IMG/VR virus record: IMGVR_UViG_3300025869_000014
Coordinates: 1 to 57,287 of that record
Direction: 5' to 3' (one strand)
Length of the DNA stretch: 57,287 nucleotides
Source: a virus
Notes under the pieces: model-generated
Told to the model about the DNA's origin: nothing
The model's database searches: none
What the model saw: only the letters and a program-made list of their open reading frames with translations
Made by a program: the position numbers and the translations under genes
Shown here: positions 1 to 57,287 of the stretch, one piece after another
Layout of the letters: every line of letters starts with the position of its first letter
Position numbering within the stretch: position 1 is the first letter of the stretch

Positions 1-3000
1 GCTTCAGCTTCAACCTGTGCGCCTATAAGAGTGTTTTGAGTCCCGCTTGTAACATTATCACCTGCAAGACCACCCACGAATGTGTTGTTTACGCCTGTGG
101 TTACTGCGGCTCCTGCTGATACACCCATAAGCGTGTTATTAGAGCCGGTTGTTATGCTATAACCTGCAACATAACCAACAGCAGTGTTATTTGCATCTGT
201 TGCTGAGGTGTTATTTTGCGTAAACAACGCAGCATAACCTATAGCCGTTGACCTGCTTCCTAGCGTTTCTTGCCCTAAAGTGTTTACGCCAATAGCTATG
301 TTGAAATCAGCGTCTGTTAACGCATCACCTGCTAGACCACCGATTAGGGTGTTAGATACGCCTGTGGTTACTGCGGCTCCTGCTGTATACCCCACGGCTG
401 TGTTAAAAGAATCTGTAGCTGATGTAAAGTTTTGCGCTTCTAAAGCGCCTACACCAATCGCTGTTGTTTTACTTCCTAATGTATCTCCTGATAAGGCGTG
501 ATAGCCTAGTGCTACGTTATAATCAGCGTCAGTTAAAGCATCACCTGTTAATCCACCGATGAGCGTATTTTGAACGCCTGTGGTTACTGAATCTCCACAT
601 TGAAAACCAATAGCAACATTGTAAGCATTTGTAGCTGAAGTAAAGTTTTGAACTTGTAATGCACTACGACCTATGGCTACTGACCTTGAGCCTAAAGTAT
701 CGCCTGATAAAGCTAAATAACCTATAGCAACATTATAATCAGCATCTGTTAAAGCATCACCCGCTAGTCCACCAATGAGGGTGTTTTCTGTGCCTGTGGT
801 TACTGCATTACCTGCGCTATAACCGACCGCTGTATTATAGGCAAGACCATCATAATTCTGTGCGTTTAATGTATAAGCACCAATCGCAACACTCCTGCCG
901 CCAGTGTCTTCCGTTTGCAGCGCATTCAGGCCAAGTGCCACGTTCTGACTGCCCGTAGTAAGAGAGTTGCCTGATAAGCCACCCATAAGGGTATTGTTTG
1001 TGCCTGTGGTTACTGATTGTCCTGAACCATAACCCAATGCTGTGTTGTACATGTTAGCTGCTGAAGCAGGGTTTTGAACTTCAAGTGCATAAGTACCAAC
1101 AGCGGTTGAGCGACTACCTACAGTGTTAGCGCCTAAAGAGCTATACCCGACAGCAACATTATTATCTGCATCAGTTAAGGCATCACCTGCTAAACCACCG
1201 ATCAGGGTGTTCTGAACACCTGTGGTTATTAATTCTCCAGTGCCGTAACCAACTGCTGTGTTATAAGAATCTGTAGAAGTTGTAAAGTTTTGAGACTGTA
1301 GTGCGGCTCGTCCAATAGCTACGTTTCTATCGCCTTTGGTATCAGCACTAAGAGCATGGGTTCCTACTGCAACATTAGTGTTTCCGACAGTAAGCGCATC
1401 CCCTGCAAGTGCACCGATTAACGTGTTTTCTGTGCCTGTGGTTACTGCATTACCTGCGCCGTACCCGACAGCCGTGTTGTAGGTAGTAGTTGCCGTTGTA
1501 AAGTTTTGGTTGTATAGCGTTTCGTAACCAATAGCGACTGAGCCAGTTCCTTTAGTATCTAGCCTTAAAGCTAACCGTCCCATTGCTACATTTTGATTAC
1601 CTTCTGTTATGCCGAAACCTGAGTCGCGCCCAATAAAAGAATTAGAATGGCCAGTAGTAATTGCATTTCCAACGCGTCCACCTACAAGCGTATTAGATGC
1701 GCCTGTGGTTATTGCTGCTCCGGCGTTGTGTCCAATGCCTATATTATAAGCAGCAGTTGAATCGGTAAAGTTTTGACTACCTAAAGCAAAATAGCCTATG
1801 CCAATAGACCTGCCTCCTGTTGTCTCAGCAACTAACGCAGACGAACCAATAGCTGCATTATAAGTACCTGTGGTGTTTGCTGATAAAGCATGATGTCCAA
1901 CGGCAATGTTGTTAGAGGCGGTAGTGTTGGAGTTTAATGCGGCATCACCTAATGCTACATTAGCAGCGCCTGTGGTGGTTGCGCCTAACGCACTATAACC
2001 AACCGCTACGTTAGAACCTCCAGAAGTAAGAGCATCACCTGCAAGACCGCCGATTAGGGTAGCGCGGGTAGCTGTGGTTACTGTTTGCCCTGCATCGTAA
2101 CCGATAGCAACGTTATACATGTCTGTATTTGAGGCAGGGTTTTGCAGACGTAGCGCATTATTTCCTATTGCTACTGACCTATCACCGACAGTGTTAGCAT
2201 GTAAAGCTTGATAGCCCATACCTACATTGTGATCACCTGTGGTGTTCGCTACTAAAGCACTTTTACCCACTGCCGTGTTGTAAGAAGCGGTGGTGTTTGC
2301 GTATAGAGCAGTATCACCAACCCCTACGTTGTTTGCGCCTGTGGTGTTTGAAAGTAAAGCACTATTGCCAACTGCTACGTTATTTGCTGCCGTGGTATTA
2401 CTACTTAAAGCTGCATATCCAAGACCAGTGTTTGTCGTACCTGTCGTGTTAGCGTCTAAAACAAAAGCTCCTAATGCGGTATTTCCAGCACCAGTATTAT
2501 TTAAAAGAGTCTGATGGCCGACAGCAGTATTATTTGATGCAGTAGTATTGATTTGTAAAGATTGTCTACCTATGGCAGTATTTGCAGTTCCGGTAGTGGT
2601 ACTTGTCAGTGCATTTTGACCAACTGCCACATTACTGTCAGCAGTAGTTACAGCATCTCCGGCAGCATCTCCTATAAAGACACTATAACTGCCTGTAGTA
2701 ATAGATGAACCTGCGCCTTTACCCACCGCGGTATTTTGTGTGCCTGTGGTGTTTGCATTTAAAGCACTTCTACCCACTGCCGTATTGTTTGTGCCTGTGG
2801 TGTTTGCTGCTAAACCACCTGTTCCTACCGCAGTATTATTAGAAGCTGTGGTATTAGCACCTAAAGCACTTGTACCTACTGCGGTATTGCTTCCGCCAGT
2901 AGAGTTTGCGTCTAAAGATACTGTGCCTACTGCGGTGTTTTGTGTGCCGGTGGTGTTCGCGTACAGTGCGCTTTGTCCTACTGCAACATTCGCATTACCT

Positions 3001-3850
3001 GTAGTGTTTGATGCTAAAGAGGTATAACCAAAAGCTGAGTTGCCAGAAGCTGTAGTGTTTGCACCTAAAGAAGCATAGCCCACTGCTGTATTATTATCTG
3101 CAGTCGTGTTAGCGTCTAAAGAACCCATGCCGACAGCGACATTATAGTCTCCTGTGGTGTTCGCTACTAAAGCCTCTCTACCAAAAGCAGAATTTCTTAC
3201 TCCTGTTGTATTTCCACCTAAAGCGCCATAGCCAAGGGCTGAGTTATAAGAACCCTCCGTATTTGCATCTAAAGAATTAGTACCCACGGCAACATTTTCA
3301 GTTCCTGTGGTGTTTGCGCTTAAAGAGTTGTAACCCATCGCTGTGTTGTTAGAGGCAGTTGTGTTTGCTTTTAGCGCCTGAAAACCCACGGCCACGTTAC
3401 TAGCACCAGTTGTATTTATGTCCATTGCTAAATAACCAAGGGCAACATTATTGCTTCCTGTTGTGTTATTCCGCAGAGCGCCGTAGCCCATAGCTATATG
3501 ATTGGAGCCAGTAGTGTTGTCCTCTAATGCTCTTCTACCTACGCCAGTATTAGTTTCGCCTGTTGTGTTGGAAAGCAGGGAATCCACACCAACCGCGGTA
3601 TTACTAGAGCCTGTGGTGTTTGCAGTTAAAGTGCTTCTGCCCAAGGCAGTGTTGTTTGCTCCAGTAGTGTTCTGTCCTAAAGCAGAGCCGCCTACCGCTG
3701 TATTATTGTCTGCCGTGGTGTTTGCGTCTAAAGAAAAAGCACCGACCGCAGTATTTTGAGTTCCTGTAGTGTTTGAAGCAAGCGAGTTACTGCCTATGCC
3801 AACATTGTTATCACCAGTAGTAATCGCAGTACCTGCTTCATCGCCCACGA
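1..3850 (-). repeat. Hierarchical tail-fibre repeats (51-bp units, 210-267-bp super-units)
   Basis: The coding strand is built of 51-bp units (17 codons). In the first 1.7 kb the landmark CCTGTGGTTA (plus strand) recurs at 94, 361, 577, 793, 1003, 1219, 1435 and 1702. The intervals are therefore 267, 216, 216, 210, 216, 216 and 267 bp. The 216-bp super-unit is 72 codons, and 267 is 216 plus one more 51-bp unit. From about 2200 to 3780 the repeats become simple 51-bp tandems. Every interval is a multiple of three, so unequal recombination would keep the frame. Confidence 0.85.
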
Positions 3851-5213
3851 CAGTATTATAATTACCACCGCTTACAATGCTGTTACCTGCGTTGACACCA
3901 AAGCGGACGTTAGAGGTTCCTAGCGTTGGTGTGGATATAGAGCCCGTGACTTCTTGATCGCCCACCACCTTTAATCCATGAGTGGGAGTGAGTAGAGTTT
4001 TGGCTGTACTGTTTTCTATTGAAATAGTCGCGCGTGCGGTTCCGCCGGTATCCATCAGTTTTATGAGCGGGCCGTCAGCGGTTGCGTTACCAGCATATAG
4101 AGCCGCTATAGTTGCGGAAGACGGTCTAAATGCGACGGTTGGCGCTGTTATTGTTTCCGAACTAGTAAAATAAGGCGCTGTTGCTCCGCCTGCGTAAACG
4201 TCACCGGAGAACGTAGCCGTAGTGGCTGTGATGCCTGCGTTAAACGTAGCCGCACCTGCTTCTGACATATCTAAAACAATAGCATTGATGCTTGAGCCAC
4301 CGTCAGACCCGGATAAATAAATATCACCGTCTGATACCATGTTCTGCAAATACAAATTATTTGGCGTAGAGTTTGTGTACAGAGAACCCCAGTGAGTGCC
4401 GCCATTTAAAAGTTTGATGTCTGCACCATCCGCATCAAGGAGGATGTCTCCTGCAACGTCGAGGGTTAGGTCGCCTGAACTTACGTCAATCTCATTGCCA
4501 TCTATCGTAATGTTATCTACTACTACACCCGCGTTGGCTGTTACTACGCCGCCTGCGACAACAGTGCCAGATACATCTAAGTTACCATTCAGGTCTACGG
4601 TGGTAGCAGCTATCTGAATCTCAGTGTCAGCAACGATGTCAAGCTGTCCGTCTGCGCTTGAGTTTATGTAGATTGCGGCATCGCGGAACTGAACTTTGTC
4701 TGTTGTGCTAAGTTCTATATTAGTGCCGCCGGAGGTGTTACCTGCAACCAACACTTCTGTCAGCGTATCTGTTACGCCCGGATCAACGCCCGCCATCGCA
4801 TCAACTACCGCTGCGCCTGAGCCTGCACCATCTAAATAAACAATCGCCGTTTTACCTGTAAGAATGGTAACGTTAGCCCCAGAGCCTTGAGAGATTGCAA
4901 TCGATTGTGATCCTGTAGTTGCATTCTCTATAAACATCACGCGAGATAAAGTATTAGGTGCAATCGTACAAGTTCTTGTTGCCGTCAAACTGCCAGCAGA
5001 AGTAATCTTAAAGTACATTGCACGAGCAGGATCTGAAGTACCATCTGCAACGGTAGTTGTTGCGTCAGCATCGGAACTAAACACCTGCTGAGTTGCATAA
5101 CCTAGTGCTTCGCCAATTAACTCAAGGTTAGTATTTGTTGATGTACCCCATGTTCCGGCTTCATCGCCAGTGCTTATTTCTTTTAATCTAAGATCATTTA
5201 CATACGTTGCCAT
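1..5213 (-). CDS. Tail fibre, N-terminal part and repeat shaft (runs off the window edge)
   Basis: The frame is open from an ATG at 5213 to base 1, about 1737 residues, and continues at 57071 in the same frame when the ends are joined (about 1902 aa in all). The N-terminus (MATYVNDLRLKEISTGDEAG) resembles the attachment end of marine phage fibres. Next comes a beta-rich shaft, residues about 60-440, with 'DGNEIDVSSGDLTLDVAGDI'-type segments. From about residue 450 onward there are dozens of 17-residue repeats of the form NTTGxxNTAVGxxALxA, a YadA/Hep_Hag-like left-handed beta-roll pattern expected to trimerise. It starts right after the stop of the upstream structural gene. The repeats and the S74 domain encoded at 56576-57199 make a receptor-binding fibre the best call. 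Host receptor unknown. Confidence 0.85.
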   Translation of the reverse strand, partial: MATYVNDLRLKEISTGDEAGTWGTSTNTNLELIGEALGYATQQVFSSDADATTTVADGTSDPARAMYFKITSAGSLTATRTCTIAPNTLSRVMFIENATTGSQSIAISQGSGANVTILTGKTAIVYLDGAGSGAAVVDAMAGVDPGVTDTLTEVLVAGNTSGGTNIELSTTDKVQFRDAAIYINSSADGQLDIVADTEIQIAATTVDLNGNLDVSGTVVAGGVVTANAGVVVDNITIDGNEIDVSSGDLTLDVAGDILLDADGADIKLLNGGTHWGSLYTNSTPNNLYLQNMVSDGDIYLSGSDGGSSINAIVLDMSEAGAATFNAGITATTATFSGDVYAGGATAPYFTSSETITAPTVAFRPSSATIAALYAGNATADGPLIKLMDTGGTARATISIENSTAKTLLTPTHGLKVVGDQEVTGSISTPTLGTSNVRFGVNAGNSIVSGGNYNTVVGDEAGTAITTGDNNVGIGSNSLASNTTGTQNTAVGAFSLDANTTADNNTAVGGSALGQNTTGANNTALGRSTLTANTTGSSNTAVGVDSLLSNTTGETNTGVGRRALEDNTTGSNHIAMGYGALRNNTTGSNNVALGYLAMDINTTGASNVAVGFQALKANTTASNNTAMGYNSLSANTTGTENVAVGTNSLDANTEGSYNSALGYGALGGNTTGVRNSAFGREALVANTTGDYNVAVGMGSLDANTTADNNTAVGYASLGANTTASGNSAFGYTSLASNTTGNANVAVGQSALYANTTGTQNTAVGTVSLDANSTGGSNTAVGTSALGANTTASNNTAVGTGGLAANTTGTNNTAVGRSALNANTTGTQNTAVGKGAGSSITTGSYSVFIGDAAGDAVTTADSNVAVGQNALTSTTTGTANTAIGRQSLQINTTASNNTAVGHQTLLNNTGAGNTALGAFVLDANTTGTTNTGLGYAALSSNTTAANNVAVGNSALLSNTTGANNVGVGDTALYANTTASYNTAVGKSALVANTTGDHNVGMGYQALHANTVGDRSVAIGNNALRLQNPASNTDMYNVAIGYDAGQTVTTATRATLIGGLAGDALTSGGSNVAVGYSALGATTTGAANVALGDAALNSNTTASNNIAVGHHALSANTTGTYNAAIGSSALVAETTGGRSIGIGYFALGSQNFTDSTAAYNIGIGHNAGAAITTGASNTLVGGRVGNAITTGHSNSFIGRDSGFGITEGNQNVAMGRLALRLDTKGTGSVAIGYETLYNQNFTTATTTYNTAVGYGAGNAVTTGTENTLIGALAGDALTVGNTNVAVGTHALSADTKGDRNVAIGRAALQSQNFTTSTDSYNTAVGYGTGELITTGVQNTLIGGLAGDALTDADNNVAVGYSSLGANTVGSRSTAVGTYALEVQNPASAANMYNTALGYGSGQSVTTGTNNTLMGGLSGNSLTTGSQNVALGLNALQTEDTGGRSVAIGAYTLNAQNYDGLAYNTAVGYSAGNAVTTGTENTLIGGLAGDALTDADYNVAIGYLALSGDTLGSRSVAIGRSALQVQNFTSATNAYNVAIGFQCGDSVTTGVQNTLIGGLTGDALTDADYNVALGYHALSGDTLGSKTTAIGVGALEAQNFTSATDSFNTAVGYTAGAAVTTGVSNTLIGGLAGDALTDADFNIAIGVNTLGQETLGSRSTAIGYAALFTQNNTSATDANNTAVGYVAGYSITTGSNNTLMGVSAGAAVTTGVNNTFVGGLAGDNVTSGTQNTLIGAQVEAE
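91..385. repeat. 28-bp direct repeat pair (91-118 and 358-385)
   Basis: An identical 28-bp stretch starting ACGCCTGTGGTTACTGCGGC occurs at 91-118 and 358-385, 267 bp apart. It is the exact point at which the copy at the right end of the window switches from matching base 118 to matching base 386, so it is the crossover site of the length variant. Confidence 0.85.
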
Positions 5214-5984
5214 TTAAGCTGCCTCTTCTTGCCAGTTTGGTGTTTGACTTGCTGATACTGAATTCCAACTTGGCGTTTGATTCGCGGATATAGAGCTCCA
5301 GTTTGGTGTTTGACTTGCAGATATAGAACTCCAGTTCGGTGTTTGACTTGCAGATATAGGATTCCAATTAGGGTTTTGATTAGGATTTATTTTACTCCAA
5401 ACAAGTATCGTTCCGACTTGTCCTTGGCAAGAAACTCCAGCAACCGAAACATCAACATCAATGATAACAGTAACATTGCCAATGGAACCCGTCGAAGATA
5501 CCCCAGTAACACTACAGTTTGCATCTGCAGAAACTGAAACCGTACCAATAGATCCGCTGACAGCCAAGCCTGATGGAGAAACATTTGCAGCCGCTGTAAC
5601 AGTAACACTATTAATTCCCCCTGATGCCGCAACACCAGTGACAGAAACTTCTGAATCCGCAGAAACGGTAACACTACCAACTGAACCAGTAGCCGAAACA
5701 CCTGTAACAGAAACATTTGAATCTGCTGTAATAGATACAGAGCCAACAGTTCCAGATGCAGATACGCCTGTAACTGATACTTGAGCATCTGCTGAAACCG
5801 AAACTGTGCCAAGCGCAGATGTTCCAGATAACCCTGTAAGAGAAACATTTGCATCTGCCGAAACCGAAACTGTGCCAAGTGCAGATGATCCTTGAGCAAG
5901 AGGAACGCTTTCTCCCCAGCCAGCATCGCCCCAGCTTTGGTTAGAACTGTTCCAACCTTGAAACGCAACAGTGACATTAGCCAC
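5214..5984 (-). CDS. Repeat-rich virion protein of unknown function (tail-associated)
   Basis: A 256-residue protein directly upstream of the tail fibre. After a Trp-rich start (residues 10-25) it has about eight copies of a 22-residue repeat, VSVSADANVSVTGVSATGxV, likely beta-strand. The C-terminal 60 residues hold about five copies of a 10-11-residue unit, SASQTPNWSSI. There are no Cys clusters or membrane segments. Its place between connector-type genes and the fibre suggests a distal tail component or fibre adaptor; that is inference. The two repeat types have different periods and probably fold separately. Confidence 0.7.
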   Translation of the reverse strand: MANVTVAFQGWNSSNQSWGDAGWGESVPLAQGSSALGTVSVSADANVSLTGLSGTSALGTVSVSADAQVSVTGVSASGTVGSVSITADSNVSVTGVSATGSVGSVTVSADSEVSVTGVAASGGINSVTVTAAANVSPSGLAVSGSIGTVSVSADANCSVTGVSSTGSIGNVTVIIDVDVSVAGVSCQGQVGTILVWSKINPNQNPNWNPISASQTPNWSSISASQTPNWSSISANQTPSWNSVSASQTPNWQEEAA

Positions 5985-5992
5985 TAAATATT

Positions 5993-6421
5993 CTACGCAA
6001 TTCTTATAATGGCGTTACTTGCATCTGCTGTAGGAAAGGTAATTGTAAAATCACCAGCAGTAGATGTTTTATCTGCGCCAAAATCTAAAACACAAACGCT
6101 TGGGTCACCAGAAGCTGCTTCGTTAAAAATCAAAGCACCTCTTGCCGTAACCGAAGCCGAACTAAAAGTAAGGTCGTTAAAGTCTGTAAATCCAGTTGTG
6201 CCAGAACTAGTAGGTGTTACGCTTGTTAAAAAAGCACCCTTAGCTGTATAGCCACTACCACTGGACTCCCCGCTAGAAGTATAAGCTGTAGTCGAAGCTG
6301 CAAGACTTGCAGAGCTTGTATAAAGAGCAAGCTTGAAAACATTACTTGCTGCTGTAAAATTGTGCTTTGCTTCTAGCAATTCTTTTTTAAAAGAAGTACA
6401 CATTGCCTGAGTAATAGCCAT
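5993..6421 (-). CDS. Small virion protein, unknown
   Basis: A 142-residue, Ser/Thr/Ala-rich, beta-type protein starting MAITQAMCTSFKKELLEAKH. Proteins with this opening are common in marine phage structural operons, but no biochemical role is known to me. Its start shares one base with the stop of the upstream gene, so the pair are probably translated together. The lack of a signal peptide, membrane segment or catalytic motif supports a structural role near the tail. Confidence 0.7.
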   Translation of the reverse strand: MAITQAMCTSFKKELLEAKHNFTAASNVFKLALYTSSASLAASTTAYTSSGESSGSGYTAKGAFLTSVTPTSSGTTGFTDFNDLTFSSASVTARGALIFNEAASGDPSVCVLDFGADKTSTAGDFTITFPTADASNAIIRIA

Positions 6422-6708
6422 TATAGGCTCCTTATTATTTCTGCTATTTCCGGATATTCTTTAGATTCAAGTTCTGCAATCATTGTTGTCTTATTGCTAT
6501 TAACAGCTTCTTTCATGTAGAAAGAAATAACATCTTTTATTTGGCTTTTAAAAACTTCAGCCTGCTCAGAGATAAGTGGGTGGCTTTTATCTCCTACCGA
6601 TATTATAGTGCTTGTTGCTCTGTCAGCCCAATATTCAATGGGAAATCCTTTGTTATTGGTTGTTAGTACTTTAACAGAGCCAACGTTTCCTACTGTTATG
6701 TCAAACAT
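6421..6708 (-). CDS. Small conserved-type virion-operon protein
   Basis: 95 residues. The N-terminal half is predicted beta (FDITVGNVGSVKVLTTNNKG); the C-terminal half (residues 50-95) is helical and charged. The ends abut both neighbours by a single base, typical of this operon. I recognise no domain. The position downstream of the connector genes suggests a small head-tail or tail chaperone-like role, which is a guess. Confidence 0.6.
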   Translation of the reverse strand: MFDITVGNVGSVKVLTTNNKGFPIEYWADRATSTIISVGDKSHPLISEQAEVFKSQIKDVISFYMKEAVNSNKTTMIAELESKEYPEIAEIIRSL

Positions 6709-7346
6709 TATCTAGCAGCCCTTACAGATCCAGACCTATAACTGTCTGTAGTACTATAACCTTCTCCAAGTGCTTTAAGGTTTTCTAAAGCTTCCATGTA
6801 TCTAGTATTATAAACTTGCATTAAATCAGGATTTCCTTTCATAAACGTGTATGACTCAACAAGACATCCGTAAAGCAAACTGCTTTCTGCATTAGTGCCT
6901 AGCCAACTAGTGCCATCAGAAGAGACTGTTATAGACTCCGGCTTATAAAAGTAATGAAGCTCTACATTGTAATTGCTTTGGGGTGTAGGGCCAATAATAA
7001 AATTAGCATCAGAAAATAATCCATAGTATTTTGGAACACCTTCTGTAGAAGAACTTGGGTAAGCTTCTCTAATAAAGTTTACGTCTTTAAATAACAAAAA
7101 CTCATAGCCACTGTTATCAACAGCTAATGAGTACGGAGCTAAAAAATCAGAAGGCGTTGCTAAGTAAGCATTACCAGAAGTTGTTATTCCTGTAGAATTT
7201 TTTCTAAAGTCTGGAAGCTGAACAGATTTTAAAATCCTGTCTTCTGCTTGCGTAATAATTACAGACAAATTATTAACAAACGTTGTTTCGCTATTTTGAG
7301 TATAGTCCTGAATAGCCTGCTTAAGAGTTGTAAACGTCCAAGCCAT
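6708..7346 (-). CDS. Probable head-tail adaptor protein (SU10-adaptor type)
   Basis: 212 residues. A helical N-terminus (FTTLKQAIQDYTQNSETTFV) is followed by a region with ITQAEDRILKSVQLPDFRKN and a 'YLATPSDFLAPYSLAV' beta segment, then a C-terminal helix pair. This is the layout of podovirus connector/adaptor proteins that bind under the portal. Position fits: two genes downstream of another connector-like protein and in the capsid-tail operon. The family call rests on pattern only; a gp11-like tail tube is the alternative. Confidence 0.55.
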   Translation of the reverse strand: MAWTFTTLKQAIQDYTQNSETTFVNNLSVIITQAEDRILKSVQLPDFRKNSTGITTSGNAYLATPSDFLAPYSLAVDNSGYEFLLFKDVNFIREAYPSSSTEGVPKYYGLFSDANFIIGPTPQSNYNVELHYFYKPESITVSSDGTSWLGTNAESSLLYGCLVESYTFMKGNPDLMQVYNTRYMEALENLKALGEGYSTTDSYRSGSVRAAR

Positions 7347-7684
7347 TACGTCACCACCGTCACATTGCCTATTTGGCCTTCAATATCTAATCCAATTGTT
7401 CTGCTGCCCAAAGCTGACACGCCGCCCCCAACTGGATTCCAAGCAAAATACTCTCTGCTTTCCTGCAAAGACTGATCTGGTCTTGGGTTTCTTAATGCTT
7501 GAGGGTCATCTAATCGAACCTTTCCTAGCTGCAACTGAGGTTGATCTTGATCTAAAACATCCTTGCCAACAAGCAAGCCTGTAGGTCTTTGATTAACAAT
7601 CTGCGGAACCAAATCTTTTTTTGGATACCTGAATCCGGTTCGATCACAATAACCAAAAGCATACTTTCCGCTAGCATAACTCAA
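7346..7684 (-). CDS. Small conserved virion-operon protein, GYCDRTGFRY type
   Basis: 112 residues with an N-terminal signature YAFGYCDRTGFRYPKKDLV and a 'TGLLVGKDVLDQDQPQ' stretch. I know this signature from marine phage structural operons without an assigned function. It overlaps the upstream connector gene by four bases. It is acidic/neutral, has no membrane segment, and carries one Cys, so no zinc site. Probably a connector accessory protein. Confidence 0.65.
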   Translation of the reverse strand: MSYASGKYAFGYCDRTGFRYPKKDLVPQIVNQRPTGLLVGKDVLDQDQPQLQLGKVRLDDPQALRNPRPDQSLQESREYFAWNPVGGGVSALGSRTIGLDIEGQIGNVTVVT

Positions 7685-8373
7685 AACTGATAACCTCCCG
7701 GAGAAACAAAAAGAGAAGCTTTTTCTCTAGCGGCATCAGAAGCTAAGTCCCATTGTTCTTGGTATTCTCCTTTTAACAAAGGCGCTCTTTCTGCTGCTTC
7801 TGGATACTTTATAGCCAAGTTATAAGCTAAACCAGCAACAAAGCACGGCAAGTATCTAGCAGGAATGTCCATGTTATTGCTTGCTGGCTTACCAGCATCT
7901 TCTATTCTTTCCATATAATAGTAGCCAAAAGTGTACGTCTCTTGACCATCTGGAGTAGGCCAGAGATTTATGACAACACCTGTCGGCGTTCTTTGAACGT
8001 AATACTCTAGCGGCTTAGACTGAGTAAGCTTATTAGATAGGTGAGAATATTGGCTTATAGATATCCTAGACATGCTTTGATCAAACTGACTTTGCACATC
8101 TCCGGCATCTGTTCTAAGAAAACCTTCGACAATATCAAATATCTTGCCATCTAATGTATAAGAGTTTGTGCCCGCAGTTAAAGCTTGCGTTCCAAAGTTA
8201 ACTGTCCACAAGTTTAAGCCACGGTTTTGCCACTCAAGCATTAGCAGATCAATGCTTCTTCTAGCAGTTTTGTAATCATAACCACTACGAAGTTCTAACC
8301 CAGCTCTTTCAAAAGCTTCTTCTATAGCTTCGCCAAGATCTAAGTTAAAAGAAAATGTGCCACTAGTAGCCAT
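7681..8373 (-). CDS. Probable head-tail connector / tail accessory factor (P22 gp4-like)
   Basis: 230 residues. The N-terminal helical segment (DLGEAIEEAFERAGLELRSG, residues about 11-30) followed by RRSIDLLMLEWQNRGLNLW is typical of P22 gp4-like tail accessory factors. A central beta region follows, then 'DIPARYLPCFVAGLAYNLAIKYPE', which recurs in these proteins. In P22 such proteins close the portal vertex after packaging. Spacing and overlap with the next gene (four bases) show the same operon. Confidence 0.6.
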   Translation of the reverse strand: MATSGTFSFNLDLGEAIEEAFERAGLELRSGYDYKTARRSIDLLMLEWQNRGLNLWTVNFGTQALTAGTNSYTLDGKIFDIVEGFLRTDAGDVQSQFDQSMSRISISQYSHLSNKLTQSKPLEYYVQRTPTGVVINLWPTPDGQETYTFGYYYMERIEDAGKPASNNMDIPARYLPCFVAGLAYNLAIKYPEAAERAPLLKGEYQEQWDLASDAAREKASLFVSPGGYQF

Positions 8374-8648
8374 TAAACAAAGCGACCCTTAGTTTTTCCG
8401 CGAACAGCTAACCCATCAATAGGCTTTGATCTTGTTCTTCCGCCTGCTTTCATTTTAGAAGCTTCTGAAACCATACGCTCAGCTTTTAACTTTTCTGTTT
8501 CTTTTAATTCCATAGCTTCTGCTTCTTTTTTTTTGTTCTTTTTTCTTTTTTCAGTAAGCATCGCAGGAATGATACCTGCGTAATTCATAAGTCCTTCACC
8601 TTTAATTAAAGAGGCTGCTGGCGAAATGTCTGTTAATTTTAAACCCAT
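8373..8648 (-). CDS. Small charged virion-operon protein
   Basis: 91 residues, with a Lys/Glu-rich helical stretch (residues 30-60, KRKKNKKKEAEAMELKETE) and a basic C-terminus (GGRTRSKPIDGLAVRGKTKG). A good ribosome site, GGAG, lies eight bases upstream of the ATG. Part of a run of four short basic proteins. Function unknown; the composition would suit binding nucleic acid or the acidic scaffold. Confidence 0.6.
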   Translation of the reverse strand: MGLKLTDISPAASLIKGEGLMNYAGIIPAMLTEKRKKNKKKEAEAMELKETEKLKAERMVSEASKMKAGGRTRSKPIDGLAVRGKTKGRFV

Positions 8649-8666
8649 TACTTTTCTCCAAATTTA

Positions 8667-8930
8667 TTACTTTCGATTAGACTTGGCCCCAGAACACTTC
8701 CATCGTTTTCTAGAAAGATTGTTTGGCGTATTTGGATCGTTTTGTTTTTTCTTAGGGAGTCTTTTCTTAATGCCCAAACTTCTTGCACAATAGCTGTCGC
8801 CTTTGCTTGTTCCCGGCTTAACTCTTGGGCCACCGCCTTTTGCTTTACCCGCTTGTCCGTAGCTAACTTTCTTTCCAGTCGAAGTTACCTTAACCTTTGC
8901 TTTTCCTTTTGCTGGCTTTCTAGTAGCCAT
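8667..8930 (-). CDS. Basic 87-aa protein with GDSYCARS motif
   Basis: Very Lys/Gly-rich. After a basic tail comes GDSYCARSLGIKKRLP and then DPNTPNNLSRKRWKCSG, two short blocks each with one Cys. I recognise these blocks from marine phages, where the function is unassigned. This frame was chosen over a competing 61-codon frame on the same strand because of these blocks and because it abuts the next gene exactly. Perhaps a packaged DNA-binding or structural peptide. Confidence 0.65.
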   Translation of the reverse strand: MATRKPAKGKAKVKVTSTGKKVSYGQAGKAKGGGPRVKPGTSKGDSYCARSLGIKKRLPKKKQNDPNTPNNLSRKRWKCSGAKSNRK

Positions 8931-9181
8931 TATCTATGCCTCGCAGTTTTCCTTGCTATCTTTTTTGGCTGTGGTGAATGCTGCTTACCTTTTTCTTTGT
9001 CAGACTTTTTCTTTCTAGAAGTAGCTTTATACTCTTTGTCGGTTAAAGCTTTTATAGCTTTCTTTGGCAGATAACGCTCACCCGTAGCCGTCTTACCTTG
9101 GGTAGAAGGTTTGCCAGACTTGGTTCCCCACTTTTCTTTTGTCCACTTTTTAAGGGACTTCTGAGGTTTCTTAAGAGCCAT
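8930..9181 (-). CDS. Basic 83-aa conserved phage protein
   Basis: About one residue in four is Lys. Recognisable blocks are LKKWTKEKWGTKSGKPS, TGERYLPKKAIKALTDKEY and HSPQPKKIARKTARHR. The family recurs in marine phages; its function is not known to me. It shares one base with each neighbour, so the three basic genes are translated as a block. Capsid-internal DNA condensation is possible but not shown. Confidence 0.65.
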   Translation of the reverse strand: MALKKPQKSLKKWTKEKWGTKSGKPSTQGKTATGERYLPKKAIKALTDKEYKATSRKKKSDKEKGKQHSPQPKKIARKTARHR

Positions 9182-9390
9182 TAGTCTTTATAACCTCCGC
9201 CAGCAGCCTTGTAACGTTTTGCTAACATCTGAGCTTTTCTAGCAGACCACTGGCCGCTTGATCCACCTTTAGATCCAGATTTAATCTGATTAAACAATCG
9301 CTTTCTTAAAGCAGGCTTGGTGTAGTTGCCCGCTTCATTAACACGAGACTTAGCTTTTTTCTTAGCTGGCGCTTTCTTTTTAGCTGCCAT
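9181..9390 (-). CDS. Basic 69-aa conserved phage protein (GQWSARKAQ type)
   Basis: Starts with a Lys/Ala tail (AAKKKAPAKKKAKSR) reminiscent of histone H1 tails, followed by LRKRLFNQIKSGSKGG and GQWSARKAQMLAKRYKAAGG. The last block is a signature seen in many marine phages and bacteria. Role unknown; neighbours suggest a virion or packaging-associated protein. Confidence 0.65.
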   Translation of the reverse strand: MAAKKKAPAKKKAKSRVNEAGNYTKPALRKRLFNQIKSGSKGGSSGQWSARKAQMLAKRYKAAGGGYKD

Positions 9391-9797
9391 TATCCGTAAC
9401 TCTTACTAACCTGCATAACAATGTTATAAACATCACCGCTGCTTGCGCCTACTGTAGTAAACGAAATGTCGCCAGTTTTACCTGCTGCAGAATTATTAGG
9501 GATACCTGTAAATCCTGTGAAGTCTAAAGTGTCTGACCAGTCAGATTGAAGCTGCCAAGCAAGAACATCGGTAGTTGCGTCAAAAAGTATCTTTACGCCC
9601 ATACCGATAGTCACATAATAAATCTGCTGAATCGTTACGGAAGAGCAGGCAGCATTAGTCATAGGATCTGGAGCAAGGGCAGACGCATCTATCTTTACGA
9701 CAGCCGCCTCTCCTGAGCCATCAGAAACATTTGTAAATCGAAAGATGGCCGTTTTGCCATCGTCTTGAATAGTTTGTGTCGCTACTGCATCAGCCAT
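9390..9797 (-). CDS. Small beta-rich virion protein
   Basis: 135 residues from the ATG at 9797, preferred over an in-frame ATG at 9821 because GGAGG sits five bases before it. The sequence (ADAVATQTIQDDGKTAIFRF) is beta-rich and resembles small structural proteins next to capsid genes in marine podoviruses. It comes just after a terminator-like hairpin. No known catalytic motif. A minor capsid or tail-tube role is inferred. Confidence 0.65.
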   Translation of the reverse strand: MADAVATQTIQDDGKTAIFRFTNVSDGSGEAAVVKIDASALAPDPMTNAACSSVTIQQIYYVTIGMGVKILFDATTDVLAWQLQSDWSDTLDFTGFTGIPNNSAAGKTGDISFTTVGASSGDVYNIVMQVSKSYG

Positions 9798-9810
9798 TGC
9801 GTCCTCCAAT

Positions 9811-9830
9811 AAAGGGGGCAAAGCCCCCTA
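9811..9830 (-). terminator. Terminator-like hairpin
   Basis: On the minus strand GGGGGC, loop TTT, GCCCCC is followed by TTTATT. It lies in the short gap after the stop of the 151-aa protein (9836-10291) and upstream of the ribosome site at 9797. A perfect 6-bp GC stem with a short U-rich tail makes a partial terminator plausible. Confidence 0.6.
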
Positions 9831-9835
9831 TACAA

Positions 9836-10291
9836 TTAAGAAAGGTTATTGTTTTGGATATAAAGGACAGTAGCTGTAGCTGCTCCAGTAGTACCATCTT
9901 CGTTACCCGCAACAAAGTCAGCATAAACATAAATGTCTGTCGTACCAACGTCCGTGGCTTCCGTATCAAGAGTACCGTGAGTAGTGGCTAGTGCCTTAAC
10001 GTTAGTTGCAGATATAAATGCATCTCCGTCAGCAGAAGTTCCTACTGCTACTGTAGCAGTGCCGCCATCATTGCTTACAGTTGTAACGTTTAAAATAACA
10101 TCCACAATCTGTGAGTTTGCTGGAACAACAGCAACTTGCTGATTTAAAGCGTCTGCGCCAATAATATCTAGAACGGCTGATTGCGCCATAACAACAGATC
10201 CAACGTTTGCTACATCAGTGCCAACGGTAGATCCAGTAGTATCTTTAAGAGTTCCAGCTTTAATTGGGCCAGAAAAAGTAGTAGTTCCCAT
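9836..10291 (-). CDS. Small virion protein, possible capsid-associated
   Basis: 151 residues; Val/Thr/Ala/Gly-rich and beta-predicted, with a 'VVPANSQIVDVILNVTT' strand pair and a 'DIYVYADFVAGNEDG' segment. It sits immediately downstream of the major capsid gene, set off by terminator-like hairpins on both sides. That suggests a separately tuned, perhaps abundant, virion protein. No named family recognised. Confidence 0.65.
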   Translation of the reverse strand: MGTTTFSGPIKAGTLKDTTGSTVGTDVANVGSVVMAQSAVLDIIGADALNQQVAVVPANSQIVDVILNVTTVSNDGGTATVAVGTSADGDAFISATNVKALATTHGTLDTEATDVGTTDIYVYADFVAGNEDGTTGAATATVLYIQNNNLS

Positions 10292-10319
10292 GTGATTTCT
10301 CCTGTCTTGGGATTGTCAG

Positions 10320-10335
10320 TGTTTCATGTGAAACA
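10320..10335. promoter_or_regulatory. parS-like: parS-like ParB-binding site
   Basis: The sequence TGTTTCATGTGAAACA differs from the bacterial parS consensus TGTTNCACGTGAAACA at only one central position. It is an inverted repeat (TGTTTCA / TGAAACA around TG) in the 93-bp gap between the major capsid gene and the next gene, so coding does not explain it. No ParB-like gene was seen in the window; host ParB would be the reader. Chance occurrence remains possible. Confidence 0.5.
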
Positions 10336-10356
10336 TCTGTCAGGAATTATTATAAC

Positions 10357-10378
10357 AAAAAGGGGGCTAATGCCCCCC
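10357..10378 (-). terminator. Rho-independent terminator after the major capsid gene
   Basis: Reading leftward, GGGGGC, loop ATTA, GCCCCC is followed by TTTTTG. It is a perfect GC stem with a U-run a few bases after the capsid stop codon. It probably ends or attenuates the abundant capsid transcript. Confidence 0.85.
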
Positions 10379-10384
10379 TTAAGT

Positions 10385-11323
10385 TTAACTTGAACCGGGA
10401 GACCCGTAAACTCCAAGTGGATCAGATACTCCAAACGAGTAACGTTCACGCGCTTTATAGCGCACGTTACCTGTATCGAAGTCACCGTCCATAGAAGTTT
10501 CAAGTGCGGTTCTTTCAAAGTGCTTCATACCATTAGGGATATCCGTAATGATAAAGAAAGCGTTGCTGTCGGTGAGGTAATGATTAACGCTATAACCTTC
10601 TGGGATTGCGCCCATATTGCGAATAGAGTTAATGTCATTATCTGCTGTGCCAACTCGCTGAGTAGATTCAAGCAAGCGATCTGCTGTAAACATCAAAGCG
10701 GGTGGAACAATCAAACGACGAGGGCGAGCAGCAATTAACAAACCTCTTTCATCAGTGAATGCTGCAATATCAATAATTGCATTTTCCAAAGATGTTTCAT
10801 TAAGGTCAGCAGCCGTCACAGGACGGTTGTTGTTTTTGCCACCACTAACCAAGGGGTGACCATCACCTCCGGTTACTCCGTCACCAGATGCAGTGAACAG
10901 GTTTACACCATCACCAGACTGATAACTATTTGAGAAGCCATTGTTAAGAGGGAATACCGACTTAACTTGCTTCGTGTATGCCATAGCGCGAGCAAGAGCT
11001 TTGGTGTAGCGAGCAGAAAGCGAATCGTAAAGATTATCTTCCATTGCTTCTTCAGTAATACTGAAGCCCATAGCAATTGTTTCGTGGTTATAGCGAGCTG
11101 TAAAAGACTCCTGTGCAGAGTCATAACTGATGGCAGAGCCTTCAGCTTTAACTGGTGCAGCAGCAAATCCAGACAGCTTTACTTCTTCTTCAAAAGAACG
11201 ATCAGAACTTTCTGTCTCATAAATGAGAGTGTGTTCATCTTCGTACTTCTCATACTCCAAACCAAATAAGGCATTAAGCCCCGGCAGGAGTTCTTTAAGC
11301 ATTTGCGCTCTTGAAATAGCCAT
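10385..11323 (-). CDS. Major capsid protein
   Basis: 312 residues. It lies downstream of portal and scaffold, just after a putative decoration protein, and is followed by a strong terminator, the usual place for the major head protein. Recognisable parts: an N-terminal helix (MAISRAQMLKELLPGLNALF), an E-loop-like acidic region (residues 25-60), 'MGFSITEEAMEDNLYDSLSA' spine-helix region, and a P-domain/A-domain block 'ARPRRLIVPPALMFTADRLL' with 'GYSVNHYLTDSNAFFIITD'. These fit HK97-fold capsid proteins of the Mu gpT-like group. Ribosome site AAGGAG precedes the start. Confidence 0.8.
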   Translation of the reverse strand: MAISRAQMLKELLPGLNALFGLEYEKYEDEHTLIYETESSDRSFEEEVKLSGFAAAPVKAEGSAISYDSAQESFTARYNHETIAMGFSITEEAMEDNLYDSLSARYTKALARAMAYTKQVKSVFPLNNGFSNSYQSGDGVNLFTASGDGVTGGDGHPLVSGGKNNNRPVTAADLNETSLENAIIDIAAFTDERGLLIAARPRRLIVPPALMFTADRLLESTQRVGTADNDINSIRNMGAIPEGYSVNHYLTDSNAFFIITDIPNGMKHFERTALETSMDGDFDTGNVRYKARERYSFGVSDPLGVYGSPGSS

Positions 11324-11336
11324 TACTTAATTCTCC

Positions 11337-11924
11337 TTATACGCCAAGCTTGGTTTCGTAAGCGTGACTCAAAGGCAGATAAGTCACGATGCAGTCAGTA
11401 TAGGCATCGCCTACAGCACTGGTCGGGCCATCTACGAAGTCAACGATACGCAGTGGAAGTGTATTAGTCGTAGCAATAGAGCCGCCATCTAGCGCGTTTC
11501 TGCTTCGACCGATTGAAGTTGATCCAGCAGTGCTAACCGCTGAAACGTTGTTGCCTAATCCAGTCTGAGCAATTGCTTCGTCAGCCTGCATGCGGAACAG
11601 CAGCTTAGGATCATCAACAACATACGCAACAATATCCGAAGCGGCAGTTGACGCTGGGAAGTATTGAGCAAATGTTTTCTGGTTGGTATTAGGATCTGTG
11701 TAAGCACAACCTACAAAGATTCCAACGGTGCCAGCAACAACAGAAGTTGTTACAGCGGCTTTTTCAACAGTGCCAGCAGCAACTAACTTTACGAAATCGC
11801 CGTAAAAGATAGCAGTGCCATAACCACTTGCAATTTTGATATGACGAACTTTGCCCGTAAACGAGCCACTCGCACTCAAAGTATCAACTGGTTCGGCACC
11901 CATAGGGGTTGCAGTAGTAGCCAT
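11337..11924 (-). CDS. Putative capsid decoration / minor capsid protein
   Basis: 195 residues, Ala/Thr/Val-rich, beta-predicted. It begins 'MGAEPVDTLSASGSFTGKVR' and ends with 'CIVTYLPLSHAYETKLGV'. Placed between the scaffold-side genes and the major capsid gene, where decoration proteins are common. A strong ribosome site (AAGGAGG) predicts high expression. The function is inferred from position and composition. Confidence 0.6.
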   Translation of the reverse strand: MATTATPMGAEPVDTLSASGSFTGKVRHIKIASGYGTAIFYGDFVKLVAAGTVEKAAVTTSVVAGTVGIFVGCAYTDPNTNQKTFAQYFPASTAASDIVAYVVDDPKLLFRMQADEAIAQTGLGNNVSAVSTAGSTSIGRSRNALDGGSIATTNTLPLRIVDFVDGPTSAVGDAYTDCIVTYLPLSHAYETKLGV

Positions 11925-11964
11925 TATTGGCCTCCTTACTTATTAGAAGCCTCTCTTTTTGAGA

Positions 11965-12420
11965 TTAACTTCTGCCAAAAGTTGTTCTCGTATTTCGCTC
12001 AGGTTTCATAAGCGGCATACGAGGATCATTTTCACGCAAGAAGTTGTTATCAACGGACTCCATCTGATTTGCTGCAACTCTTTCAAAGTGTTCAGTTCGT
12101 GACTTGATCTTCTCCGCAGGAGCTTTACAAAGTAACAAACCGCCAACTTCAACATTGCCGACAAATCTTGAGTTAAGATCTGACACAAGTTCTAGTTCTG
12201 GATGATCTTCTGCCTTTACAGGAATCCAACCTTCTCTCATTGATCTAGAAACGTTTGTGTTATCAGATTGACCCAAAATACTAGTCCGAATCCAACGAAA
12301 TGTCCAACCATCCTGTTCCTTTGGTGTAGGCAAAATAGATGCCGGAGACCAACTGTCGTCTGATCGGTACTGTTCTTCTTTTCGCGTGTTGTTTTCTCTG
12401 GGGGTGCGCTCTGTTGCCAT
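11965..12420 (-). CDS. Virion-operon protein, unknown
   Basis: 151 residues, with charged disordered ends and a core containing 'DGWTFRWIRTSILGQSDNTN', 'MREGWIPVKAEDHPE' and 'GGLLLCKAPAEKIKSRTEHF'. This core recurs between scaffold and capsid genes of marine podoviruses in my experience; no function has been assigned that I know. Probably a minor capsid or assembly protein. Confidence 0.65.
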   Translation of the reverse strand: MATERTPRENNTRKEEQYRSDDSWSPASILPTPKEQDGWTFRWIRTSILGQSDNTNVSRSMREGWIPVKAEDHPELELVSDLNSRFVGNVEVGGLLLCKAPAEKIKSRTEHFERVAANQMESVDNNFLRENDPRMPLMKPERNTRTTFGRS

Positions 12421-12432
12421 TACCTTTCTCCT

Positions 12433-13485
12433 TTAGAGTAGCTCGGCTTGTCGGGCATACTGTTCGTTTGTAACTCCAAGTCGCTTGGCGAGGGCTACTT
12501 GAGTGGCCGTTAACCGTACTTTGCGCGGTTTAGCACCATTGTTCCTTGCGGAAGATGCTACCACCGTCGAGGGTCTACCAGTTGTCACGGACGCGCTACG
12601 GCCATTCGTATCGCTTGAATCCAACCAGTCGTAATCTGGAAATGCCGACTTAACCTTGTTATCAATGTAATCAAAATATTCTTTTGATCTCACATCAACA
12701 CCTGATCGAACGGCCTGCGTGTGCGCTCCATACGCTAACGCAGTCATATCTTCATAGCCTTCAGCCATGAACCAATTATTTTTTTGTGCCCATTGTTCTG
12801 CTTCAGGTGTAACTTGAGGCTGAACTTGCTGCTGCTGTGCAGCTACATTTTGAGCAGCTCTTCTAGCAATATCCTGCTGATAAGCTTGTTGTTGATAAGC
12901 TTGAGCATTCTGAGCTTGAGCATTTAAGTTGTTTTTATACTTTTCAATATCTGAAATTTCAGACTGAGCCCTAAGCATTTGCTCTTGAGTATTTACAACT
13001 CCATCCGTATCGCCTTCTTCATAGGCTTTACGATACCCTTCTTTTGCTTGAGCAAGATGCAGCTGAGCTCGTTCTCTAATTTGATCAACTAAAGCGGCTT
13101 CACCTCTTGTAATAAGAGACTCTTGCTCTTGAGCTTTGCTTGCATATTGCTGAGCAACCTTAACAGCTTCTTCCCGCATTCTTTCTGCGGACTCTCGCTG
13201 ACGGCGCTCTTCATGATAATCAAACTTAAGCTTGTTAAGTCTTTTCTGAACCTTGTCAGAATACTGACCAAGTTCTTCATCATCATCTTCAGAAGATTGA
13301 GAGGCTTTTGCAGGTCTCCTGTCTTCTTGAGGACGGTCATCAACTATCTCAAACTCGTACTCGCTAGACTCAGAGCCTGTATCAGCTTCTTTCTTTTTTC
13401 CGTGCGTAGTTTTTATGCCGAAAAATTTATCTTCTGCGCTATGAGAAGAATCCTCAGAACTTTCGTTTTCTAATAATTCACTCAT
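12433..13485 (-). CDS. Capsid scaffold protein
   Basis: 350 residues. Residues 1-70 are acidic and Ser/Glu/Asp-rich; 75-240 form long Gln/Ala/Glu coiled coils (EERRQRESAERMREEAVKVA); and the C-terminus from about 300 is basic (NNGAKPRKVRLTATQVALAK). Acidic front, helical rod and basic capsid-binding tail are the scaffold pattern of P22/T7-like phages. It lies between the co-chaperonin and the capsid genes, and its ATG overlaps the co-chaperonin stop (ATGA), so expression is coupled. Confidence 0.75.
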   Translation of the reverse strand: MSELLENESSEDSSHSAEDKFFGIKTTHGKKKEADTGSESSEYEFEIVDDRPQEDRRPAKASQSSEDDDEELGQYSDKVQKRLNKLKFDYHEERRQRESAERMREEAVKVAQQYASKAQEQESLITRGEAALVDQIRERAQLHLAQAKEGYRKAYEEGDTDGVVNTQEQMLRAQSEISDIEKYKNNLNAQAQNAQAYQQQAYQQDIARRAAQNVAAQQQQVQPQVTPEAEQWAQKNNWFMAEGYEDMTALAYGAHTQAVRSGVDVRSKEYFDYIDNKVKSAFPDYDWLDSSDTNGRSASVTTGRPSTVVASSARNNGAKPRKVRLTATQVALAKRLGVTNEQYARQAELL

Positions 13486-13859
13486 GCTTTAACAATCCCC
13501 CTTGGATCTTCAACTACAGCTTCGACACTGTCATCGTTGATTAACCTAAACTCTTTGCCGTGAACTTTGAATCGAGTACCTGAATAAGATCTCATTATGA
13601 TCCAATCGCCATCTTTGCAAAAAGAGCCGGAAGGAAATCTGTTTGGATCATTGTAGCAATCTGGCCCCATTTTAAGAACCATGCCACAAATAGATCCAAG
13701 CTCTTCTTCTTGAATAGTCTTCATAGACTTAATAATCCCGCCATCATACTCTGACTCAGGATTTGGTAGCGCAATCAATATCTTGTAGCCCTTAGGCTCA
13801 GGCAGTTGAGTTGCGTTTCGAGACTCTTCAGTCTCTATTGGCTGAGCAGCTTCGCTCAT
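13482..13859 (-). CDS. GroES-like co-chaperonin
   Basis: 125 residues from ATG 13859, which has AAGGAG six bases upstream; a longer in-frame start at 13937 lacks this. The fold reads like GroES/T4 gp31: first strand 'GYKILIALPNPESEYDGGII', a mobile-loop-like stretch ending in GGII, then 'LGSICGMVLKMGPDCYND', a Pro-Ser-Gly turn, 'CKDGDWIIMRSYSGTRFKV', and the terminal strand 'DDSVEAVVED', parallel to the 'ESDILAIVE' end of GroES. It would cap host GroEL while folding capsid protein. It sits between portal and scaffold, consistent with that job. Sequence identity to GroES is low, so a structure prediction matters. Confidence 0.7.
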   Translation of the reverse strand: MSEAAQPIETEESRNATQLPEPKGYKILIALPNPESEYDGGIIKSMKTIQEEELGSICGMVLKMGPDCYNDPNRFPSGSFCKDGDWIIMRSYSGTRFKVHGKEFRLINDDSVEAVVEDPRGIVKA

Positions 13860-13920
13860 ATCTTCTCCTTGCATCGGGATAACGCCCGAAGTCGCTTGCA
13901 CTAGGAAACGCCTAGAGTCG

Positions 13921-14118
13921 TTATTGCGCTCTCTCATATCGAGACTTAGCGTCCAAGATCTCTCGCTCTGCTTGAGCTAGACCTTGTATTATTCCGCAGC
14001 ACTTAGTGTACTCCGGATAATCTTTACATCCACCACTGCTTATGTGGTCATTGATGTCTTTCATTTGATCGTTAACATTTGACCTTAAATAGTCAAACAT
14101 GTCTACTTCTTTTGTCAT
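13921..14118 (-). CDS. Small protein between portal and co-chaperonin
   Basis: 65 residues, helical, with one CGII-type Cys pair (KCCGIIQGLAQAEREILDAK). ATG overlaps the portal stop (ATGA). Small helical proteins with this 'CKDYxEYxxxCGxIxGLxxAExEI' layout are common next to podovirus portals. Function not known; possibly portal assembly. Confidence 0.65.
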   Translation of the reverse strand: MTKEVDMFDYLRSNVNDQMKDINDHISSGGCKDYPEYTKCCGIIQGLAQAEREILDAKSRYERAQ

Positions 14119-16586
14119 TTATTACCCATAATATCTTTTGCAACTTCAACGCCTAACTTAGCGCCAGAAAGCTGATCTTGTGCAGCTATCCTTGCTGATT
14201 CAAGTTCTTCCCTAGAATTTGTTTCAGCTATCTTTGCGCCAAGCTTTGCTGTTTCTAGTCGCTCTTGTTGATCTAGTTTTTCTTTATCAAGCTGAGCCTT
14301 AGCCATTGCTTTTTGCATATCAAGCTCTATCTTAGCCATTTCTGACTGCGCTTTTTGCTGAACTTCCTGTTGTTTAATCTGAAGTTCCTGCATTTGCATT
14401 TGAACAATAGGGTCTTGCATATTCTTTTGTGCTTGTTCTGCTTGCTGTTCTTTTGCAGCTTTGCCTGTTATTTGCGCTGCAGCAGGCGCTACTAGTCTAG
14501 ATATTCTGTATTCAATATCCTCAGGCAGCGATTCGTTTGGACTAGGAAGCTCTACGCCCAATTCTTTTTCGACTTCTTGTCTGTACTTAAATGCTAAATG
14601 CTCTTGAACATGTGCCGCCATTTCTGCAATTGCTTTCTTTGCATTAGGACTCTTGCCCATAATCTCCATAACCTGAGGGTTCTCAGTTAGGCTCATGTGA
14701 GTTTGAATATGAGCTTCGTGATCTTGGTAGATAAACGCCTTAAGCGGCTTGCCATTAATAATGTCCATGTTTTCACTGACTGGATCAGTGGGCTTCATGT
14801 CTTTTTCTGTAGGAACAATCTTATCTGCGTCCTGAATGCCTAGGATATCCAGCATTTGACGGTGCAATAACGGCATGTCGTACATTTCGGGTGCTTGAGC
14901 GGCTAATTGTAGCGCCGCTTGGTACTGCATTATCCTTTGAGCCATCGTTCCAGCGTTAGGATCACTAACGGGTATGATGTCTACACGGTCATCGAAGTCC
15001 TCGGACACTAAATCGTTGCTATCAGGCAGGTATGGGTACTTTTCTGGGCCAAAATCACGGACAAGACCGCTTAATATACGCAATTCTACCCGCATAGAAG
15101 CGTGTAATCGGGCCTGAATCGCGCTCATAACCTTCATTGACCGCTCTAGTATAGCCAATGTTGTCCCGACAGGTGCTTCTGCGTTCATATCTGCTGCTTT
15201 TACGTCTCCTGCGGACGCAAATCGCCTGCCTTCTTCTACAATGTCGCCCATTAACTGATATAGAACGTTACTTGGCTCTTTGTAAGGCAAATAACTAATG
15301 TTATCCCTGATTGCACCGCCCGGAACGTCTACATCCCGGAATTCTCCCGGCATAATTGGCGTATCGTCGCCTTTAATTCTAAGTCCTCTAGACTTAAGAC
15401 CGCCCGGAAGGTTGGACAGAGTACCTGCGTCTACTAATTGGCGCAGCAAAGAGGTAGCAGACTTGGCTAATCCTCCAATCATGTGGATTAAACCAAATCC
15501 ATAGAATCCTAGTCCGGGAACGTACTGGTAATGAACAAAATGTTCTCGCTTAATCTTAAGATCATCTCCTTCATACCAGTTTCTTCTTATAGACAGGACA
15601 TCTCTAGAGCCTGAATCAATAGAAACAACATAAGGTAAGGCTATTCCGGTAGGTTCGCCGTTTTCTTCGTCTTCAAATCCCAAAAGATCTAAGTTAACTT
15701 GGATCTCAAGTATCGTGTGTCTAGAGTCAAGGTCATAACTGGCACTATCGCCAGTCAATCTGTTGTATTTTTCCTGTATTTCATCAACATTATTTGATGG
15801 TGCCCCAAGATCTATGTCTCTATAGAATCCTGACACTTGCAACTTGCGAATCTCATTAGACGAACGCTTCATTATATGCGTTGCTCTTTCACAAGTTGTT
15901 AAATCGGCAGCGCCATAGCTAACAACAAAGTCTTCAGCCGGGACAAACATGCTGCAGGGTCTGCCCATACCGGGATCGTAGTAAATTTTTCTAAACGCAC
16001 TGCCTGCTAAGGGCAAAGAAAACAACATCTTTTCTGTTTCAGAGCGATACTCTGTCATCTTTTCTGTTAGCAAGTAGTTTAAATAGTTCTGGACTCTATA
16101 AGCCTGCTTTTCCTTATCGTCTGTGATCGTGCCAACAACAGATGTTTTTACAGGGCCGCTTGCAGGAAACAGTTCTTGTATAGATTGTGACTGGAACTTA
16201 ATAACTGAATCAGATAGTAGCGGGTGAAAAACTCCGCAGGCTCCATCCCAAGGCGTAGTTCTGTCCTCGTTTTTTAGCCCAAGAAGATCAAGACCGTCAA
16301 CGTAAGCTCTTTCCCAATCAGCCCTGCTTTCTTTGTCTGCTTTAAACTGTCCAATTAAATCTGAAGCAATTGTATTTAGTTCTGCCTCATCAACAACATC
16401 AGCTAGGTTAGCGTCATGAGGAAGCATCCCTAGTGAAGCTAGTGTGCTTGCATCCGGATCAAAATCTAAAATAACGCCGCCATCTTCTGTTTCAATAGAA
16501 ACGGCTTCGGGATTTTCTATTTCAATCTCAAGACCCTGTCCTTCCCCTATTAAGGGATTGGAGCGCAAACTTCTATCAATAGCCAT
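14115..16586 (-). CDS. Portal protein
   Basis: 823 residues, the dodecameric ring through which DNA enters. Diagnostic parts: 'RADWERAYVDGLDLLGL' and 'TTPWDGACGVFHPLLSDSVI' near residues 90-130, a clip/wing core to about 450, 'RRFASAGDVKAADMNAEAPV' and 'TLAILERSMKVMSAIQARLH' near 460-500, and a long Gln/Lys/Glu coiled coil from about 715 to the end (barrel/tunnel helix). Its length is typical of podovirus portals with an extended C-terminal barrel. It is encoded downstream of terL, with two small genes between. Confidence 0.9.
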   Translation of the reverse strand: MAIDRSLRSNPLIGEGQGLEIEIENPEAVSIETEDGGVILDFDPDASTLASLGMLPHDANLADVVDEAELNTIASDLIGQFKADKESRADWERAYVDGLDLLGLKNEDRTTPWDGACGVFHPLLSDSVIKFQSQSIQELFPASGPVKTSVVGTITDDKEKQAYRVQNYLNYLLTEKMTEYRSETEKMLFSLPLAGSAFRKIYYDPGMGRPCSMFVPAEDFVVSYGAADLTTCERATHIMKRSSNEIRKLQVSGFYRDIDLGAPSNNVDEIQEKYNRLTGDSASYDLDSRHTILEIQVNLDLLGFEDEENGEPTGIALPYVVSIDSGSRDVLSIRRNWYEGDDLKIKREHFVHYQYVPGLGFYGFGLIHMIGGLAKSATSLLRQLVDAGTLSNLPGGLKSRGLRIKGDDTPIMPGEFRDVDVPGGAIRDNISYLPYKEPSNVLYQLMGDIVEEGRRFASAGDVKAADMNAEAPVGTTLAILERSMKVMSAIQARLHASMRVELRILSGLVRDFGPEKYPYLPDSNDLVSEDFDDRVDIIPVSDPNAGTMAQRIMQYQAALQLAAQAPEMYDMPLLHRQMLDILGIQDADKIVPTEKDMKPTDPVSENMDIINGKPLKAFIYQDHEAHIQTHMSLTENPQVMEIMGKSPNAKKAIAEMAAHVQEHLAFKYRQEVEKELGVELPSPNESLPEDIEYRISRLVAPAAAQITGKAAKEQQAEQAQKNMQDPIVQMQMQELQIKQQEVQQKAQSEMAKIELDMQKAMAKAQLDKEKLDQQERLETAKLGAKIAETNSREELESARIAAQDQLSGAKLGVEVAKDIMGNK

Positions 16587-16864
16587 TAGCCATCCTTTCT
16601 AAATACTTGAGGTCTTGCTGCACCAGAACCACGAGCCATTGTTTTGCCTCCAGTCTTACCACCTTTAGCCATGCCTTTGGTTTTGCCGCCCATAAAATAA
16701 CCCTTAGCGCCCGGAACTTTTCGACCAGCACTCATCTTGCCAACGCCATCAGCAGCAAAGAAAGGAACCTCTTTACCCTGTTTGTTGGTGGTCATTTTTA
16801 ATTTACCGCCATTGGACATGCCTTTGGTCTTACCACCCGACATGTAACCTTTAGTTTTCTTCAT
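16586..16864 (-). CDS. Small Gly/Lys repeat protein
   Basis: 92 residues made largely of 'GGKTKGMxxGGK' units: four copies of KTKGM or similar, in GYMSGGKTKGMSNGGKLKM and GYFMGGKTKGMAKGGK. Basic and probably disordered. Such peptides occur in marine phage packaging operons with no known function. A DNA- or membrane-binding role could suit the composition. Confidence 0.55.
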   Translation of the reverse strand: MKKTKGYMSGGKTKGMSNGGKLKMTTNKQGKEVPFFAADGVGKMSAGRKVPGAKGYFMGGKTKGMAKGGKTGGKTMARGSGAARPQVFRKDG

Positions 16865-17542
16865 TTAATCCTCACTGTACAAGTTGTCAAAAACTCGCTT
16901 TGTGTCATGAATATACTCTACATCATCTTTCGAGTTGTAGGTTCGTTGATTAGGTCTAAAGTCTGGCGCACCAACCCCAGTCTCAAACCAAGCTGGATGC
17001 GTAACTCTTACCCTGTTATTAGGCAGCGCAACAATATTTCCTGTGTACTCCCCAGCGTCAAGCAGCTCTAGCACATGACTTTGTTTGTGCTGTGCTGGGT
17101 CATCCGCTACTTCGTTATCGGTATAGTCTACAGTAAAATAATACTTTGCGGGGTAAAACTCTCCGTCTACTTTGGCAAGCCAAGGCGCTGGGCTTGCTCT
17201 TTCTATCTGATAAACCGCATGGGTATGTGACATACAGTCCCAAGGCTGTGCTGCCCAGACAGGTAACTCCTTAGGCCACTCTTCAAAAGGAGTGTCGCCT
17301 ACTAATGCGGTGATGGGCATTCTTGCCCACATGGCCCCGCCATGAATGTTTTGCTGATCTTCCTCATCGTAAGTTTCAGCGCCAGTAAAAATAACCTGAA
17401 AGCTTAAGCATCTTTTTGGCATTGTTGTAACAGCCACAACCATTGCATGCAAAAACTCTCCATGATACTTCTGGTTGTTATGCGTGTATTCTTTTCTAAC
17501 CCAGCATTTAAAGTACGGAATGTTACTTTGTAAGAAGGCCAT
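16865..17542 (-). CDS. Conserved protein between terL and portal, unknown
   Basis: 225 residues. Contains 'FLHAMVVAVTTMPKRCLSFQ', 'GGAMWARMPITALVGD', 'WPKELPVWAAQPWDCMSHTH' and 'NIVALPNNRVRVTHPAWFET'. The last block is a signature of a marine phage family always near the terminase, to my knowledge without an assigned role. Start abuts the terL stop by one base. Possibly involved in packaging or portal docking. Confidence 0.7.
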   Translation of the reverse strand: MAFLQSNIPYFKCWVRKEYTHNNQKYHGEFLHAMVVAVTTMPKRCLSFQVIFTGAETYDEEDQQNIHGGAMWARMPITALVGDTPFEEWPKELPVWAAQPWDCMSHTHAVYQIERASPAPWLAKVDGEFYPAKYYFTVDYTDNEVADDPAQHKQSHVLELLDAGEYTGNIVALPNNRVRVTHPAWFETGVGAPDFRPNQRTYNSKDDVEYIHDTKRVFDNLYSED

Positions 17543-19053
17543 TAGTAATACTCAGCCTTCTTGGAATAAAACGGCTCGTCTTCTTCGTCGCTATTTAGCT
17601 TTAAGAATCCACCTTGCCTAAATCTTAGTAGCGCCTGTGTAGAGGAATCCACTAAGTCATCGTGTTCTCCAGCAGGGAAAGCTGCAAACTCTTCTATCAC
17701 TTCCTCTGCAAATCTTAATTCGGGTGCCCAAACAATCCCGGATGCAAACAAATCTGATACAGCATTTACCCTAGAAATCTTGTCGTTACCTCTAGAGGGG
17801 GTGTATTCAGAAACAGGTATGCCCATAGATCTTAATTCAAAGATTAACGGTGTGCCTGCCGCCTTGGCTTCTACAATAAACGCATCCGGTTGCCAGTCAA
17901 CCCACATATCGTAAGCTTTTCTTTTAAGCTCTGGAAACTCCAGTCTTTCTTTATGGGCATCTAAAAGAATAATATTTGGCTGTTCAATGCCAGATCCGTC
18001 CGGGTGGTAAAATACGCCCCACGTTGTGCAAGCAGAGAAGTCAGCTCTTTGGGTTTTAAGAAAAGCGGTGTCCCAAGACTGAATAATAAACTCGCACATT
18101 GGCGGATTATCTTTTTCCCAGACCTTCCACCACTCTCTTTTAACTAACGCGCCTTCTTCTGATGTTGGATTCTGCTGATACTGAGCATTCCATTTAGGTG
18201 CAGGTAACTCATTCTTTAGCGCATCCAGCTCTTCTTTCGGCCAAAACTCAGGCCATAAAGGCTCATTAGAAGGCATTAAAGCCGGGAACTCTATAAGCTC
18301 CCACTCATCTGAACCTGCTCTTTGTAAAGATGATTTGAGAATCTGACCTGTCAAATCCCGTTTATGCCAACGAGTCATCACAAGTACAATAGCGCCTCCG
18401 GGTTGAAGGCGCTGTCGAGGCCCAGAGGTGTACCAGTCATAGACGCGATCAAAGACTGACGAGTCTGAGCTTTGACCTTCCTGCTCACTATGAGGGTCGT
18501 CGATCACAAGAAGGTCTGCGCCTTTACCTGTGACTGCGCCACCAACACCGATGGCAAAATATTCACCACCCTTGTTTGTACTCCATCGACCAGCGGCCTT
18601 AGAGTCAGACCTCAACAGCACGTTCTGGAATATAGACTTATAGTCATCACTGTTCACAAGGTTTCTAACCTTACGACCAAAGCCAACACTAAGCTCTGCG
18701 GTGTGAGCAGTTTGAATTATCTTCTTTTCAGGGTAGTTGCCTAAAAACCAAGCCGGGAGAAGGAATGAAGCAAACTCAGACTTGGTATGCCTTGGCGGCA
18801 TATTAACTATTAGTCTTTTAAGATCCCCACTGGCAACCCTATCAAAAGCGTCCGCCATTATTTTGTGGTGCCTACCCTCAATAAAAGCAGGCCAAACCTT
18901 ATTAACAAATCCTATAAAGCTATCCCTAGCGTCTTGCTTCTTTTCAGCATCATCCAACTCTTCAAGAAGAAGTAAGATCTCTTCCTGATCCTTAGCTGGT
19001 AGCTTATCAATATTCTGCAATAGACTAGGATCTATTCTATCTTCTATAGCCAT
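17542..19053 (-). CDS. terL: Terminase large subunit
   Basis: 503 residues. The ATPase shows an adenine-side helix, a Walker-A-like PPRHTKSE (residues 86-93), and Walker B LLVIDDPH (181-188), followed by the coupling motif near 'IVLVMTRWHKRDLTGQ'. The RNase-H-type nuclease domain shows 'SWDTAF' (first Asp, about residue 320), 'FIVEAKAAG' (Glu) and 'EHDDLVDSS' (last acids). Together these drive packaging and cut concatemers. It is separated from terS by 411 bp of non-coding DNA. Confidence 0.95.
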   Translation of the reverse strand: MAIEDRIDPSLLQNIDKLPAKDQEEILLLLEELDDAEKKQDARDSFIGFVNKVWPAFIEGRHHKIMADAFDRVASGDLKRLIVNMPPRHTKSEFASFLLPAWFLGNYPEKKIIQTAHTAELSVGFGRKVRNLVNSDDYKSIFQNVLLRSDSKAAGRWSTNKGGEYFAIGVGGAVTGKGADLLVIDDPHSEQEGQSSDSSVFDRVYDWYTSGPRQRLQPGGAIVLVMTRWHKRDLTGQILKSSLQRAGSDEWELIEFPALMPSNEPLWPEFWPKEELDALKNELPAPKWNAQYQQNPTSEEGALVKREWWKVWEKDNPPMCEFIIQSWDTAFLKTQRADFSACTTWGVFYHPDGSGIEQPNIILLDAHKERLEFPELKRKAYDMWVDWQPDAFIVEAKAAGTPLIFELRSMGIPVSEYTPSRGNDKISRVNAVSDLFASGIVWAPELRFAEEVIEEFAAFPAGEHDDLVDSSTQALLRFRQGGFLKLNSDEEDEPFYSKKAEYY

Positions 19054-19065
19054 ACTTAAAACTTA

Positions 19066-19205
19066 GCCCTCTACTTAGTCTTAGTTGCCTACTTATACTT
19101 AGCAGGCTACTTAATAGTAGACTCCTAAGATATTGCACACCTAGTGTCGTTCCCCTCAAGGGAAACGACCTAGACTACTTCGTCTTAGTAGCCTACTTAG
19201 TACGC
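19066..19205. repeat. Cluster of degenerate CTACTTA repeats
   Basis: Copies include CTCTACTTAGTC, TGCCTACTTATA, AGGCTACTTAATAG, AGTAGACTCCTAAG, TAGACTACTTCG and TAGCCTACTTAGTA. The same words recur only at 27570-27640 upstream of the primase-helicase gene. Multiple half-palindromic copies look like binding sites for a regulator or initiator. Confidence 0.55.
19141..19173. promoter_or_regulatory. Hairpin in terL leader
   Basis: CTAG-T-GTCGTT-C-CCC, loop TCAA, GGG-A-AACGAC-CTAG: a 13-bp stem with one mismatch and one bulge. There is no U-run after it on either strand, so not a standard terminator; an operator or leader structure is more likely. Confidence 0.45.
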
Positions 19206-19336
19206 AGTTATCACTTTGATCTTAGCATATTACGCCGCTTGACAAGCAAGTCAACTATGAAGTCAAAAATTTGAAAAAAATTTTGGGGGCATGGGACTCC
19301 TGACGCAAAAGCTGAAAACAAAAGGGGCGACAAAAT

Positions 19337-19350
19337 ACATGTGACATGCA
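19337..19350 (-). promoter_or_regulatory. 14-bp motif, copy 1 (upstream of terL)
   Basis: On the minus strand this reads TGCATGTCACATGT. An exact copy lies on the plus strand at 20350-20363. Each copy faces the gene it precedes: terL here (284 bp away), the 146-aa gene there (72 bp away). Confidence 0.5.
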
Positions 19351-19422
19351 TACTACCAGAAAAAAAGGTAATTATATGAGTGTATTACTATGTATATGCG
19401 AAGCAGGTACGGCCCGCGCTCA

Positions 19423-19436
19423 GGGGGGGGTGGGGG
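19423..19436. other. G-run (8 G, T, 5 G)
   Basis: Eight Gs, one T, five Gs, followed 10 bases later by a short GGGGC-CT-GCCCC hairpin, just downstream of terS. It is far more G-rich than its surroundings. A G-quadruplex or packaging-pause element is possible but unproved. Confidence 0.4.
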
Positions 19437-19464
19437 TATGCCTAGGGGCCTGCCCCACGCCAGC

Positions 19465-19947
19465 TTAATGCACCTCATCGCCTGCCTCGCGAGCTGGTTG
19501 CTGGTCATCGTCGCGACTCAGCAGTCCTGTTAGCTTACTCTGAAGCTCAGCTGCGACCTCGCTGGCATCTCTGTCACGAGTAGTCACGTTGACTTCCGTA
19601 GTGAACAGCCCAGCGGCCTTGCCAAGCAATTCAGCAGCGCGAAGCTTGGCTGTATCCGTGGGCTCAGCGTTGTCCATCCATCCCCGAAGTTTGCTCAGCA
19701 CCTTGTCCCTGTCCGTGACCGCAGAAGCTGCTACAGCCCTCTCCCTAGCAACAATTAGCGCGTCCACCCTCGACCTTATCTCAACCCTGCCCATGAGCCG
19801 TGACGCTAGTGTATGGATGCTAGCAGCCGTGGTTGAGTCCGAAGGTTCGTAAGCCTCCCTGTATGCATCAGCTTGCGTCATGCCGGATGCAACGCATCGA
19901 GTGAAGTGGAGCATTTTTGGCGTTAGTTGTTTCGTTGCCATGTTCAT
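19465..19947 (-). CDS. terS: Terminase small subunit
   Basis: 160 residues. N-terminal helix-turn-helix region 'MLHFTRCVASGMTQADAYRE' then 'ASIHTLASRLMGRVEIRSRV', the typical small-terminase DNA-recognition layout, followed by a central oligomerisation helix and an acidic C-terminus. An alternative start six bases downstream (19941) gives almost the same protein. GC content is clearly higher than in the rest of the late arm. It heads the late operon next to the divergent regulatory spacer. Confidence 0.8.
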   Translation of the reverse strand: MNMATKQLTPKMLHFTRCVASGMTQADAYREAYEPSDSTTAASIHTLASRLMGRVEIRSRVDALIVARERAVAASAVTDRDKVLSKLRGWMDNAEPTDTAKLRAAELLGKAAGLFTTEVNVTTRDRDASEVAAELQSKLTGLLSRDDDQQPAREAGDEVH

Positions 19948-20014
19948 TTACCCGTCAATGATTAATGTCCGGATTCTACATCAGCAGAAACGCTGATCAC
20001 ATAAACGTGCTACT

Positions 20015-20028
20015 TGTCAACGTTGACA
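20015..20028. promoter_or_regulatory. Perfect palindrome TGTCAACGTTGACA
   Basis: Fourteen bases, fully self-complementary, containing TTGACA on both strands. It sits in the divergent spacer about 70 bp before terS. An operator for a dimeric repressor overlapping a -35 box is a reasonable reading. Confidence 0.5.
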
Positions 20029-20349
20029 TCTGACAGCAAACATGCCTTTCAAGTTAACATTTATCACTTAATACTTGACACGCATTAGACGCATTCTGAG
20101 CCGATCTGAGGGCTTTTCAGACTACCCTTGATCATGGGTCTACTTATGACAGAAAACGCCTTACAGCGAATACGCCTTATATATCAATGACTTACGACAG
20201 GACAATATCTACCACTATATGTAGCTGGTTATTCATGACCTACAACTACGTTATGCACATCAGTGGTGACCGACTTACAGCACCCCAGTAATTAATTGCT
20301 GAACTCCACTGATCACAGTGTTTATTGTCATTTATCATCCAGTGTCTAT

Positions 20350-20363
20350 TGCATGTCACATGT
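20350..20363 (+). promoter_or_regulatory. 14-bp motif, copy 2 (upstream of early operon)
   Basis: TGCATGTCACATGT, identical to the minus-strand copy at 19337-19350, in the same orientation relative to its downstream gene. It overlaps a CACAT-GTCT-ATGTG inverted repeat. Confidence 0.5.
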
Positions 20364-20434
20364 CTATGTGAGATATTCAAATTCCCCCACGGGACTAACA
20401 TACTTATGTTGCACTGCAACAAGGAGCACTAACA

Positions 20435-20875
20435 ATGTCAACGAGAGCCACTTACAAATTCGTCAGTGATTGGGCGGGCACTCACACTGCTTACATTCAT
20501 CATGACGGTTATCCGATAGGTGCCGCCGGATATTTGAGCAACGATGCGGTTATAAATAAATACAACAGAGATGTAATGACTAATCCAATCATTGCACCGA
20601 TAACCAATATCAACACTTTCATTAGGGCAAACGAGCAGGCTGAGATGACTCAGGATCACGACTCACATGCCGACACTGACTACCGTTACACCATTGCGGG
20701 AACGTACATCATCGCTGAGGAGCGAGTTAAGAAAGATGTCCTTGTTGATTTGGCTGACGTTGATTTTTCTGACTACGGAAGAGAAACATTTAAGACTTTT
20801 TGGGAGGGTGACATCGAAGATTTTTTAATCATTTTCTGCCCTCACGCCGACGATTTGAAATTCATTAACAAATAA
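20435..20875 (+). CDS. Conserved phage protein with YIHHDGYP motif, unknown
   Basis: 146 residues beginning MSTRATYKF and containing 'AYIHHDGYPIGAAGYLS', a signature (YxHHDGYPxGAA) known from many phages and mobile elements without a function. First gene of the rightward operon; AAGGAGC eight bases before the ATG. It is acidic and cytoplasmic, with no membrane segment. As first early gene it may act on host functions, which is inference. Confidence 0.75.
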   Translation: MSTRATYKFVSDWAGTHTAYIHHDGYPIGAAGYLSNDAVINKYNRDVMTNPIIAPITNINTFIRANEQAEMTQDHDSHADTDYRYTIAGTYIIAEERVKKDVLVDLADVDFSDYGRETFKTFWEGDIEDFLIIFCPHADDLKFINK

Positions 20876-20887
20876 GGAAAACAACTA

Positions 20888-21187
20888 ATGGCTACATATA
20901 CAGGCAAACAGGAAATTAGGCGTTCAATCATATCTGAAGCGATGCAGCGGATCATCGGTCAACTTAGCTTGGATCAGCTAAAAGCAATCTATGAGGCTGA
21001 GGAAAATGCATTGCGGGCATCTCAACAGCTAGGCATTAGCGCACAAATAGCAGCGCAGGATGCAGCGAGAACAGTCACTAGAGAAATATTTGCAGGGCTG
21101 TCAGATTACTCAATCGACCGAATGGAACAGGATATTAAAGTATCTGCCCGCGACCTCAATAAAATTAACAAACTATCTGGAGAGTAA
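20888..21187 (+). CDS. Small helical early protein, unknown
   Basis: 99 residues, almost entirely helix-predicted (LSLDQLKAIYEAEENALRAS). AAGGAAA precedes the start; 12 bp behind the first gene. No recognised domain. Probably co-transcribed with the MoxR module. Confidence 0.65.
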   Translation: MATYTGKQEIRRSIISEAMQRIIGQLSLDQLKAIYEAEENALRASQQLGISAQIAAQDAARTVTREIFAGLSDYSIDRMEQDIKVSARDLNKINKLSGE

Positions 21188-21189
21188 GA

Positions 21190-21291
21190 ATGTTATTAAT
21201 TCACCTATGCCTTATCGGATTTGGAATTTGCCTAGGAGGGTCACTGACTGCCCTGTTCCTACTCGACAGGCTGACGGACAACGATGATTAA
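21190..21291 (+). CDS. 33-aa single-pass membrane peptide
   Basis: ATG at 21190, GGAG seven bases upstream, TAA at 21289. Residues 2-25 form one hydrophobic helix (LLIHLCLIGFGICLGG, then SLTALFLL), followed by an acidic tail DRLTDNDD. It starts two bases after the stop of the 99-aa gene. Size and layout resemble phage small membrane inhibitors, but no target is known. Confidence 0.5.
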   Translation: MLLIHLCLIGFGICLGGSLTALFLLDRLTDNDD

Positions 21292-21304
21292 CTGCACTGA
21301 TGAT

Positions 21305-21356
21305 CGGGGCCGGATACCCCGTGAAAGCCCTCAGGGGCTATGCAGAATCCACTGCA
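21305..21356 (+). promoter_or_regulatory. Leader with three consecutive hairpins upstream of the MoxR gene
   Basis: Three inverted repeats in 52 bases: CGGGG(21305-21309)/CCCCG(21317-21321), AGCCC(21326-21330)/GGGCT(21335-21339), TGCAG(21341-21345)/CTGCA(21352-21356). The ribosome site AGGAG at 21363-21367 follows directly. A translational or attenuation control element is likely; none has a U-run. Confidence 0.5.
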
Positions 21357-21375
21357 ATTACTAGGAGTAATTTAT

Positions 21376-22527
21376 ATGTTTAGCAACATTGAAACAGTCA
21401 CACTTAACGAGGCATCTCAGATTATCGAGGCACTATTGCCTGTCAGCAACAAGCCCGTGTTCCTGCATGGGCCCTTTGGCATTGGCAAGTCTGCCATCAT
21501 TAAAGCACTGGCCGTGAGGCTGAATGAAACCACTGGTCAAAACTGGGGCTTGATCGAGATTCGCGCCAGCCAGATAGACAGCACCGACACGCGAGGCATT
21601 CCCGATACTGAGGACAGACGTACATTTTTTGCAACGCCAGACTGGCTACCCCGCGTCGAGCGTGATGGGCAATTTGGCATCGTCTTTCTAGATGAATTGC
21701 TACTTGGCTCAGAGTCCACCCAGCGAGCGTTGTATCAGTTTCTTGAAGGGAAGCTGGGAGACTATGAGTTACCTATTGGGTGGCGAATAATTGCGGCGAG
21801 TAACCGCCCTTGCGATGGCGCTGGTGTACGCGGTCGGCATGACGCTGCGTTGATGACGCGCTTTGAAACTCAACTCAACGTGACCGCTGACCCAGATGAA
21901 TGGAAAGAATACGCGGTACGGGCACCTGTCGATCATCGCGTTGCTGGGCTTCGCAAGAAACTTGGGCTCGATGAAATGCCAGAAGGCTTTCACCCGTTCG
22001 TCGTTGCATTTATGGATTGGAAAGGCAAGCCAACTTTGAAGGGCGATGGCACGATTGATCAGGCTGGTCTGTTACTCGAATACCCTGACGGAGGCATACC
22101 AAAGGGCCATACGGCAGCTGCTCAACCCAGAGGCTGGCACTCAGTTAGCAACATTCTCTATTCATTGCTGCCACATAACCTATTGCAAGCTCCAATAGCT
22201 GGCGCAGTGGGCGTTGGCCCTGCAGCTACATTTATGGGGTTCCTGCAGATTCTAAATAATCTACCGGATGCCAATCTGATCCTCAGGAATCCAGACGATG
22301 CGGATGTGCCGTCAGAGAACGAGTTAGGTACTCGATATGCAATAGCGACCACACTAGCGCAGCGAGTGACCAGCAAGAATATCGACAACGCCGTGCGGTA
22401 CATCAAGCGCATGCATGAGGAATTGCTGTCGGTATTCTTTTTGATAGCGACTAATCGTGACCCCAATCTGCAAGCAACACAGGCTTACATTAATTTCAAA
22501 ATCGAAACTCAATCAACAGTTATCTAA
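21376..22527 (+). CDS. MoxR-type AAA+ ATPase
   Basis: 383 residues from ATG 21376, chosen over 21340 because AGGAG lies eight bases before it. Walker A GPFGIGKS (residues 32-39), Walker B 'GIVFLDE' (D106, E107), sensor-1 'RIIAASNRP', and the arginine-finger region 'ALMTRFETQLNVTAD' mark the MoxR/RavA/CbbQ branch of AAA+ proteins. These work as hexameric remodelling chaperones with a VWA-domain partner, usually encoded nearby; that partner is two genes downstream here. Cytoplasmic, with no membrane segment. The substrate is unknown. Confidence 0.85.
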   Translation: MFSNIETVTLNEASQIIEALLPVSNKPVFLHGPFGIGKSAIIKALAVRLNETTGQNWGLIEIRASQIDSTDTRGIPDTEDRRTFFATPDWLPRVERDGQFGIVFLDELLLGSESTQRALYQFLEGKLGDYELPIGWRIIAASNRPCDGAGVRGRHDAALMTRFETQLNVTADPDEWKEYAVRAPVDHRVAGLRKKLGLDEMPEGFHPFVVAFMDWKGKPTLKGDGTIDQAGLLLEYPDGGIPKGHTAAAQPRGWHSVSNILYSLLPHNLLQAPIAGAVGVGPAATFMGFLQILNNLPDANLILRNPDDADVPSENELGTRYAIATTLAQRVTSKNIDNAVRYIKRMHEELLSVFFLIATNRDPNLQATQAYINFKIETQSTVI

Positions 22528-22539
22528 CGGAGATATGTC

Positions 22540-23421
22540 ATGGATAAGTTACAAAACAACGCACTAATCGTGAAGGTTGAATGCACCAAGTGGAGCAACA
22601 CCATCGAAGATAGAAACCTCAGTGTCGAGATCGTCAGCGACAAGAATGCTGAGGCTCGATCACTGAGGGTCATGAAGCCACTCGCCAAAGGGCCAGTGAT
22701 CAAGGAACTCAACAAGCTCATTGGTCAGATTGGCAATCAGGTTGTCCGTCGATGGTGCGTTCCGTGGGACACGGGCAAACACCTTATCGTGGTCGATAAC
22801 CTGAAAAAATTTGAAGATGACCTGAAGGCTAAAAATGACAGGCTCGAAGAGCTTAAGATCGAGTTACGCAACGAATGGCTGAACATCGTCCGCGATGATC
22901 AACTTAAACTGGGCGATGCCTTCAAGGCTAGTGACTACCCTAACGTCGAAGACATCGTTGATAAGTACAGCATCAAGTACAGCCTGTTCCCGATTACGTC
23001 TGGCGATGATGTGCCTGCTCAACTGAGGCTCCCAGCAGAGCGGATCAGACAGATCGAGGCTGATGTCGAAGCTGATGCAAACGAGCGCGTGGAAGCAGGC
23101 ATGAAGGCTATTCACAAGCGTGTCACTAACGTGCTTAACACTTTCATCGATGGCATGGATCGTCACGGCATCAAGGCTCAAGGACAGCAGCGAGCGTCGA
23201 AGTTTAGTGACACAACAGTCACTGCAATCGAGGAACTCGCGGAGACACTACCGCATATCAACCTGACCAATGACCCAGCGTTGACTGAGGTAGCAAACGA
23301 CTTGCTATCTAGAATGCGCGACCTCGATCCGCAGAAACTGCGCGATGACCCCGCTGAACGTAAGAACGCTGCAAAAACTGCTCGCGACATTGCCTCTAAA
23401 CTCAACGGATTATTTGATTAA
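22540..23421 (+). CDS. Middle gene of the MoxR-VWA module, unknown
   Basis: 293 residues. Largely helical and charged, with likely coiled coil at 85-130 (DDLKAKNDRLEELKIELRNE) and 170-210 (RIRQIEADVEADANERVEAG). GGAGA precedes the start, 12 bp after the ATPase. No known domain seen. Placed between ATPase and VWA genes, it may be an adaptor or substrate; phages with MoxR-VWA pairs often have such a middle gene in my experience. Confidence 0.75.
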   Translation: MDKLQNNALIVKVECTKWSNTIEDRNLSVEIVSDKNAEARSLRVMKPLAKGPVIKELNKLIGQIGNQVVRRWCVPWDTGKHLIVVDNLKKFEDDLKAKNDRLEELKIELRNEWLNIVRDDQLKLGDAFKASDYPNVEDIVDKYSIKYSLFPITSGDDVPAQLRLPAERIRQIEADVEADANERVEAGMKAIHKRVTNVLNTFIDGMDRHGIKAQGQQRASKFSDTTVTAIEELAETLPHINLTNDPALTEVANDLLSRMRDLDPQKLRDDPAERKNAAKTARDIASKLNGLFD

Positions 23422-23431
23422 GGACACGATC

Positions 23432-24670
23432 ATGACTGTAAAAATAAATAAAGCTAAGAGCCGGATGGTAACTGATCATCCCTTCTATGCCTGCCTCCTG
23501 TATAGGCTCAAGATGGTTGCTTCAGAAGACTTCGATACGATGGCTACTGACGGTAAGAGTATTTTCTACAACCCCGCGTGGGTTGATACGCTGCCTGTCG
23601 CTCAGATCACTGGCGTAATTGCTCACGAGTGCGCCCACGTTGGTCACGGCCATCACTTGAGGAAGGGTGGTCGTAACCACGAGCTATGGAATGTGGCATG
23701 CGACTACGCGATAAACGACACGCTAATTAAGGCAGGGTTTAAGCTGCCTGAAGGTGGACTATTTGATGCCAAATACTCAGGCTGGGCTGCCGAGAAAATA
23801 TATGTGGCGCTTGAAAAAGAGCAGCGTAAAAAGCAACAACAGCAACAGGATGGCGAGCAGGGCGATGATCAGGGTGGTGACTCTCAGGGTCAGTCTACTG
23901 GCAATGCCCCTGCCAAGACTCCGGAAAAAGAATCAGGCTGCAGCTGGGGCGAGGTACTCGACGCTGTCGATGAGTCTGGCGATGCACTTGATGAGGCTGG
24001 CAAGGCCGCTGAACAGCGAGCAATATCTGCCACGCTAAATGAGGCTGAACTTGTCGAGCGCAAGGCTGGCAACACATCCGGCGGTCACGCTAGAGCAATG
24101 ATAGAAACAACCAAGGGTGACATTCAACCGTGGAATGAAATTCTATGCGATGCATTGGTTGACACTATCGTGGTGGATCAGACTTTCGCGAGACCAAACA
24201 GAAGGCTGCATCACAAGGGCATCCGCATGCCAACTGATGTGACCCGACCTACGGGTGAACTGGTCATCGTTGTCGATACGTCTTGTTCATTGGATGATCA
24301 TGAGTTATCGATCATTGGTCATCATGTCGATGACATCGTCGATGCGATTGACCCCACCGGCGTGATCGTGATCTATTGCGACCACACTTTGAACGGCGAG
24401 CCTATCCACTTTGATGCAGGCGAAGAGGTCAAGCTTAGCATTCACGGTGGCGGCGGCACTGCATTCAACCCGCCTTTCAACTGGTGCGCGAGAAACGACA
24501 TCGAACCGCAGGCATTACTCTACTTCACTGATGGTGAGGCTGACGTTGGCCCTAACGCATGGTATGGCAGAGACTTTGAGATGCCTGACTACCCTGTGTT
24601 CTGGATCACCAATCACACTGATCCAGAGTTCTCCGGCTGCGAAGAGTTCGGAGAGATAGTTTACATCTAA
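23432..24670 (+). CDS. Metallopeptidase-like / VWA protein (DUF2201 type)
   Basis: 412 residues from ATG 23432 (AAGGA seven bases upstream; an in-frame 23345 start overlaps the upstream gene). The N-terminal domain carries HECAH (residues 65-69), then 'GHHLRKGGRNHELWNVACDY', the zinc-peptidase-like signature of DUF2201_N. A Gln/Asp/Gly-rich linker (about 130-170) leads to a VWA-like domain with a MIDAS-like DTSCS (282-286), 'GGGGTAFNPPFNW' and 'LLYFTDGEADVGP'. VWA proteins of this type partner MoxR ATPases. Whether HECAH is an active protease is unknown. Confidence 0.85.
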   Translation: MTVKINKAKSRMVTDHPFYACLLYRLKMVASEDFDTMATDGKSIFYNPAWVDTLPVAQITGVIAHECAHVGHGHHLRKGGRNHELWNVACDYAINDTLIKAGFKLPEGGLFDAKYSGWAAEKIYVALEKEQRKKQQQQQDGEQGDDQGGDSQGQSTGNAPAKTPEKESGCSWGEVLDAVDESGDALDEAGKAAEQRAISATLNEAELVERKAGNTSGGHARAMIETTKGDIQPWNEILCDALVDTIVVDQTFARPNRRLHHKGIRMPTDVTRPTGELVIVVDTSCSLDDHELSIIGHHVDDIVDAIDPTGVIVIYCDHTLNGEPIHFDAGEEVKLSIHGGGGTAFNPPFNWCARNDIEPQALLYFTDGEADVGPNAWYGRDFEMPDYPVFWITNHTDPEFSGCEEFGEIVYI

Positions 24671-24677
24671 CTTAGCA

Positions 24678-24691
24678 GGGGCTACGGCCCC
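24678..24691 (+). promoter_or_regulatory. Hairpin before the RHH gene
   Basis: GGGGC, loop TACG, GCCCC in the 34-bp gap between the VWA stop and the GTG start of the next gene, ending two bases before its AAAGGAG ribosome site. No U-run, so translational control or mRNA processing is more likely than termination. Confidence 0.4.
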
Positions 24692-24704
24692 AAAGGAGAG
24701 CGTA

Positions 24705-24926
24705 GTGAGTACAACAGGCAGACCAAGCAGCGGATTAACGAAGAGTGAAATAGCCGCCAAGAGTAGGTTGCAAAACGATGTTAAGAATATATCTATCAAT
24801 GGCGAGTTACTACAGAGGTTTAGTCGATACAGAGACGAAGAGTCCAAGCGACTAGGCTATAAGTTAACTGTTAAGCAATTCTTAGCTGTCTTGCTTAACA
24901 AATGGGAGAATACAAATCCAAGCTAA
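24705..24926 (+). CDS. Ribbon-helix-helix DNA-binding protein
   Basis: 73 residues starting at GTG 24705, with AAAGGAG seven bases before. Residues 28-70 fit a ribbon-helix-helix: strand 'NISINGELLQRF', helix 'SRYRDEESKRLG', then 'LTVKQFLAVLLNKW'. The N-terminus is Ser/Lys-rich. Such proteins bind short palindromes as dimers of dimers. As last gene of the MoxR operon it could be its repressor; palindromes in 19948-20434 are candidate targets. Confidence 0.6.
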   Translation: MSTTGRPSSGLTKSEIAAKSRLQNDVKNISINGELLQRFSRYRDEESKRLGYKLTVKQFLAVLLNKWENTNPS

Positions 24927-24942
24927 GAGGTTACACTTAAAT

Positions 24943-24999
24943 AGCTGGCGCTCCTAGACCGTGGTGCGGCGCACGGTTAAGCCTGATCAGATGCCAGCT
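24943..24999 (+). ncRNA. Candidate structured RNA
   Basis: Closing stem AGCTGGC (24943-24949) with GCCAGCT (24993-24999) encloses a hairpin built from ACCGTG (24958-24963) and CACGGT (24972-24977), with an alternative inner GTGC/GCAC pairing. It lies in the 3' part of the rightward transcript before the terminator. It is too short for a tRNA and no known family fits; it might be a small RNA or a 3' stabiliser. Confidence 0.35.
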
Positions 25000-25096
25000 T
25001 AAACATTATCTGTCAGGTACTGTCGCATCTTGCATCTTATTGGACGTTGTGAGATATTGATCACGAGAACTTCACACACTCTCACCTACCTAGCCT

Positions 25097-25128
25097 AGCC
25101 CTGCTCTTAACGGAGCGGGGCTTTTTTA
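25097..25128 (+). terminator. Rho-independent terminator of the early operon
   Basis: AGCCCTGCTC, loop TTAACG, GAGCGGGGCT, then TTTTTT. A 10-bp stem with one G-T pair and a run of six T on the plus strand. Confidence 0.9.
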
Positions 25129-25204
25129 TTGGTCAACCAATAGCTAAGCTCACCAAACCTACCCCTCTGAAACAATCCCTTTAAGACAGGTTAAACTAGG
25201 TCGT

Positions 25205-25300
25205 TAAACGTGTTACTGCTTCCCGACCAATAGCGGTGTTTTGTATACCTGTGATGGCGGACGATACTGCTATAGGATTGGGTGTAAAATTCTTCTGCAG
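25205..25300 (-). pseudogene. Orphan tail-fibre repeat fragment
   Basis: Minus-strand translation from about 25300 gives SGLQKNFTPNPIAV, then SSAITGIQNTAIGREAVTRL, then a stop at about 25197. This matches the tail-fibre super-repeat, which reads ALQSQNFTTSTDS and later ITTGVQNTLIG. There is no start codon or ribosome site, and it begins just beyond the stop of the 25309-25752 gene in another frame. A remnant of a repeat-containing gene, or a transferred repeat cassette. Confidence 0.55.
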
Positions 25301-25308
25301 CCCGCTGT

Positions 25309-25752
25309 TTACTTGCGCTTGAGTATCTTAGCTATCAAGCTGATGAGTGCGAAGTCGGTGGTGAACATACCATCAACAACATGATTAACGATAACCCGCT
25401 CACCTTCATGTCCAAATTTTTTGACCACCCACTTCATGTAACCAGCGTAACGGATTAGTCCGCTGTTCAGCATGTCCGGTCTACCACCGCCATGACTAAT
25501 CGAATCCATTGAAGGGCTCTTGAGGTACACTTGAGCAGACACTGCGAGGTTGATTACCCGCTCAGCTTCCATGTGCTGGTGGACATCAATCATGTCCTTA
25601 ATTAATAAGTGATCAATAAATAACTGGTCTTTGACCACGGCCCGACCAACGCCGCTGCCCGCATCCTCCACATCAACGGCGTGATGCTTACGAAGAAGCG
25701 GGCTACCCTTGTCATTGACCTTTAGGTCAGAGCCAGTCGTCATCGTTTTCAT
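25309..25752 (-). CDS. Unknown protein downstream of primase-helicase
   Basis: 147 residues from ATG 25752, overlapping the last 26 bases of the helicase gene; a second ATG at 25743 is possible. Mixed charge. Contains 'QHMEAERVINLAVSAQVYL', 'SISHGGGRPDMLNSGLIRYA' and 'HEGERVIVNHVVDGM'. No domain recognised; the helical, basic C-terminus would permit DNA binding. The last gene of the leftward replication cluster. A regulatory role is only a guess. Confidence 0.55.
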   Translation of the reverse strand: MKTMTTGSDLKVNDKGSPLLRKHHAVDVEDAGSGVGRAVVKDQLFIDHLLIKDMIDVHQHMEAERVINLAVSAQVYLKSPSMDSISHGGGRPDMLNSGLIRYAGYMKWVVKKFGHEGERVIVNHVVDGMFTTDFALISLIAKILKRK

Positions 25753-27514
25753 GCCAGCTCTTGTGCGGCTGCAATGATTGAGGAATTGGAATAGGTTTGA
25801 ACAACTTCTCTGAATACCTCCCTGTCGGCACATCGTATTCAAGTTGCACCTTGCCAACCTTACCTATCCATTTGAATCGCACCTTCCAACAATGAATCTC
25901 AACGTCTCGATCTTTGTTCTGATGCACCGTGATACCAAGGTCAGCTTTAGCGAAGAAGCTGGCGCTGCCCGATATGTTCATGCCCTTGGGCACAGCTGTT
26001 GATCCTGAAGCATCCGTTGGCATCTTGCTGGGGTGAGCAATGAACCAGATGTGGACATCGTTTGCTCTGGCAAAGGCGACCAATCGTGTTAGCAGATCGT
26101 TGATACTTTGATGTTCGTTGTCGCTATTACTTTGCTGGGCAATGTAATTATACGGGTCAATGACTAACCCTCTCACCCCCATTCTCATCACCGCCTGTTG
26201 CGCCCGATCCAGCACTGAATCAATCGTGACAAGCTCGCCTGATCTTTGCTCAAGAAACAACCAATGATTGTGGATGTATGTCAGCGCGTTGTCTGCCTCT
26301 TCCTTGCTCATCCTACCGTTGGGCCCGTCGAAGAATGGCTTGCCAACAATTTTTTCTGCAAGCTTGGCGATGTGCAGTGGTGGTGGATTTTCAAAGGAAG
26401 CAACGGCGAACTTCCAATCATAGTTCTTGGCTAAGTTAACCATTAGCTGGTCAATAAACTCCGACTTACCAGATCCCGGCACCCCTGTTATAACGGACAG
26501 CTGCCCCTGAACTACGGTGAATAGCTCATCAACCACAGGCATCCCCGTCGAAAGACCTCCGATCACTCCGTTAGTATACAAGTGGGTCACCTCACTTTTG
26601 TAATCATCGACTGTGTATACGCCTTCAAGCGGGAGTGGCTCTGCAGCGTTAACAATATCAACGATCTTCTCTGCGCCGTACTGTTGCAACACATCGTTCA
26701 TATCCTTGGTGCCATCTGGATACTCCACCTGATAACACTTGGCTCTGCCTATTCTTCTAGCTAGCTCCTCGCGCAACGCTTCACCTGCCTCGTCACTATC
26801 TGTTGCTAGTATAATTTTCTCAGCAGACTTCATCACCGCCTTTGCTTCCCAGACATAGCTAAACTTATTGTCTTCTTTCGCGTCTATTTTGCGATTAGCT
26901 ACACGCTGAGGCGCACCGTTTGGCACACTAAGTATAGCTATTTGATCATCAATAATAGAAGAGGCCACTGACAAGCAGTCTACCTCACCCTCGCAAATAA
27001 CAATGGTCTTTGCTTCTACTTTCTTTGCATGCTCTATGCCCCAGAATGTTCTCGCCGCACCATCCTGTGTGAACCGCTTATCATTCAGCGGTCTCCACTT
27101 CACCGCCTCCTTATCTCCGTACACAAATCCAATCGCCGGAAACTCCCCAGCGTTTAGCTCACCCTTGGCATTGAAGTATCGCTTGCCTGTTACCAAGGCG
27201 AACCTGTCTTTTATTTTGTCATGATCTATGCCGCGACCCTTTAGATACTGACTGACAATGCCTGAGTCAGATTCTTTTGGCACTGATATCGCCGTGACTT
27301 TCTTTGGCCGCTCAACATAGGTTGGCTTGTCCTCCGATCTCTTGCCTGATATCTCGCAGTGATGACAGAGAAACACAAGCCCATCGCTCTTAAACGACAC
27401 GCTCAAAGTGCGCTCTCTCTGGTTAACTTTCTTCCTGTTTGGGGTGCATACTGGGCAAACATATCTGCCCTCTTGAGTAATGGTATTTAGAAACGTATCC
27501 AAAACCTCTTGCAT
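25727..27514 (-). CDS. Primase-helicase, T7 gp4 / Twinkle type
   Basis: 595 residues from ATG 27514 (GAGGT six bases upstream; the longer frame runs through a hairpin). Zinc finger Cys20, 23, 50, 53 for template reading; TOPRIM primase core with EGEVDC (E175) and DSDEAG (239-244); RecA-like helicase with Walker A GVPGSGKS (344-351), 'LVIDPYNYIAQQ' Walker B and a 'HIWFIAHPSK' motif. It unwinds DNA and lays primers at the fork. The C-terminus is acidic and ends DDDWL, like the protein encoded at 31118-31441. Confidence 0.92.
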   Translation of the reverse strand: MQEVLDTFLNTITQEGRYVCPVCTPNRKKVNQRERTLSVSFKSDGLVFLCHHCEISGKRSEDKPTYVERPKKVTAISVPKESDSGIVSQYLKGRGIDHDKIKDRFALVTGKRYFNAKGELNAGEFPAIGFVYGDKEAVKWRPLNDKRFTQDGAARTFWGIEHAKKVEAKTIVICEGEVDCLSVASSIIDDQIAILSVPNGAPQRVANRKIDAKEDNKFSYVWEAKAVMKSAEKIILATDSDEAGEALREELARRIGRAKCYQVEYPDGTKDMNDVLQQYGAEKIVDIVNAAEPLPLEGVYTVDDYKSEVTHLYTNGVIGGLSTGMPVVDELFTVVQGQLSVITGVPGSGKSEFIDQLMVNLAKNYDWKFAVASFENPPPLHIAKLAEKIVGKPFFDGPNGRMSKEEADNALTYIHNHWLFLEQRSGELVTIDSVLDRAQQAVMRMGVRGLVIDPYNYIAQQSNSDNEHQSINDLLTRLVAFARANDVHIWFIAHPSKMPTDASGSTAVPKGMNISGSASFFAKADLGITVHQNKDRDVEIHCWKVRFKWIGKVGKVQLEYDVPTGRYSEKLFKPIPIPQSLQPHKSWHENDDDWL

Positions 27515-27543
27515 AAACTTACCTCGCCTGTTAATTTTAAAAT

Positions 27544-27557
27544 CCCCCGTAAGGGGG
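27544..27557 (-). promoter_or_regulatory. Hairpin in primase-helicase leader
   Basis: CCCCC-TTAC-GGGGG read on the minus strand, followed by ATTTTAAAA. It lies 30 bp before the primase-helicase start, downstream of the 55-aa gene. A weak terminator or attenuator is possible. Confidence 0.45.
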
Positions 27558-27566
27558 CACACTAAG

Positions 27567-27640
27567 TAGACTCCTTAAAATTAAGAAACCTACTAACTAA
27601 AAAAATAAAGTAGACTACTTAGGTACCTACTAAGTCTCTT
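27567..27640. repeat. CTACTTA-type repeats, second cluster
   Basis: Contains AAGTAGACTCCTTA, GAAACCTACTAACTA, the near-palindrome AAGTAG-A-CTACTT and TAGGTACCTA. These match words in the terS-terL spacer (AGTAGACTCCTAAG, TAGACTACTT). Part overlaps the 3' end of the upstream 55-aa gene. Confidence 0.5.
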
Positions 27641-27786
27641 ACAATATTCCTGACTAACTTCTCTCTTCTTATTCCTTCATGACTGATTGCTGTCATGACT
27701 TCCTCTTTTATTTTTATTGGATCAACACCAAGATTCTGCGCCAGATTATTATGATTGTTACTGGCGAAAAATTCTATCGCATCCAT
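27619..27786 (-). CDS. Small protein between RusA and primase-helicase
   Basis: 55 residues from ATG 27786, chosen because GAGGAGGT lies seven bases upstream; a longer frame from 27906 would overlap rusA by 76 bases. Helical; contains 'LAQNLGVDPIKIKEEVMTAI', perhaps a helix-turn-helix. Function unknown. Confidence 0.5.
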   Translation of the reverse strand: MDAIEFFASNNHNNLAQNLGVDPIKIKEEVMTAISHEGIRREKLVRNIVRDLVGT

Positions 27787-27830
27787 CCGTACAACCTCCT
27801 CTTTGTCAAACAAATCCAGCACTGCTCTCT

Positions 27831-28208
27831 TTAAGATTCGTTGACCAATGACTCTATCGTTGTCATCAAAACTTCCGCTCGTGGATTCTCTCTGTCTAAT
27901 CCCCATTCAATCACCTTCCTCTTAACTTGCCTGTCGTTCTTGTAAATTTTATCCTGCATGCAGTCGAGTATCACGCTCTCGTCTAGGTCAGGTCTACGAG
28001 TCGCGTAATAAATTTTTATCTCAGCTTGCAGGTCACCTTCGAGCATTGAGTCACCCATCTGTGGGCACTGCTCATCAAATAGTTTCACATAAGCCAACGC
28101 CTTCTTGCTTTTGATAAACGCTGGCCTTCCCTTGATCGTCACTAACCTGCGGCTGTTTGCTTTGCTGGCAGGTTCTCCATTTATTATAAAAAAAATACTT
28201 GATATCAT
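27831..28208 (-). CDS. rusA: Holliday-junction resolvase, RusA family
   Basis: 125 residues, the usual RusA size. N-terminal strand 'FFIINGEPASKANSRR', then 'AFIKSKKALAYVKLFDEQ', and the active-site block 'YYATRRPDLDESVILDCMQD', with 'DRQVKRKVIEWG' completing the acidic cluster. RusA dimers cut four-way junctions, resolving recombination and packaging intermediates. First gene of the leftward replication cluster, divergent from the recombination operon. Confidence 0.9.
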   Translation of the reverse strand: MISSIFFIINGEPASKANSRRLVTIKGRPAFIKSKKALAYVKLFDEQCPQMGDSMLEGDLQAEIKIYYATRRPDLDESVILDCMQDKIYKNDRQVKRKVIEWGLDRENPRAEVLMTTIESLVNES

Positions 28209-28264
28209 GTGCTATTTGCCTTAATGTTGATCGTCCGTTGTGACTGAATACAGGACAATAGCAA

Positions 28265-28456
28265 ATGGGAAAGATAAGTCAATGGTTGATTGACAAAGAA
28301 GAACGAGGAGAAGTAATTTATGACGAACAAAGAAAAAGATATCAAGATAGAGCGGGTGCCGTTGCCCGAAGTGCGAGTGAAGGAGATGCTGAATCCGAAT
28401 GTGTTAGAGGCCATCATGAGTCTGGCACCGGAGGAATCCTTTTTCATTGCGACTGA
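28265..28456 (+). CDS. Possible short leader protein, low confidence
   Basis: 63 codons starting MGKISQWLIDKEERGEVIYD, an N-terminus like small marine-phage proteins of the form 'KxSQWIIExEE'. AGGA lies about ten bases upstream. After about residue 35 the sequence looks like an out-of-frame shadow of the 97-aa gene, so it could be truncated or frameshifted. Either it is a real short protein or only the 5' end is meaningful. Confidence 0.3.
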   Translation: MGKISQWLIDKEERGEVIYDEQRKRYQDRAGAVARSASEGDAESECVRGHHESGTGGILFHCD

Positions 28457-28613
28457 TGATGAAGATCATACCCAACGTAAGGTCAGTGCGCTACGACAAA
28501 GAGTGCATCGGATACAAATAGCTGCGCCAGATAAACAGTTTACGGTGCGTAAGCGGCACGAGAATAATCAAATGGGCGTGAGAGTCTTTAGGTTACCGAA
28601 TGAAAATAACTAA
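28320..28613 (+). CDS. Small early protein, unknown
   Basis: 97 residues; GAGGAGA precedes the ATG. Contains 'RVKEMLNPNVLEAIMSLAPE' and 'RVHRIQIAAPDKQFTVRKRH'. The second half resembles small phage proteins with a beta sheet and basic surface. It leads the recombination operon, and its end overlaps the start of the exonuclease gene. Function unknown. Confidence 0.65.
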   Translation: MTNKEKDIKIERVPLPEVRVKEMLNPNVLEAIMSLAPEESFFIATDDEDHTQRKVSALRQRVHRIQIAAPDKQFTVRKRHENNQMGVRVFRLPNENN

Positions 28614-29475
28614 TAAGCACAAGCTGCCAGAGGTTGTCTTCAACGCTCTGACTTTTAGTGACTACACCAGAGGCGACAGTCTATTGTCTGCGACTCAGTT
28701 GATAGACTCACCGCGTGTCTCTCAGTTACAGCGTCAGCATGATGACGAGATCGAGCAGGATGCGGTTGACTTTTTGTGGTCACGGTTCGGCACCAGCGTT
28801 CATCAAATGTTTGAGGCTGCTGTTCAGGGCGATGACTGCATCAGCGAAGAGAGATTGTTTGCTGAGGTTAACGGCTGGAAGATCAGTGGCGCAATTGACC
28901 TGCAACACACGACCCCTGAGGGCATCATTGTCAGTGACTATAAAGTAACCAGTGTCTGGTCAGTGATGAATGACAAGCAGGAATGGCACAAGCAGTTAAA
29001 CCTGTACGCTTGGTTGGTTAGACAGGCTAAGCAATTGCCCGTCAAGCAGCTAAGAATCATTGCGATTCTGCGCGACTGGGTCAGACGCAAGGCTGAACAG
29101 GGCGGTAACTATCCCGACTCTCCCATTCAAATGATCACCATTCCGCTTTGGTCGGAGTCTGATCAGGATGCCTACGTTGAAGAGCGTGTTGAGCTGCATC
29201 AGTCCGCTGACTTTGAATACACCACAGGTGGGGAGCTTCCTTTGTGCGATGCACATGAGCGATGGGAGAAGCCAACCGTCTACGCTGTGCATAAGAAAGG
29301 CAGAGTAAGAGCAATCAAGATTCATCAGCAAGAAGATGAAGCATCTGATCATGCCAAGTCCCTAGGCACCGGACATTACGTTGACACAAGGCTAGGCGAA
29401 AGCACTCGCTGCGCTCAGAACTGGTGCCGCGTGAGTCAGTGGTGTTCACAATTCAAAGAGAGCATAGAAGAATGA
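28600..29475 (+). CDS. PD-(D/E)XK exonuclease, Cas4/RecB-type with Cys cluster
   Basis: 291 residues. Active-site layout: His68 (GTSVHQMFEAA), Asp100 (SGAIDLQ), Asp113-x-Lys115 (VSDYKVT), then QLNLYAWL, the RecB-type helix. Four Cys at 216, 271, 276 and 282 could hold a 4Fe-4S cluster as in Cas4/AddB. It probably resects DNA ends for the annealing protein encoded at 30430. The pairing of such a nuclease with an annealing protein is the phage Red-type recombination pattern. Confidence 0.8.
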   Translation: MKITNKHKLPEVVFNALTFSDYTRGDSLLSATQLIDSPRVSQLQRQHDDEIEQDAVDFLWSRFGTSVHQMFEAAVQGDDCISEERLFAEVNGWKISGAIDLQHTTPEGIIVSDYKVTSVWSVMNDKQEWHKQLNLYAWLVRQAKQLPVKQLRIIAILRDWVRRKAEQGGNYPDSPIQMITIPLWSESDQDAYVEERVELHQSADFEYTTGGELPLCDAHERWEKPTVYAVHKKGRVRAIKIHQQEDEASDHAKSLGTGHYVDTRLGESTRCAQNWCRVSQWCSQFKESIEE

Positions 29476-29834
29476 TAAATAAGAATCAGCAAGAAGATTT
29501 AGAGGCAGAATTAGAACTGGCTCGAGAAGAAATGGACAAACAGCTTTATCAACCCGCCAAATCGATTGAGCATTTGAACGTTGAAGAACTTCTGAACGAT
29601 ACGACACAATTATTCAGGGCTTTAGATTCGATGAAGGTTAATGAGGTAATGCTTATTAAAAAAGATGATCAAGTAAATTTTTATCACTGGAAGAGGAAGC
29701 ACCCGCGCAAAAAAATGATCAGTAAATCTGTTGGGACACCATCCGTGGTCGATCAAATATTCTTCCTCGATGATGTTGAACTCCCTCTCCCCAGTAAGAG
29801 CAGCGGTTATCTGATTATCAAACGAACATCCTAA
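29472..29834 (+). CDS. Early protein, paralogue 1 of a tandem pair
   Basis: 120 residues from ATG 29472, overlapping the exonuclease stop (ATGA). After a charged helix it has 'LYQPAKSIEHL', 'ALDSMKVNEVMLIKKDDQVN', 'KKMISKSVG' and a 'SGYLIIKRTS' end. The gene following has the same order of blocks, so they arose by duplication. No known domain. Confidence 0.65.
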   Translation: MINKNQQEDLEAELELAREEMDKQLYQPAKSIEHLNVEELLNDTTQLFRALDSMKVNEVMLIKKDDQVNFYHWKRKHPRKKMISKSVGTPSVVDQIFFLDDVELPLPSKSSGYLIIKRTS

Positions 29835-29850
29835 TTTGCGAGGAAGACAA

Positions 29851-30153
29851 ATGAGCAAGGAAGAGGAATATGAAAGAATGCTTTACCAACCTCAGACACA
29901 TATCGAGGGCGTAGAGTTCGCTTCAAAGCTTTCTGTAGGAATTAACGCGCTGAAGGTTGACGAGATGATGCTGATTAGAGGGTCGGATCGGCCACGATTT
30001 TTCACGATAGCGGGCAAGTTAAAGGATAAAAAGTTTATCAGTCGATGGGCAAAGATTCCTGTCGTTATTAATGGCGTAACTGACCCAGCGAAACTCAAGG
30101 CTGAGGGCCCACAACACAGGGACTCATTTGTCGCGGTGAAAAGAATCAAATGA
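29851..30153 (+). CDS. Early protein, paralogue 2 of a tandem pair
   Basis: 100 residues from ATG 29851, with GAGGAAG upstream. Blocks 'LYQPQTHIEGV', 'GINALKVDEMMLIRGSD', 'KKFISRWAK' and 'SFVAVKRIK' align with the preceding protein. The shared core is a short beta domain. Function unknown. Confidence 0.65.
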   Translation: MSKEEEYERMLYQPQTHIEGVEFASKLSVGINALKVDEMMLIRGSDRPRFFTIAGKLKDKKFISRWAKIPVVINGVTDPAKLKAEGPQHRDSFVAVKRIK

Positions 30154-30419
30154 TAGAAGACGCAGATTTTTACAGGAAGATGATTGGACTTTGGCAGATC
30201 ACAAAGATACCCATGCTGAAGGCATCAGTTATTGGAGATCAAATAGATTTCACATGGGCTCAGGGCGCTGGTTTATCGTTGCCTGTCAGCATGTTTCTCA
30301 GGCTAGAGCCTGTTGAGATACTTGAGATTCTAGAAAAAACTATCGAAGAGCGATACAAAATTAATGCCAAGCAATGGCGCAGTGACTTACGCGGCTTCAC
30401 CAAAAAACCGCTAACCTAG
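30150..30419 (+). CDS. Small early protein, unknown
   Basis: 89 residues; ATGA overlap with the preceding stop. Contains 'LRLEPVEILEILEKTIEERY' and a basic C-terminus 'KQWRSDLRGFTKK'. Not obviously related to the preceding paralogue pair. No recognised domain; sits directly before the annealing protein. Confidence 0.6.
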   Translation: MIEDADFYRKMIGLWQITKIPMLKASVIGDQIDFTWAQGAGLSLPVSMFLRLEPVEILEILEKTIEERYKINAKQWRSDLRGFTKKPLT

Positions 30420-30429
30420 GAGATACAAA

Positions 30430-31107
30430 ATGGCAAGCTACAAACAAGTTTGGGAAACCCTGAGTGCTATCGACTGCTCAGCATACACCAAGAAAAAAAA
30501 TGATCTGTCCTATTTAAGCTGGACATGGGCATGGGCACAACTCATGGAGCAGTACCCTGATGCGACCTACGAGTTTCAAGATAACGAAGTTCACGGGGAT
30601 GGTACTGTTTCTGTCCATTGCACAATCAATATTGGTGAGCTGCAGCGTAGTATGTGGCTTCCCGTCATGACCGGATTTAAGAACGCGGCGTTAGCAAACC
30701 CTAGCGCAAGAGATGTAGGCGATGCCAAGATGCGATGCCTAGTAAAGTGCATGGCGTTTTTCGGACTGGGTCATTATATCTATGCGGGCGAAGACCTGCC
30801 GCGTGAAACCAAATCTAAACCAAAGAAGAAGGAGGATGTTTTCGACAGCGCGGATCAAGTTGTCGAGTCAAGTACGTTAGAAGAAGCGGTAGAAAAAACG
30901 ATGACAGGCGCAATGACTGACGAAGATGCAAGGAAAACTACTGAAGTGGTTCTTGTATTTGCCAGACAAACCGACACAATTGAAGGACTTAAGTCTTTGC
31001 ACACGGCAAACAAGAAGGCGCTCGATGAAATTAAACTGTCGCATCCTGACGTTTACGAAGCGTATGTCAACGAGTTCAAATCAATCAGATCAAAAGTAGA
31101 ATCTTAG
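30430..31107 (+). CDS. Single-strand annealing protein, Sak3 / DUF1071 type
   Basis: 225 residues. 'LSYLSWTWAWAQLMEQYPDA', 'MWLPVMTGFKNAALANPSAR' and 'KMRCLVKCMAFFGLGHYIYA', ending GEDLP, are the hallmarks of the DUF1071/Sak3 annealing proteins. The C-terminal third is a charged tail. It would coat single strands made by the exonuclease and anneal them, helping concatemer formation. AGGAGA lies six bases upstream. Confidence 0.88.
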   Translation: MASYKQVWETLSAIDCSAYTKKKNDLSYLSWTWAWAQLMEQYPDATYEFQDNEVHGDGTVSVHCTINIGELQRSMWLPVMTGFKNAALANPSARDVGDAKMRCLVKCMAFFGLGHYIYAGEDLPRETKSKPKKKEDVFDSADQVVESSTLEEAVEKTMTGAMTDEDARKTTEVVLVFARQTDTIEGLKSLHTANKKALDEIKLSHPDVYEAYVNEFKSIRSKVES

Positions 31108-31117
31108 GAGAAATACA

Positions 31118-31441
31118 ATGGACAAAGAAAACGTGGCAAAAGGCGACGAGTTCTACATGAACAGCAACAACAGGAAGAACGCGGAAAATCACCCAGATTT
31201 TGTTGGCAAGCTCATGATCAACCAAGAACAGTTGCGGGCGTTGATCGAGATACATGAGCGAGCAAGAGAGCAAGGCAAGCAGCCAGTACTTCAGGTAGAT
31301 GTTTCTGGTTGGAAAGGCAAGAGCAAGAATGATGGCAAGCCTTATCTCTATTGTAGGCACGAGGTTTACTCTGGCCCTCGCAAAGACCCAAGCGAGAAGT
31401 CTTTTGCAAAGACAGTTAGCACGGACGAAGACTGGCTATGA
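31118..31441 (+). CDS. Candidate single-stranded-DNA-binding protein with acidic WL tail
   Basis: 107 residues, strong AGGAGAA site. Contains 'VLQVDVSGWKGKSKNDGKPY' and 'YLYCRHEVYSGPRKDPSEKS', basic and aromatic, followed by a short acidic tail ending STDEDWL. The primase-helicase ends in DDDWL. T7 SSB (gp2.5) and helicase (gp4) share acidic aromatic tails that bind the polymerase; the same idea is inferred here. OB-fold not verified. Confidence 0.45.
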   Translation: MDKENVAKGDEFYMNSNNRKNAENHPDFVGKLMINQEQLRALIEIHERAREQGKQPVLQVDVSGWKGKSKNDGKPYLYCRHEVYSGPRKDPSEKSFAKTVSTDEDWL

Positions 31442-31875
31442 TTCATTACCACATTCATCCATTGAGTCATGATAACGTCATGGAGCTGATGCGGTTGCTG
31501 TCGAAGATCGATGGCTCAAAGATGGATGAGGTTACTCATTTAGTAAAGAATGCTGATCTGGGCGTTAAGCTGACGGTTGATAAGATTAAAAGGCAGCGCA
31601 CCAGACAGCAGGAAAACTACTATCACAAGTGGGTCAATGAGTTTGGAAAGTTTTGCGGCATGACGCACGATGAAATGCACGAGGAATTGTTGTGTCGAGC
31701 TTACGGTTCAGAAGATGTGAACACCAAGTTCGGATTCAAGCGCAGACCATTGAAGCGTTCAAGCCAAGCAAGCAAAGCAAAGTACTCTGAACTTATCGAC
31801 ACGCTCATTATTACCGCTGCCGAATTAGGATTTGCGGTGCCAGAACCTAAAGGAGAAGAAGATGGAAGAACCTAA
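31438..31875 (+). CDS. NinB-like recombination protein
   Basis: 145 residues. 'VDKIKRQRTRQQENYYHKWV' followed by 'FGKFCGMTHDEMHEELLCRA' and 'FKRRPLKRSSQASKAKYSEL' then 'IDTLIITAAELGFAVPEP' follow the NinB/Orf plan (basic start, helical body, S-x-S-K-x-E/Y-SELI near the end). NinB-type mediators bind single-stranded DNA and help annealing proteins. It overlaps its upstream neighbour by four bases. Confidence 0.65.
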   Translation: MIHYHIHPLSHDNVMELMRLLSKIDGSKMDEVTHLVKNADLGVKLTVDKIKRQRTRQQENYYHKWVNEFGKFCGMTHDEMHEELLCRAYGSEDVNTKFGFKRRPLKRSSQASKAKYSELIDTLIITAAELGFAVPEPKGEEDGRT

Positions 31876-31942
31876 ATGGACAGGATGGGCAATGCTGTTG
31901 GCCTTGTTTGTTGGAATGGTTATCGGAGCGGCATTCGGATGA
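31862..31942 (+). CDS. 26-aa membrane peptide
   Basis: AAGGAG lies a few bases before ATG 31862, within the end of the NinB-like gene. Sequence: MEEPKWTGWAML, then a hydrophobic helix LLALFVGMVIGAAFG-type to the end. Its stop overlaps the ATG of the next gene (ATGA), favouring a real coding unit. Role unknown. Confidence 0.5.
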   Translation: MEEPKWTGWAMLLALFVGMVIGAAFG

Positions 31943-32289
31943 CAGAGACAAGACAAGAAGAGATGCGCGGACAAGTGATTGCTTTTCACGAGGATCACCC
32001 CGAAGTCTGGAACTTGTTTTGCGGATTTACTTTCGAGATGATATCTAGAGGGTATACTCATTACTCAGTCAATGCTGTATTTGAAAGAATACGATGGGAG
32101 ATTGATGCTGGCGGCGATGGAACCGACAGCTTCAAACTAAACAACAACTACAGGGCGTTCTACTCTAGAAGATTTATGAACACATACCCTGAGTACGCAG
32201 GTTTTTTTAGAACGCGAGAGCAAACTAGTAAGGATAAGTCTGCTACTAAATTACCAGAGTTAACACCGGAGTACTATGAGCAAAGATAA
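31939..32289 (+). CDS. Conserved phage protein, unknown
   Basis: 116 residues from ATG 31939. Contains 'VWNLFCGFTFEMISRGYTHY' and 'LNNNYRAFYSRRFMNTYPEY' then AGFFRTRE. These blocks are found in many phages of actinobacteria and proteobacteria without function. Longer in-frame start at 31876 rejected because of the ATGA overlap with the 26-aa gene. Confidence 0.7.
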   Translation: MTETRQEEMRGQVIAFHEDHPEVWNLFCGFTFEMISRGYTHYSVNAVFERIRWEIDAGGDGTDSFKLNNNYRAFYSRRFMNTYPEYAGFFRTREQTSKDKSATKLPELTPEYYEQR

Positions 32290-32440
32290 TTCTGTCAGTG
32301 ATGACGTAGTCATGAATGTAAGTTCAGAAGAGCAATTAATAAATCTTCTTGACTTGATCTATACAGAACTAAGCGGTATCAACGATGGGTTTAATCGCAT
32401 CATTGACCTGATAGAAAAGGAAAGAAGTGAAGACATCTAA
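32276..32440 (+). CDS. Small coiled-coil-type protein
   Basis: 54 residues, ATG 32276 inside the end of the preceding gene. Helical and acidic: 'SSEEQLINLLDLIYTELSGI' and 'NRIIDLIEKERSED'. Overlaps the next gene as well. Function unknown. Confidence 0.5.
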   Translation: MSKDNSVSDDVVMNVSSEEQLINLLDLIYTELSGINDGFNRIIDLIEKERSEDI

Positions 32441-32729
32441 GATTCGGAAGTCTGCACGAGGAAAGATGTGCGCCTTACAGATTCACCCGTACTGTAACAA
32501 CAACACAGAGACCACAGTGCTGGCGCACTTACCAAGCATGGCGAAAGGCATGAGCATTAAGTCACCAGATCACATAGCCGTTTACTCCTGCTCAACTTGC
32601 CATGACGTAATAGACGGCAGAATGAAAACAAACCTGAGCAAAGAAGAGTTGCTGCGCTGTCAGCTAAGAGGACTTGAAAGAACTTGGGGTGAGTTAATTA
32701 TTGAGGGTTTAATAACTATAAACGCATGA
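32427..32729 (+). CDS. YbcO-like (DUF1364) HNH-type nuclease
   Basis: 100 residues starting at GTG 32427. 'SARGKMCALQIHPYCNNNTE', TTVLAHLP, 'SPDHIAVYSCSTCHDVIDGR' match the YbcO/DUF1364 layout: Cys and His pairs holding zinc, and the CxxCHD block. Lambdoid phages carry such nucleases beside NinB, as here. It likely acts on DNA branches during recombination. Confidence 0.8.
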   Translation: MKTSKIRKSARGKMCALQIHPYCNNNTETTVLAHLPSMAKGMSIKSPDHIAVYSCSTCHDVIDGRMKTNLSKEELLRCQLRGLERTWGELIIEGLITINA

Positions 32730-32965
32730 CAAAGCTAACACGGAAGCAAGAAAAAACTATACAGCCTAAGCTTAAAACTTACGCTGAGAAAGAAGAGGCA
32801 AGGCAAGAGATGCTGGATCAGGTTGATCAGTTCATAAAGAACGGAGGCGAGATTCAGGCAGTAGAACAAGGTGCCACTGCTTTGCGCTACGGAAAGACAA
32901 CTAAGTGGAGGCAGGAGCTAGCCGACAAAGGTAAGTCCGGCGCAGCCTCTACTCACAAAAAGTAA
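32726..32965 (+). CDS. Small basic protein, unknown
   Basis: 79 residues, ATGA overlap with the nuclease gene. Helical; ends 'EQGATALRYGKTTKWRQELA' and a Lys-rich tail. A phage-typical 'GxTxxxYGxxxxW' block suggests DNA contact, but no family assigned. Confidence 0.6.
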   Translation: MTKLTRKQEKTIQPKLKTYAEKEEARQEMLDQVDQFIKNGGEIQAVEQGATALRYGKTTKWRQELADKGKSGAASTHKK

Positions 32966-32977
32966 TCAGGAAAAATT

Positions 32978-33097
32978 ATGCTGAATAAGATACTAGAGTT
33001 CATAGAGTTGATGACTAGTCGTTCGTTCTGGCCCATGTTTGCAATGTTCTTTTTGTTGTTAGCAATGGCAGCTTACACATTACTGGAGTCAATCTAA
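32978..33097 (+). CDS. 39-aa membrane peptide
   Basis: ATG 32978, AGGA seven bases upstream. Residues 17-37 form a hydrophobic helix (FWPMFAMFFLLLAMAAYTLL) after an amphipathic start. TAATG overlap with the next gene. Unknown role. Confidence 0.5.
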   Translation: MLNKILEFIELMTSRSFWPMFAMFFLLLAMAAYTLLESI

Positions 33098-33228
33098 TGG
33101 TAGTTAAGAGAAATAAAAACGGGTTGTTCGTTGCGACAGTGAACGACAGAGATGGTAATTTGTGCGCGGGATTTTCCAAAGATAGAATTCAAGCAATGAT
33201 CTTTTGCTTTGAGTTGCTTATTGAATGA
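33097..33228 (+). CDS. 43-aa protein
   Basis: TAATG overlap upstream, ATGA overlap downstream. 'KNGLFVATVNDRDGNLCAGF' suggests a small beta domain, then a helix. No family recognised. Confidence 0.45.
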   Translation: MVVKRNKNGLFVATVNDRDGNLCAGFSKDRIQAMIFCFELLIE

Positions 33229-33356
33229 GCTACCCCAAAGACGAGGGCTGGAAGAACCTAAGCTACCCGAAAGAAGAACTTACTCTGGAAGAAATAAAGA
33301 AGATGATGCAGAAAAAAGAAGACAGAGAGAATGCAAAGAAGAGGCCGCTTAATTAG
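33225..33356 (+). CDS. 43-aa charged protein, end of rightward operon
   Basis: ATG 33225 overlaps the previous stop. Sequence starts MSYPKDEGWKNLSYPKEELT, then a Lys/Glu helix. Its stop lies 8 bp inside the converging 2584-aa gene, and there is no terminator between them. Confidence 0.45.
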   Translation: MSYPKDEGWKNLSYPKEELTLEEIKKMMQKKEDRENAKKRPLN

Positions 33357-36300
33357 TGCGCCCAACTTTCTTGTCATAGGATTTGTTAAACCTATTATAG
33401 ACAGAGTTCATTCTATCGTAGACTTCTTCTTCCGCTTTACCCATCTTCAAAGCATCCTGTGGCGACCTTGAAGCAATAGCTTTAATTCTTTTGCGTTGCT
33501 CTCTTAATTTTCTTAGCTGATCTTCTGCTCTTTCTAAATCCCTAAGCGTTCTTAATTTTTGCGCGTTATTCTTTCTAAAGTTAATACGGTCAGCGCCTCG
33601 CAACACATCCAGCCTAGCTTCTAACTGCTCAAGCTTAATCTTTCTTTCGTAGAAATCTCCCATGCTAACTCTTTCGTCGGGCTCGCCTTTGATTCTACGA
33701 AGGAACGGTATCTCTCTTGCCTTAAGGTCTTCTCCCTTCTGCCATTTTTCAAACGCATCAAGATTACGCATGCCAAATGTTCCGGCACCGCCCAATGCAA
33801 ACTCAGCTAGATGCTCTAGTACATCTGGCGAAACATCCAGTGCCCCAGACTGTTGCTCATTACCACCTATCAAAGAGTTGGAGAGCTTAGCCATCCACTT
33901 GAACGGTGTTCGCGTTGTAGACATTGACATAGAAGACTCTGGTAACTGAGTTCCTGTCGGGAAGTTCTCCCTATATATAGGAGAGCCGAAGAAGTTTTCG
34001 TTCTTTGCTATCTCTATAAAAGGCTGAGCTATTGTCGGCGCAGGAGAAGAGAATCCTATCGGGGAGAACGATCCTAGGAATGCACTGGTCACATTAGACG
34101 TTGCCTTAAGTGGAGATATGTGGCCGTTGCTCATCTCAAAAACATTCTGCCCAAGAGAATGAAACACGTTGTATCCGTATGGCAGCGGGATGGTGTAATG
34201 ATTCTTCCCGTCATCGGCCATGATCACTATGTTTCTTTCTTTAACGTAGTCTGGTATCTCGGAGTAGTAAGACCTTCCCGTCTCTGGGTTCTCTTCGCTC
34301 TCTTCTTCTGCTCTTAAGGCAGACAAAGCGCCGAACATGATCAAAGATGTAACTGCCCCCTGCTTAACGCGACTAGCTTCAGAGCTAAGCGGATTCATAT
34401 TAGGCCCGAACAATCCTCTTGCGAAGTTAGCTGTGCCCTGAACACTAGCATTGAAGAACAAATAGAGAGAGTTAACCAAGTCTCCGGCGTTGCCCTTTCG
34501 ATTAAAGTTGATTGTCAAATTCTTAGCGAGTGACGCAGCTTGAGCCAAAGCTTCGGGCCTTGGCACCCCAGCATTAAGCAGCTCATCACGCGATGCTTTG
34601 AACGTGGCTAGTCGCACAGCGTTTTCAACAGAGGCATTGCTGTCTTCAACAAACTTCATGACAGACTGATATCTTCGCTGGAAGTTTCCTTTGAAGGTTC
34701 CGTTTGCCATATCAATCATAGATTGAATAGTCTTGGTTTGATCTTCGGGGGGTCTTGAGTGGAACCAGTCAGCTTTTGCCCCAGACTCCATGTACTCTCT
34801 GACATCTGCCTGATCCACAGGATCTATGCCGGATAAGTTTCCTACAAATGTTCCGTCTTTAACTGAGAAGTTTCTTGCTGCTTTATAAAAAACGCCCATC
34901 GAAGGAATGACATCTTTTATAACCTTAGCTACAAGCTTCTGATCTTTCGCTTTACCTTGAGACATATCCTGTTCGCCAAGGATATTAAAGATAGCTGTCT
35001 GCACATCACGAGAGAAGTTGCCAATAACAAACTCGGGGTTAAGCGATGTGTTCATCATGGATAGGAATCTATTAACAACACCAAACTTCTGAATAAGATT
35101 GTCTGCTGTGCCGCTGTCCATGCCAAGAATGGCATCCCTTAATCTTTTATCTGCAAGCTCAACGTAAACTTGCTGACCATCTAGCTTCACGCCAATTAAA
35201 TCTTTATCAAAACCGGGGCTAAGGTTGTCTCTCTTTAGCACTATCTTCTGTATGTAATCCTTTCTGTTAGCGTCCGGCGGTATCTCTGAGAACGTCTGGC
35301 CCTGCAAGTCTTTGTCGTTTCCAACGTAGGTAAACTTCTTCTCAAAAGCTCGCATGTACCTAGGGTCTTCAGGAGATATGACCCTCCAAAACTCCGCATC
35401 CGGACTGCTCTTTACCAAGTTAACTAGGCGCTCACCGAACTGTTTATTCTTTGTGCCCCTAGCCATTGACCGCTCAGCATTTAACAGAACATGTCCTAGT
35501 GGTGACTGAGCAGCAGACTCCCTGCCCATAGCTCGCAGAAATTCTTTGCCTTTTGTACTGATGCTACTGCCTATAATCAGGTTCTCAGCGTAGTCATCTT
35601 CTATGTCTTTGCCTCTCAATGGCGCGTAGTATTTGTAGGCACTCCTGATTCCTTCAGCGGAGTCTTTGTCTATCAGTCCACCTTCAATCGTTCCGTCTAT
35701 GGTTTCATTGACTATCTTATCAACGTCCGCAGCAACGCTTTGAAGTTTCTTTCCTCTCCCGTTACCACCTGACCATGTGCCCGTGGAACTATTCCAGTCC
35801 ATGTCGTAACGCTCTTTCATCTTGCGCTTGACAAAACTATTGGTGAGAGCTTGTCCGGTCTTAAGCTTTCCTGATCCGGGATTTAGTTCTACGTCTCTTT
35901 GTGAATCCCGAATGGCAACCTTTTCATTCCGCTCAATAGCGTGTCTAAGAATAAGAAACTCATCGACTTCATCTAGACTGTAACCAGAGTCAGCAATCTT
36001 CTTTGCCAAGGGTTTCTTTCTTTCATCTTCAAACCGCCGCATCTTGTTGCCAAGAATGCCTGAAATACTTTCCTCTCCAATGTAAGCAGACTCTGTTGCC
36101 TTGAGAGGGCTGAGGCCAAGACTGGCCCTGTATTTATTTATCTCTCGCTCTGCATCCTTGAGTCCGGTGAACTTATCAGCAGCCCAGAAGACAAACTTAT
36201 CCTTAAAAGAATAACCTTTTGTTTGAAAACTGAATGGCTCGCCAAGTATTTCTTGGTCAATAATTGATTGCTGAACTTCTGGGGAGTTGTCCAGTGAGTT

Positions 36301-39300
36301 CATTATGGTGCTGGGAGGATTCCTTTCTGAAAACTCTGCTGCTTTTTGTTCTGCTGCTTTTAATTCGTCTTTAGATTCTACTCTGGCCCTAGATTCTGTG
36401 ACAGGATCTTCATACTCTAGACCTTCTGTCCATGTCCAGTCCGGCATAAGACCTATTTTTTGCTCGGCAAATACGGTGTCTTCTATCTTTGCCGTTCTGT
36501 TGTTCTCAGCATAAGGCCCATAATTTAACCAACTATTTTGACCCCTTGTTTCAGAAGTAAGAGCATGCAAGGCTGGGCCAGTAAACAATTTAGCATGAGC
36601 CTGCCATGCGTTCTCTTCCCCTCTGGCTCGGAACCCACTTCCTTCTATGCCGTGCCCGAAAGCATCATGCACAGCGCGAAACAAATCGTTGGCAGTGACA
36701 AGTTTTCTATCTCCACTCTGATCCTTCCACCTCAGCCCCGTATCTTCTAGCATCGGATTGTTTTCTATTTCAGAATCAGTGATCCCTTCTGTGCCATAAC
36801 CATCATAAGTTCCATAAACTGCCATGCGTTTGGTAGCGCGAAGGTCTCGCATAGCGTTGAAAGGATTGCCGTCATAAGGGTCTGACTCAGAGTCATAGAA
36901 AGTAAACTCATAACCAGCATCTGTCAGAGCCTTATATTGGTTTTTAGTTTGCCTTATAAGATCTTTATATGCTTTCTTTACAGCAGGATTTTGCGGGTCG
37001 TTACGCATCTCATCATACGCTTTAGCCAGCCTCTCGCCACGATCCTTTGGGACTTTTACATAGGATCTTTGTTTTCTTTCAGGGAGTCCGTAGTCTTCTG
37101 CGTATTCTTCTGCGATAGCAACGATTTCTGGGATTGGCCCTGTCGCCCCTTGAATAGCTGGCGCACCTTCAAGCGGCGTAAAGCTTCTGCTCTGTAACCG
37201 TCTTCCTCTGTCTCTATTTCGTTGCCCCAATCTTCTTGCTTGCTCATCAGAAACTCCTCCTGTGGTATCTTCTTGTATTGTATCATCTGTTCCCTGTTTT
37301 GAGAACATAATATCATCCGCGTATTCGTACCCTTGCGGAACACCTGATGGATCGTACTGAGCATGTACACCTTTGATATCTGATGGCTTGAACATAGCGA
37401 TGCCAGTTGCCATGTCCTGTATGCTATTCTCATAGTCAACGTAAGAATCATACCCCGCGCTTCGGACAAAAGGAGACAAGGCTTCCAGCTCTGCGAAGCC
37501 AACATCTGAGGGTCTTTGTGTAATGCTACCTACAATTTGTTGAAGCTGCTTTCTTCTACCATTTATTATCGAATCTCTAGCTTCGGTGTCTGAAGCAGGG
37601 TAACCCATCTGCTCCATCATCTTATCTGCGTAGCTCTTGTAGACAGGACTAGATAAGTTATCCACTTCTCTAGACAAAGCTTGAAGCTCACCTCCGGAAT
37701 CTTTTTCTCTGGAAATTCTGCCCGGATCAAAAGAGTTTCCTTGTCTTAAATAGACGGGGTATACAGTGCCCGCGTCTGCCGCATTCTCTGGATCAGAGAA
37801 GTCAGATCGATCCGGCGCAAACATATTTGCAAACTCTGGATTGACAGTAAAATGACCAGCTATGATGTCATTAGTGGCTGAGTCAAAGCTACCTGCAAGA
37901 TTGCTCCTGAACTTCTTGATGTTGGTTTTACCAGTGCCATGATAATAGGTAGTGTTGGTATCGAATCCCTGCTCTGCTGCCCTATCTCTTTGCCTCGATG
38001 CAGATATCTCTTCCTCTTCTGTCTCCGGCGTAAGTACTTTGACATCTCTCGATAGACCTATGCCTCTGTCCGGCACTGCGCCTAATCTTTTCTCCGTAGC
38101 TTGAAGCGTTCTTATCCGATCTCTTTCTCTTGAACCTATCTCTCCTTTCTCAAGGCGATTTAATACATCATCAAAGCTCTGGAACCCTGTGCCACTTAAT
38201 GCATTACCTGTCTTCTCGAAAAAACTATACATCCTTTCAACAAGACTCTTGGGCTTGCCAGTAATAAGCTTCTTATCTTTTCTTCCGTACCTGATAATCT
38301 CAGCAACGGCTTCTTCCATCTGTCCGACAGCTGATAGGTCGGGGTATCTTTCCTGAGCGTCATTGAAAAAAGTAACGTTACCCCTGCCCGGAAATATTTT
38401 TTTCCTTGTCAAGTTTTCTAGCAGCCGCCATTCTTTTTCTTTCCACAGGTCAAGGTTTCTAACGCCGTGAACAATCTCGTGATCTAATATTTCAGTGAGA
38501 GCTTCTCTTCTTGCTTCCGGAGTTTGGTCTCTTGCCCCCTGCTTAATCCTATCAAGCGCAAGGAATACCGTATTCGATCTGGGCCTGTAATATCCTTCAG
38601 TCTCTTGACGGATATCCTCCCCTTCCTTTCCGGCAAGTATCAGCTCTCCCTTTCTAGTTACTGGCCCAATCTTTAACTCATCAAGAACCCTGACACGGAT
38701 GTCATCTAGACCCATACCCTTGAGGTCTTCATTAAGCAGCTTCTCAAGATTGGCCGCATCTTCTGAAACGGTCTCAGCGTATGGTTTTATTTCCGGCTCA
38801 AAGCGTTCTGGCGCGGGCAATGTTGTGCGCGTAACGACTTCATCTTTGTTGTTGATTAAGCCAGTCTTCTTGATCGCCTTCTGCAAATCAGAAGCAACCT
38901 TCCTTGTTCTTTTGGCTGATCCAATGTCTCCGATCTGGCTCTCGATGTTCTCTACAGTGCCGTCACCTGTCTCAGTAACGTACTGAACAGCGGCGTTGTA
39001 TTGTTTTCTTGTGTATGTCTTCGGCCTGAAGTCCGGCAAGGATGCTGGCTGAGCAACAACAGGAAGCTTTCTTAATTCCTGAACGAGATACATGCGCTGA
39101 GAAGGGCTCATGCTTTCTACGTTGGTTTCGTTAACAATCTTTTCTAATAGATAACCTACCTCAGGAGAATCAACACTTGATGCAATGTTCTTTTCTTGAA
39201 GAACAGAAGACACTTCTTCTAGGGTTCTTTTTTGATCTTGATACTCTTGCCTGCTAGCCGCTAGGCGAGCGCCAACAGAGCCAAAGTTCTCCGTTGTTTC

Positions 39301-41103
39301 CGTCATGTCTGGAGAGCTAACCCCTACCAGCACATCAAATACATTTGAGTATTTATCGCCCAATACTTGTTTGGCTTCTTCAAGCGTAAACTCTTGAACC
39401 TCAGGTAGACCTTTCTTTCTTCGATCAAAGTTAATTTCTTGAGCGGCTGTTAGGTTTGAAAGATCTCGATAAAGTTTTTCACCCTTATCTGAGTACGGTG
39501 GGACTCCATACTGATTGGTATGAAGTTGATCTATTGTTTGATTCTCTTGGTAAGGAGACTTAGGAGACTGAGTTGTGCCTGCAGCTTCGTTAAGTACCGC
39601 TGAAGTAACAGTGAAACGCTTTGGCCTGTTTAGTTTTTGACCAATAACATACAAGCTTTCTGATTGCTCAGGGGTGTAGGCTTCCGGGGCAAGATCAAGG
39701 GAGTCTATTACGGAATCGTTTACTCTTCTGTTGATCAGCTCTTGATTAAGATTTGCCATCAAATGGATAGCAGATTCTCTTTCCTGCTCAGGCTGTCCGA
39801 ACTGCTCACCTGTCTCAGAATGAACTACCTTAAAGACAGAACCTCCCGGCAATTTATCTTCGACAATGTCAAACTTGCCTGACTCTGGGAAAGCTCCGTC
39901 TTTTTGTATGCCGCTTCTTGCTATCTGACTAGCGTACTCCGCAGCCCTGTCAATCATGTTTACTTGTCGGCCAAGATACGGCTGTGCTGGGTCGAACTCA
40001 AACTGCTCGCCTTCAAAAGTTTCAGTGCCATACAAGGGATCTGGAACGACTACCGAATCTCTTTCTACTTTTAGCTTGGCAGCTTCTGCCATGTCATAGA
40101 GGTCTTGGCTTGCCTTTTCATCTTCGTCTCTAAATGCTTGCTCTCTTTCTTGCTCAGCATCTAGAACCATTTTAGATCTGCGCCGAGTTACACCGCTGGT
40201 AATTGCATCTAGCAGGGCACCAGAGCCAGCGCCTACAGTGAAGTCGTCCCATAGAGATTCTGTATAGTTAACGTTGTCAGAATAAACGCCGTCTTCAATA
40301 GCGTTCTGCAACAAGCTTGCGGCTACTTCCTGAGTTCCTTCAACAGCGCCCTCAGCCACCGCGCTACTAACAGCATTAAAAGCCTCTTCGTTTTTCCTTG
40401 GGTTCTTAAACCTTGCTATCTTTTTTAAAACGTTCAGGGGCGCAATGGCTTCTGATGCCCCAACAAAACCACCAAGAGCTATAGCTAAATCTTCTTGTCC
40501 CGCAGATACTTCTTCTCCTCTGGCTCTGGCAGCAGCTACCCTATCAGCTTGCTCTGAAGCTCCGGCACCAACGCCTGCTCCAGTTGCGCCAACCGTGGCC
40601 GCAATTCTCTGCCCTCTTGCTGCTGCACCAAGACCTTTAGCTCCAAGACCAAAAGCACCGCCCGGAACAAAGAACGAACCTATAGAGCCTAGACCTTCGC
40701 TAAGCTTTACTAGATAGTTATCTTTGTATGCATCGCCAAGACCAAGGCTTTCATTGAGAGCCTGCTTGCCCTCATTCGCTAGCCGAATAAGTTCGTTTTC
40801 ATCGCCGCTATCTATTAGATCATCAAGACCTATCAGGTCTGTGCCTACATCAGCAAGTTCTGCTAGACCAGCGCCAGCAGAAAGAAGGCCAGAACCAAAT
40901 CCTCTGACCAATCCTTTTCCCATCTCAACAGGAACACCTGCGTAATAGTCAACGCCTTTGGGCTGATTAAAACCCATTTGCCTGTGATACTCCTCAAGAT
41001 CTAAGTTTGAGTAGTATTTATTGTACAGACCATCAACAACTTCTTCGTCAGTAAGATCCTTATACTGAGGATATTTTTCTCTGAAAACAGTTAGACCGCT
41101 CAT
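33349..41103 (-). CDS. Giant polyvalent-type internal virion protein (2584 aa)
   Basis: Recognisable in order: an N-terminal Gly-rich, partly hydrophobic zone (residues about 60-300); a metallopeptidase-like HEIVH (875-879); an ART-like block with YYHGTG near 1053-1058 and GHFTVNPEFA, typical of polyvalent-protein ADP-ribosyltransferases; the block 'LTSETRGQNSWLNYG' near 1518; and, near 2205-2330, 'YLFFNASVQGTANFARGLF' with a 'IPLPYGYNVFHSLGQNVF' stretch, like LPD38-type domains. Such proteins are packed in the head and injected to protect phage DNA or modify host proteins; known from the polyvalent-protein literature. Whether the ART and protease are active is not shown. Last gene of the late arm. 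Confidence 0.8.
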   Translation of the reverse strand: MSGLTVFREKYPQYKDLTDEEVVDGLYNKYYSNLDLEEYHRQMGFNQPKGVDYYAGVPVEMGKGLVRGFGSGLLSAGAGLAELADVGTDLIGLDDLIDSGDENELIRLANEGKQALNESLGLGDAYKDNYLVKLSEGLGSIGSFFVPGGAFGLGAKGLGAAARGQRIAATVGATGAGVGAGASEQADRVAAARARGEEVSAGQEDLAIALGGFVGASEAIAPLNVLKKIARFKNPRKNEEAFNAVSSAVAEGAVEGTQEVAASLLQNAIEDGVYSDNVNYTESLWDDFTVGAGSGALLDAITSGVTRRRSKMVLDAEQEREQAFRDEDEKASQDLYDMAEAAKLKVERDSVVVPDPLYGTETFEGEQFEFDPAQPYLGRQVNMIDRAAEYASQIARSGIQKDGAFPESGKFDIVEDKLPGGSVFKVVHSETGEQFGQPEQERESAIHLMANLNQELINRRVNDSVIDSLDLAPEAYTPEQSESLYVIGQKLNRPKRFTVTSAVLNEAAGTTQSPKSPYQENQTIDQLHTNQYGVPPYSDKGEKLYRDLSNLTAAQEINFDRRKKGLPEVQEFTLEEAKQVLGDKYSNVFDVLVGVSSPDMTETTENFGSVGARLAASRQEYQDQKRTLEEVSSVLQEKNIASSVDSPEVGYLLEKIVNETNVESMSPSQRMYLVQELRKLPVVAQPASLPDFRPKTYTRKQYNAAVQYVTETGDGTVENIESQIGDIGSAKRTRKVASDLQKAIKKTGLINNKDEVVTRTTLPAPERFEPEIKPYAETVSEDAANLEKLLNEDLKGMGLDDIRVRVLDELKIGPVTRKGELILAGKEGEDIRQETEGYYRPRSNTVFLALDRIKQGARDQTPEARREALTEILDHEIVHGVRNLDLWKEKEWRLLENLTRKKIFPGRGNVTFFNDAQERYPDLSAVGQMEEAVAEIIRYGRKDKKLITGKPKSLVERMYSFFEKTGNALSGTGFQSFDDVLNRLEKGEIGSRERDRIRTLQATEKRLGAVPDRGIGLSRDVKVLTPETEEEEISASRQRDRAAEQGFDTNTTYYHGTGKTNIKKFRSNLAGSFDSATNDIIAGHFTVNPEFANMFAPDRSDFSDPENAADAGTVYPVYLRQGNSFDPGRISREKDSGGELQALSREVDNLSSPVYKSYADKMMEQMGYPASDTEARDSIINGRRKQLQQIVGSITQRPSDVGFAELEALSPFVRSAGYDSYVDYENSIQDMATGIAMFKPSDIKGVHAQYDPSGVPQGYEYADDIMFSKQGTDDTIQEDTTGGVSDEQARRLGQRNRDRGRRLQSRSFTPLEGAPAIQGATGPIPEIVAIAEEYAEDYGLPERKQRSYVKVPKDRGERLAKAYDEMRNDPQNPAVKKAYKDLIRQTKNQYKALTDAGYEFTFYDSESDPYDGNPFNAMRDLRATKRMAVYGTYDGYGTEGITDSEIENNPMLEDTGLRWKDQSGDRKLVTANDLFRAVHDAFGHGIEGSGFRARGEENAWQAHAKLFTGPALHALTSETRGQNSWLNYGPYAENNRTAKIEDTVFAEQKIGLMPDWTWTEGLEYEDPVTESRARVESKDELKAAEQKAAEFSERNPPSTIMNSLDNSPEVQQSIIDQEILGEPFSFQTKGYSFKDKFVFWAADKFTGLKDAEREINKYRASLGLSPLKATESAYIGEESISGILGNKMRRFEDERKKPLAKKIADSGYSLDEVDEFLILRHAIERNEKVAIRDSQRDVELNPGSGKLKTGQALTNSFVKRKMKERYDMDWNSSTGTWSGGNGRGKKLQSVAADVDKIVNETIDGTIEGGLIDKDSAEGIRSAYKYYAPLRGKDIEDDYAENLIIGSSISTKGKEFLRAMGRESAAQSPLGHVLLNAERSMARGTKNKQFGERLVNLVKSSPDAEFWRVISPEDPRYMRAFEKKFTYVGNDKDLQGQTFSEIPPDANRKDYIQKIVLKRDNLSPGFDKDLIGVKLDGQQVYVELADKRLRDAILGMDSGTADNLIQKFGVVNRFLSMMNTSLNPEFVIGNFSRDVQTAIFNILGEQDMSQGKAKDQKLVAKVIKDVIPSMGVFYKAARNFSVKDGTFVGNLSGIDPVDQADVREYMESGAKADWFHSRPPEDQTKTIQSMIDMANGTFKGNFQRRYQSVMKFVEDSNASVENAVRLATFKASRDELLNAGVPRPEALAQAASLAKNLTINFNRKGNAGDLVNSLYLFFNASVQGTANFARGLFGPNMNPLSSEASRVKQGAVTSLIMFGALSALRAEEESEENPETGRSYYSEIPDYVKERNIVIMADDGKNHYTIPLPYGYNVFHSLGQNVFEMSNGHISPLKATSNVTSAFLGSFSPIGFSSPAPTIAQPFIEIAKNENFFGSPIYRENFPTGTQLPESSMSMSTTRTPFKWMAKLSNSLIGGNEQQSGALDVSPDVLEHLAEFALGGAGTFGMRNLDAFEKWQKGEDLKAREIPFLRRIKGEPDERVSMGDFYERKIKLEQLEARLDVLRGADRINFRKNNAQKLRTLRDLERAEDQLRKLREQRKRIKAIASRSPQDALKMGKAEEEVYDRMNSVYNRFNKSYDKKVGRTN

Positions 41104-43508
41104 TATGCCGTAGGTATCAAATCGGTAGGATTAACATCATCGAATGGAGACTTTGTTTTTGGCTGACCAGAACTTGGAGCAGCAATGTCTTTAGTGTTTA
41201 AAATACCTTGAGTGAATTTTTGCAAAGCAGCGTTCCATTCTGCAGGAGAGTGTTCAGGATTGTCCGTAGCCCAGTTTTTCATGGCCTCGTCTATTGGTTT
41301 AACATAAAGCCTAAGCTGAGCAGCCGTCAAGTCTCTCTCAGAATTCTTGGTTATTTCTTTGTATCTTTCTACTGTTGCCTGAGCAATAAGATTTTGCAAT
41401 TGCCTGTCGCTTTCCGCTTTACTTGCAGCGTTAATTGCCTTGGCAATCTCCGCTTCAAAGTTTGCTCTTGCAATAGCAGCGTCCTTATCCATACCTGCAG
41501 CTAGAAACTCCTTCTGCCGCTGGTCTGCATAGTCTGCCGTTACTGCATCAAGTTTTTTATTGTAGTTAGCAACGGCTGCTTCTCTTCCTTTAACGCCCAT
41601 ATTCATCTGAGCTTCTTTTGAAACCATCTCCATGCGACGAGCTAAGCTGTTTTCAGCAGATGATTCTGCTCTAGCTTCTTTCATAATATCAGAAGATACT
41701 CTGCTAGCGCCTCTCAACCCTTCGGATACATTCCCTTCTGCAATGCCTGCGCCTAACTGAATCAACGCTTGAGCGCCAGCATCTTTTTTAGCATCTTCTT
41801 TTATTTTTCTAACTCTTCTTTCTGACTCCGTTATAAGTCCTTTGTAATCAGGGGCAAAGCTTGAGTAATCTGTGCTAGGCCTTTCTCCGCTTAACTTGCC
41901 AAGCAATTCTATGTACCCAGTCGATGTGCTGTTTCTTAGATTTTCAGCAACCGAGTCTATCTCATTGATTCTTTCTTGAGCTTTAGAGAAATCAGTAGGA
42001 ACAACTGGTTTGTTTTGTAGCCCTCTCAACCCTTCGGAAACAGCTGCGAAACCGGATGGGTCTTGCATTGCATCTATCACGGCTGAGTGATCAAGACTGT
42101 ATTGAGGATCATTCCTCCCAAGCCATGACTCTTTTTGTTCGACGGTTGCGTTGGCAGGAGGCTGAGCAACAGCCTCGACAATGTTAGTGCTGGCAGGAAC
42201 TTCAGCTACACCATTGTTTAAGTACTGGTCGAGAGCCCCTGTCCGTTCTATGTATTTATCAAACTGAGTTCTTGCTCTTTCATCAGCTCTAAAGGGACTA
42301 GAAAAAGCTCTTGGCACATTTTCTCCAAGAATTCTTTTGTACATCTCCCCTCTAGTTTCAACTACGGGGTCTATTGTGCGGTCATAAAACGTTCGTGAAC
42401 CTTTAGTGTAGGGTAACTCTGAGTTAAAAATACTGTCTGATAATTCTTCTATTGTACTGCCCTTAGGCTGAAACAGCTTACTTTGATCAGTCTCCACTTT
42501 AATCTCAGGACTTGATTCATTCATGGCAGCATTGATCATTGCGTTATTCGGCTGGGTTCCAGAAGAAAGCGCCAGCTTTTCTCCATCACCTATTACCGCG
42601 CTACTGTCTCTTACCTTGGTAATAAGACTCTCAAGAGGCGCGTAAGATATTCCGGGATTAGTTCCCATTAGTTCTTTGGCCGCAGTGCTGTCTGGGTATC
42701 TACTAGCTAGGTTTTGAAGCTGAGAGGCTACATCGTCAGGCTCAGACAAGTCTCCTACTACACCGGACATAAAGTTAGGGTTGAGCCCTAACTCACCAAT
42801 CTTGTTGCTTATCTCGTCAGGACTAGCCATTGCCAACAAAGTTTCTAGCCTATCATCTTGAGAATAATCACCAAGCGTAGATCCATATAAGTCACCTACT
42901 TGATCTTGAATACCTAGGCTTTGTTTCCTCGCAGTATTTCTTTGGTCACCCCTAAGCTGTAGAGCTGCTCTCTCTAGATCACCAATCTGTTGACCCATAG
43001 GCATAACTTCTTGATTGTATGCCGCCAAGTCTTGTAAATAAGGGCTGGTAAAAGGTGCGTCTTGACCGCCAGCCATTCTAACAACACCGCCCGCAGCCAT
43101 ACCCATTGGCTGTTGCATGCTCATCTGAGGAGGCATACCCATTGGCGGTTGACCCATTGGAGGAGGTGGCCCCATTGGAGGCTGGCCCATCTGAGGAGGC
43201 ATGCCCATCTGAGGAGGTGGCCCCATCTGTGGGGGCTGACCCATTGGAGGTTGGCCCATCTGTGGAGGTTGGCCCATTGGGGGTTGAGAACCTAGTTCAG
43301 CAATGCCACCACTAAGAATCTGATCCTTTACAGTTCCTTGCGGAGACTGCTCACCCTGTTGAGAAAACCTTTTCCTCATGTCCTGTCTTCTCTGTATTTC
43401 GGACACAATAAGATACTGAGGTAGCGGGCCAGAAGGACGCTGAGCTTCCTGCATTAGAGATTGATCCGGCAGTCCTTTGATTAAATCTTCTTGCTCAAAT
43501 ATGTTCAT
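41103..43508 (-). CDS. Large virion protein with PMG-rich region
   Basis: 801 residues. Residues about 70-140 are a dense run of PPMGQPPQMG-type units, followed by an extended region and a C-terminal coiled coil (about 560-760, Lys/Ala/Glu-rich). N-terminus helical. Sits between two giant virion proteins, so probably an internal or tail component; homologous pieces are common in marine podoviruses. No catalytic motif seen. Confidence 0.65.
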   Translation of the reverse strand: MNIFEQEDLIKGLPDQSLMQEAQRPSGPLPQYLIVSEIQRRQDMRKRFSQQGEQSPQGTVKDQILSGGIAELGSQPPMGQPPQMGQPPMGQPPQMGPPPQMGMPPQMGQPPMGPPPPMGQPPMGMPPQMSMQQPMGMAAGGVVRMAGGQDAPFTSPYLQDLAAYNQEVMPMGQQIGDLERAALQLRGDQRNTARKQSLGIQDQVGDLYGSTLGDYSQDDRLETLLAMASPDEISNKIGELGLNPNFMSGVVGDLSEPDDVASQLQNLASRYPDSTAAKELMGTNPGISYAPLESLITKVRDSSAVIGDGEKLALSSGTQPNNAMINAAMNESSPEIKVETDQSKLFQPKGSTIEELSDSIFNSELPYTKGSRTFYDRTIDPVVETRGEMYKRILGENVPRAFSSPFRADERARTQFDKYIERTGALDQYLNNGVAEVPASTNIVEAVAQPPANATVEQKESWLGRNDPQYSLDHSAVIDAMQDPSGFAAVSEGLRGLQNKPVVPTDFSKAQERINEIDSVAENLRNSTSTGYIELLGKLSGERPSTDYSSFAPDYKGLITESERRVRKIKEDAKKDAGAQALIQLGAGIAEGNVSEGLRGASRVSSDIMKEARAESSAENSLARRMEMVSKEAQMNMGVKGREAAVANYNKKLDAVTADYADQRQKEFLAAGMDKDAAIARANFEAEIAKAINAASKAESDRQLQNLIAQATVERYKEITKNSERDLTAAQLRLYVKPIDEAMKNWATDNPEHSPAEWNAALQKFTQGILNTKDIAAPSSGQPKTKSPFDDVNPTDLIPTA

Positions 43509-46500
43509 TAACCACCGCCTCCTAAGGCTCTATATAATCCGACTCCACCAATACCTGCTCCCAAAGCCTCGCTATAAGGACTTGGTTGTGATCCATACGA
43601 AGCCGTGGTCGATCCCGGAGTAATCGGCAAGCCTCTTAGTATATTGCTAAACATACTTAGTTGCTCTCTTGGGAACGCTTGTTGTCTCAAGAAGTCTTGA
43701 TAACCCATGTCCATGCTGCGCTGACCCATATCTCTCTGAATCTGCCCAGCGGCCTGAAGATTACGCAATCTTTCATAGCCCATCTGCTGCTCTTGTCCGC
43801 CAAAGGTGCCAAGCATTCTTGAAGCCTCAAGCTGCTGATTCCTTGTTGCTTGATCTGCGCCAAGTCCAGCCAATCCAAGCCTAGCCGCTGTTTCTCCAGA
43901 TCCAACATTAAACTGTTGAGCATCCATTCGCATTTGATTTTCAGCTTGTCTTGCAGCATCTTCTTGTTGCTGTGCATTAAGGCCAAGTCGAGATGCTTCC
44001 TGTCTAGCCTGCTCTCCAGCTTGATAAACGGCTCTTTCTTCTTGTTGTTGAGCAATCCTAAGCTGTTCGTTTTGATTAAACTGATTTTGTCTAAACTCTT
44101 CTGCAGCTCTATTAGAAGCATCTTGCTGTTCTTGTGCGCTAAGCCCAAGCCTTGCTGCTTCTTGTCTCGCTTGCTCTTGTATCTGAAACGTTTGATTTTC
44201 AAACTCTTGAGCTTGCTGACTAGCTTGTTCTGATTGCTGGAAAGCAGATTGTCTATATCTTTCTGTTGCTTCCCTGCTAGCTTGCTCTTGCTGTTGAGCA
44301 TTCAATCCTAAACGAGCGGCCTCTTGTCTTGCTTGCTGCCCTGCATTGAAGGCATCTTGATCAAACGATTCTTGCTGCTGCCTAAATGATTGAGTTTGTT
44401 GGAACGCGCTTTGACGAAACTCTTCAGAAGCTTGTTTTGCAGCTTCTTCTTGTTGCTGGGCATTCAATCCTAGTCGGGCAGCTTCTTGCTTTGCTTGCTC
44501 TCCTGCATCAAAAGCCTGTTGATTTATTCTGTCTTGTTGAACTTCAGACTCTAATCGTTGGCTTTCTGCACTCTGTTTGAATTGTTCGATAGCTCTTTTA
44601 GATGAGTCATCTTGTTCTTGAGCAGACAATCCTAATCTAGCTGCCTCTTGCTTGGCTTGTTCTCCGGCTTGAAAAGCTCTTAAGTTTATATCTTCTTGTT
44701 GAACTTCTGCTTGCAGCTTTTGTCCTTCAGCTGATTGTCTAAATTCTTCCTGCGCTCTACGAGCAGCCTCTTCTTGTTCTTGAGAAGAAAGGCCCAACCT
44801 TGCAGCTTCTTGGCGAGCAGACTCTCCAAGCTGGAACACTTGGTTTTGTAGCTCTTGCCTTGTAACTCTTCCGGCTTCTGACTGCTGAAAGGCAGATTGT
44901 CTAAACTCTTCTTGCGCCCTACGAGATGCTTCTTCTTGCTCTTGCGCTGAAAGCCCTAGCCTTGCTGCTTCTTGACGAGCAGATTCTCCTGCCTGAAAAG
45001 ATTGAACATCCAGCTCTTGTTGTCTTACTCTTCCAGTTTCTGTTTGCTGGAACGCAGACTGCCTAAATTCTTCTTGGGCACGACGAGAAGCTTCTTCTTG
45101 TTCCTGTGCCGAAAGTCCCATTCTGGCTGCTTCTTGTTTTGCTTGTTCGCCAGCCTGAAAAGCTCTCAGGTTTATATCTTCCTGTTGCGTTTGAGCCTGT
45201 AATTGTTGGCCTTCTGAGCTTTGTCTAAACTGTTCTTGAGCTTGCCTTGCCGCTTCATCTTGCTCTTGCGCCGACAATCCTAGTCGAGCAGCTTCCTGTC
45301 TCGCAGCCTCTCCTGTTTGATATGCTTGAGCATTTAGTTCTTGCTGTCTTACTCTGCCAGACTCTGTTTGTTGAAATGCAGATTGACTAAGTTCTTCTTG
45401 GGCCCTCTTAGCAGCTTCTTCTTGCTGCTGGGCATTTAAACCTAAGTCTGCAGCTCTTTGACGAGCCGATTCCCCAGCTTCAAACGACCTAATCGCCATG
45501 CTTTGCTGTTCTTGCCTAGCTTGCTCAGAGGTTTGAAAAGCCCCTTGACGAAGCCTTTCCGATTCTTGTCTAGCTCGATCCTTTGCCTCACCTGTACTTA
45601 GCCCAAGTTCAGACTCTTGAAGTCTTGCTGCTCTATCCGCTTCAAATGACTGAAGAGCTTGCTGATAAGCTGCTTGACCACCCTGTGATTGAATGTCTGA
45701 TAGTTGCTGGCCTAGGTTTCTTTCTCTTTCAGACTGCATGATGGCTTCTCTATATCCACCAAGGCCGCCAGATGCTGCTGCTTGTTGAGATATCTGAGAT
45801 CCTGCAATGTCAGATTGTTTTTGCGCTTCTCTTTTTTCAATGTCCGTAACTAATTGTTGATACGGATTCATGTATTTTTCTAAAGTTGCAGCATCAGCTA
45901 CAGTACCCGCTTGAAAAGCTGGGCCTGTATCAATATCTCCTGCGTACTGACTTTGTAATTCTCTAGCTGTATAGTCTTGACCGAGTTCTCTTGCAACATA
46001 TCCGGGATCAAAATCTCCGGCTTGATAACCAGACTCTAAATCCCTTGCTTGATAGTCTTGTTGAAGGTCTCTTGCTTGATAACCCGGATCAAAATCTCCA
46101 GCTGTATATCTGGAATCTCCGGGAACAGTAAGTCTTCCTGCTTCAAAATCACCTGCCTGATAACCCGGATCAAAATCTCCTGCAGTGAATTGTGAGTTTA
46201 AGTCTCTAGCCGAATAACCTTGACCAATATTCCCGGCAGAATATCCCGGATCAAATGTGTCACCAATAAAATTAGATTGAAAATCGATTGGGGCATAACC
46301 TTGATTCAAATCTCTTGCTTGATAGCCGGGATCAAAATCCCCGCCATAATACTGAGAAGCGCCCGGAGCAGTTATTTGTCCTGCAGCAAAGTCATTAGGA
46401 TTGTATCCCGGATCAAACTGAGTGCCTTGATATTGATTTCTTCTAGGCCCAGAAAGCTGAAGACCCTCTCTTGTAGTAGCATTATAGCCGGGGTCAAAAC

Positions 46501-47089
46501 TTCCTGAATCATACTCAGAGCTTAAATCGCCAGCCTCATACTGACTCCTTCTTTCTCCCGGCCTGTAACCAGAATAAAAGTTTCTGTCCTGAAGGTTACT
46601 GTCAATAGAACCCGGAACATATCCTTGAGTAGCGGTGCCTGCATCATAGCCAGAATCAAAAGAAGTTGGACTGTATTCGGCTTGCCTTTGCCCTGCCTCG
46701 TAACCTTGACCAAGTTTTCCTGCTGCATAACCGGGATCAAACATGCCCGCTTGATAATTAGATGCAATCTGCTGGGGATTAAAACCTCCAGCAATATTCA
46801 TCCCCATATTAGAATCTTGATATCCTATTTGAGAAGCAATATCCGAAGCTTGCCTCAGCTGCAGAGGAGTGCCTGCAGAAGCCATGTCGAACATGCCTTG
46901 CATACCCATTTGCTCGTAAGGAGTAAAGTCTGCTATTCGTTGACCGGGATAAGCTTCGTATGGACGAGTAGTCTCATACATGGATCGACCAAGCATTTCT
47001 TCAAAATACGGACGAGCGTATTCTGGCAAGTTGCTTGTTGTTTGAACAACCTCTTGTGGCCCGCTTGAGCCTCCGCCGCCTTTACTCAT
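43508..47089 (-). CDS. 1193-aa repeat protein (virion, helical rod)
   Basis: Residues about 110-400 carry roughly 15 copies of a short 'xxGDFDPGYxARDL' unit, probably beta. Residues about 480-1070 are eleven copies of a 54-residue Gln/Glu/Ala/Arg helical unit starting EAARLGLSAQEQEEA. The ends are unique: N-terminus 'PEYARPYFEEMLGRSMYETT', C-terminus with SYGSQPSPYSEALGAG. A long rod or internal core protein is likely. It overlaps the next gene by four bases. Confidence 0.7.
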   Translation of the reverse strand: MSKGGGGSSGPQEVVQTTSNLPEYARPYFEEMLGRSMYETTRPYEAYPGQRIADFTPYEQMGMQGMFDMASAGTPLQLRQASDIASQIGYQDSNMGMNIAGGFNPQQIASNYQAGMFDPGYAAGKLGQGYEAGQRQAEYSPTSFDSGYDAGTATQGYVPGSIDSNLQDRNFYSGYRPGERRSQYEAGDLSSEYDSGSFDPGYNATTREGLQLSGPRRNQYQGTQFDPGYNPNDFAAGQITAPGASQYYGGDFDPGYQARDLNQGYAPIDFQSNFIGDTFDPGYSAGNIGQGYSARDLNSQFTAGDFDPGYQAGDFEAGRLTVPGDSRYTAGDFDPGYQARDLQQDYQARDLESGYQAGDFDPGYVARELGQDYTARELQSQYAGDIDTGPAFQAGTVADAATLEKYMNPYQQLVTDIEKREAQKQSDIAGSQISQQAAASGGLGGYREAIMQSERERNLGQQLSDIQSQGGQAAYQQALQSFEADRAARLQESELGLSTGEAKDRARQESERLRQGAFQTSEQARQEQQSMAIRSFEAGESARQRAADLGLNAQQQEEAAKRAQEELSQSAFQQTESGRVRQQELNAQAYQTGEAARQEAARLGLSAQEQDEAARQAQEQFRQSSEGQQLQAQTQQEDINLRAFQAGEQAKQEAARMGLSAQEQEEASRRAQEEFRQSAFQQTETGRVRQQELDVQSFQAGESARQEAARLGLSAQEQEEASRRAQEEFRQSAFQQSEAGRVTRQELQNQVFQLGESARQEAARLGLSSQEQEEAARRAQEEFRQSAEGQKLQAEVQQEDINLRAFQAGEQAKQEAARLGLSAQEQDDSSKRAIEQFKQSAESQRLESEVQQDRINQQAFDAGEQAKQEAARLGLNAQQQEEAAKQASEEFRQSAFQQTQSFRQQQESFDQDAFNAGQQARQEAARLGLNAQQQEQASREATERYRQSAFQQSEQASQQAQEFENQTFQIQEQARQEAARLGLSAQEQQDASNRAAEEFRQNQFNQNEQLRIAQQQEERAVYQAGEQARQEASRLGLNAQQQEDAARQAENQMRMDAQQFNVGSGETAARLGLAGLGADQATRNQQLEASRMLGTFGGQEQQMGYERLRNLQAAGQIQRDMGQRSMDMGYQDFLRQQAFPREQLSMFSNILRGLPITPGSTTASYGSQPSPYSEALGAGIGGVGLYRALGGGG
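43900..45670 (-). repeat. 54-residue tandem repeats (162 bp)
   Basis: Eleven units, 162 bp each, differing by point changes; units 2 and 5 share an EGQxLQAxxQQEDINL insert in place of the usual SAFQQxExGR. The period (54 residues) equals 15 turns of alpha helix. Recent duplication of units is visible. Confidence 0.75.
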
Positions 47090-47601
47090 TCTTCAAGCCT
47101 CTTTTCATAAACAACGTATGATCTTTCAAAATCATCTTGCTTTAGCCACTGCCAGAATCCCATTCTAGCTGTAGCTTCTATGCCTTTGCAGTTGTTATCT
47201 CTAGCCCAGTCATGAAATCTATCAAGCATATCCCAGACCCATTCATTAAACTTATCGCCACCCAAGAACTGTATAGCAAGCATTCTTTTATTAGGATAAT
47301 CAACAAGCTCTGTTGTACCAACACCACTGATATTTTTGTCTGAATCGAAAGCAACCCAAAGATGTTGCTGCCCATTTAGTATGGATGCAAAAAGCATTTC
47401 CATGCTCCATCGGCCTTTAGATCTAGCGATAGCTTTCGCTAATTGCTCGCTTACATCAGGCCACAAAGTAGCCAAGTAATTAGACGGAACCAAAGCAATA
47501 GTATGAGTAGCCTCTCCTCGCTCTGATCTAGACTTTACTTTAGGCTCCCTAGAAAGATCCTTTATATTTTTTAGATTAGAAAACTCTATAGGTTTTATCA
47601 T
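47086..47601 (-). CDS. GNAT-like acyltransferase-fold protein
   Basis: 171 residues: 'HTIALVPSNYLATLWPDVSE', 'QQHLWVAFDSDKNISGVGTT', 'NKRMLAIQFLGGDKFNEWVW', 'RDNNCKGIEATARMGFWQWL' and a final 'FERSYVVYEKRLEE'. Order and strands fit the GNAT fold, and T7 gp13, an internal virion protein, has this fold. Here, too, it lies among internal-virion-type genes. The acetyl-CoA loop is weak, so a structural role is likely. Confidence 0.65.
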   Translation of the reverse strand: MIKPIEFSNLKNIKDLSREPKVKSRSERGEATHTIALVPSNYLATLWPDVSEQLAKAIARSKGRWSMEMLFASILNGQQHLWVAFDSDKNISGVGTTELVDYPNKRMLAIQFLGGDKFNEWVWDMLDRFHDWARDNNCKGIEATARMGFWQWLKQDDFERSYVVYEKRLEE

Positions 47602-50585
47602 GCGGGTAACACTCCTCCTATGCTCATTGGCGCTGGCTGTCTTAACGTTCCAGTTCTTTCTTGTCGAACTCTATCAAGCATCTGATCAAGCTCGCCAACA
47701 CCAGCATCGGTACTACCATCTCCTAAGCCAGAAACAACATCAGCAGGAATAATGTATTCACCGGGACTAACAGCTACAGGCTGGCTATTTCCTATCATAC
47801 CCGGAACCATGTCATCCATCCCGCCTCCTGCTCCAATAATTTCTCCTTGTTTTTGAGAGCCGGGAACAATTTCTTCTAATACTTTTTCTCTAAGTATTTG
47901 AAAAGCTTCTGGGCCAAATTGATCAACAAAGCTAGCAATTATCGCACTAGACTCTTCTTCGCTTAATTGACCGGATATTGCTTGTACTGCACGTTCAATA
48001 AGTAATTGACCATTTGCTTCTGCTGTTTCATTCATTGGCATAGATTCAAACTCTCCACCTTCTGCCATTAATTTCCTTAGTTTACCTTCCGATTTATACC
48101 CGCCTCTTCCTTTTTTTGTTTGACGAGGAGGAGCCGAAGAATTTTCTTTTACAGGCTGTCTTGAAGAAGGTGCCGGAGTTTTAAAAGCTCTCAATGCTTC
48201 TAAGTCTATATCACCAGATCCTTTGTATACCTTGGGGCCAGCAGTGCCAAGTCCATCTGGGCCTATTCCTCTACCACCCAAAGTTCCAATCATATCGTTA
48301 ACTGGAGAATTAATGCTTGGAGGGGGAGAAACGGCAACAGGTGGAGGTGGCATCATAGGCATTGGTGCAGGCTGAGGAATAGGTGGCGGTGTCATTGGTG
48401 CAGGCTGACGAATAGGTGGAGCAGGTGGCATCATTGGCGCAGGTGGAGGTGCAACAGCAACAGGTGGAACAACTGGCGCTTGTATCGGAGGAATAACTGG
48501 CGCTGAAACAGGTGAAGGCTGCTGCATAAGCGAAGCAATACCTTCTCTTTCCTCAAACCTTGGCATAGGCATTGGCGATACTGGAGGTGCCAAGGTATAC
48601 ATTGTGTCTGGGTTATTAGATTTTCCGAGGGCTTGAGAAATATCTGACAGCTCATTAGGAGCCGTCATTGGTGGAGGTACTGGCACTTGAACAGGTGAAA
48701 TGATCGGTGGAGATGCTATTGGTGCAGGTGCGGGTGCAGGTGCAGAAGCGGAACGCCTCGCTGCATTTATTTTTCTAACCCGCTCATTATTAAAATCATA
48801 AGCATTATTCCTAGCATTTAAAAATGAGGCTTCATCTAAAAATCCTTCTGAGCCAAAACTTTGAACCATGCTCCCGTCATCATTATAAGAAACAGCATAA
48901 GGTTCAAAATTATCATTTGTCGATACTGGTGCAGGCGGAATAATCGGTGGTGGTGCAACAGCGACAGGTGGAGGCATTATTGGTGCAGGCTGGGGTGCCA
49001 TTGGCGGAGGTGGAGGTGCAACAGCAACAGGTGGAGGAGTATTATTCCCCACAGTTCTCGTTGTTTCAGCCAAGATGTCATCGTAATTAATTGAAGGCTC
49101 ATTTCCTATGCCTTCAGAAACATTGTAATTATACTGAGGATTCACTGGTGATTGGGCGGAAGCTTCTTGATTATTTAGTACTTGATCAATAGATCCGACT
49201 GTTGCATTGCCTTCTGGGGTAGATAAATAATCACTAATTTGTTGATTAAATCCACCAAGACCTAGCTGAGAAAGATCTAAGTTAGAAAAATCAACACCAG
49301 ACAAATCAACTCCATAATTAGAATCTCCAGTAGGTTCTAAAATAATATCTTCTGGGCTTTCTGGAGTTCTTTTTGGAAAATAATTTATCTCAGCATCAAA
49401 ACCGGGGCGAGTTCCTTGAAGTTCCGCTGAAGAAATAGCTTTTGGGCCTCTGATTCCAGATTGTCTTTGTGCAGACCCAAAACTTCCAACTGGCCCAGAG
49501 TTTCCAAAGTTTAAGTTATTAAATATTTCACCACCAGTAAACATTTGAACAGCGCCGCCAGCTAATTGCTGCAATCCTTTAACACTTTCTGCGTAATGGT
49601 TAGGGTCTATCGAGGTCACACCCCCCATTGAATATCTTGGAATTTGGTAATCTTTGTAAGCGTAATCACTTTCTAACTGATCGTAAGCACCGCTCATATT
49701 GCCAAGAGCCCTTTGATACTCAGCTTCACGATCTCGTTCAAATCTTTTGTTGTCTTCTTCAGCAAGCTCTCTTGCTTCAATTTCTGCTATTTTCCCTTCT
49801 CCAACCCCAACAGCGGCCAAGTTAGCTGGCTTCATTAAAGCTTTGCCAAAAGCTCCGGGCTGTTTGAACGGAGCAAGAAATCTATCCCCTGCAGTTTGAT
49901 CTAATCTGAGAGAATCAATCTGACCTGAAAGGTCTGCTACCTTTGCATTTGCTGCATTTTTAATTCCTTCTGCACTAGTAGAAGATATTGCTGGAGACAT
50001 TTGCAATGCTTGATTTGTTGCCGATCCTGTAATCGAGCTTGTTCCTACGTTACCTGCATTCTTTATTGCTTCGGCTACAGGGTCTGCAACTTCTCCTGCA
50101 GTCAATGCTAAGTTTTTGCCAGCTTCTGCAGCAGCTGTTGATGCATCTCCTAATGCTGCTGTAGCGTCAATTATTTCTGGGTTTAATGCATCTCCAGCAG
50201 CGCCTAAAACTTGACCCAAACCAAAACCAGTAATGCCAGAAAGCAATCCTTTTTTAAGATCTCCTGTTACAGCAGTAGTAGCAAGGCCAGAGCCAATAGC
50301 ACCTGCTGCTGCAGAACTTAATCCAGCTCCACCTAATATGCCGCCTAAAGTTGATCCAGCAAGCAACGAAGATCCAAACATGCTACCTAATATTGGCGCT
50401 AAAAATGGCAAGAAGGCTTCTGGCTGTCCCGTTACAGGATTAATTGTTAGCTTTCCTGTTGGAGACAAAGCTGCTATCCCTTGCACTTCTGCAGGGTTCA
50501 TGTGAACTAGCATACTGTCGCCATAACGACCATAGCGAGCCATATCCTCAGCTCTTGCCTGTAAAGGCGGTTGATTTTGATACAT
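47598..50585 (-). CDS. Large Pro-rich virion protein with Gly-zipper N-terminus
   Basis: 995 residues. N-terminus 'RYGDSMLVHMNPAEVQGIAA' and 'LSPTGKLTINPVTGQPE', then a Gly/Ala/Leu zipper (about 60-140) able to insert in membrane. Pro-rich stretches (PPPVAVAPPPPPMAPQPAP) in the middle; C-terminus 'GGGMDDMVPGMIGNSQPVAV' and 'SPGEYIIPADVVSGLGDGST' are a signature of marine phage tail/internal proteins. Role in DNA ejection is plausible. Confidence 0.7.
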   Translation of the reverse strand: MYQNQPPLQARAEDMARYGRYGDSMLVHMNPAEVQGIAALSPTGKLTINPVTGQPEAFLPFLAPILGSMFGSSLLAGSTLGGILGGAGLSSAAAGAIGSGLATTAVTGDLKKGLLSGITGFGLGQVLGAAGDALNPEIIDATAALGDASTAAAEAGKNLALTAGEVADPVAEAIKNAGNVGTSSITGSATNQALQMSPAISSTSAEGIKNAANAKVADLSGQIDSLRLDQTAGDRFLAPFKQPGAFGKALMKPANLAAVGVGEGKIAEIEARELAEEDNKRFERDREAEYQRALGNMSGAYDQLESDYAYKDYQIPRYSMGGVTSIDPNHYAESVKGLQQLAGGAVQMFTGGEIFNNLNFGNSGPVGSFGSAQRQSGIRGPKAISSAELQGTRPGFDAEINYFPKRTPESPEDIILEPTGDSNYGVDLSGVDFSNLDLSQLGLGGFNQQISDYLSTPEGNATVGSIDQVLNNQEASAQSPVNPQYNYNVSEGIGNEPSINYDDILAETTRTVGNNTPPPVAVAPPPPPMAPQPAPIMPPPVAVAPPPIIPPAPVSTNDNFEPYAVSYNDDGSMVQSFGSEGFLDEASFLNARNNAYDFNNERVRKINAARRSASAPAPAPAPIASPPIISPVQVPVPPPMTAPNELSDISQALGKSNNPDTMYTLAPPVSPMPMPRFEEREGIASLMQQPSPVSAPVIPPIQAPVVPPVAVAPPPAPMMPPAPPIRQPAPMTPPPIPQPAPMPMMPPPPVAVSPPPSINSPVNDMIGTLGGRGIGPDGLGTAGPKVYKGSGDIDLEALRAFKTPAPSSRQPVKENSSAPPRQTKKGRGGYKSEGKLRKLMAEGGEFESMPMNETAEANGQLLIERAVQAISGQLSEEESSAIIASFVDQFGPEAFQILREKVLEEIVPGSQKQGEIIGAGGGMDDMVPGMIGNSQPVAVSPGEYIIPADVVSGLGDGSTDAGVGELDQMLDRVRQERTGTLRQPAPMSIGGVLPA

Positions 50586-50586
50586 A

Positions 50587-50916
50587 TTAACTAGTCTCCA
50601 CTCCGAACAAATTGAAAGATAAGTCAGCAGAACTTGCGTAAACCTTTACAACGTCCGTTTGATTAAGACACATACCAATAACCACTGTTTGTGTCGTATT
50701 ACCTGCTAAGGATTGATCGTAAAATAAATATTGTTTGTTGTCTGCAGAAGCTCCAGCTACATGAACAGACACTCTAAATGTTTGTGCCGAACCGCTTCTA
50801 TTACATATAACTAAAGAACTAATGGTTGTTTGAACTAAATTAGGAGCAGTATACAACGTTGTCGTTGTCGTTGCGCTAGGAGCTGATTGACCTAATACTG
50901 AGATTACGTCTGTCAA
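50587..50916 (-). CDS. Small beta virion protein
   Basis: 109 residues: 'TTTLYTAPNLVQTTISSLVI', 'CNRSGSAQTFRVSVHVAGAS' and a final 'ADLSFNLFGVETS'. A Greek-key-like beta protein of a family widespread in marine phages, perhaps a capsid or tail decoration protein. It overlaps the upstream gene by four bases. Confidence 0.65.
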   Translation of the reverse strand: MTDVISVLGQSAPSATTTTTLYTAPNLVQTTISSLVICNRSGSAQTFRVSVHVAGASADNKQYLFYDQSLAGNTTQTVVIGMCLNQTDVVKVYASSADLSFNLFGVETS

Positions 50917-51110
50917 GATGCCCCCATTAGTAAGAATTGAAATCTTCTTACTGCTAAAGATCCGGTTTTATCGCCTTGCGTTTTTGCTAGCTCAACATCG
51001 TTTTCTAAAGTTTGAAAAGCAAACTCAATTGTTCTTCTTGTTATTGCCTCGTTTTCTCTAACATACTCTTCAGTTGGAACAGGAAGAGGAACCGTTCTTC
51101 TAGAAGCCAT
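50913..51110 (-). CDS. Small virion-operon protein, PVPTEEYVRENE type
   Basis: 65 residues: an N-terminal 'RTVPLPVPTEEYVRENEAIT' block followed by helix 'RRTIEFAFQTLENDVELAK'. Conserved in marine podovirus tail operons in my experience; function unknown. Confidence 0.65.
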   Translation of the reverse strand: MASRRTVPLPVPTEEYVRENEAITRRTIEFAFQTLENDVELAKTQGDKTGSLAVRRFQFLLMGAS

Positions 51111-52960
51111 TACCTTCTCCCGTCTGGTTGCATGTCAAATCTTAAGTCCCCAAGTCTCCACCCATAGCCTGATCCTGTACTTTCAACCCTAACAATAGAA
51201 TGCCTTGCTCTATTCCTTACATAAGACTGAGTGCTGCTAGGGGTAACAACAGAGGTAGACAAAGTTGTTGCAGCTTCTAATGGAAAGTCGCTGCCTTTTA
51301 TAACTATATTGGCAGTCGCATCTGACTGATCACCGTTAAATGTAAAGTCAGGAATTATCCTGCTCATAAACATAAGGTATTCACCCTCAGCCATTTCTAA
51401 ATCGCCAGACTCTATGTATGCAGTCATAGCTTCTCCATCAGCATCGTAACCAACTTCCTGTTCATAAAGATAATTATTGCCTCCATCAATCGCCGTTGTT
51501 GCTAAAGGATATTGCCTAGTTGTTCCTCCAGCCCAAGCGCCTCTTGATAAAGTTCCGACTGACCACAAGTTTTCAGAGTAATTATAAGTAACGTAATTTG
51601 TTACTTCTGTGTCATCAGACCCTATAGGATAAAACCAAGTGACTTCATTGTAGTCATTGTTTTCTGCGGCAAAAACTTTATATGCCTGATCTTGATTTAA
51701 GTTAGAAAACACAAAGTCTTTTACCGAACAAGGTAATGGCTGCACAGATCCGTTGTAAACGTAAAAGTTTTTTCTGTCCATAAAGTAAACAGATCCCCTT
51801 GCATTAACAGCAGCATTAGGAGAAATCATAGAAACGTCAGAGCTAACTCTTGTAAATTCAAATATAAATGGAGCGCCAACAAACCTCATAGAGTGTAGGC
51901 TGACATCCGTCCATATTAATATTTCTTGTCTGGTTTGAACCGCGCCAACAATTAAAGACCCGGAGTTTATTCTTACACCACCAGCCGAATTGGTTGCGGT
52001 TGGAGTCCAATCAGCAACGTTTTCTTGATCTGAAAACCTAATAAAAAGAGGATCTATATTAGATGATCCAATAGGATTTACGCCAAAAGCTATTACATGC
52101 TGATCCGTATCAGATACCATGACTTGTAAGGCAACCGTAGGAACATTAGATGCTCCGCCAAGGCTGGTAATATTTACAGCTCTAGCACCTGTACCACTAG
52201 ATTCATCCCAATAATAAAGACCACCACCTCTAATATTGAACAGCAAATCTTCGCCAAAATTATCTTGACTCCACAGTCTAAGCTGACCAGCAGAAGATAC
52301 TGCGCTAGAGCTTCCCCATGTACCAAAGCCCCATGTGCCAGCACCCCAACCAGTACCACTAATAAAAGTATTTAATCCTGTGTTAATTTGATAAGCGCCA
52401 ACTGTGCTTGACCCACCGTTTCCTGTATCACTAGCGTTTGCAGAGACTGCATTTCCATCAACATCTTTAGCTGTGATTGTATAGGTGCTTGTTGTTGGCA
52501 CAGAAGCAATTTGATACTCCTGATTTAATACGGTTGCAGATATGTTTCCACCTAACGTTGCTGCATCTGTATAAGTAACAAAATCATTTACTACCGCTCC
52601 GTGCGCGGTGTCTGTAATAGTTAAGGTAGAAGAACCATTTACTGCTGCAAAAGTTACATCCCCGGCTGACGTTGTTAATCTAATCGGAGTAACATCATTA
52701 AAGCTACTACCTTCTGCCACATAAAATTTAAGATTAGTTCCAAGACCAATATACTTAATAGACTCCAATGAAGCCCAGTCATGTATTGATCGACAAACTC
52801 CTAAGAAATAATCTTCAGTAAATTTTCTCCATCCACCTATTTTTTCTGGACGACCTTTTCTAAATCTAATCTTGTCAGAGTCAAACCAACCAGAATCTGC
52901 TGAATACTCAGTCCCTTCCTTGTTAACGCCCGGAGCAAACTGTATTTTTGTTAACGGCAT
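51110..52960 (-). CDS. Probable tail nozzle / stabilisation protein (P22 gp10-like)
   Basis: 616 residues. Opens 'MPLTKIQFAPGVNKEGTEYS', then 'GWFDSDKIRFRKGRPEKIGG', typical of podovirus tail proteins. The body is all beta with repeated Trp/Gly strands (TGWGAGTWGFGTWGSSSAV), probably a beta-propeller. Ends with 'RHSIVRVESTGSGYGWRLGD'. P22 gp10 and T7 gp12 fill this role. Position next to other tail proteins fits. Confidence 0.7.
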   Translation of the reverse strand: MPLTKIQFAPGVNKEGTEYSADSGWFDSDKIRFRKGRPEKIGGWRKFTEDYFLGVCRSIHDWASLESIKYIGLGTNLKFYVAEGSSFNDVTPIRLTTSAGDVTFAAVNGSSTLTITDTAHGAVVNDFVTYTDAATLGGNISATVLNQEYQIASVPTTSTYTITAKDVDGNAVSANASDTGNGGSSTVGAYQINTGLNTFISGTGWGAGTWGFGTWGSSSAVSSAGQLRLWSQDNFGEDLLFNIRGGGLYYWDESSGTGARAVNITSLGGASNVPTVALQVMVSDTDQHVIAFGVNPIGSSNIDPLFIRFSDQENVADWTPTATNSAGGVRINSGSLIVGAVQTRQEILIWTDVSLHSMRFVGAPFIFEFTRVSSDVSMISPNAAVNARGSVYFMDRKNFYVYNGSVQPLPCSVKDFVFSNLNQDQAYKVFAAENNDYNEVTWFYPIGSDDTEVTNYVTYNYSENLWSVGTLSRGAWAGGTTRQYPLATTAIDGGNNYLYEQEVGYDADGEAMTAYIESGDLEMAEGEYLMFMSRIIPDFTFNGDQSDATANIVIKGSDFPLEAATTLSTSVVTPSSTQSYVRNRARHSIVRVESTGSGYGWRLGDLRFDMQPDGRR

Positions 52961-52969
52961 TTTTTGTTC

Positions 52970-54019
52970 TCATTGATTTATATAAGAAGACAATACATCT
53001 TTATTAGGAAACGCGGTTTGCCCTCCGCCCATCATGCCTTTGCCCTGACTAGGATAATTACTAAAACTGTTAAAGCCTCCACCAAACCCCATTGAAGGTT
53101 GACTCTGATTTGAGGACGGCATCGTATTGCCTTTTCTTCCCGGACTATTAAATCCTCCGCCAAATCCCATTTGATTATACTGATTTGACAATGACGGAGG
53201 AGCCGACATAGCAGTTGTAGGCGCTGAGGTATACATTGTGTCTGCGTTATTAGAAAATGAATAATCGCCCGGATTTCTTGTATAGAGCAAAGCGTCTCTA
53301 GAAGAAATTCTTCCATCATTGTTCAAATCATATTGCATGTCCTCATCAATAAGTCCGGTAGACATTCTTAGTATGTTTTGAGAAATATCTGACTGCTCAT
53401 TAGTAGGTGTTATTGGTGGAGGTGTAGGTTGCATAGACGCATTAGGAGTCGGGACAGAAGCTGAACTAGGAGCGTTTGTTATTCTTGCCCCTGAATTAAA
53501 CATGCTGGAATTATAGGGCTGATAGTGAGGATTCTGGAACATGTTCAAATTTGAAGGAACACTCGATCCGCTAAATCTATAAGGATTAAATTGAGTTAAG
53601 TTGCTGGTCTGACCATAACCACGAGGCATCATTGGCTGTTGATAGCTAGGCATTCCCATTGGGCTTCCTTTTCTGCCCGGACTATTAAATCCAAAAGAAG
53701 GATATGTTGGCGAGCTAGGAGGTTGCGGGTAATAGCCTGTTGGCTGAGGCGCATTTCTTTGACCTTTCCTGCCGGGAGAAGGAAATCGAGGAGCTGGTTG
53801 CCTAGGCGGATAAAAAGGATCAGGCATACCCGGAGGCATCCTAGGTATTCCATAGGTAGGCTCTTGATATCTTTGATTTTGAGAGCTGCGCTGAAACAAG
53901 TTCTGCCTGTAGTTATTAATTCCGGGCTCTTGAAACATTCCGCCATACGAGCTATCTAATCCACGCAAAAAGTTGTCAGCAGAAAAGCTTCTGTTATTAA
54001 AAATAGGTCGTTGTGACAT
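52970..54019 (-). CDS. Disordered virion protein with SPGRKG repeats and EF-hand-like loop
   Basis: 349 residues, rich in Pro, Asn, Ser, Met, Gly. Four copies of F(N/P)SPGRKG at about residues 80, 110, 290 and nearby. A single calcium-loop-like motif DLNNDGRISSRDAL lies near residue 230, between NEQSDISQ and ADTMYTSAP, words also present side by side in the 995-aa protein. No globular domain otherwise. Possible tail-tip or adhesin accessory; not certain. Confidence 0.6.
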   Translation of the reverse strand: MSQRPIFNNRSFSADNFLRGLDSSYGGMFQEPGINNYRQNLFQRSSQNQRYQEPTYGIPRMPPGMPDPFYPPRQPAPRFPSPGRKGQRNAPQPTGYYPQPPSSPTYPSFGFNSPGRKGSPMGMPSYQQPMMPRGYGQTSNLTQFNPYRFSGSSVPSNLNMFQNPHYQPYNSSMFNSGARITNAPSSASVPTPNASMQPTPPPITPTNEQSDISQNILRMSTGLIDEDMQYDLNNDGRISSRDALLYTRNPGDYSFSNNADTMYTSAPTTAMSAPPSLSNQYNQMGFGGGFNSPGRKGNTMPSSNQSQPSMGFGGGFNSFSNYPSQGKGMMGGGQTAFPNKDVLSSYINQ

Positions 54020-54020
54020 G

Positions 54021-54446
54021 TTACCTCTCTTGGTACTCGCCAGATTTAATCATTTGACAAAGCTCTAACGCTCTATCTCCAACTTGCTTTGCCCATCTGC
54101 TGTCGTAAAATTCATCTCCAGCTTTTTCAAAATTGTTTTCAGCCATGTAAGCCAATGCTTTAACAAACCCTCTTAATCTTGTTTGCCCAATATTAAATGA
54201 CAAATCTATAAGAGCTTCTTTTCTTACCATATCTAAAGTGTTAAACCAAAAGTATTCTTTAGACAGCTCTTCTCGGCATCTGTTGATGTCGTTGTTTAGC
54301 ATGTAATCTATTTCATCATCTGAAATACCAAGCCCAGATTCAGATATGTTTCTGCCAACACCAATGGTCTCGTATCCGGCGGAACACATGTAGACTTTGT
54401 CCCTAACTCCTTCATGCCTTCTGAGCATTTTTATCAATCTATTCAT
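54021..54446 (-). CDS. T4-type lysozyme (glycoside hydrolase 24)
   Basis: 141 residues. Catalytic Glu in 'LRRHEGVRDKVYMCSAGYET' followed by IGVGRNI matches T4 lysozyme E11-D20-T26; the Asp20 position is Cys, a natural variant found in many phage lysozymes. 'EALIDLSFNIGQTRLRGFVK' supports the family. It cuts the peptidoglycan sugar backbone at lysis. Overlaps the holin gene by four bases. No signal peptide, so it needs the holin. Confidence 0.9.
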   Translation of the reverse strand: MNRLIKMLRRHEGVRDKVYMCSAGYETIGVGRNISESGLGISDDEIDYMLNNDINRCREELSKEYFWFNTLDMVRKEALIDLSFNIGQTRLRGFVKALAYMAENNFEKAGDEFYDSRWAKQVGDRALELCQMIKSGEYQER

Positions 54447-54919
54447 TTTTCATGCTTATGTGACGCGCCGTAATAAAAGCTAATGATCGATGAAACGATA
54501 CCTCCCAAATAACCCAGCACAAGATTTACAATACCGTCATCATTTGCAGCAGGATCTTGCAAAGTAACCAATGCAATGTATCCACCAAAAAATAAAACAC
54601 AAGCTACCGCAATAAACTTTGGAGTCCAATCTCCTTTAAAGGCAGACCTAGCATGCTGAATGTCTTCTGTTTCTAGCGCAAAAACATCTACATCTAGTTT
54701 TTTCATCTGAACCTGAAAATCAAGCTCGGCTTTTTTAAGCTCAGCAAGTTGCTCAGGCGTTGCTGCCTGCACTGCATGAACAATACTTTTCTCATCAGGA
54801 TTGCAGCCAAGAACGCTAGCAATTGTTTGAGCTGCTGCCCCGCCTAAAGGCCCGCCCAAAGCTTGCCCAATAGTAGGAGCTACTGCGCCAATCAGTCCTT
54901 TAATCGCTTTAAGATTCAT
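54443..54919 (-). CDS. Holin of the 3-TM type
   Basis: 158 residues. A Gly/Ala-rich hydrophobic start (about 5-37), a charged coiled middle (about 65-95, 'ELKKAELDFQVQMKKLDVDV'), then 'WTPKFIAVACVLFFGGYIAL' and a final 'VNLVLGYLGGIVSSIISFYY' helix. This is the layout of the three-membrane-segment holins known from gene-transfer-agent release systems. Its place beside the lysozyme agrees. Confidence 0.8.
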   Translation of the reverse strand: MNLKAIKGLIGAVAPTIGQALGGPLGGAAAQTIASVLGCNPDEKSIVHAVQAATPEQLAELKKAELDFQVQMKKLDVDVFALETEDIQHARSAFKGDWTPKFIAVACVLFFGGYIALVTLQDPAANDDGIVNLVLGYLGGIVSSIISFYYGASHKHEK

Positions 54920-55116
54920 TTAGCTAACACCAAGCCAACAATGGCAACAAGAGAAGCTATCATTACAGGGTATATTCCCCAAATCATATTTTCTAACTTA
55001 TCAAATCTTTTTCTTCCAGAATCAAGTCTTTCATGGATTGAGTCATACCGCAAAACGCACTCACGTTCATGAAGCTCTATTTTCTGCAACGCTTTGCTAG
55101 CATGAGTCTGAGCCAT
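54916..55116 (-). CDS. Small membrane protein of the lysis cassette
   Basis: 66 residues: a soluble charged helix (ALQKIELHERECVLRYDSIH), then a C-terminal membrane helix 'WGIYPVMIASLVAIVGLVLA'. Similar to XhlA-type lysis accessory proteins. Four-base overlap with the holin gene. Antiholin or accessory role is inferred. Confidence 0.6.
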   Translation of the reverse strand: MAQTHASKALQKIELHERECVLRYDSIHERLDSGRKRFDKLENMIWGIYPVMIASLVAIVGLVLAK

Positions 55117-55379
55117 TAGCTTGCTTCCGATTCTATTTCATCTTCTTCAATTACTTTTATCGATTCCCGCAAAGCATTCTCGCGAAACCCAAGAGCAACT
55201 TGTAAATTTAAAGCTTGCTGTTGAGCTGCATTTATTTGATTATGCAACTGACTAACTTGATTTCTAAGATTAATTACCTCAACATAATGAGTCTTAGAAT
55301 CATCTCTAAGATCGTTTACCTTATATTCTTGATCATCAATAGTTAAGGTTGCTTCTTGTATTTCTGCTTGTTCGGTCAT
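55116..55379 (-). CDS. Small coiled-coil protein
   Basis: 87 residues. N-terminal 'ATLTIDDQEYKVNDLRDDSK' strand pair followed by a coiled coil (LRNQVSQLHNQINAAQQQAL). A family often found in marine phage lysis regions; unknown role. Confidence 0.6.
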   Translation of the reverse strand: MTEQAEIQEATLTIDDQEYKVNDLRDDSKTHYVEVINLRNQVSQLHNQINAAQQQALNLQVALGFRENALRESIKVIEEDEIESEAS

Positions 55380-55458
55380 AACTTCTCCTAGGTTTATTTT
55401 AAAGTCTAATCATTCTGCCATTATTTTTAACAAGTTTCATCTTGTCTTGTGTTTTTTG

Positions 55459-55914
55459 TTACTTCTTAAACAACAAAATGATAGTCCCAAGTATAACGCC
55501 AAATCCAATAATTCCTGCCGTGAACGCAACGCCAAGTTGTTTGGCAAAAGCAATGTTCTTACGCCTGCGGATCAACGCTATCCTTATTTGCTTTTCATGT
55601 TCCAAGCGACTCTCTTCGACCCTGTTCATCATTTCTTTATAATCAGCCCCTAAGCCCGCCATTGTGAATTGATCTTTGAGCTGCTGGTTAAACATTTTCA
55701 ATTGCCGTTTTGCCATCGTTATCTGTAACGATTCTTTCACTGACAGCCTACCAACATATTTACTTTCTACATCTTGGATGGTTTCGTTAGCTTTGCTATA
55801 CCGTTCCATGACAGAAGATATATCACTAGCATGCCCGCCAGCTTCTTTTAAAGCGCCTATCGCGTCATTTAGCCCCTTGACAACCGATATAACTGTAGCT
55901 ATTTCGGCAATCAT
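55459..55914 (-). CDS. Coiled-coil membrane-anchored protein
   Basis: 151 residues from ATG 55914, which overlaps the preceding stop (TAATG); a start six codons earlier (55932) is also possible. Helical body 'MIAEIATVISVVKGLNDAIG' to about 125, then a basic patch (RIALIRRRKNIA) and a C-terminal membrane helix 'AFTAGIIGFGVILGTIILLF'. An anchored cytoplasmic protein, perhaps lysis-linked. Confidence 0.6.
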   Translation of the reverse strand: MIAEIATVISVVKGLNDAIGALKEAGGHASDISSVMERYSKANETIQDVESKYVGRLSVKESLQITMAKRQLKMFNQQLKDQFTMAGLGADYKEMMNRVEESRLEHEKQIRIALIRRRKNIAFAKQLGVAFTAGIIGFGVILGTIILLFKK

Positions 55915-56063
55915 TAGTCTTTCTTGTTCCATAGCTCAAAGAGCATCTTTACCTTCTCTTTGATAGTCTCTATATCGCCATGCATCTTAGCCAGCACTAT
56001 GACCAACGTAACAAAGCCCACCGCTATCGGCCACATTGTATTTACAAGGTCTAGTGCTTCCAT
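55914..56063 (-). CDS. 49-aa membrane protein
   Basis: ATG 56063 to TAA 55914. Residues 6-25 form a membrane helix (LVNTMWPIAVGFVTLVIVLA) followed by an amphipathic basic tail 'MHGDIETIKEKVKMLFELWN'. The layout resembles small holin-like or XkdX-type proteins. Lies at the upstream side of the lysis region. Confidence 0.6.
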   Translation of the reverse strand: MEALDLVNTMWPIAVGFVTLVIVLAKMHGDIETIKEKVKMLFELWNKKD

Positions 56064-56075
56064 GCTCTTTAATAA

Positions 56076-56324
56076 CTAGGCAGCTTCAGCAGCAGCAATA
56101 GCAGCATTGATTGCGGACATATCTTCGCTGCCCCAATCGTCGAGTGCTACACCTGCTGACAGATAACCGGAGCTACGCATAACGCGCTCTTTCACTTCTT
56201 CGTCTGTCATGTCGTCGCAAAAGTCGTTGTCTGCGTCTAAAGCATTGGTGATAACGCTAACGCTGCCAAGCATTGCGCTGTACATTTGTGCTTTTTCTTC
56301 TGCTGTTCGTTCTATTTCGCTCAT
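56076..56324 (-). CDS. 82-aa acidic protein, paralogue 2
   Basis: Contains 'MLGSVSVITNALDAD' and 'ALDDWGSEDMSAINAAIAAA'. It shares order and the DDWGSE word with the next protein upstream, which is the same length. ATGA overlap between the two. Unknown role; acidic and helical. Confidence 0.65.
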   Translation of the reverse strand: MSEIERTAEEKAQMYSAMLGSVSVITNALDADNDFCDDMTDEEVKERVMRSSGYLSAGVALDDWGSEDMSAINAAIAAAEAA

Positions 56325-56569
56325 GATGCTGTGTATCCTTTTCCTGCGCTAATAGCTGCGTCAGTAGCTGTAAAACTTTCGCTACCCCAATCGTCTTTAG
56401 CTTTCATAAGTTCAAGGTGGGCTACATTTCTGTCAACACAATCCTGCCTGTCTGCGGCTTCTTCATCTGCCATAGCGTCTCCTGCGATTACGTCTGTGAT
56501 TAGACTAATGCTGTGACCCATTGCCGTGAAGTCTGCGGCACATTCTTCTGATGTTCTATCTTCGCTCAT
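56321..56569 (-). CDS. 82-aa acidic protein, paralogue 1
   Basis: Contains 'MGHSISLITDVIAGDAM' and 'KAKDDWGSESFTATDAAISA', aligned with the following protein. Starts six bases after the tail-fibre stop, so it may be a fibre-associated chaperone or adaptor; that is inference. Confidence 0.65.
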   Translation of the reverse strand: MSEDRTSEECAADFTAMGHSISLITDVIAGDAMADEEAADRQDCVDRNVAHLELMKAKDDWGSESFTATDAAISAGKGYTAS

Positions 56570-56575
56570 AGTTGT

Positions 56576-57287
56576 TTATCCTTCTAAGGTTGTGATTCTT
56601 GCTGTTAATGATTCAATCAAGGCTTGCTGCTCTTGGATTGCTTTGACTAGGATGGGTATTAAGGCAGCTTCTGCTACTTCCTGAGAGCCATCTTCTCTAT
56701 CGTCCCATAGTCTAAAGCCGTCTTTAATGCTGTCATCTGCATCTATAGCTGCTTTGACTTCTTGGGCTATAAAGCCGTGGTTGGTGTCAGAGTTTTTAAA
56801 GACTTCGGTTGAGTCAGCTTTGTAAGCTCTAAAGGTTTCAGGTAGTTCGCCAAGTGTCTTGTACTTAAAGGTACGAGGCTGTAGAGCGTTAATAAAGCTA
56901 AGACCTGCTGTAGAGTCTGTGATGTCTTTCTTGTAGCGTTCGTCAGATACTGCGGCCCATGTTGCTGTACCATGTGCGGCTCTAATGTCATTAGCATCAA
57001 TACCAAGAGTTGTAAACCCTGCACCTGCTACAATGTTAAAACCTAAGCCTATGCAGTTGTTACTACCTGCGGCTTCAGCTTCAACCTGTGCGCCTATAAG
57101 AGTGTTTTGAGTCCCGCTTGTAACATTATCACCTGCAAGACCACCCACGAATGTGTTGTTTACGCCTGTGGTTACTGCGGCTCCTGCTGTATACCCCACG
57201 GCTGTGTTAAAAGAATCTGTAGCTGATGTAAAGTTTTGCGCTTCTAAAGCGCCTACACCAATCGCTGTTGTTTTACTTCCTAATGTA
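56576..57287 (-). CDS. Tail fibre, C-terminal part with S74 chaperone domain
   Basis: Continuation of the gene at 1-5213 across the circular junction. After more NTxxGxxxG repeats the sequence reads 'TWAAVSDERYKKDITDSTAG' then LSFINALQPRTFKYK, the signature of intramolecular chaperone auto-processing (peptidase S74) domains; the Ser at about 56946 marks the expected self-cleavage point, releasing about 123 residues. 'NHGFIAQEVKAAIDADDSIK' and a final leucine-rich coil 'QEQQALIESLTARITTLEG' complete the domain. It trimerises the fibre and is then cut off. Confidence 0.88.
   Translation of the reverse strand, partial: TLGSKTTAIGVGALEAQNFTSATDSFNTAVGYTAGAAVTTGVNNTFVGGLAGDNVTSGTQNTLIGAQVEAEAAGSNNCIGLGFNIVAGAGFTTLGIDANDIRAAHGTATWAAVSDERYKKDITDSTAGLSFINALQPRTFKYKTLGELPETFRAYKADSTEVFKNSDTNHGFIAQEVKAAIDADDSIKDGFRLWDDREDGSQEVAEAALIPILVKAIQEQQALIESLTARITTLEG
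57072..57287. repeat. Terminal redundancy with the window start, lacking 267 bp
   Basis: Bases 57072-57189 equal 1-118, then 57190-57287 equal 386-483. The jump falls at the 28-bp direct repeat (91-118 / 358-385) and keeps the reading frame (267 = 3 x 89). It proves the ends join and shows either repeat-number variants in the population or assembly slippage. Confidence 0.9.

Follow-up and report, generated by a model that had tools for sequence, protein, structure and literature searches.

The window, a 57,287-nucleotide stretch of viral DNA (IMG/VR record IMGVR_UViG_3300025869_000014), carries three adjacent genes for a MoxR-type ATPase, a DUF3150-like helical protein and a zincin-VWA protein, a triad that is probably a shared tool of mobile DNA. 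We consider it reasonably likely that these genes specify one AAA+/MIDAS remodelling machine of mobile elements, general to phages and plasmids.

Results

The three module genes are intact and operonic, lying on the + strand with intervening gaps of 12 and 10 bases. They encode a MoxR-type AAA+ ATPase of the N4 gp24 family (21376-22527; 383 aa; phrog_1297), the DUF3150-like helical third component (22540-23421; 293 aa) and a protein of the N4 gp25 family comprising a zincin-type metallopeptidase domain, a linker and a VWA domain (23432-24670; 412 aa). An earlier note, made from the sequence alone, had proposed a module of MoxR, a middle gene and a metallopeptidase/VWA protein, and the ORFs, family matches and motifs bear this out. 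In the window and in contigs L004 and L076 the module is on the strand opposite to the leftward terminase; downstream of it lie an exonuclease and a Sak annealing gene in the window phage, and nuclease and DNA polymerase genes in related contigs. Close DNA relatives of the window are absent from phage records, and PADLOC gave no match.

The ATPase matches phrog_1297 over residues 2-374 of 383 (6e-62). Both the GPFGIGKS motif and the D106-E107 pair read earlier are present, and in a 19-row alignment (A6) Walker A G35/G37/K38, Walker B D106-E107 and sensor N143 are invariant, as are R162 and P251-R252. The best profile match among PDB entries is Midasin (1.7e-26), with NorQ also matched (1.5e-4); a CbbQ_C domain, taken as the mark of the NorQD/CbbQO activases and present in the AAA protein of the IncC version (see below), is absent from the window MoxR. 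Membership of the RavA-ViaA system was rejected because neither NCBIfam model matches in the window module, that of the cobaltochelatase CobST because the equivalog model TIGR02442 scores 18.5 bits against a cut-off of 779, and that of the MoxR-vWA-beta-propeller ternary systems because bpMoxR scores 17.3 bits, under its Pfam cut-off of 27, and no beta-propeller partner was seen. There is also a weak match to phrog_249 ('porphyrin biosynthesis').

The third protein matches Pfam DUF2201_N (4e-48) and DUF2201 (3e-14), as well as phrog_1314 (3e-82). Its HECAH and DTSCS motifs, which the earlier note had pointed out, are at residues 65-69 and 282-286; N87-x-A89-x-D91 is conserved as well, and the VWA domain has a full MIDAS (D282, S284, S286, T343 and D367). 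Homologues retain the Walker, sensor and MIDAS residues, and 33 of 35 also have HExxH; its loss from one Variovorax plasmid homologue and one bacterial MAG homologue suggests that peptidase activity is dispensable in some homologues. The VWA model, with a mean pLDDT of only 69, has as best PDB fold matches the NorD VWA in NorQD and MDN1-MIDAS bound to NLE1-UBL. Many phage records annotate this protein as an 'HNH endonuclease', a copied label that is incorrect for the family.

The middle protein is a distant DUF3150 relative. Its earlier description as coiled-coil-type holds insofar as it is predicted to be mostly helical, but missed the family, that of a DUF3150-like constant partner. By tblastn it finds a cyanophage DUF3150 protein (3e-7) as well as plasmid homologues, hhalign places its N-terminal half with Pfam-DUF3150 proteins at 85.5% probability (E 5.6e-6), and the best viral Foldseek match is a 'DUF3150 domain-containing protein' (E 1.6e-15). 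Against PF11348 itself the protein has no match, the nearest relative with a match, on plasmid L009, scoring 22.1 bits against a gathering cut-off of 24.9; it has no PHROG match and no relative among PDB structures, and a literature search found no mention of DUF3150. An apparent fusion to VWA in L011 and L021, considered as proof of contact, was set aside because it retains only the first ~100 DUF3150 residues and pieces of the VWA domain, and looks like a decayed deletion product.

In every one of the 27 viral contigs that extend far enough to either side, a DUF3150-like gene accompanies MoxR and zincin-VWA, the three genes occurring in three different orders. The triad is also present in proteobacterial plasmids, conjugative ones included, and in two environmental bacterial MAG contigs. 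The earlier note would have abandoned the system had the middle gene and VWA protein been absent beside MoxR in related phages, or the VWA and HECAH motifs unconserved; on comparison, both the motifs and the placement of the middle gene next to MoxR and VWA proved conserved. Among the bacterial genomes drawn such genes are rare (window-type, 1 of 369; Pfam DUF3150, 2 of 185). Many phages have the MoxR/zincin-VWA pair with no detectable third gene, implying that DUF3150 is dispensable in some of them; the N4 gp24/gp25-type pair occurs in hundreds of phages, in G7C lying within the RNAP2/dCTP deaminase/thymidylate synthase region. On plasmids of Sphaerotilus and Synechocystis the pair occurs alone, near DUF262 genes. 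In trees addressing the gain of DUF3150, deep nodes do not resolve and the triad label requires about four changes, though a single origin is conceivable.

A second version consists of a NorQ/CbbQ-type AAA protein, a Pfam DUF3150 protein and a CobT-like VWA protein also bearing HExxH. It is complete in the IncC plasmid pNDM102337 and in one bacterial genome (L024), and another bacterial genome (L025) has DUF3150 and VWA; on IncT Rts1 it is present with its VWA gene cut by IS2. On both IncC and Rts1 it adjoins ssb, bet/recT and exo, and 1,173 plasmid records contain relatives of its DUF3150 protein. A MoxR plus VWA plasmid cluster was reported in 2009, in a paper that places such clusters on SXT, R391 and pCAR1 too (PMC2642839). 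The IncC/IncT clusters resemble the window module in combining, on mobile DNA, an AAA ring protein and DUF3150 with a protein that has both HExxH and MIDAS, but differ in that the AAA protein has CbbQ_C, the VWA protein is longer and CobT-like, and DUF3150 is of the canonical Pfam type. In a deletion screen of Rts1 all genes except repA were deleted, and the accessible part of the report names no module gene (PMC10838148); as far as that part goes, we do not take the screen as proof that the module is dispensable for conjugation, and it says little on the module, because the Rts1 VWA gene was already cut by IS2.

The small genes around the module are less informative. Those for a 146-aa protein (20435-20875, + strand; the first gene of the rightward block, with a weak PHROG match of 0.04) and a 99-aa protein (20888-21187, + strand; no significant family) lie outside the conserved module and, as previously thought, have no convincing family match. 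The proposed membrane peptide is readable 5' of the module as a 33-aa single-helix hydrophobic peptide (21191-21292, + strand; MLLIHLCLIGFGICLGGSLTALFLLDRLTDNDD). Support from Pfam, PHROGs and NCBIfam was not forthcoming for the ribbon-helix-helix label of a 73-aa protein with a GTG start (24705-24926, + strand), which has no family match and for which that fold is plausible by eye only. The suggested hairpin leader has a fold no stronger than that of shuffled sequence (z = -1.08, with 24 of 200 shuffles doing as well); Rfam contains nothing that matches it, and promoter-like sites do not rise above chance. The layout suggests early expression of the module.

Discussion

The linkage of the three genes, their domain content, the conserved catalytic and metal-site residues, the fold matches and the presence on plasmids are the evidence for a common machine, from which we infer complex formation, an order of action and proteolysis. 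MoxR would form an AAA+ ring, and the DUF2201 protein would serve as a VWA adaptor, its MIDAS metal site holding a substrate or partner by an acidic residue, as with NorQD and Midasin; the ring would then pull the substrate so held apart. The N-terminal zincin domain could cleave the protein so presented, the peptidase part being optional, and the DUF3150-like helical protein would be a third subunit whose most likely job is that of substrate adaptor or tether. The target may be a protein complex met by phages and plasmids alike, most likely one on DNA that is entering or replicating, or one in the host, which the machine would remodel or remove; its role would extend beyond virion-assembly chaperoning alone. 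A bolder form of this proposal, a new mobile-element-wide class of three-component AAA+ systems, in two versions, in phages and multidrug-resistance plasmids, that takes apart and cleaves a barrier of the host, or a nucleoprotein complex, met by all incoming DNA, is put forward tentatively, as something we rather doubt.

Among the closest known systems, NorQD likewise combines an AAA hexamer with a VWA partner, and matches in VWA fold and AAA profile, but acts on nitric oxide reductase; to our knowledge, NorD is without a DUF2201 zincin. Midasin/Rea1, which shares the AAA profile and MIDAS fold matches, pulls its MIDAS-bound partner off a complex, but is a single giant eukaryotic protein of ribosome assembly. 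RavA-ViaA of E. coli also pairs a MoxR ATPase with a VWA partner, yet its family models do not match in the window and it has no DUF3150. The earlier view of an undescribed system is right for the third partner, but the MoxR/zincin-VWA pair has long been known, from N4 (gp24/gp25), from Bacillus phage 0305phi8-36 in 2007 and from jumbo phages in 2021. These N4 and jumbo-phage pairs share two families with the window, in adjacent or nearly adjacent genes with equal motifs, but have no detectable DUF3150-like gene, and the jumbo pairs lie amid structural genes.

That setting bears on the reading of the module as a virion-assembly chaperone, acting late in the folding and proteolytic maturation of structural proteins, which we regard as unlikely. 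Iyer et al. (2021, PMC7824862) put such a role forward for jumbo phages, the RaK2 and 121Q pairs are among structural genes, and 6 peptides of phAPEC6 gp265c, which we equate with MoxR from the agreement of its mass with that in 121Q (49.52 against 49.51 kDa), were detected among the virion proteins; however, the VWA partner is missing from that list, on which thymidylate synthase, RecA and SSB do appear. The position of the pair in G7C, the opposed terminase strand in the window, L004 and L076, and the downstream nuclease and DNA polymerase genes of related contigs also stand against it, as do plasmids, conjugative ones included, which make no virions. Plasmid occurrence and early-side position thus argue against a purely virion-assembly role. 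A chelatase-like role in cobalt or magnesium insertion, as an auxiliary metabolic enzyme, is suggested by the CobST-like AAA+/VWA pairing and the weak phrog_249 and TIGR02442 matches, but is highly improbable given the TIGR02442 score, the zincin domain and the failure to find a CobN/ChlH catalytic subunit among scanned neighbours.

The module might disassemble or cleave a defence or regulatory complex of the host, either soon after infection begins or once a plasmid has entered; this counter-defence or host-takeover role, a special case of the remodelling machine with its target named, is possible though doubtful. Occurrence in both phages and conjugative plasmids, rarity in sampled bacterial genomes, the early-side position in the window's phage family and the action of MoxR-vWA systems elsewhere in conflicts (PMC7159879) are in its favour; against it, there is no PADLOC match, no phenotype was found in the literature and no defence target emerged. 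The converse, that the module is itself a phage-borne defence or superinfection-exclusion system akin to the MoxR-vWA ternary or DUF262-linked modules, draws on the conflict systems described by Kaur et al. 2020 (PMC7159879) and on the DUF262 neighbours of the Sphaerotilus and Synechocystis pairs, but appears improbable, given that bpMoxR is under its cut-off, that PADLOC finds no match and that neither a VMAP nor an effector or beta-propeller was seen as a partner.

For the remodelling machine, the constant third protein and the parallel set on IncC-type resistance plasmids widen the question from virion assembly to a process shared by phages and plasmids. An N4-like phage paper lists the function of gp24/gp25 as unknown, and N4 data were not found in the CRISPRi-ART paper. 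N4 in E. coli K-12, and purified proteins for cryo-EM, are tractable systems in which to pursue it.

Results

The window comprises an entire virus record (57,287 bases) with the gene set of a tailed phage, i.e. large terminase, portal, primase-helicase, exonuclease, a Sak-type annealing protein and large virion proteins; it also encodes a 2584-aa protein (33349-41103) that matches, over its C-terminal ~950 residues, uncharacterized phage proteins of very large size (phrog_14770, phrog_616). The three-gene operon proposed in an earlier note was borne out in part: the genes (21376-22527, 22540-23421 and 23432-24670) are open frames in the same direction, spaced by 10-12 bases, with families assigned to the first, a MoxR-type AAA+ ATPase (phrog_1297, 6e-62), and the third, a DUF2201_N metallopeptidase and DUF2201 VWA protein (zincin-VWA; Pfam 4e-48 and 3e-14; phrog_1314, 3e-82). 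The phrog_1314 label, 'HNH endonuclease', has been copied to many phage records; the product of 23432-24670 instead has the zincin-VWA architecture, and no HNH domain was matched in it.

DxSxS occurs in 35/35 and HExxH in 33/35 VWA proteins; D282, S284, S286, T343, D367, H65, E66, H69 and D91 are invariant in a 20-row set, as are G35, G37, K38, D106, N143, R162, P251 and R252 in 19 rows of MoxR. For MoxR, profile comparison gave matches to Midasin (1.7e-26) and NorQ; for the VWA domain (model pLDDT 69), the closest folds by Foldseek were those of NorD in the NorQD complex and of the MDN1 MIDAS-NLE1 complex.

The middle gene had no match in PHROGs or NCBIfam, and only sub-threshold noise in Pfam. 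By tblastn its product matches plasmid proteins and a cyanophage protein annotated DUF3150; in profile comparison its N-terminal 140 columns align with Pfam-DUF3150 proteins at 85.5% probability (E 5.6e-6), and its AlphaFold model (pLDDT 80, pTM 0.49) matches a viral 'DUF3150 domain-containing protein' (1.6e-15), with no match among the solved structures compared. Because the Pfam cut-off for DUF3150 is not reached, we term it DUF3150-like. In two viral contigs (L050 4564-5478, L051 4299-5333), the gene directly 5' of MoxR encodes ~300 aa, is similar in its start region (NPIRGR..D.RP...RR) and has no PHROG match.

A diverged relative of the middle gene, used as query, retrieved 40 viral contigs. 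Among 43 viral loci with the middle gene, one being a published cyanophage, the triad is complete on a single strand in all 27 with room for the whole module, the remaining 16 breaking off at a contig edge. The order is MoxR-middle-VWA in the window and cyanophage MinM2, middle-MoxR-VWA in one contig (L004), and MoxR-VWA-middle in 25 contigs, which are mutually related and hence not 25 independent events. Triads also occur on plasmids of Rhodovastum, Simplicispira (with MoxR a few genes off), Variovorax, Cupriavidus, Burkholderia and Robbsia, and on MAG contigs of one Bryobacterales and one Pseudomonadales bacterium; the triad is rare among the bacterial genomes drawn (1/369). No third gene was detected with the pair in G7C, At2, RaK2 or 121Q, nor on the pair-bearing plasmids of Synechocystis, Rhodococcus and Sphaerotilus; at none of the loci examined did the middle gene occur without the pair. 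The pair-only modules on the Sphaerotilus and Synechocystis pSYSA plasmids sit near DUF262 genes.

Proteins with the Pfam DUF3150 domain belong to a parallel version. In two bacterial genomes (L024, L025) such a protein is accompanied by a CobT-like VWA protein, and in the first of them also by an AAA_5+CbbQ_C ATPase. On IncC plasmid pNDM102337 the genes run AAA - unknown - ssb - bet - exo - DUF3150 - VWA, and on IncT Rts1 they run ssb - recT - exo - MoxR - DUF3150 - VWA. DUF3150 relatives occur in 1,173 plasmid records, 977 of them predicted conjugative. In three CobT-like VWA sequences (IncC plasmid, L038 7459-9255; the two bacterial genomes, L024 9541-11598 and L025 10055-12277) an HExxH near the N-terminus is followed by invariant N..ED.R.E residues, a sequence pattern that suggests a possible zincin domain. 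The module's VWA gene in Rts1 (L083 19030-22192) is cut by IS2; the Rts1 conjugation screen is therefore no test of an intact module.

Discussion

That the three genes stay linked in three different orders, and also on plasmids unrelated to one another, argues strongly for joint function and supports reading them as one module. The proposal that the system was undescribed holds less well, because the MoxR/zincin-VWA pair was known before; what is new is its constant DUF3150-like partner and the parallel plasmid version. By tblastn, relatives of the third gene occur in 570 phage records and of the first in 408, mostly N4-like, Vibrio and jumbo phages. In G7C the pair is annotated as relatives of N4 gp24 (AAA) and gp25 (vWFA), the function of which was given as unknown by the roseophage authors (PMC2784036), and the authors on Bacillus phage 0305phi8-36 (PMC2147016) remarked on a MoxR chaperonin together with a second subunit. 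For the plasmid cluster of the parallel version, a 2009 paper (PMC2642839) had already pointed out the MoxR and VWA members and their conservation in R478, Rts1, SXT and R391; no mention of DUF3150 was found in the literature searched.

By analogy with solved AAA/VWA systems, MoxR would be the motor and the VWA-MIDAS protein a substrate-holding adaptor, while the zincin may act as an optional cutter and recognition or tethering may fall to DUF3150 as the third subunit.

The pair of jumbo phages, MoxR with a metallopeptidase-vWA protein, was described by Iyer et al. 2021, with a proposed role in virion assembly (PMC7824862). In keeping with this, the pair lies amid structural genes in jumbo phages, and the virion proteome of phAPEC6 includes gp265c, which we identified as MoxR by mass match; that protein list, however, also includes RecA, SSB and thymidylate synthase, and is without the VWA partner. 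Virion assembly is further weakened as a possible task of the module by its early-side position and its occurrence on plasmids, which make no virions; these last two features make a DNA- or host-directed task shared by phages and plasmids the likelier one. The module is divergent from the terminase in the window and in two other loci (L004 and L076), and in relatives it lies upstream of nuclease and polymerase genes.
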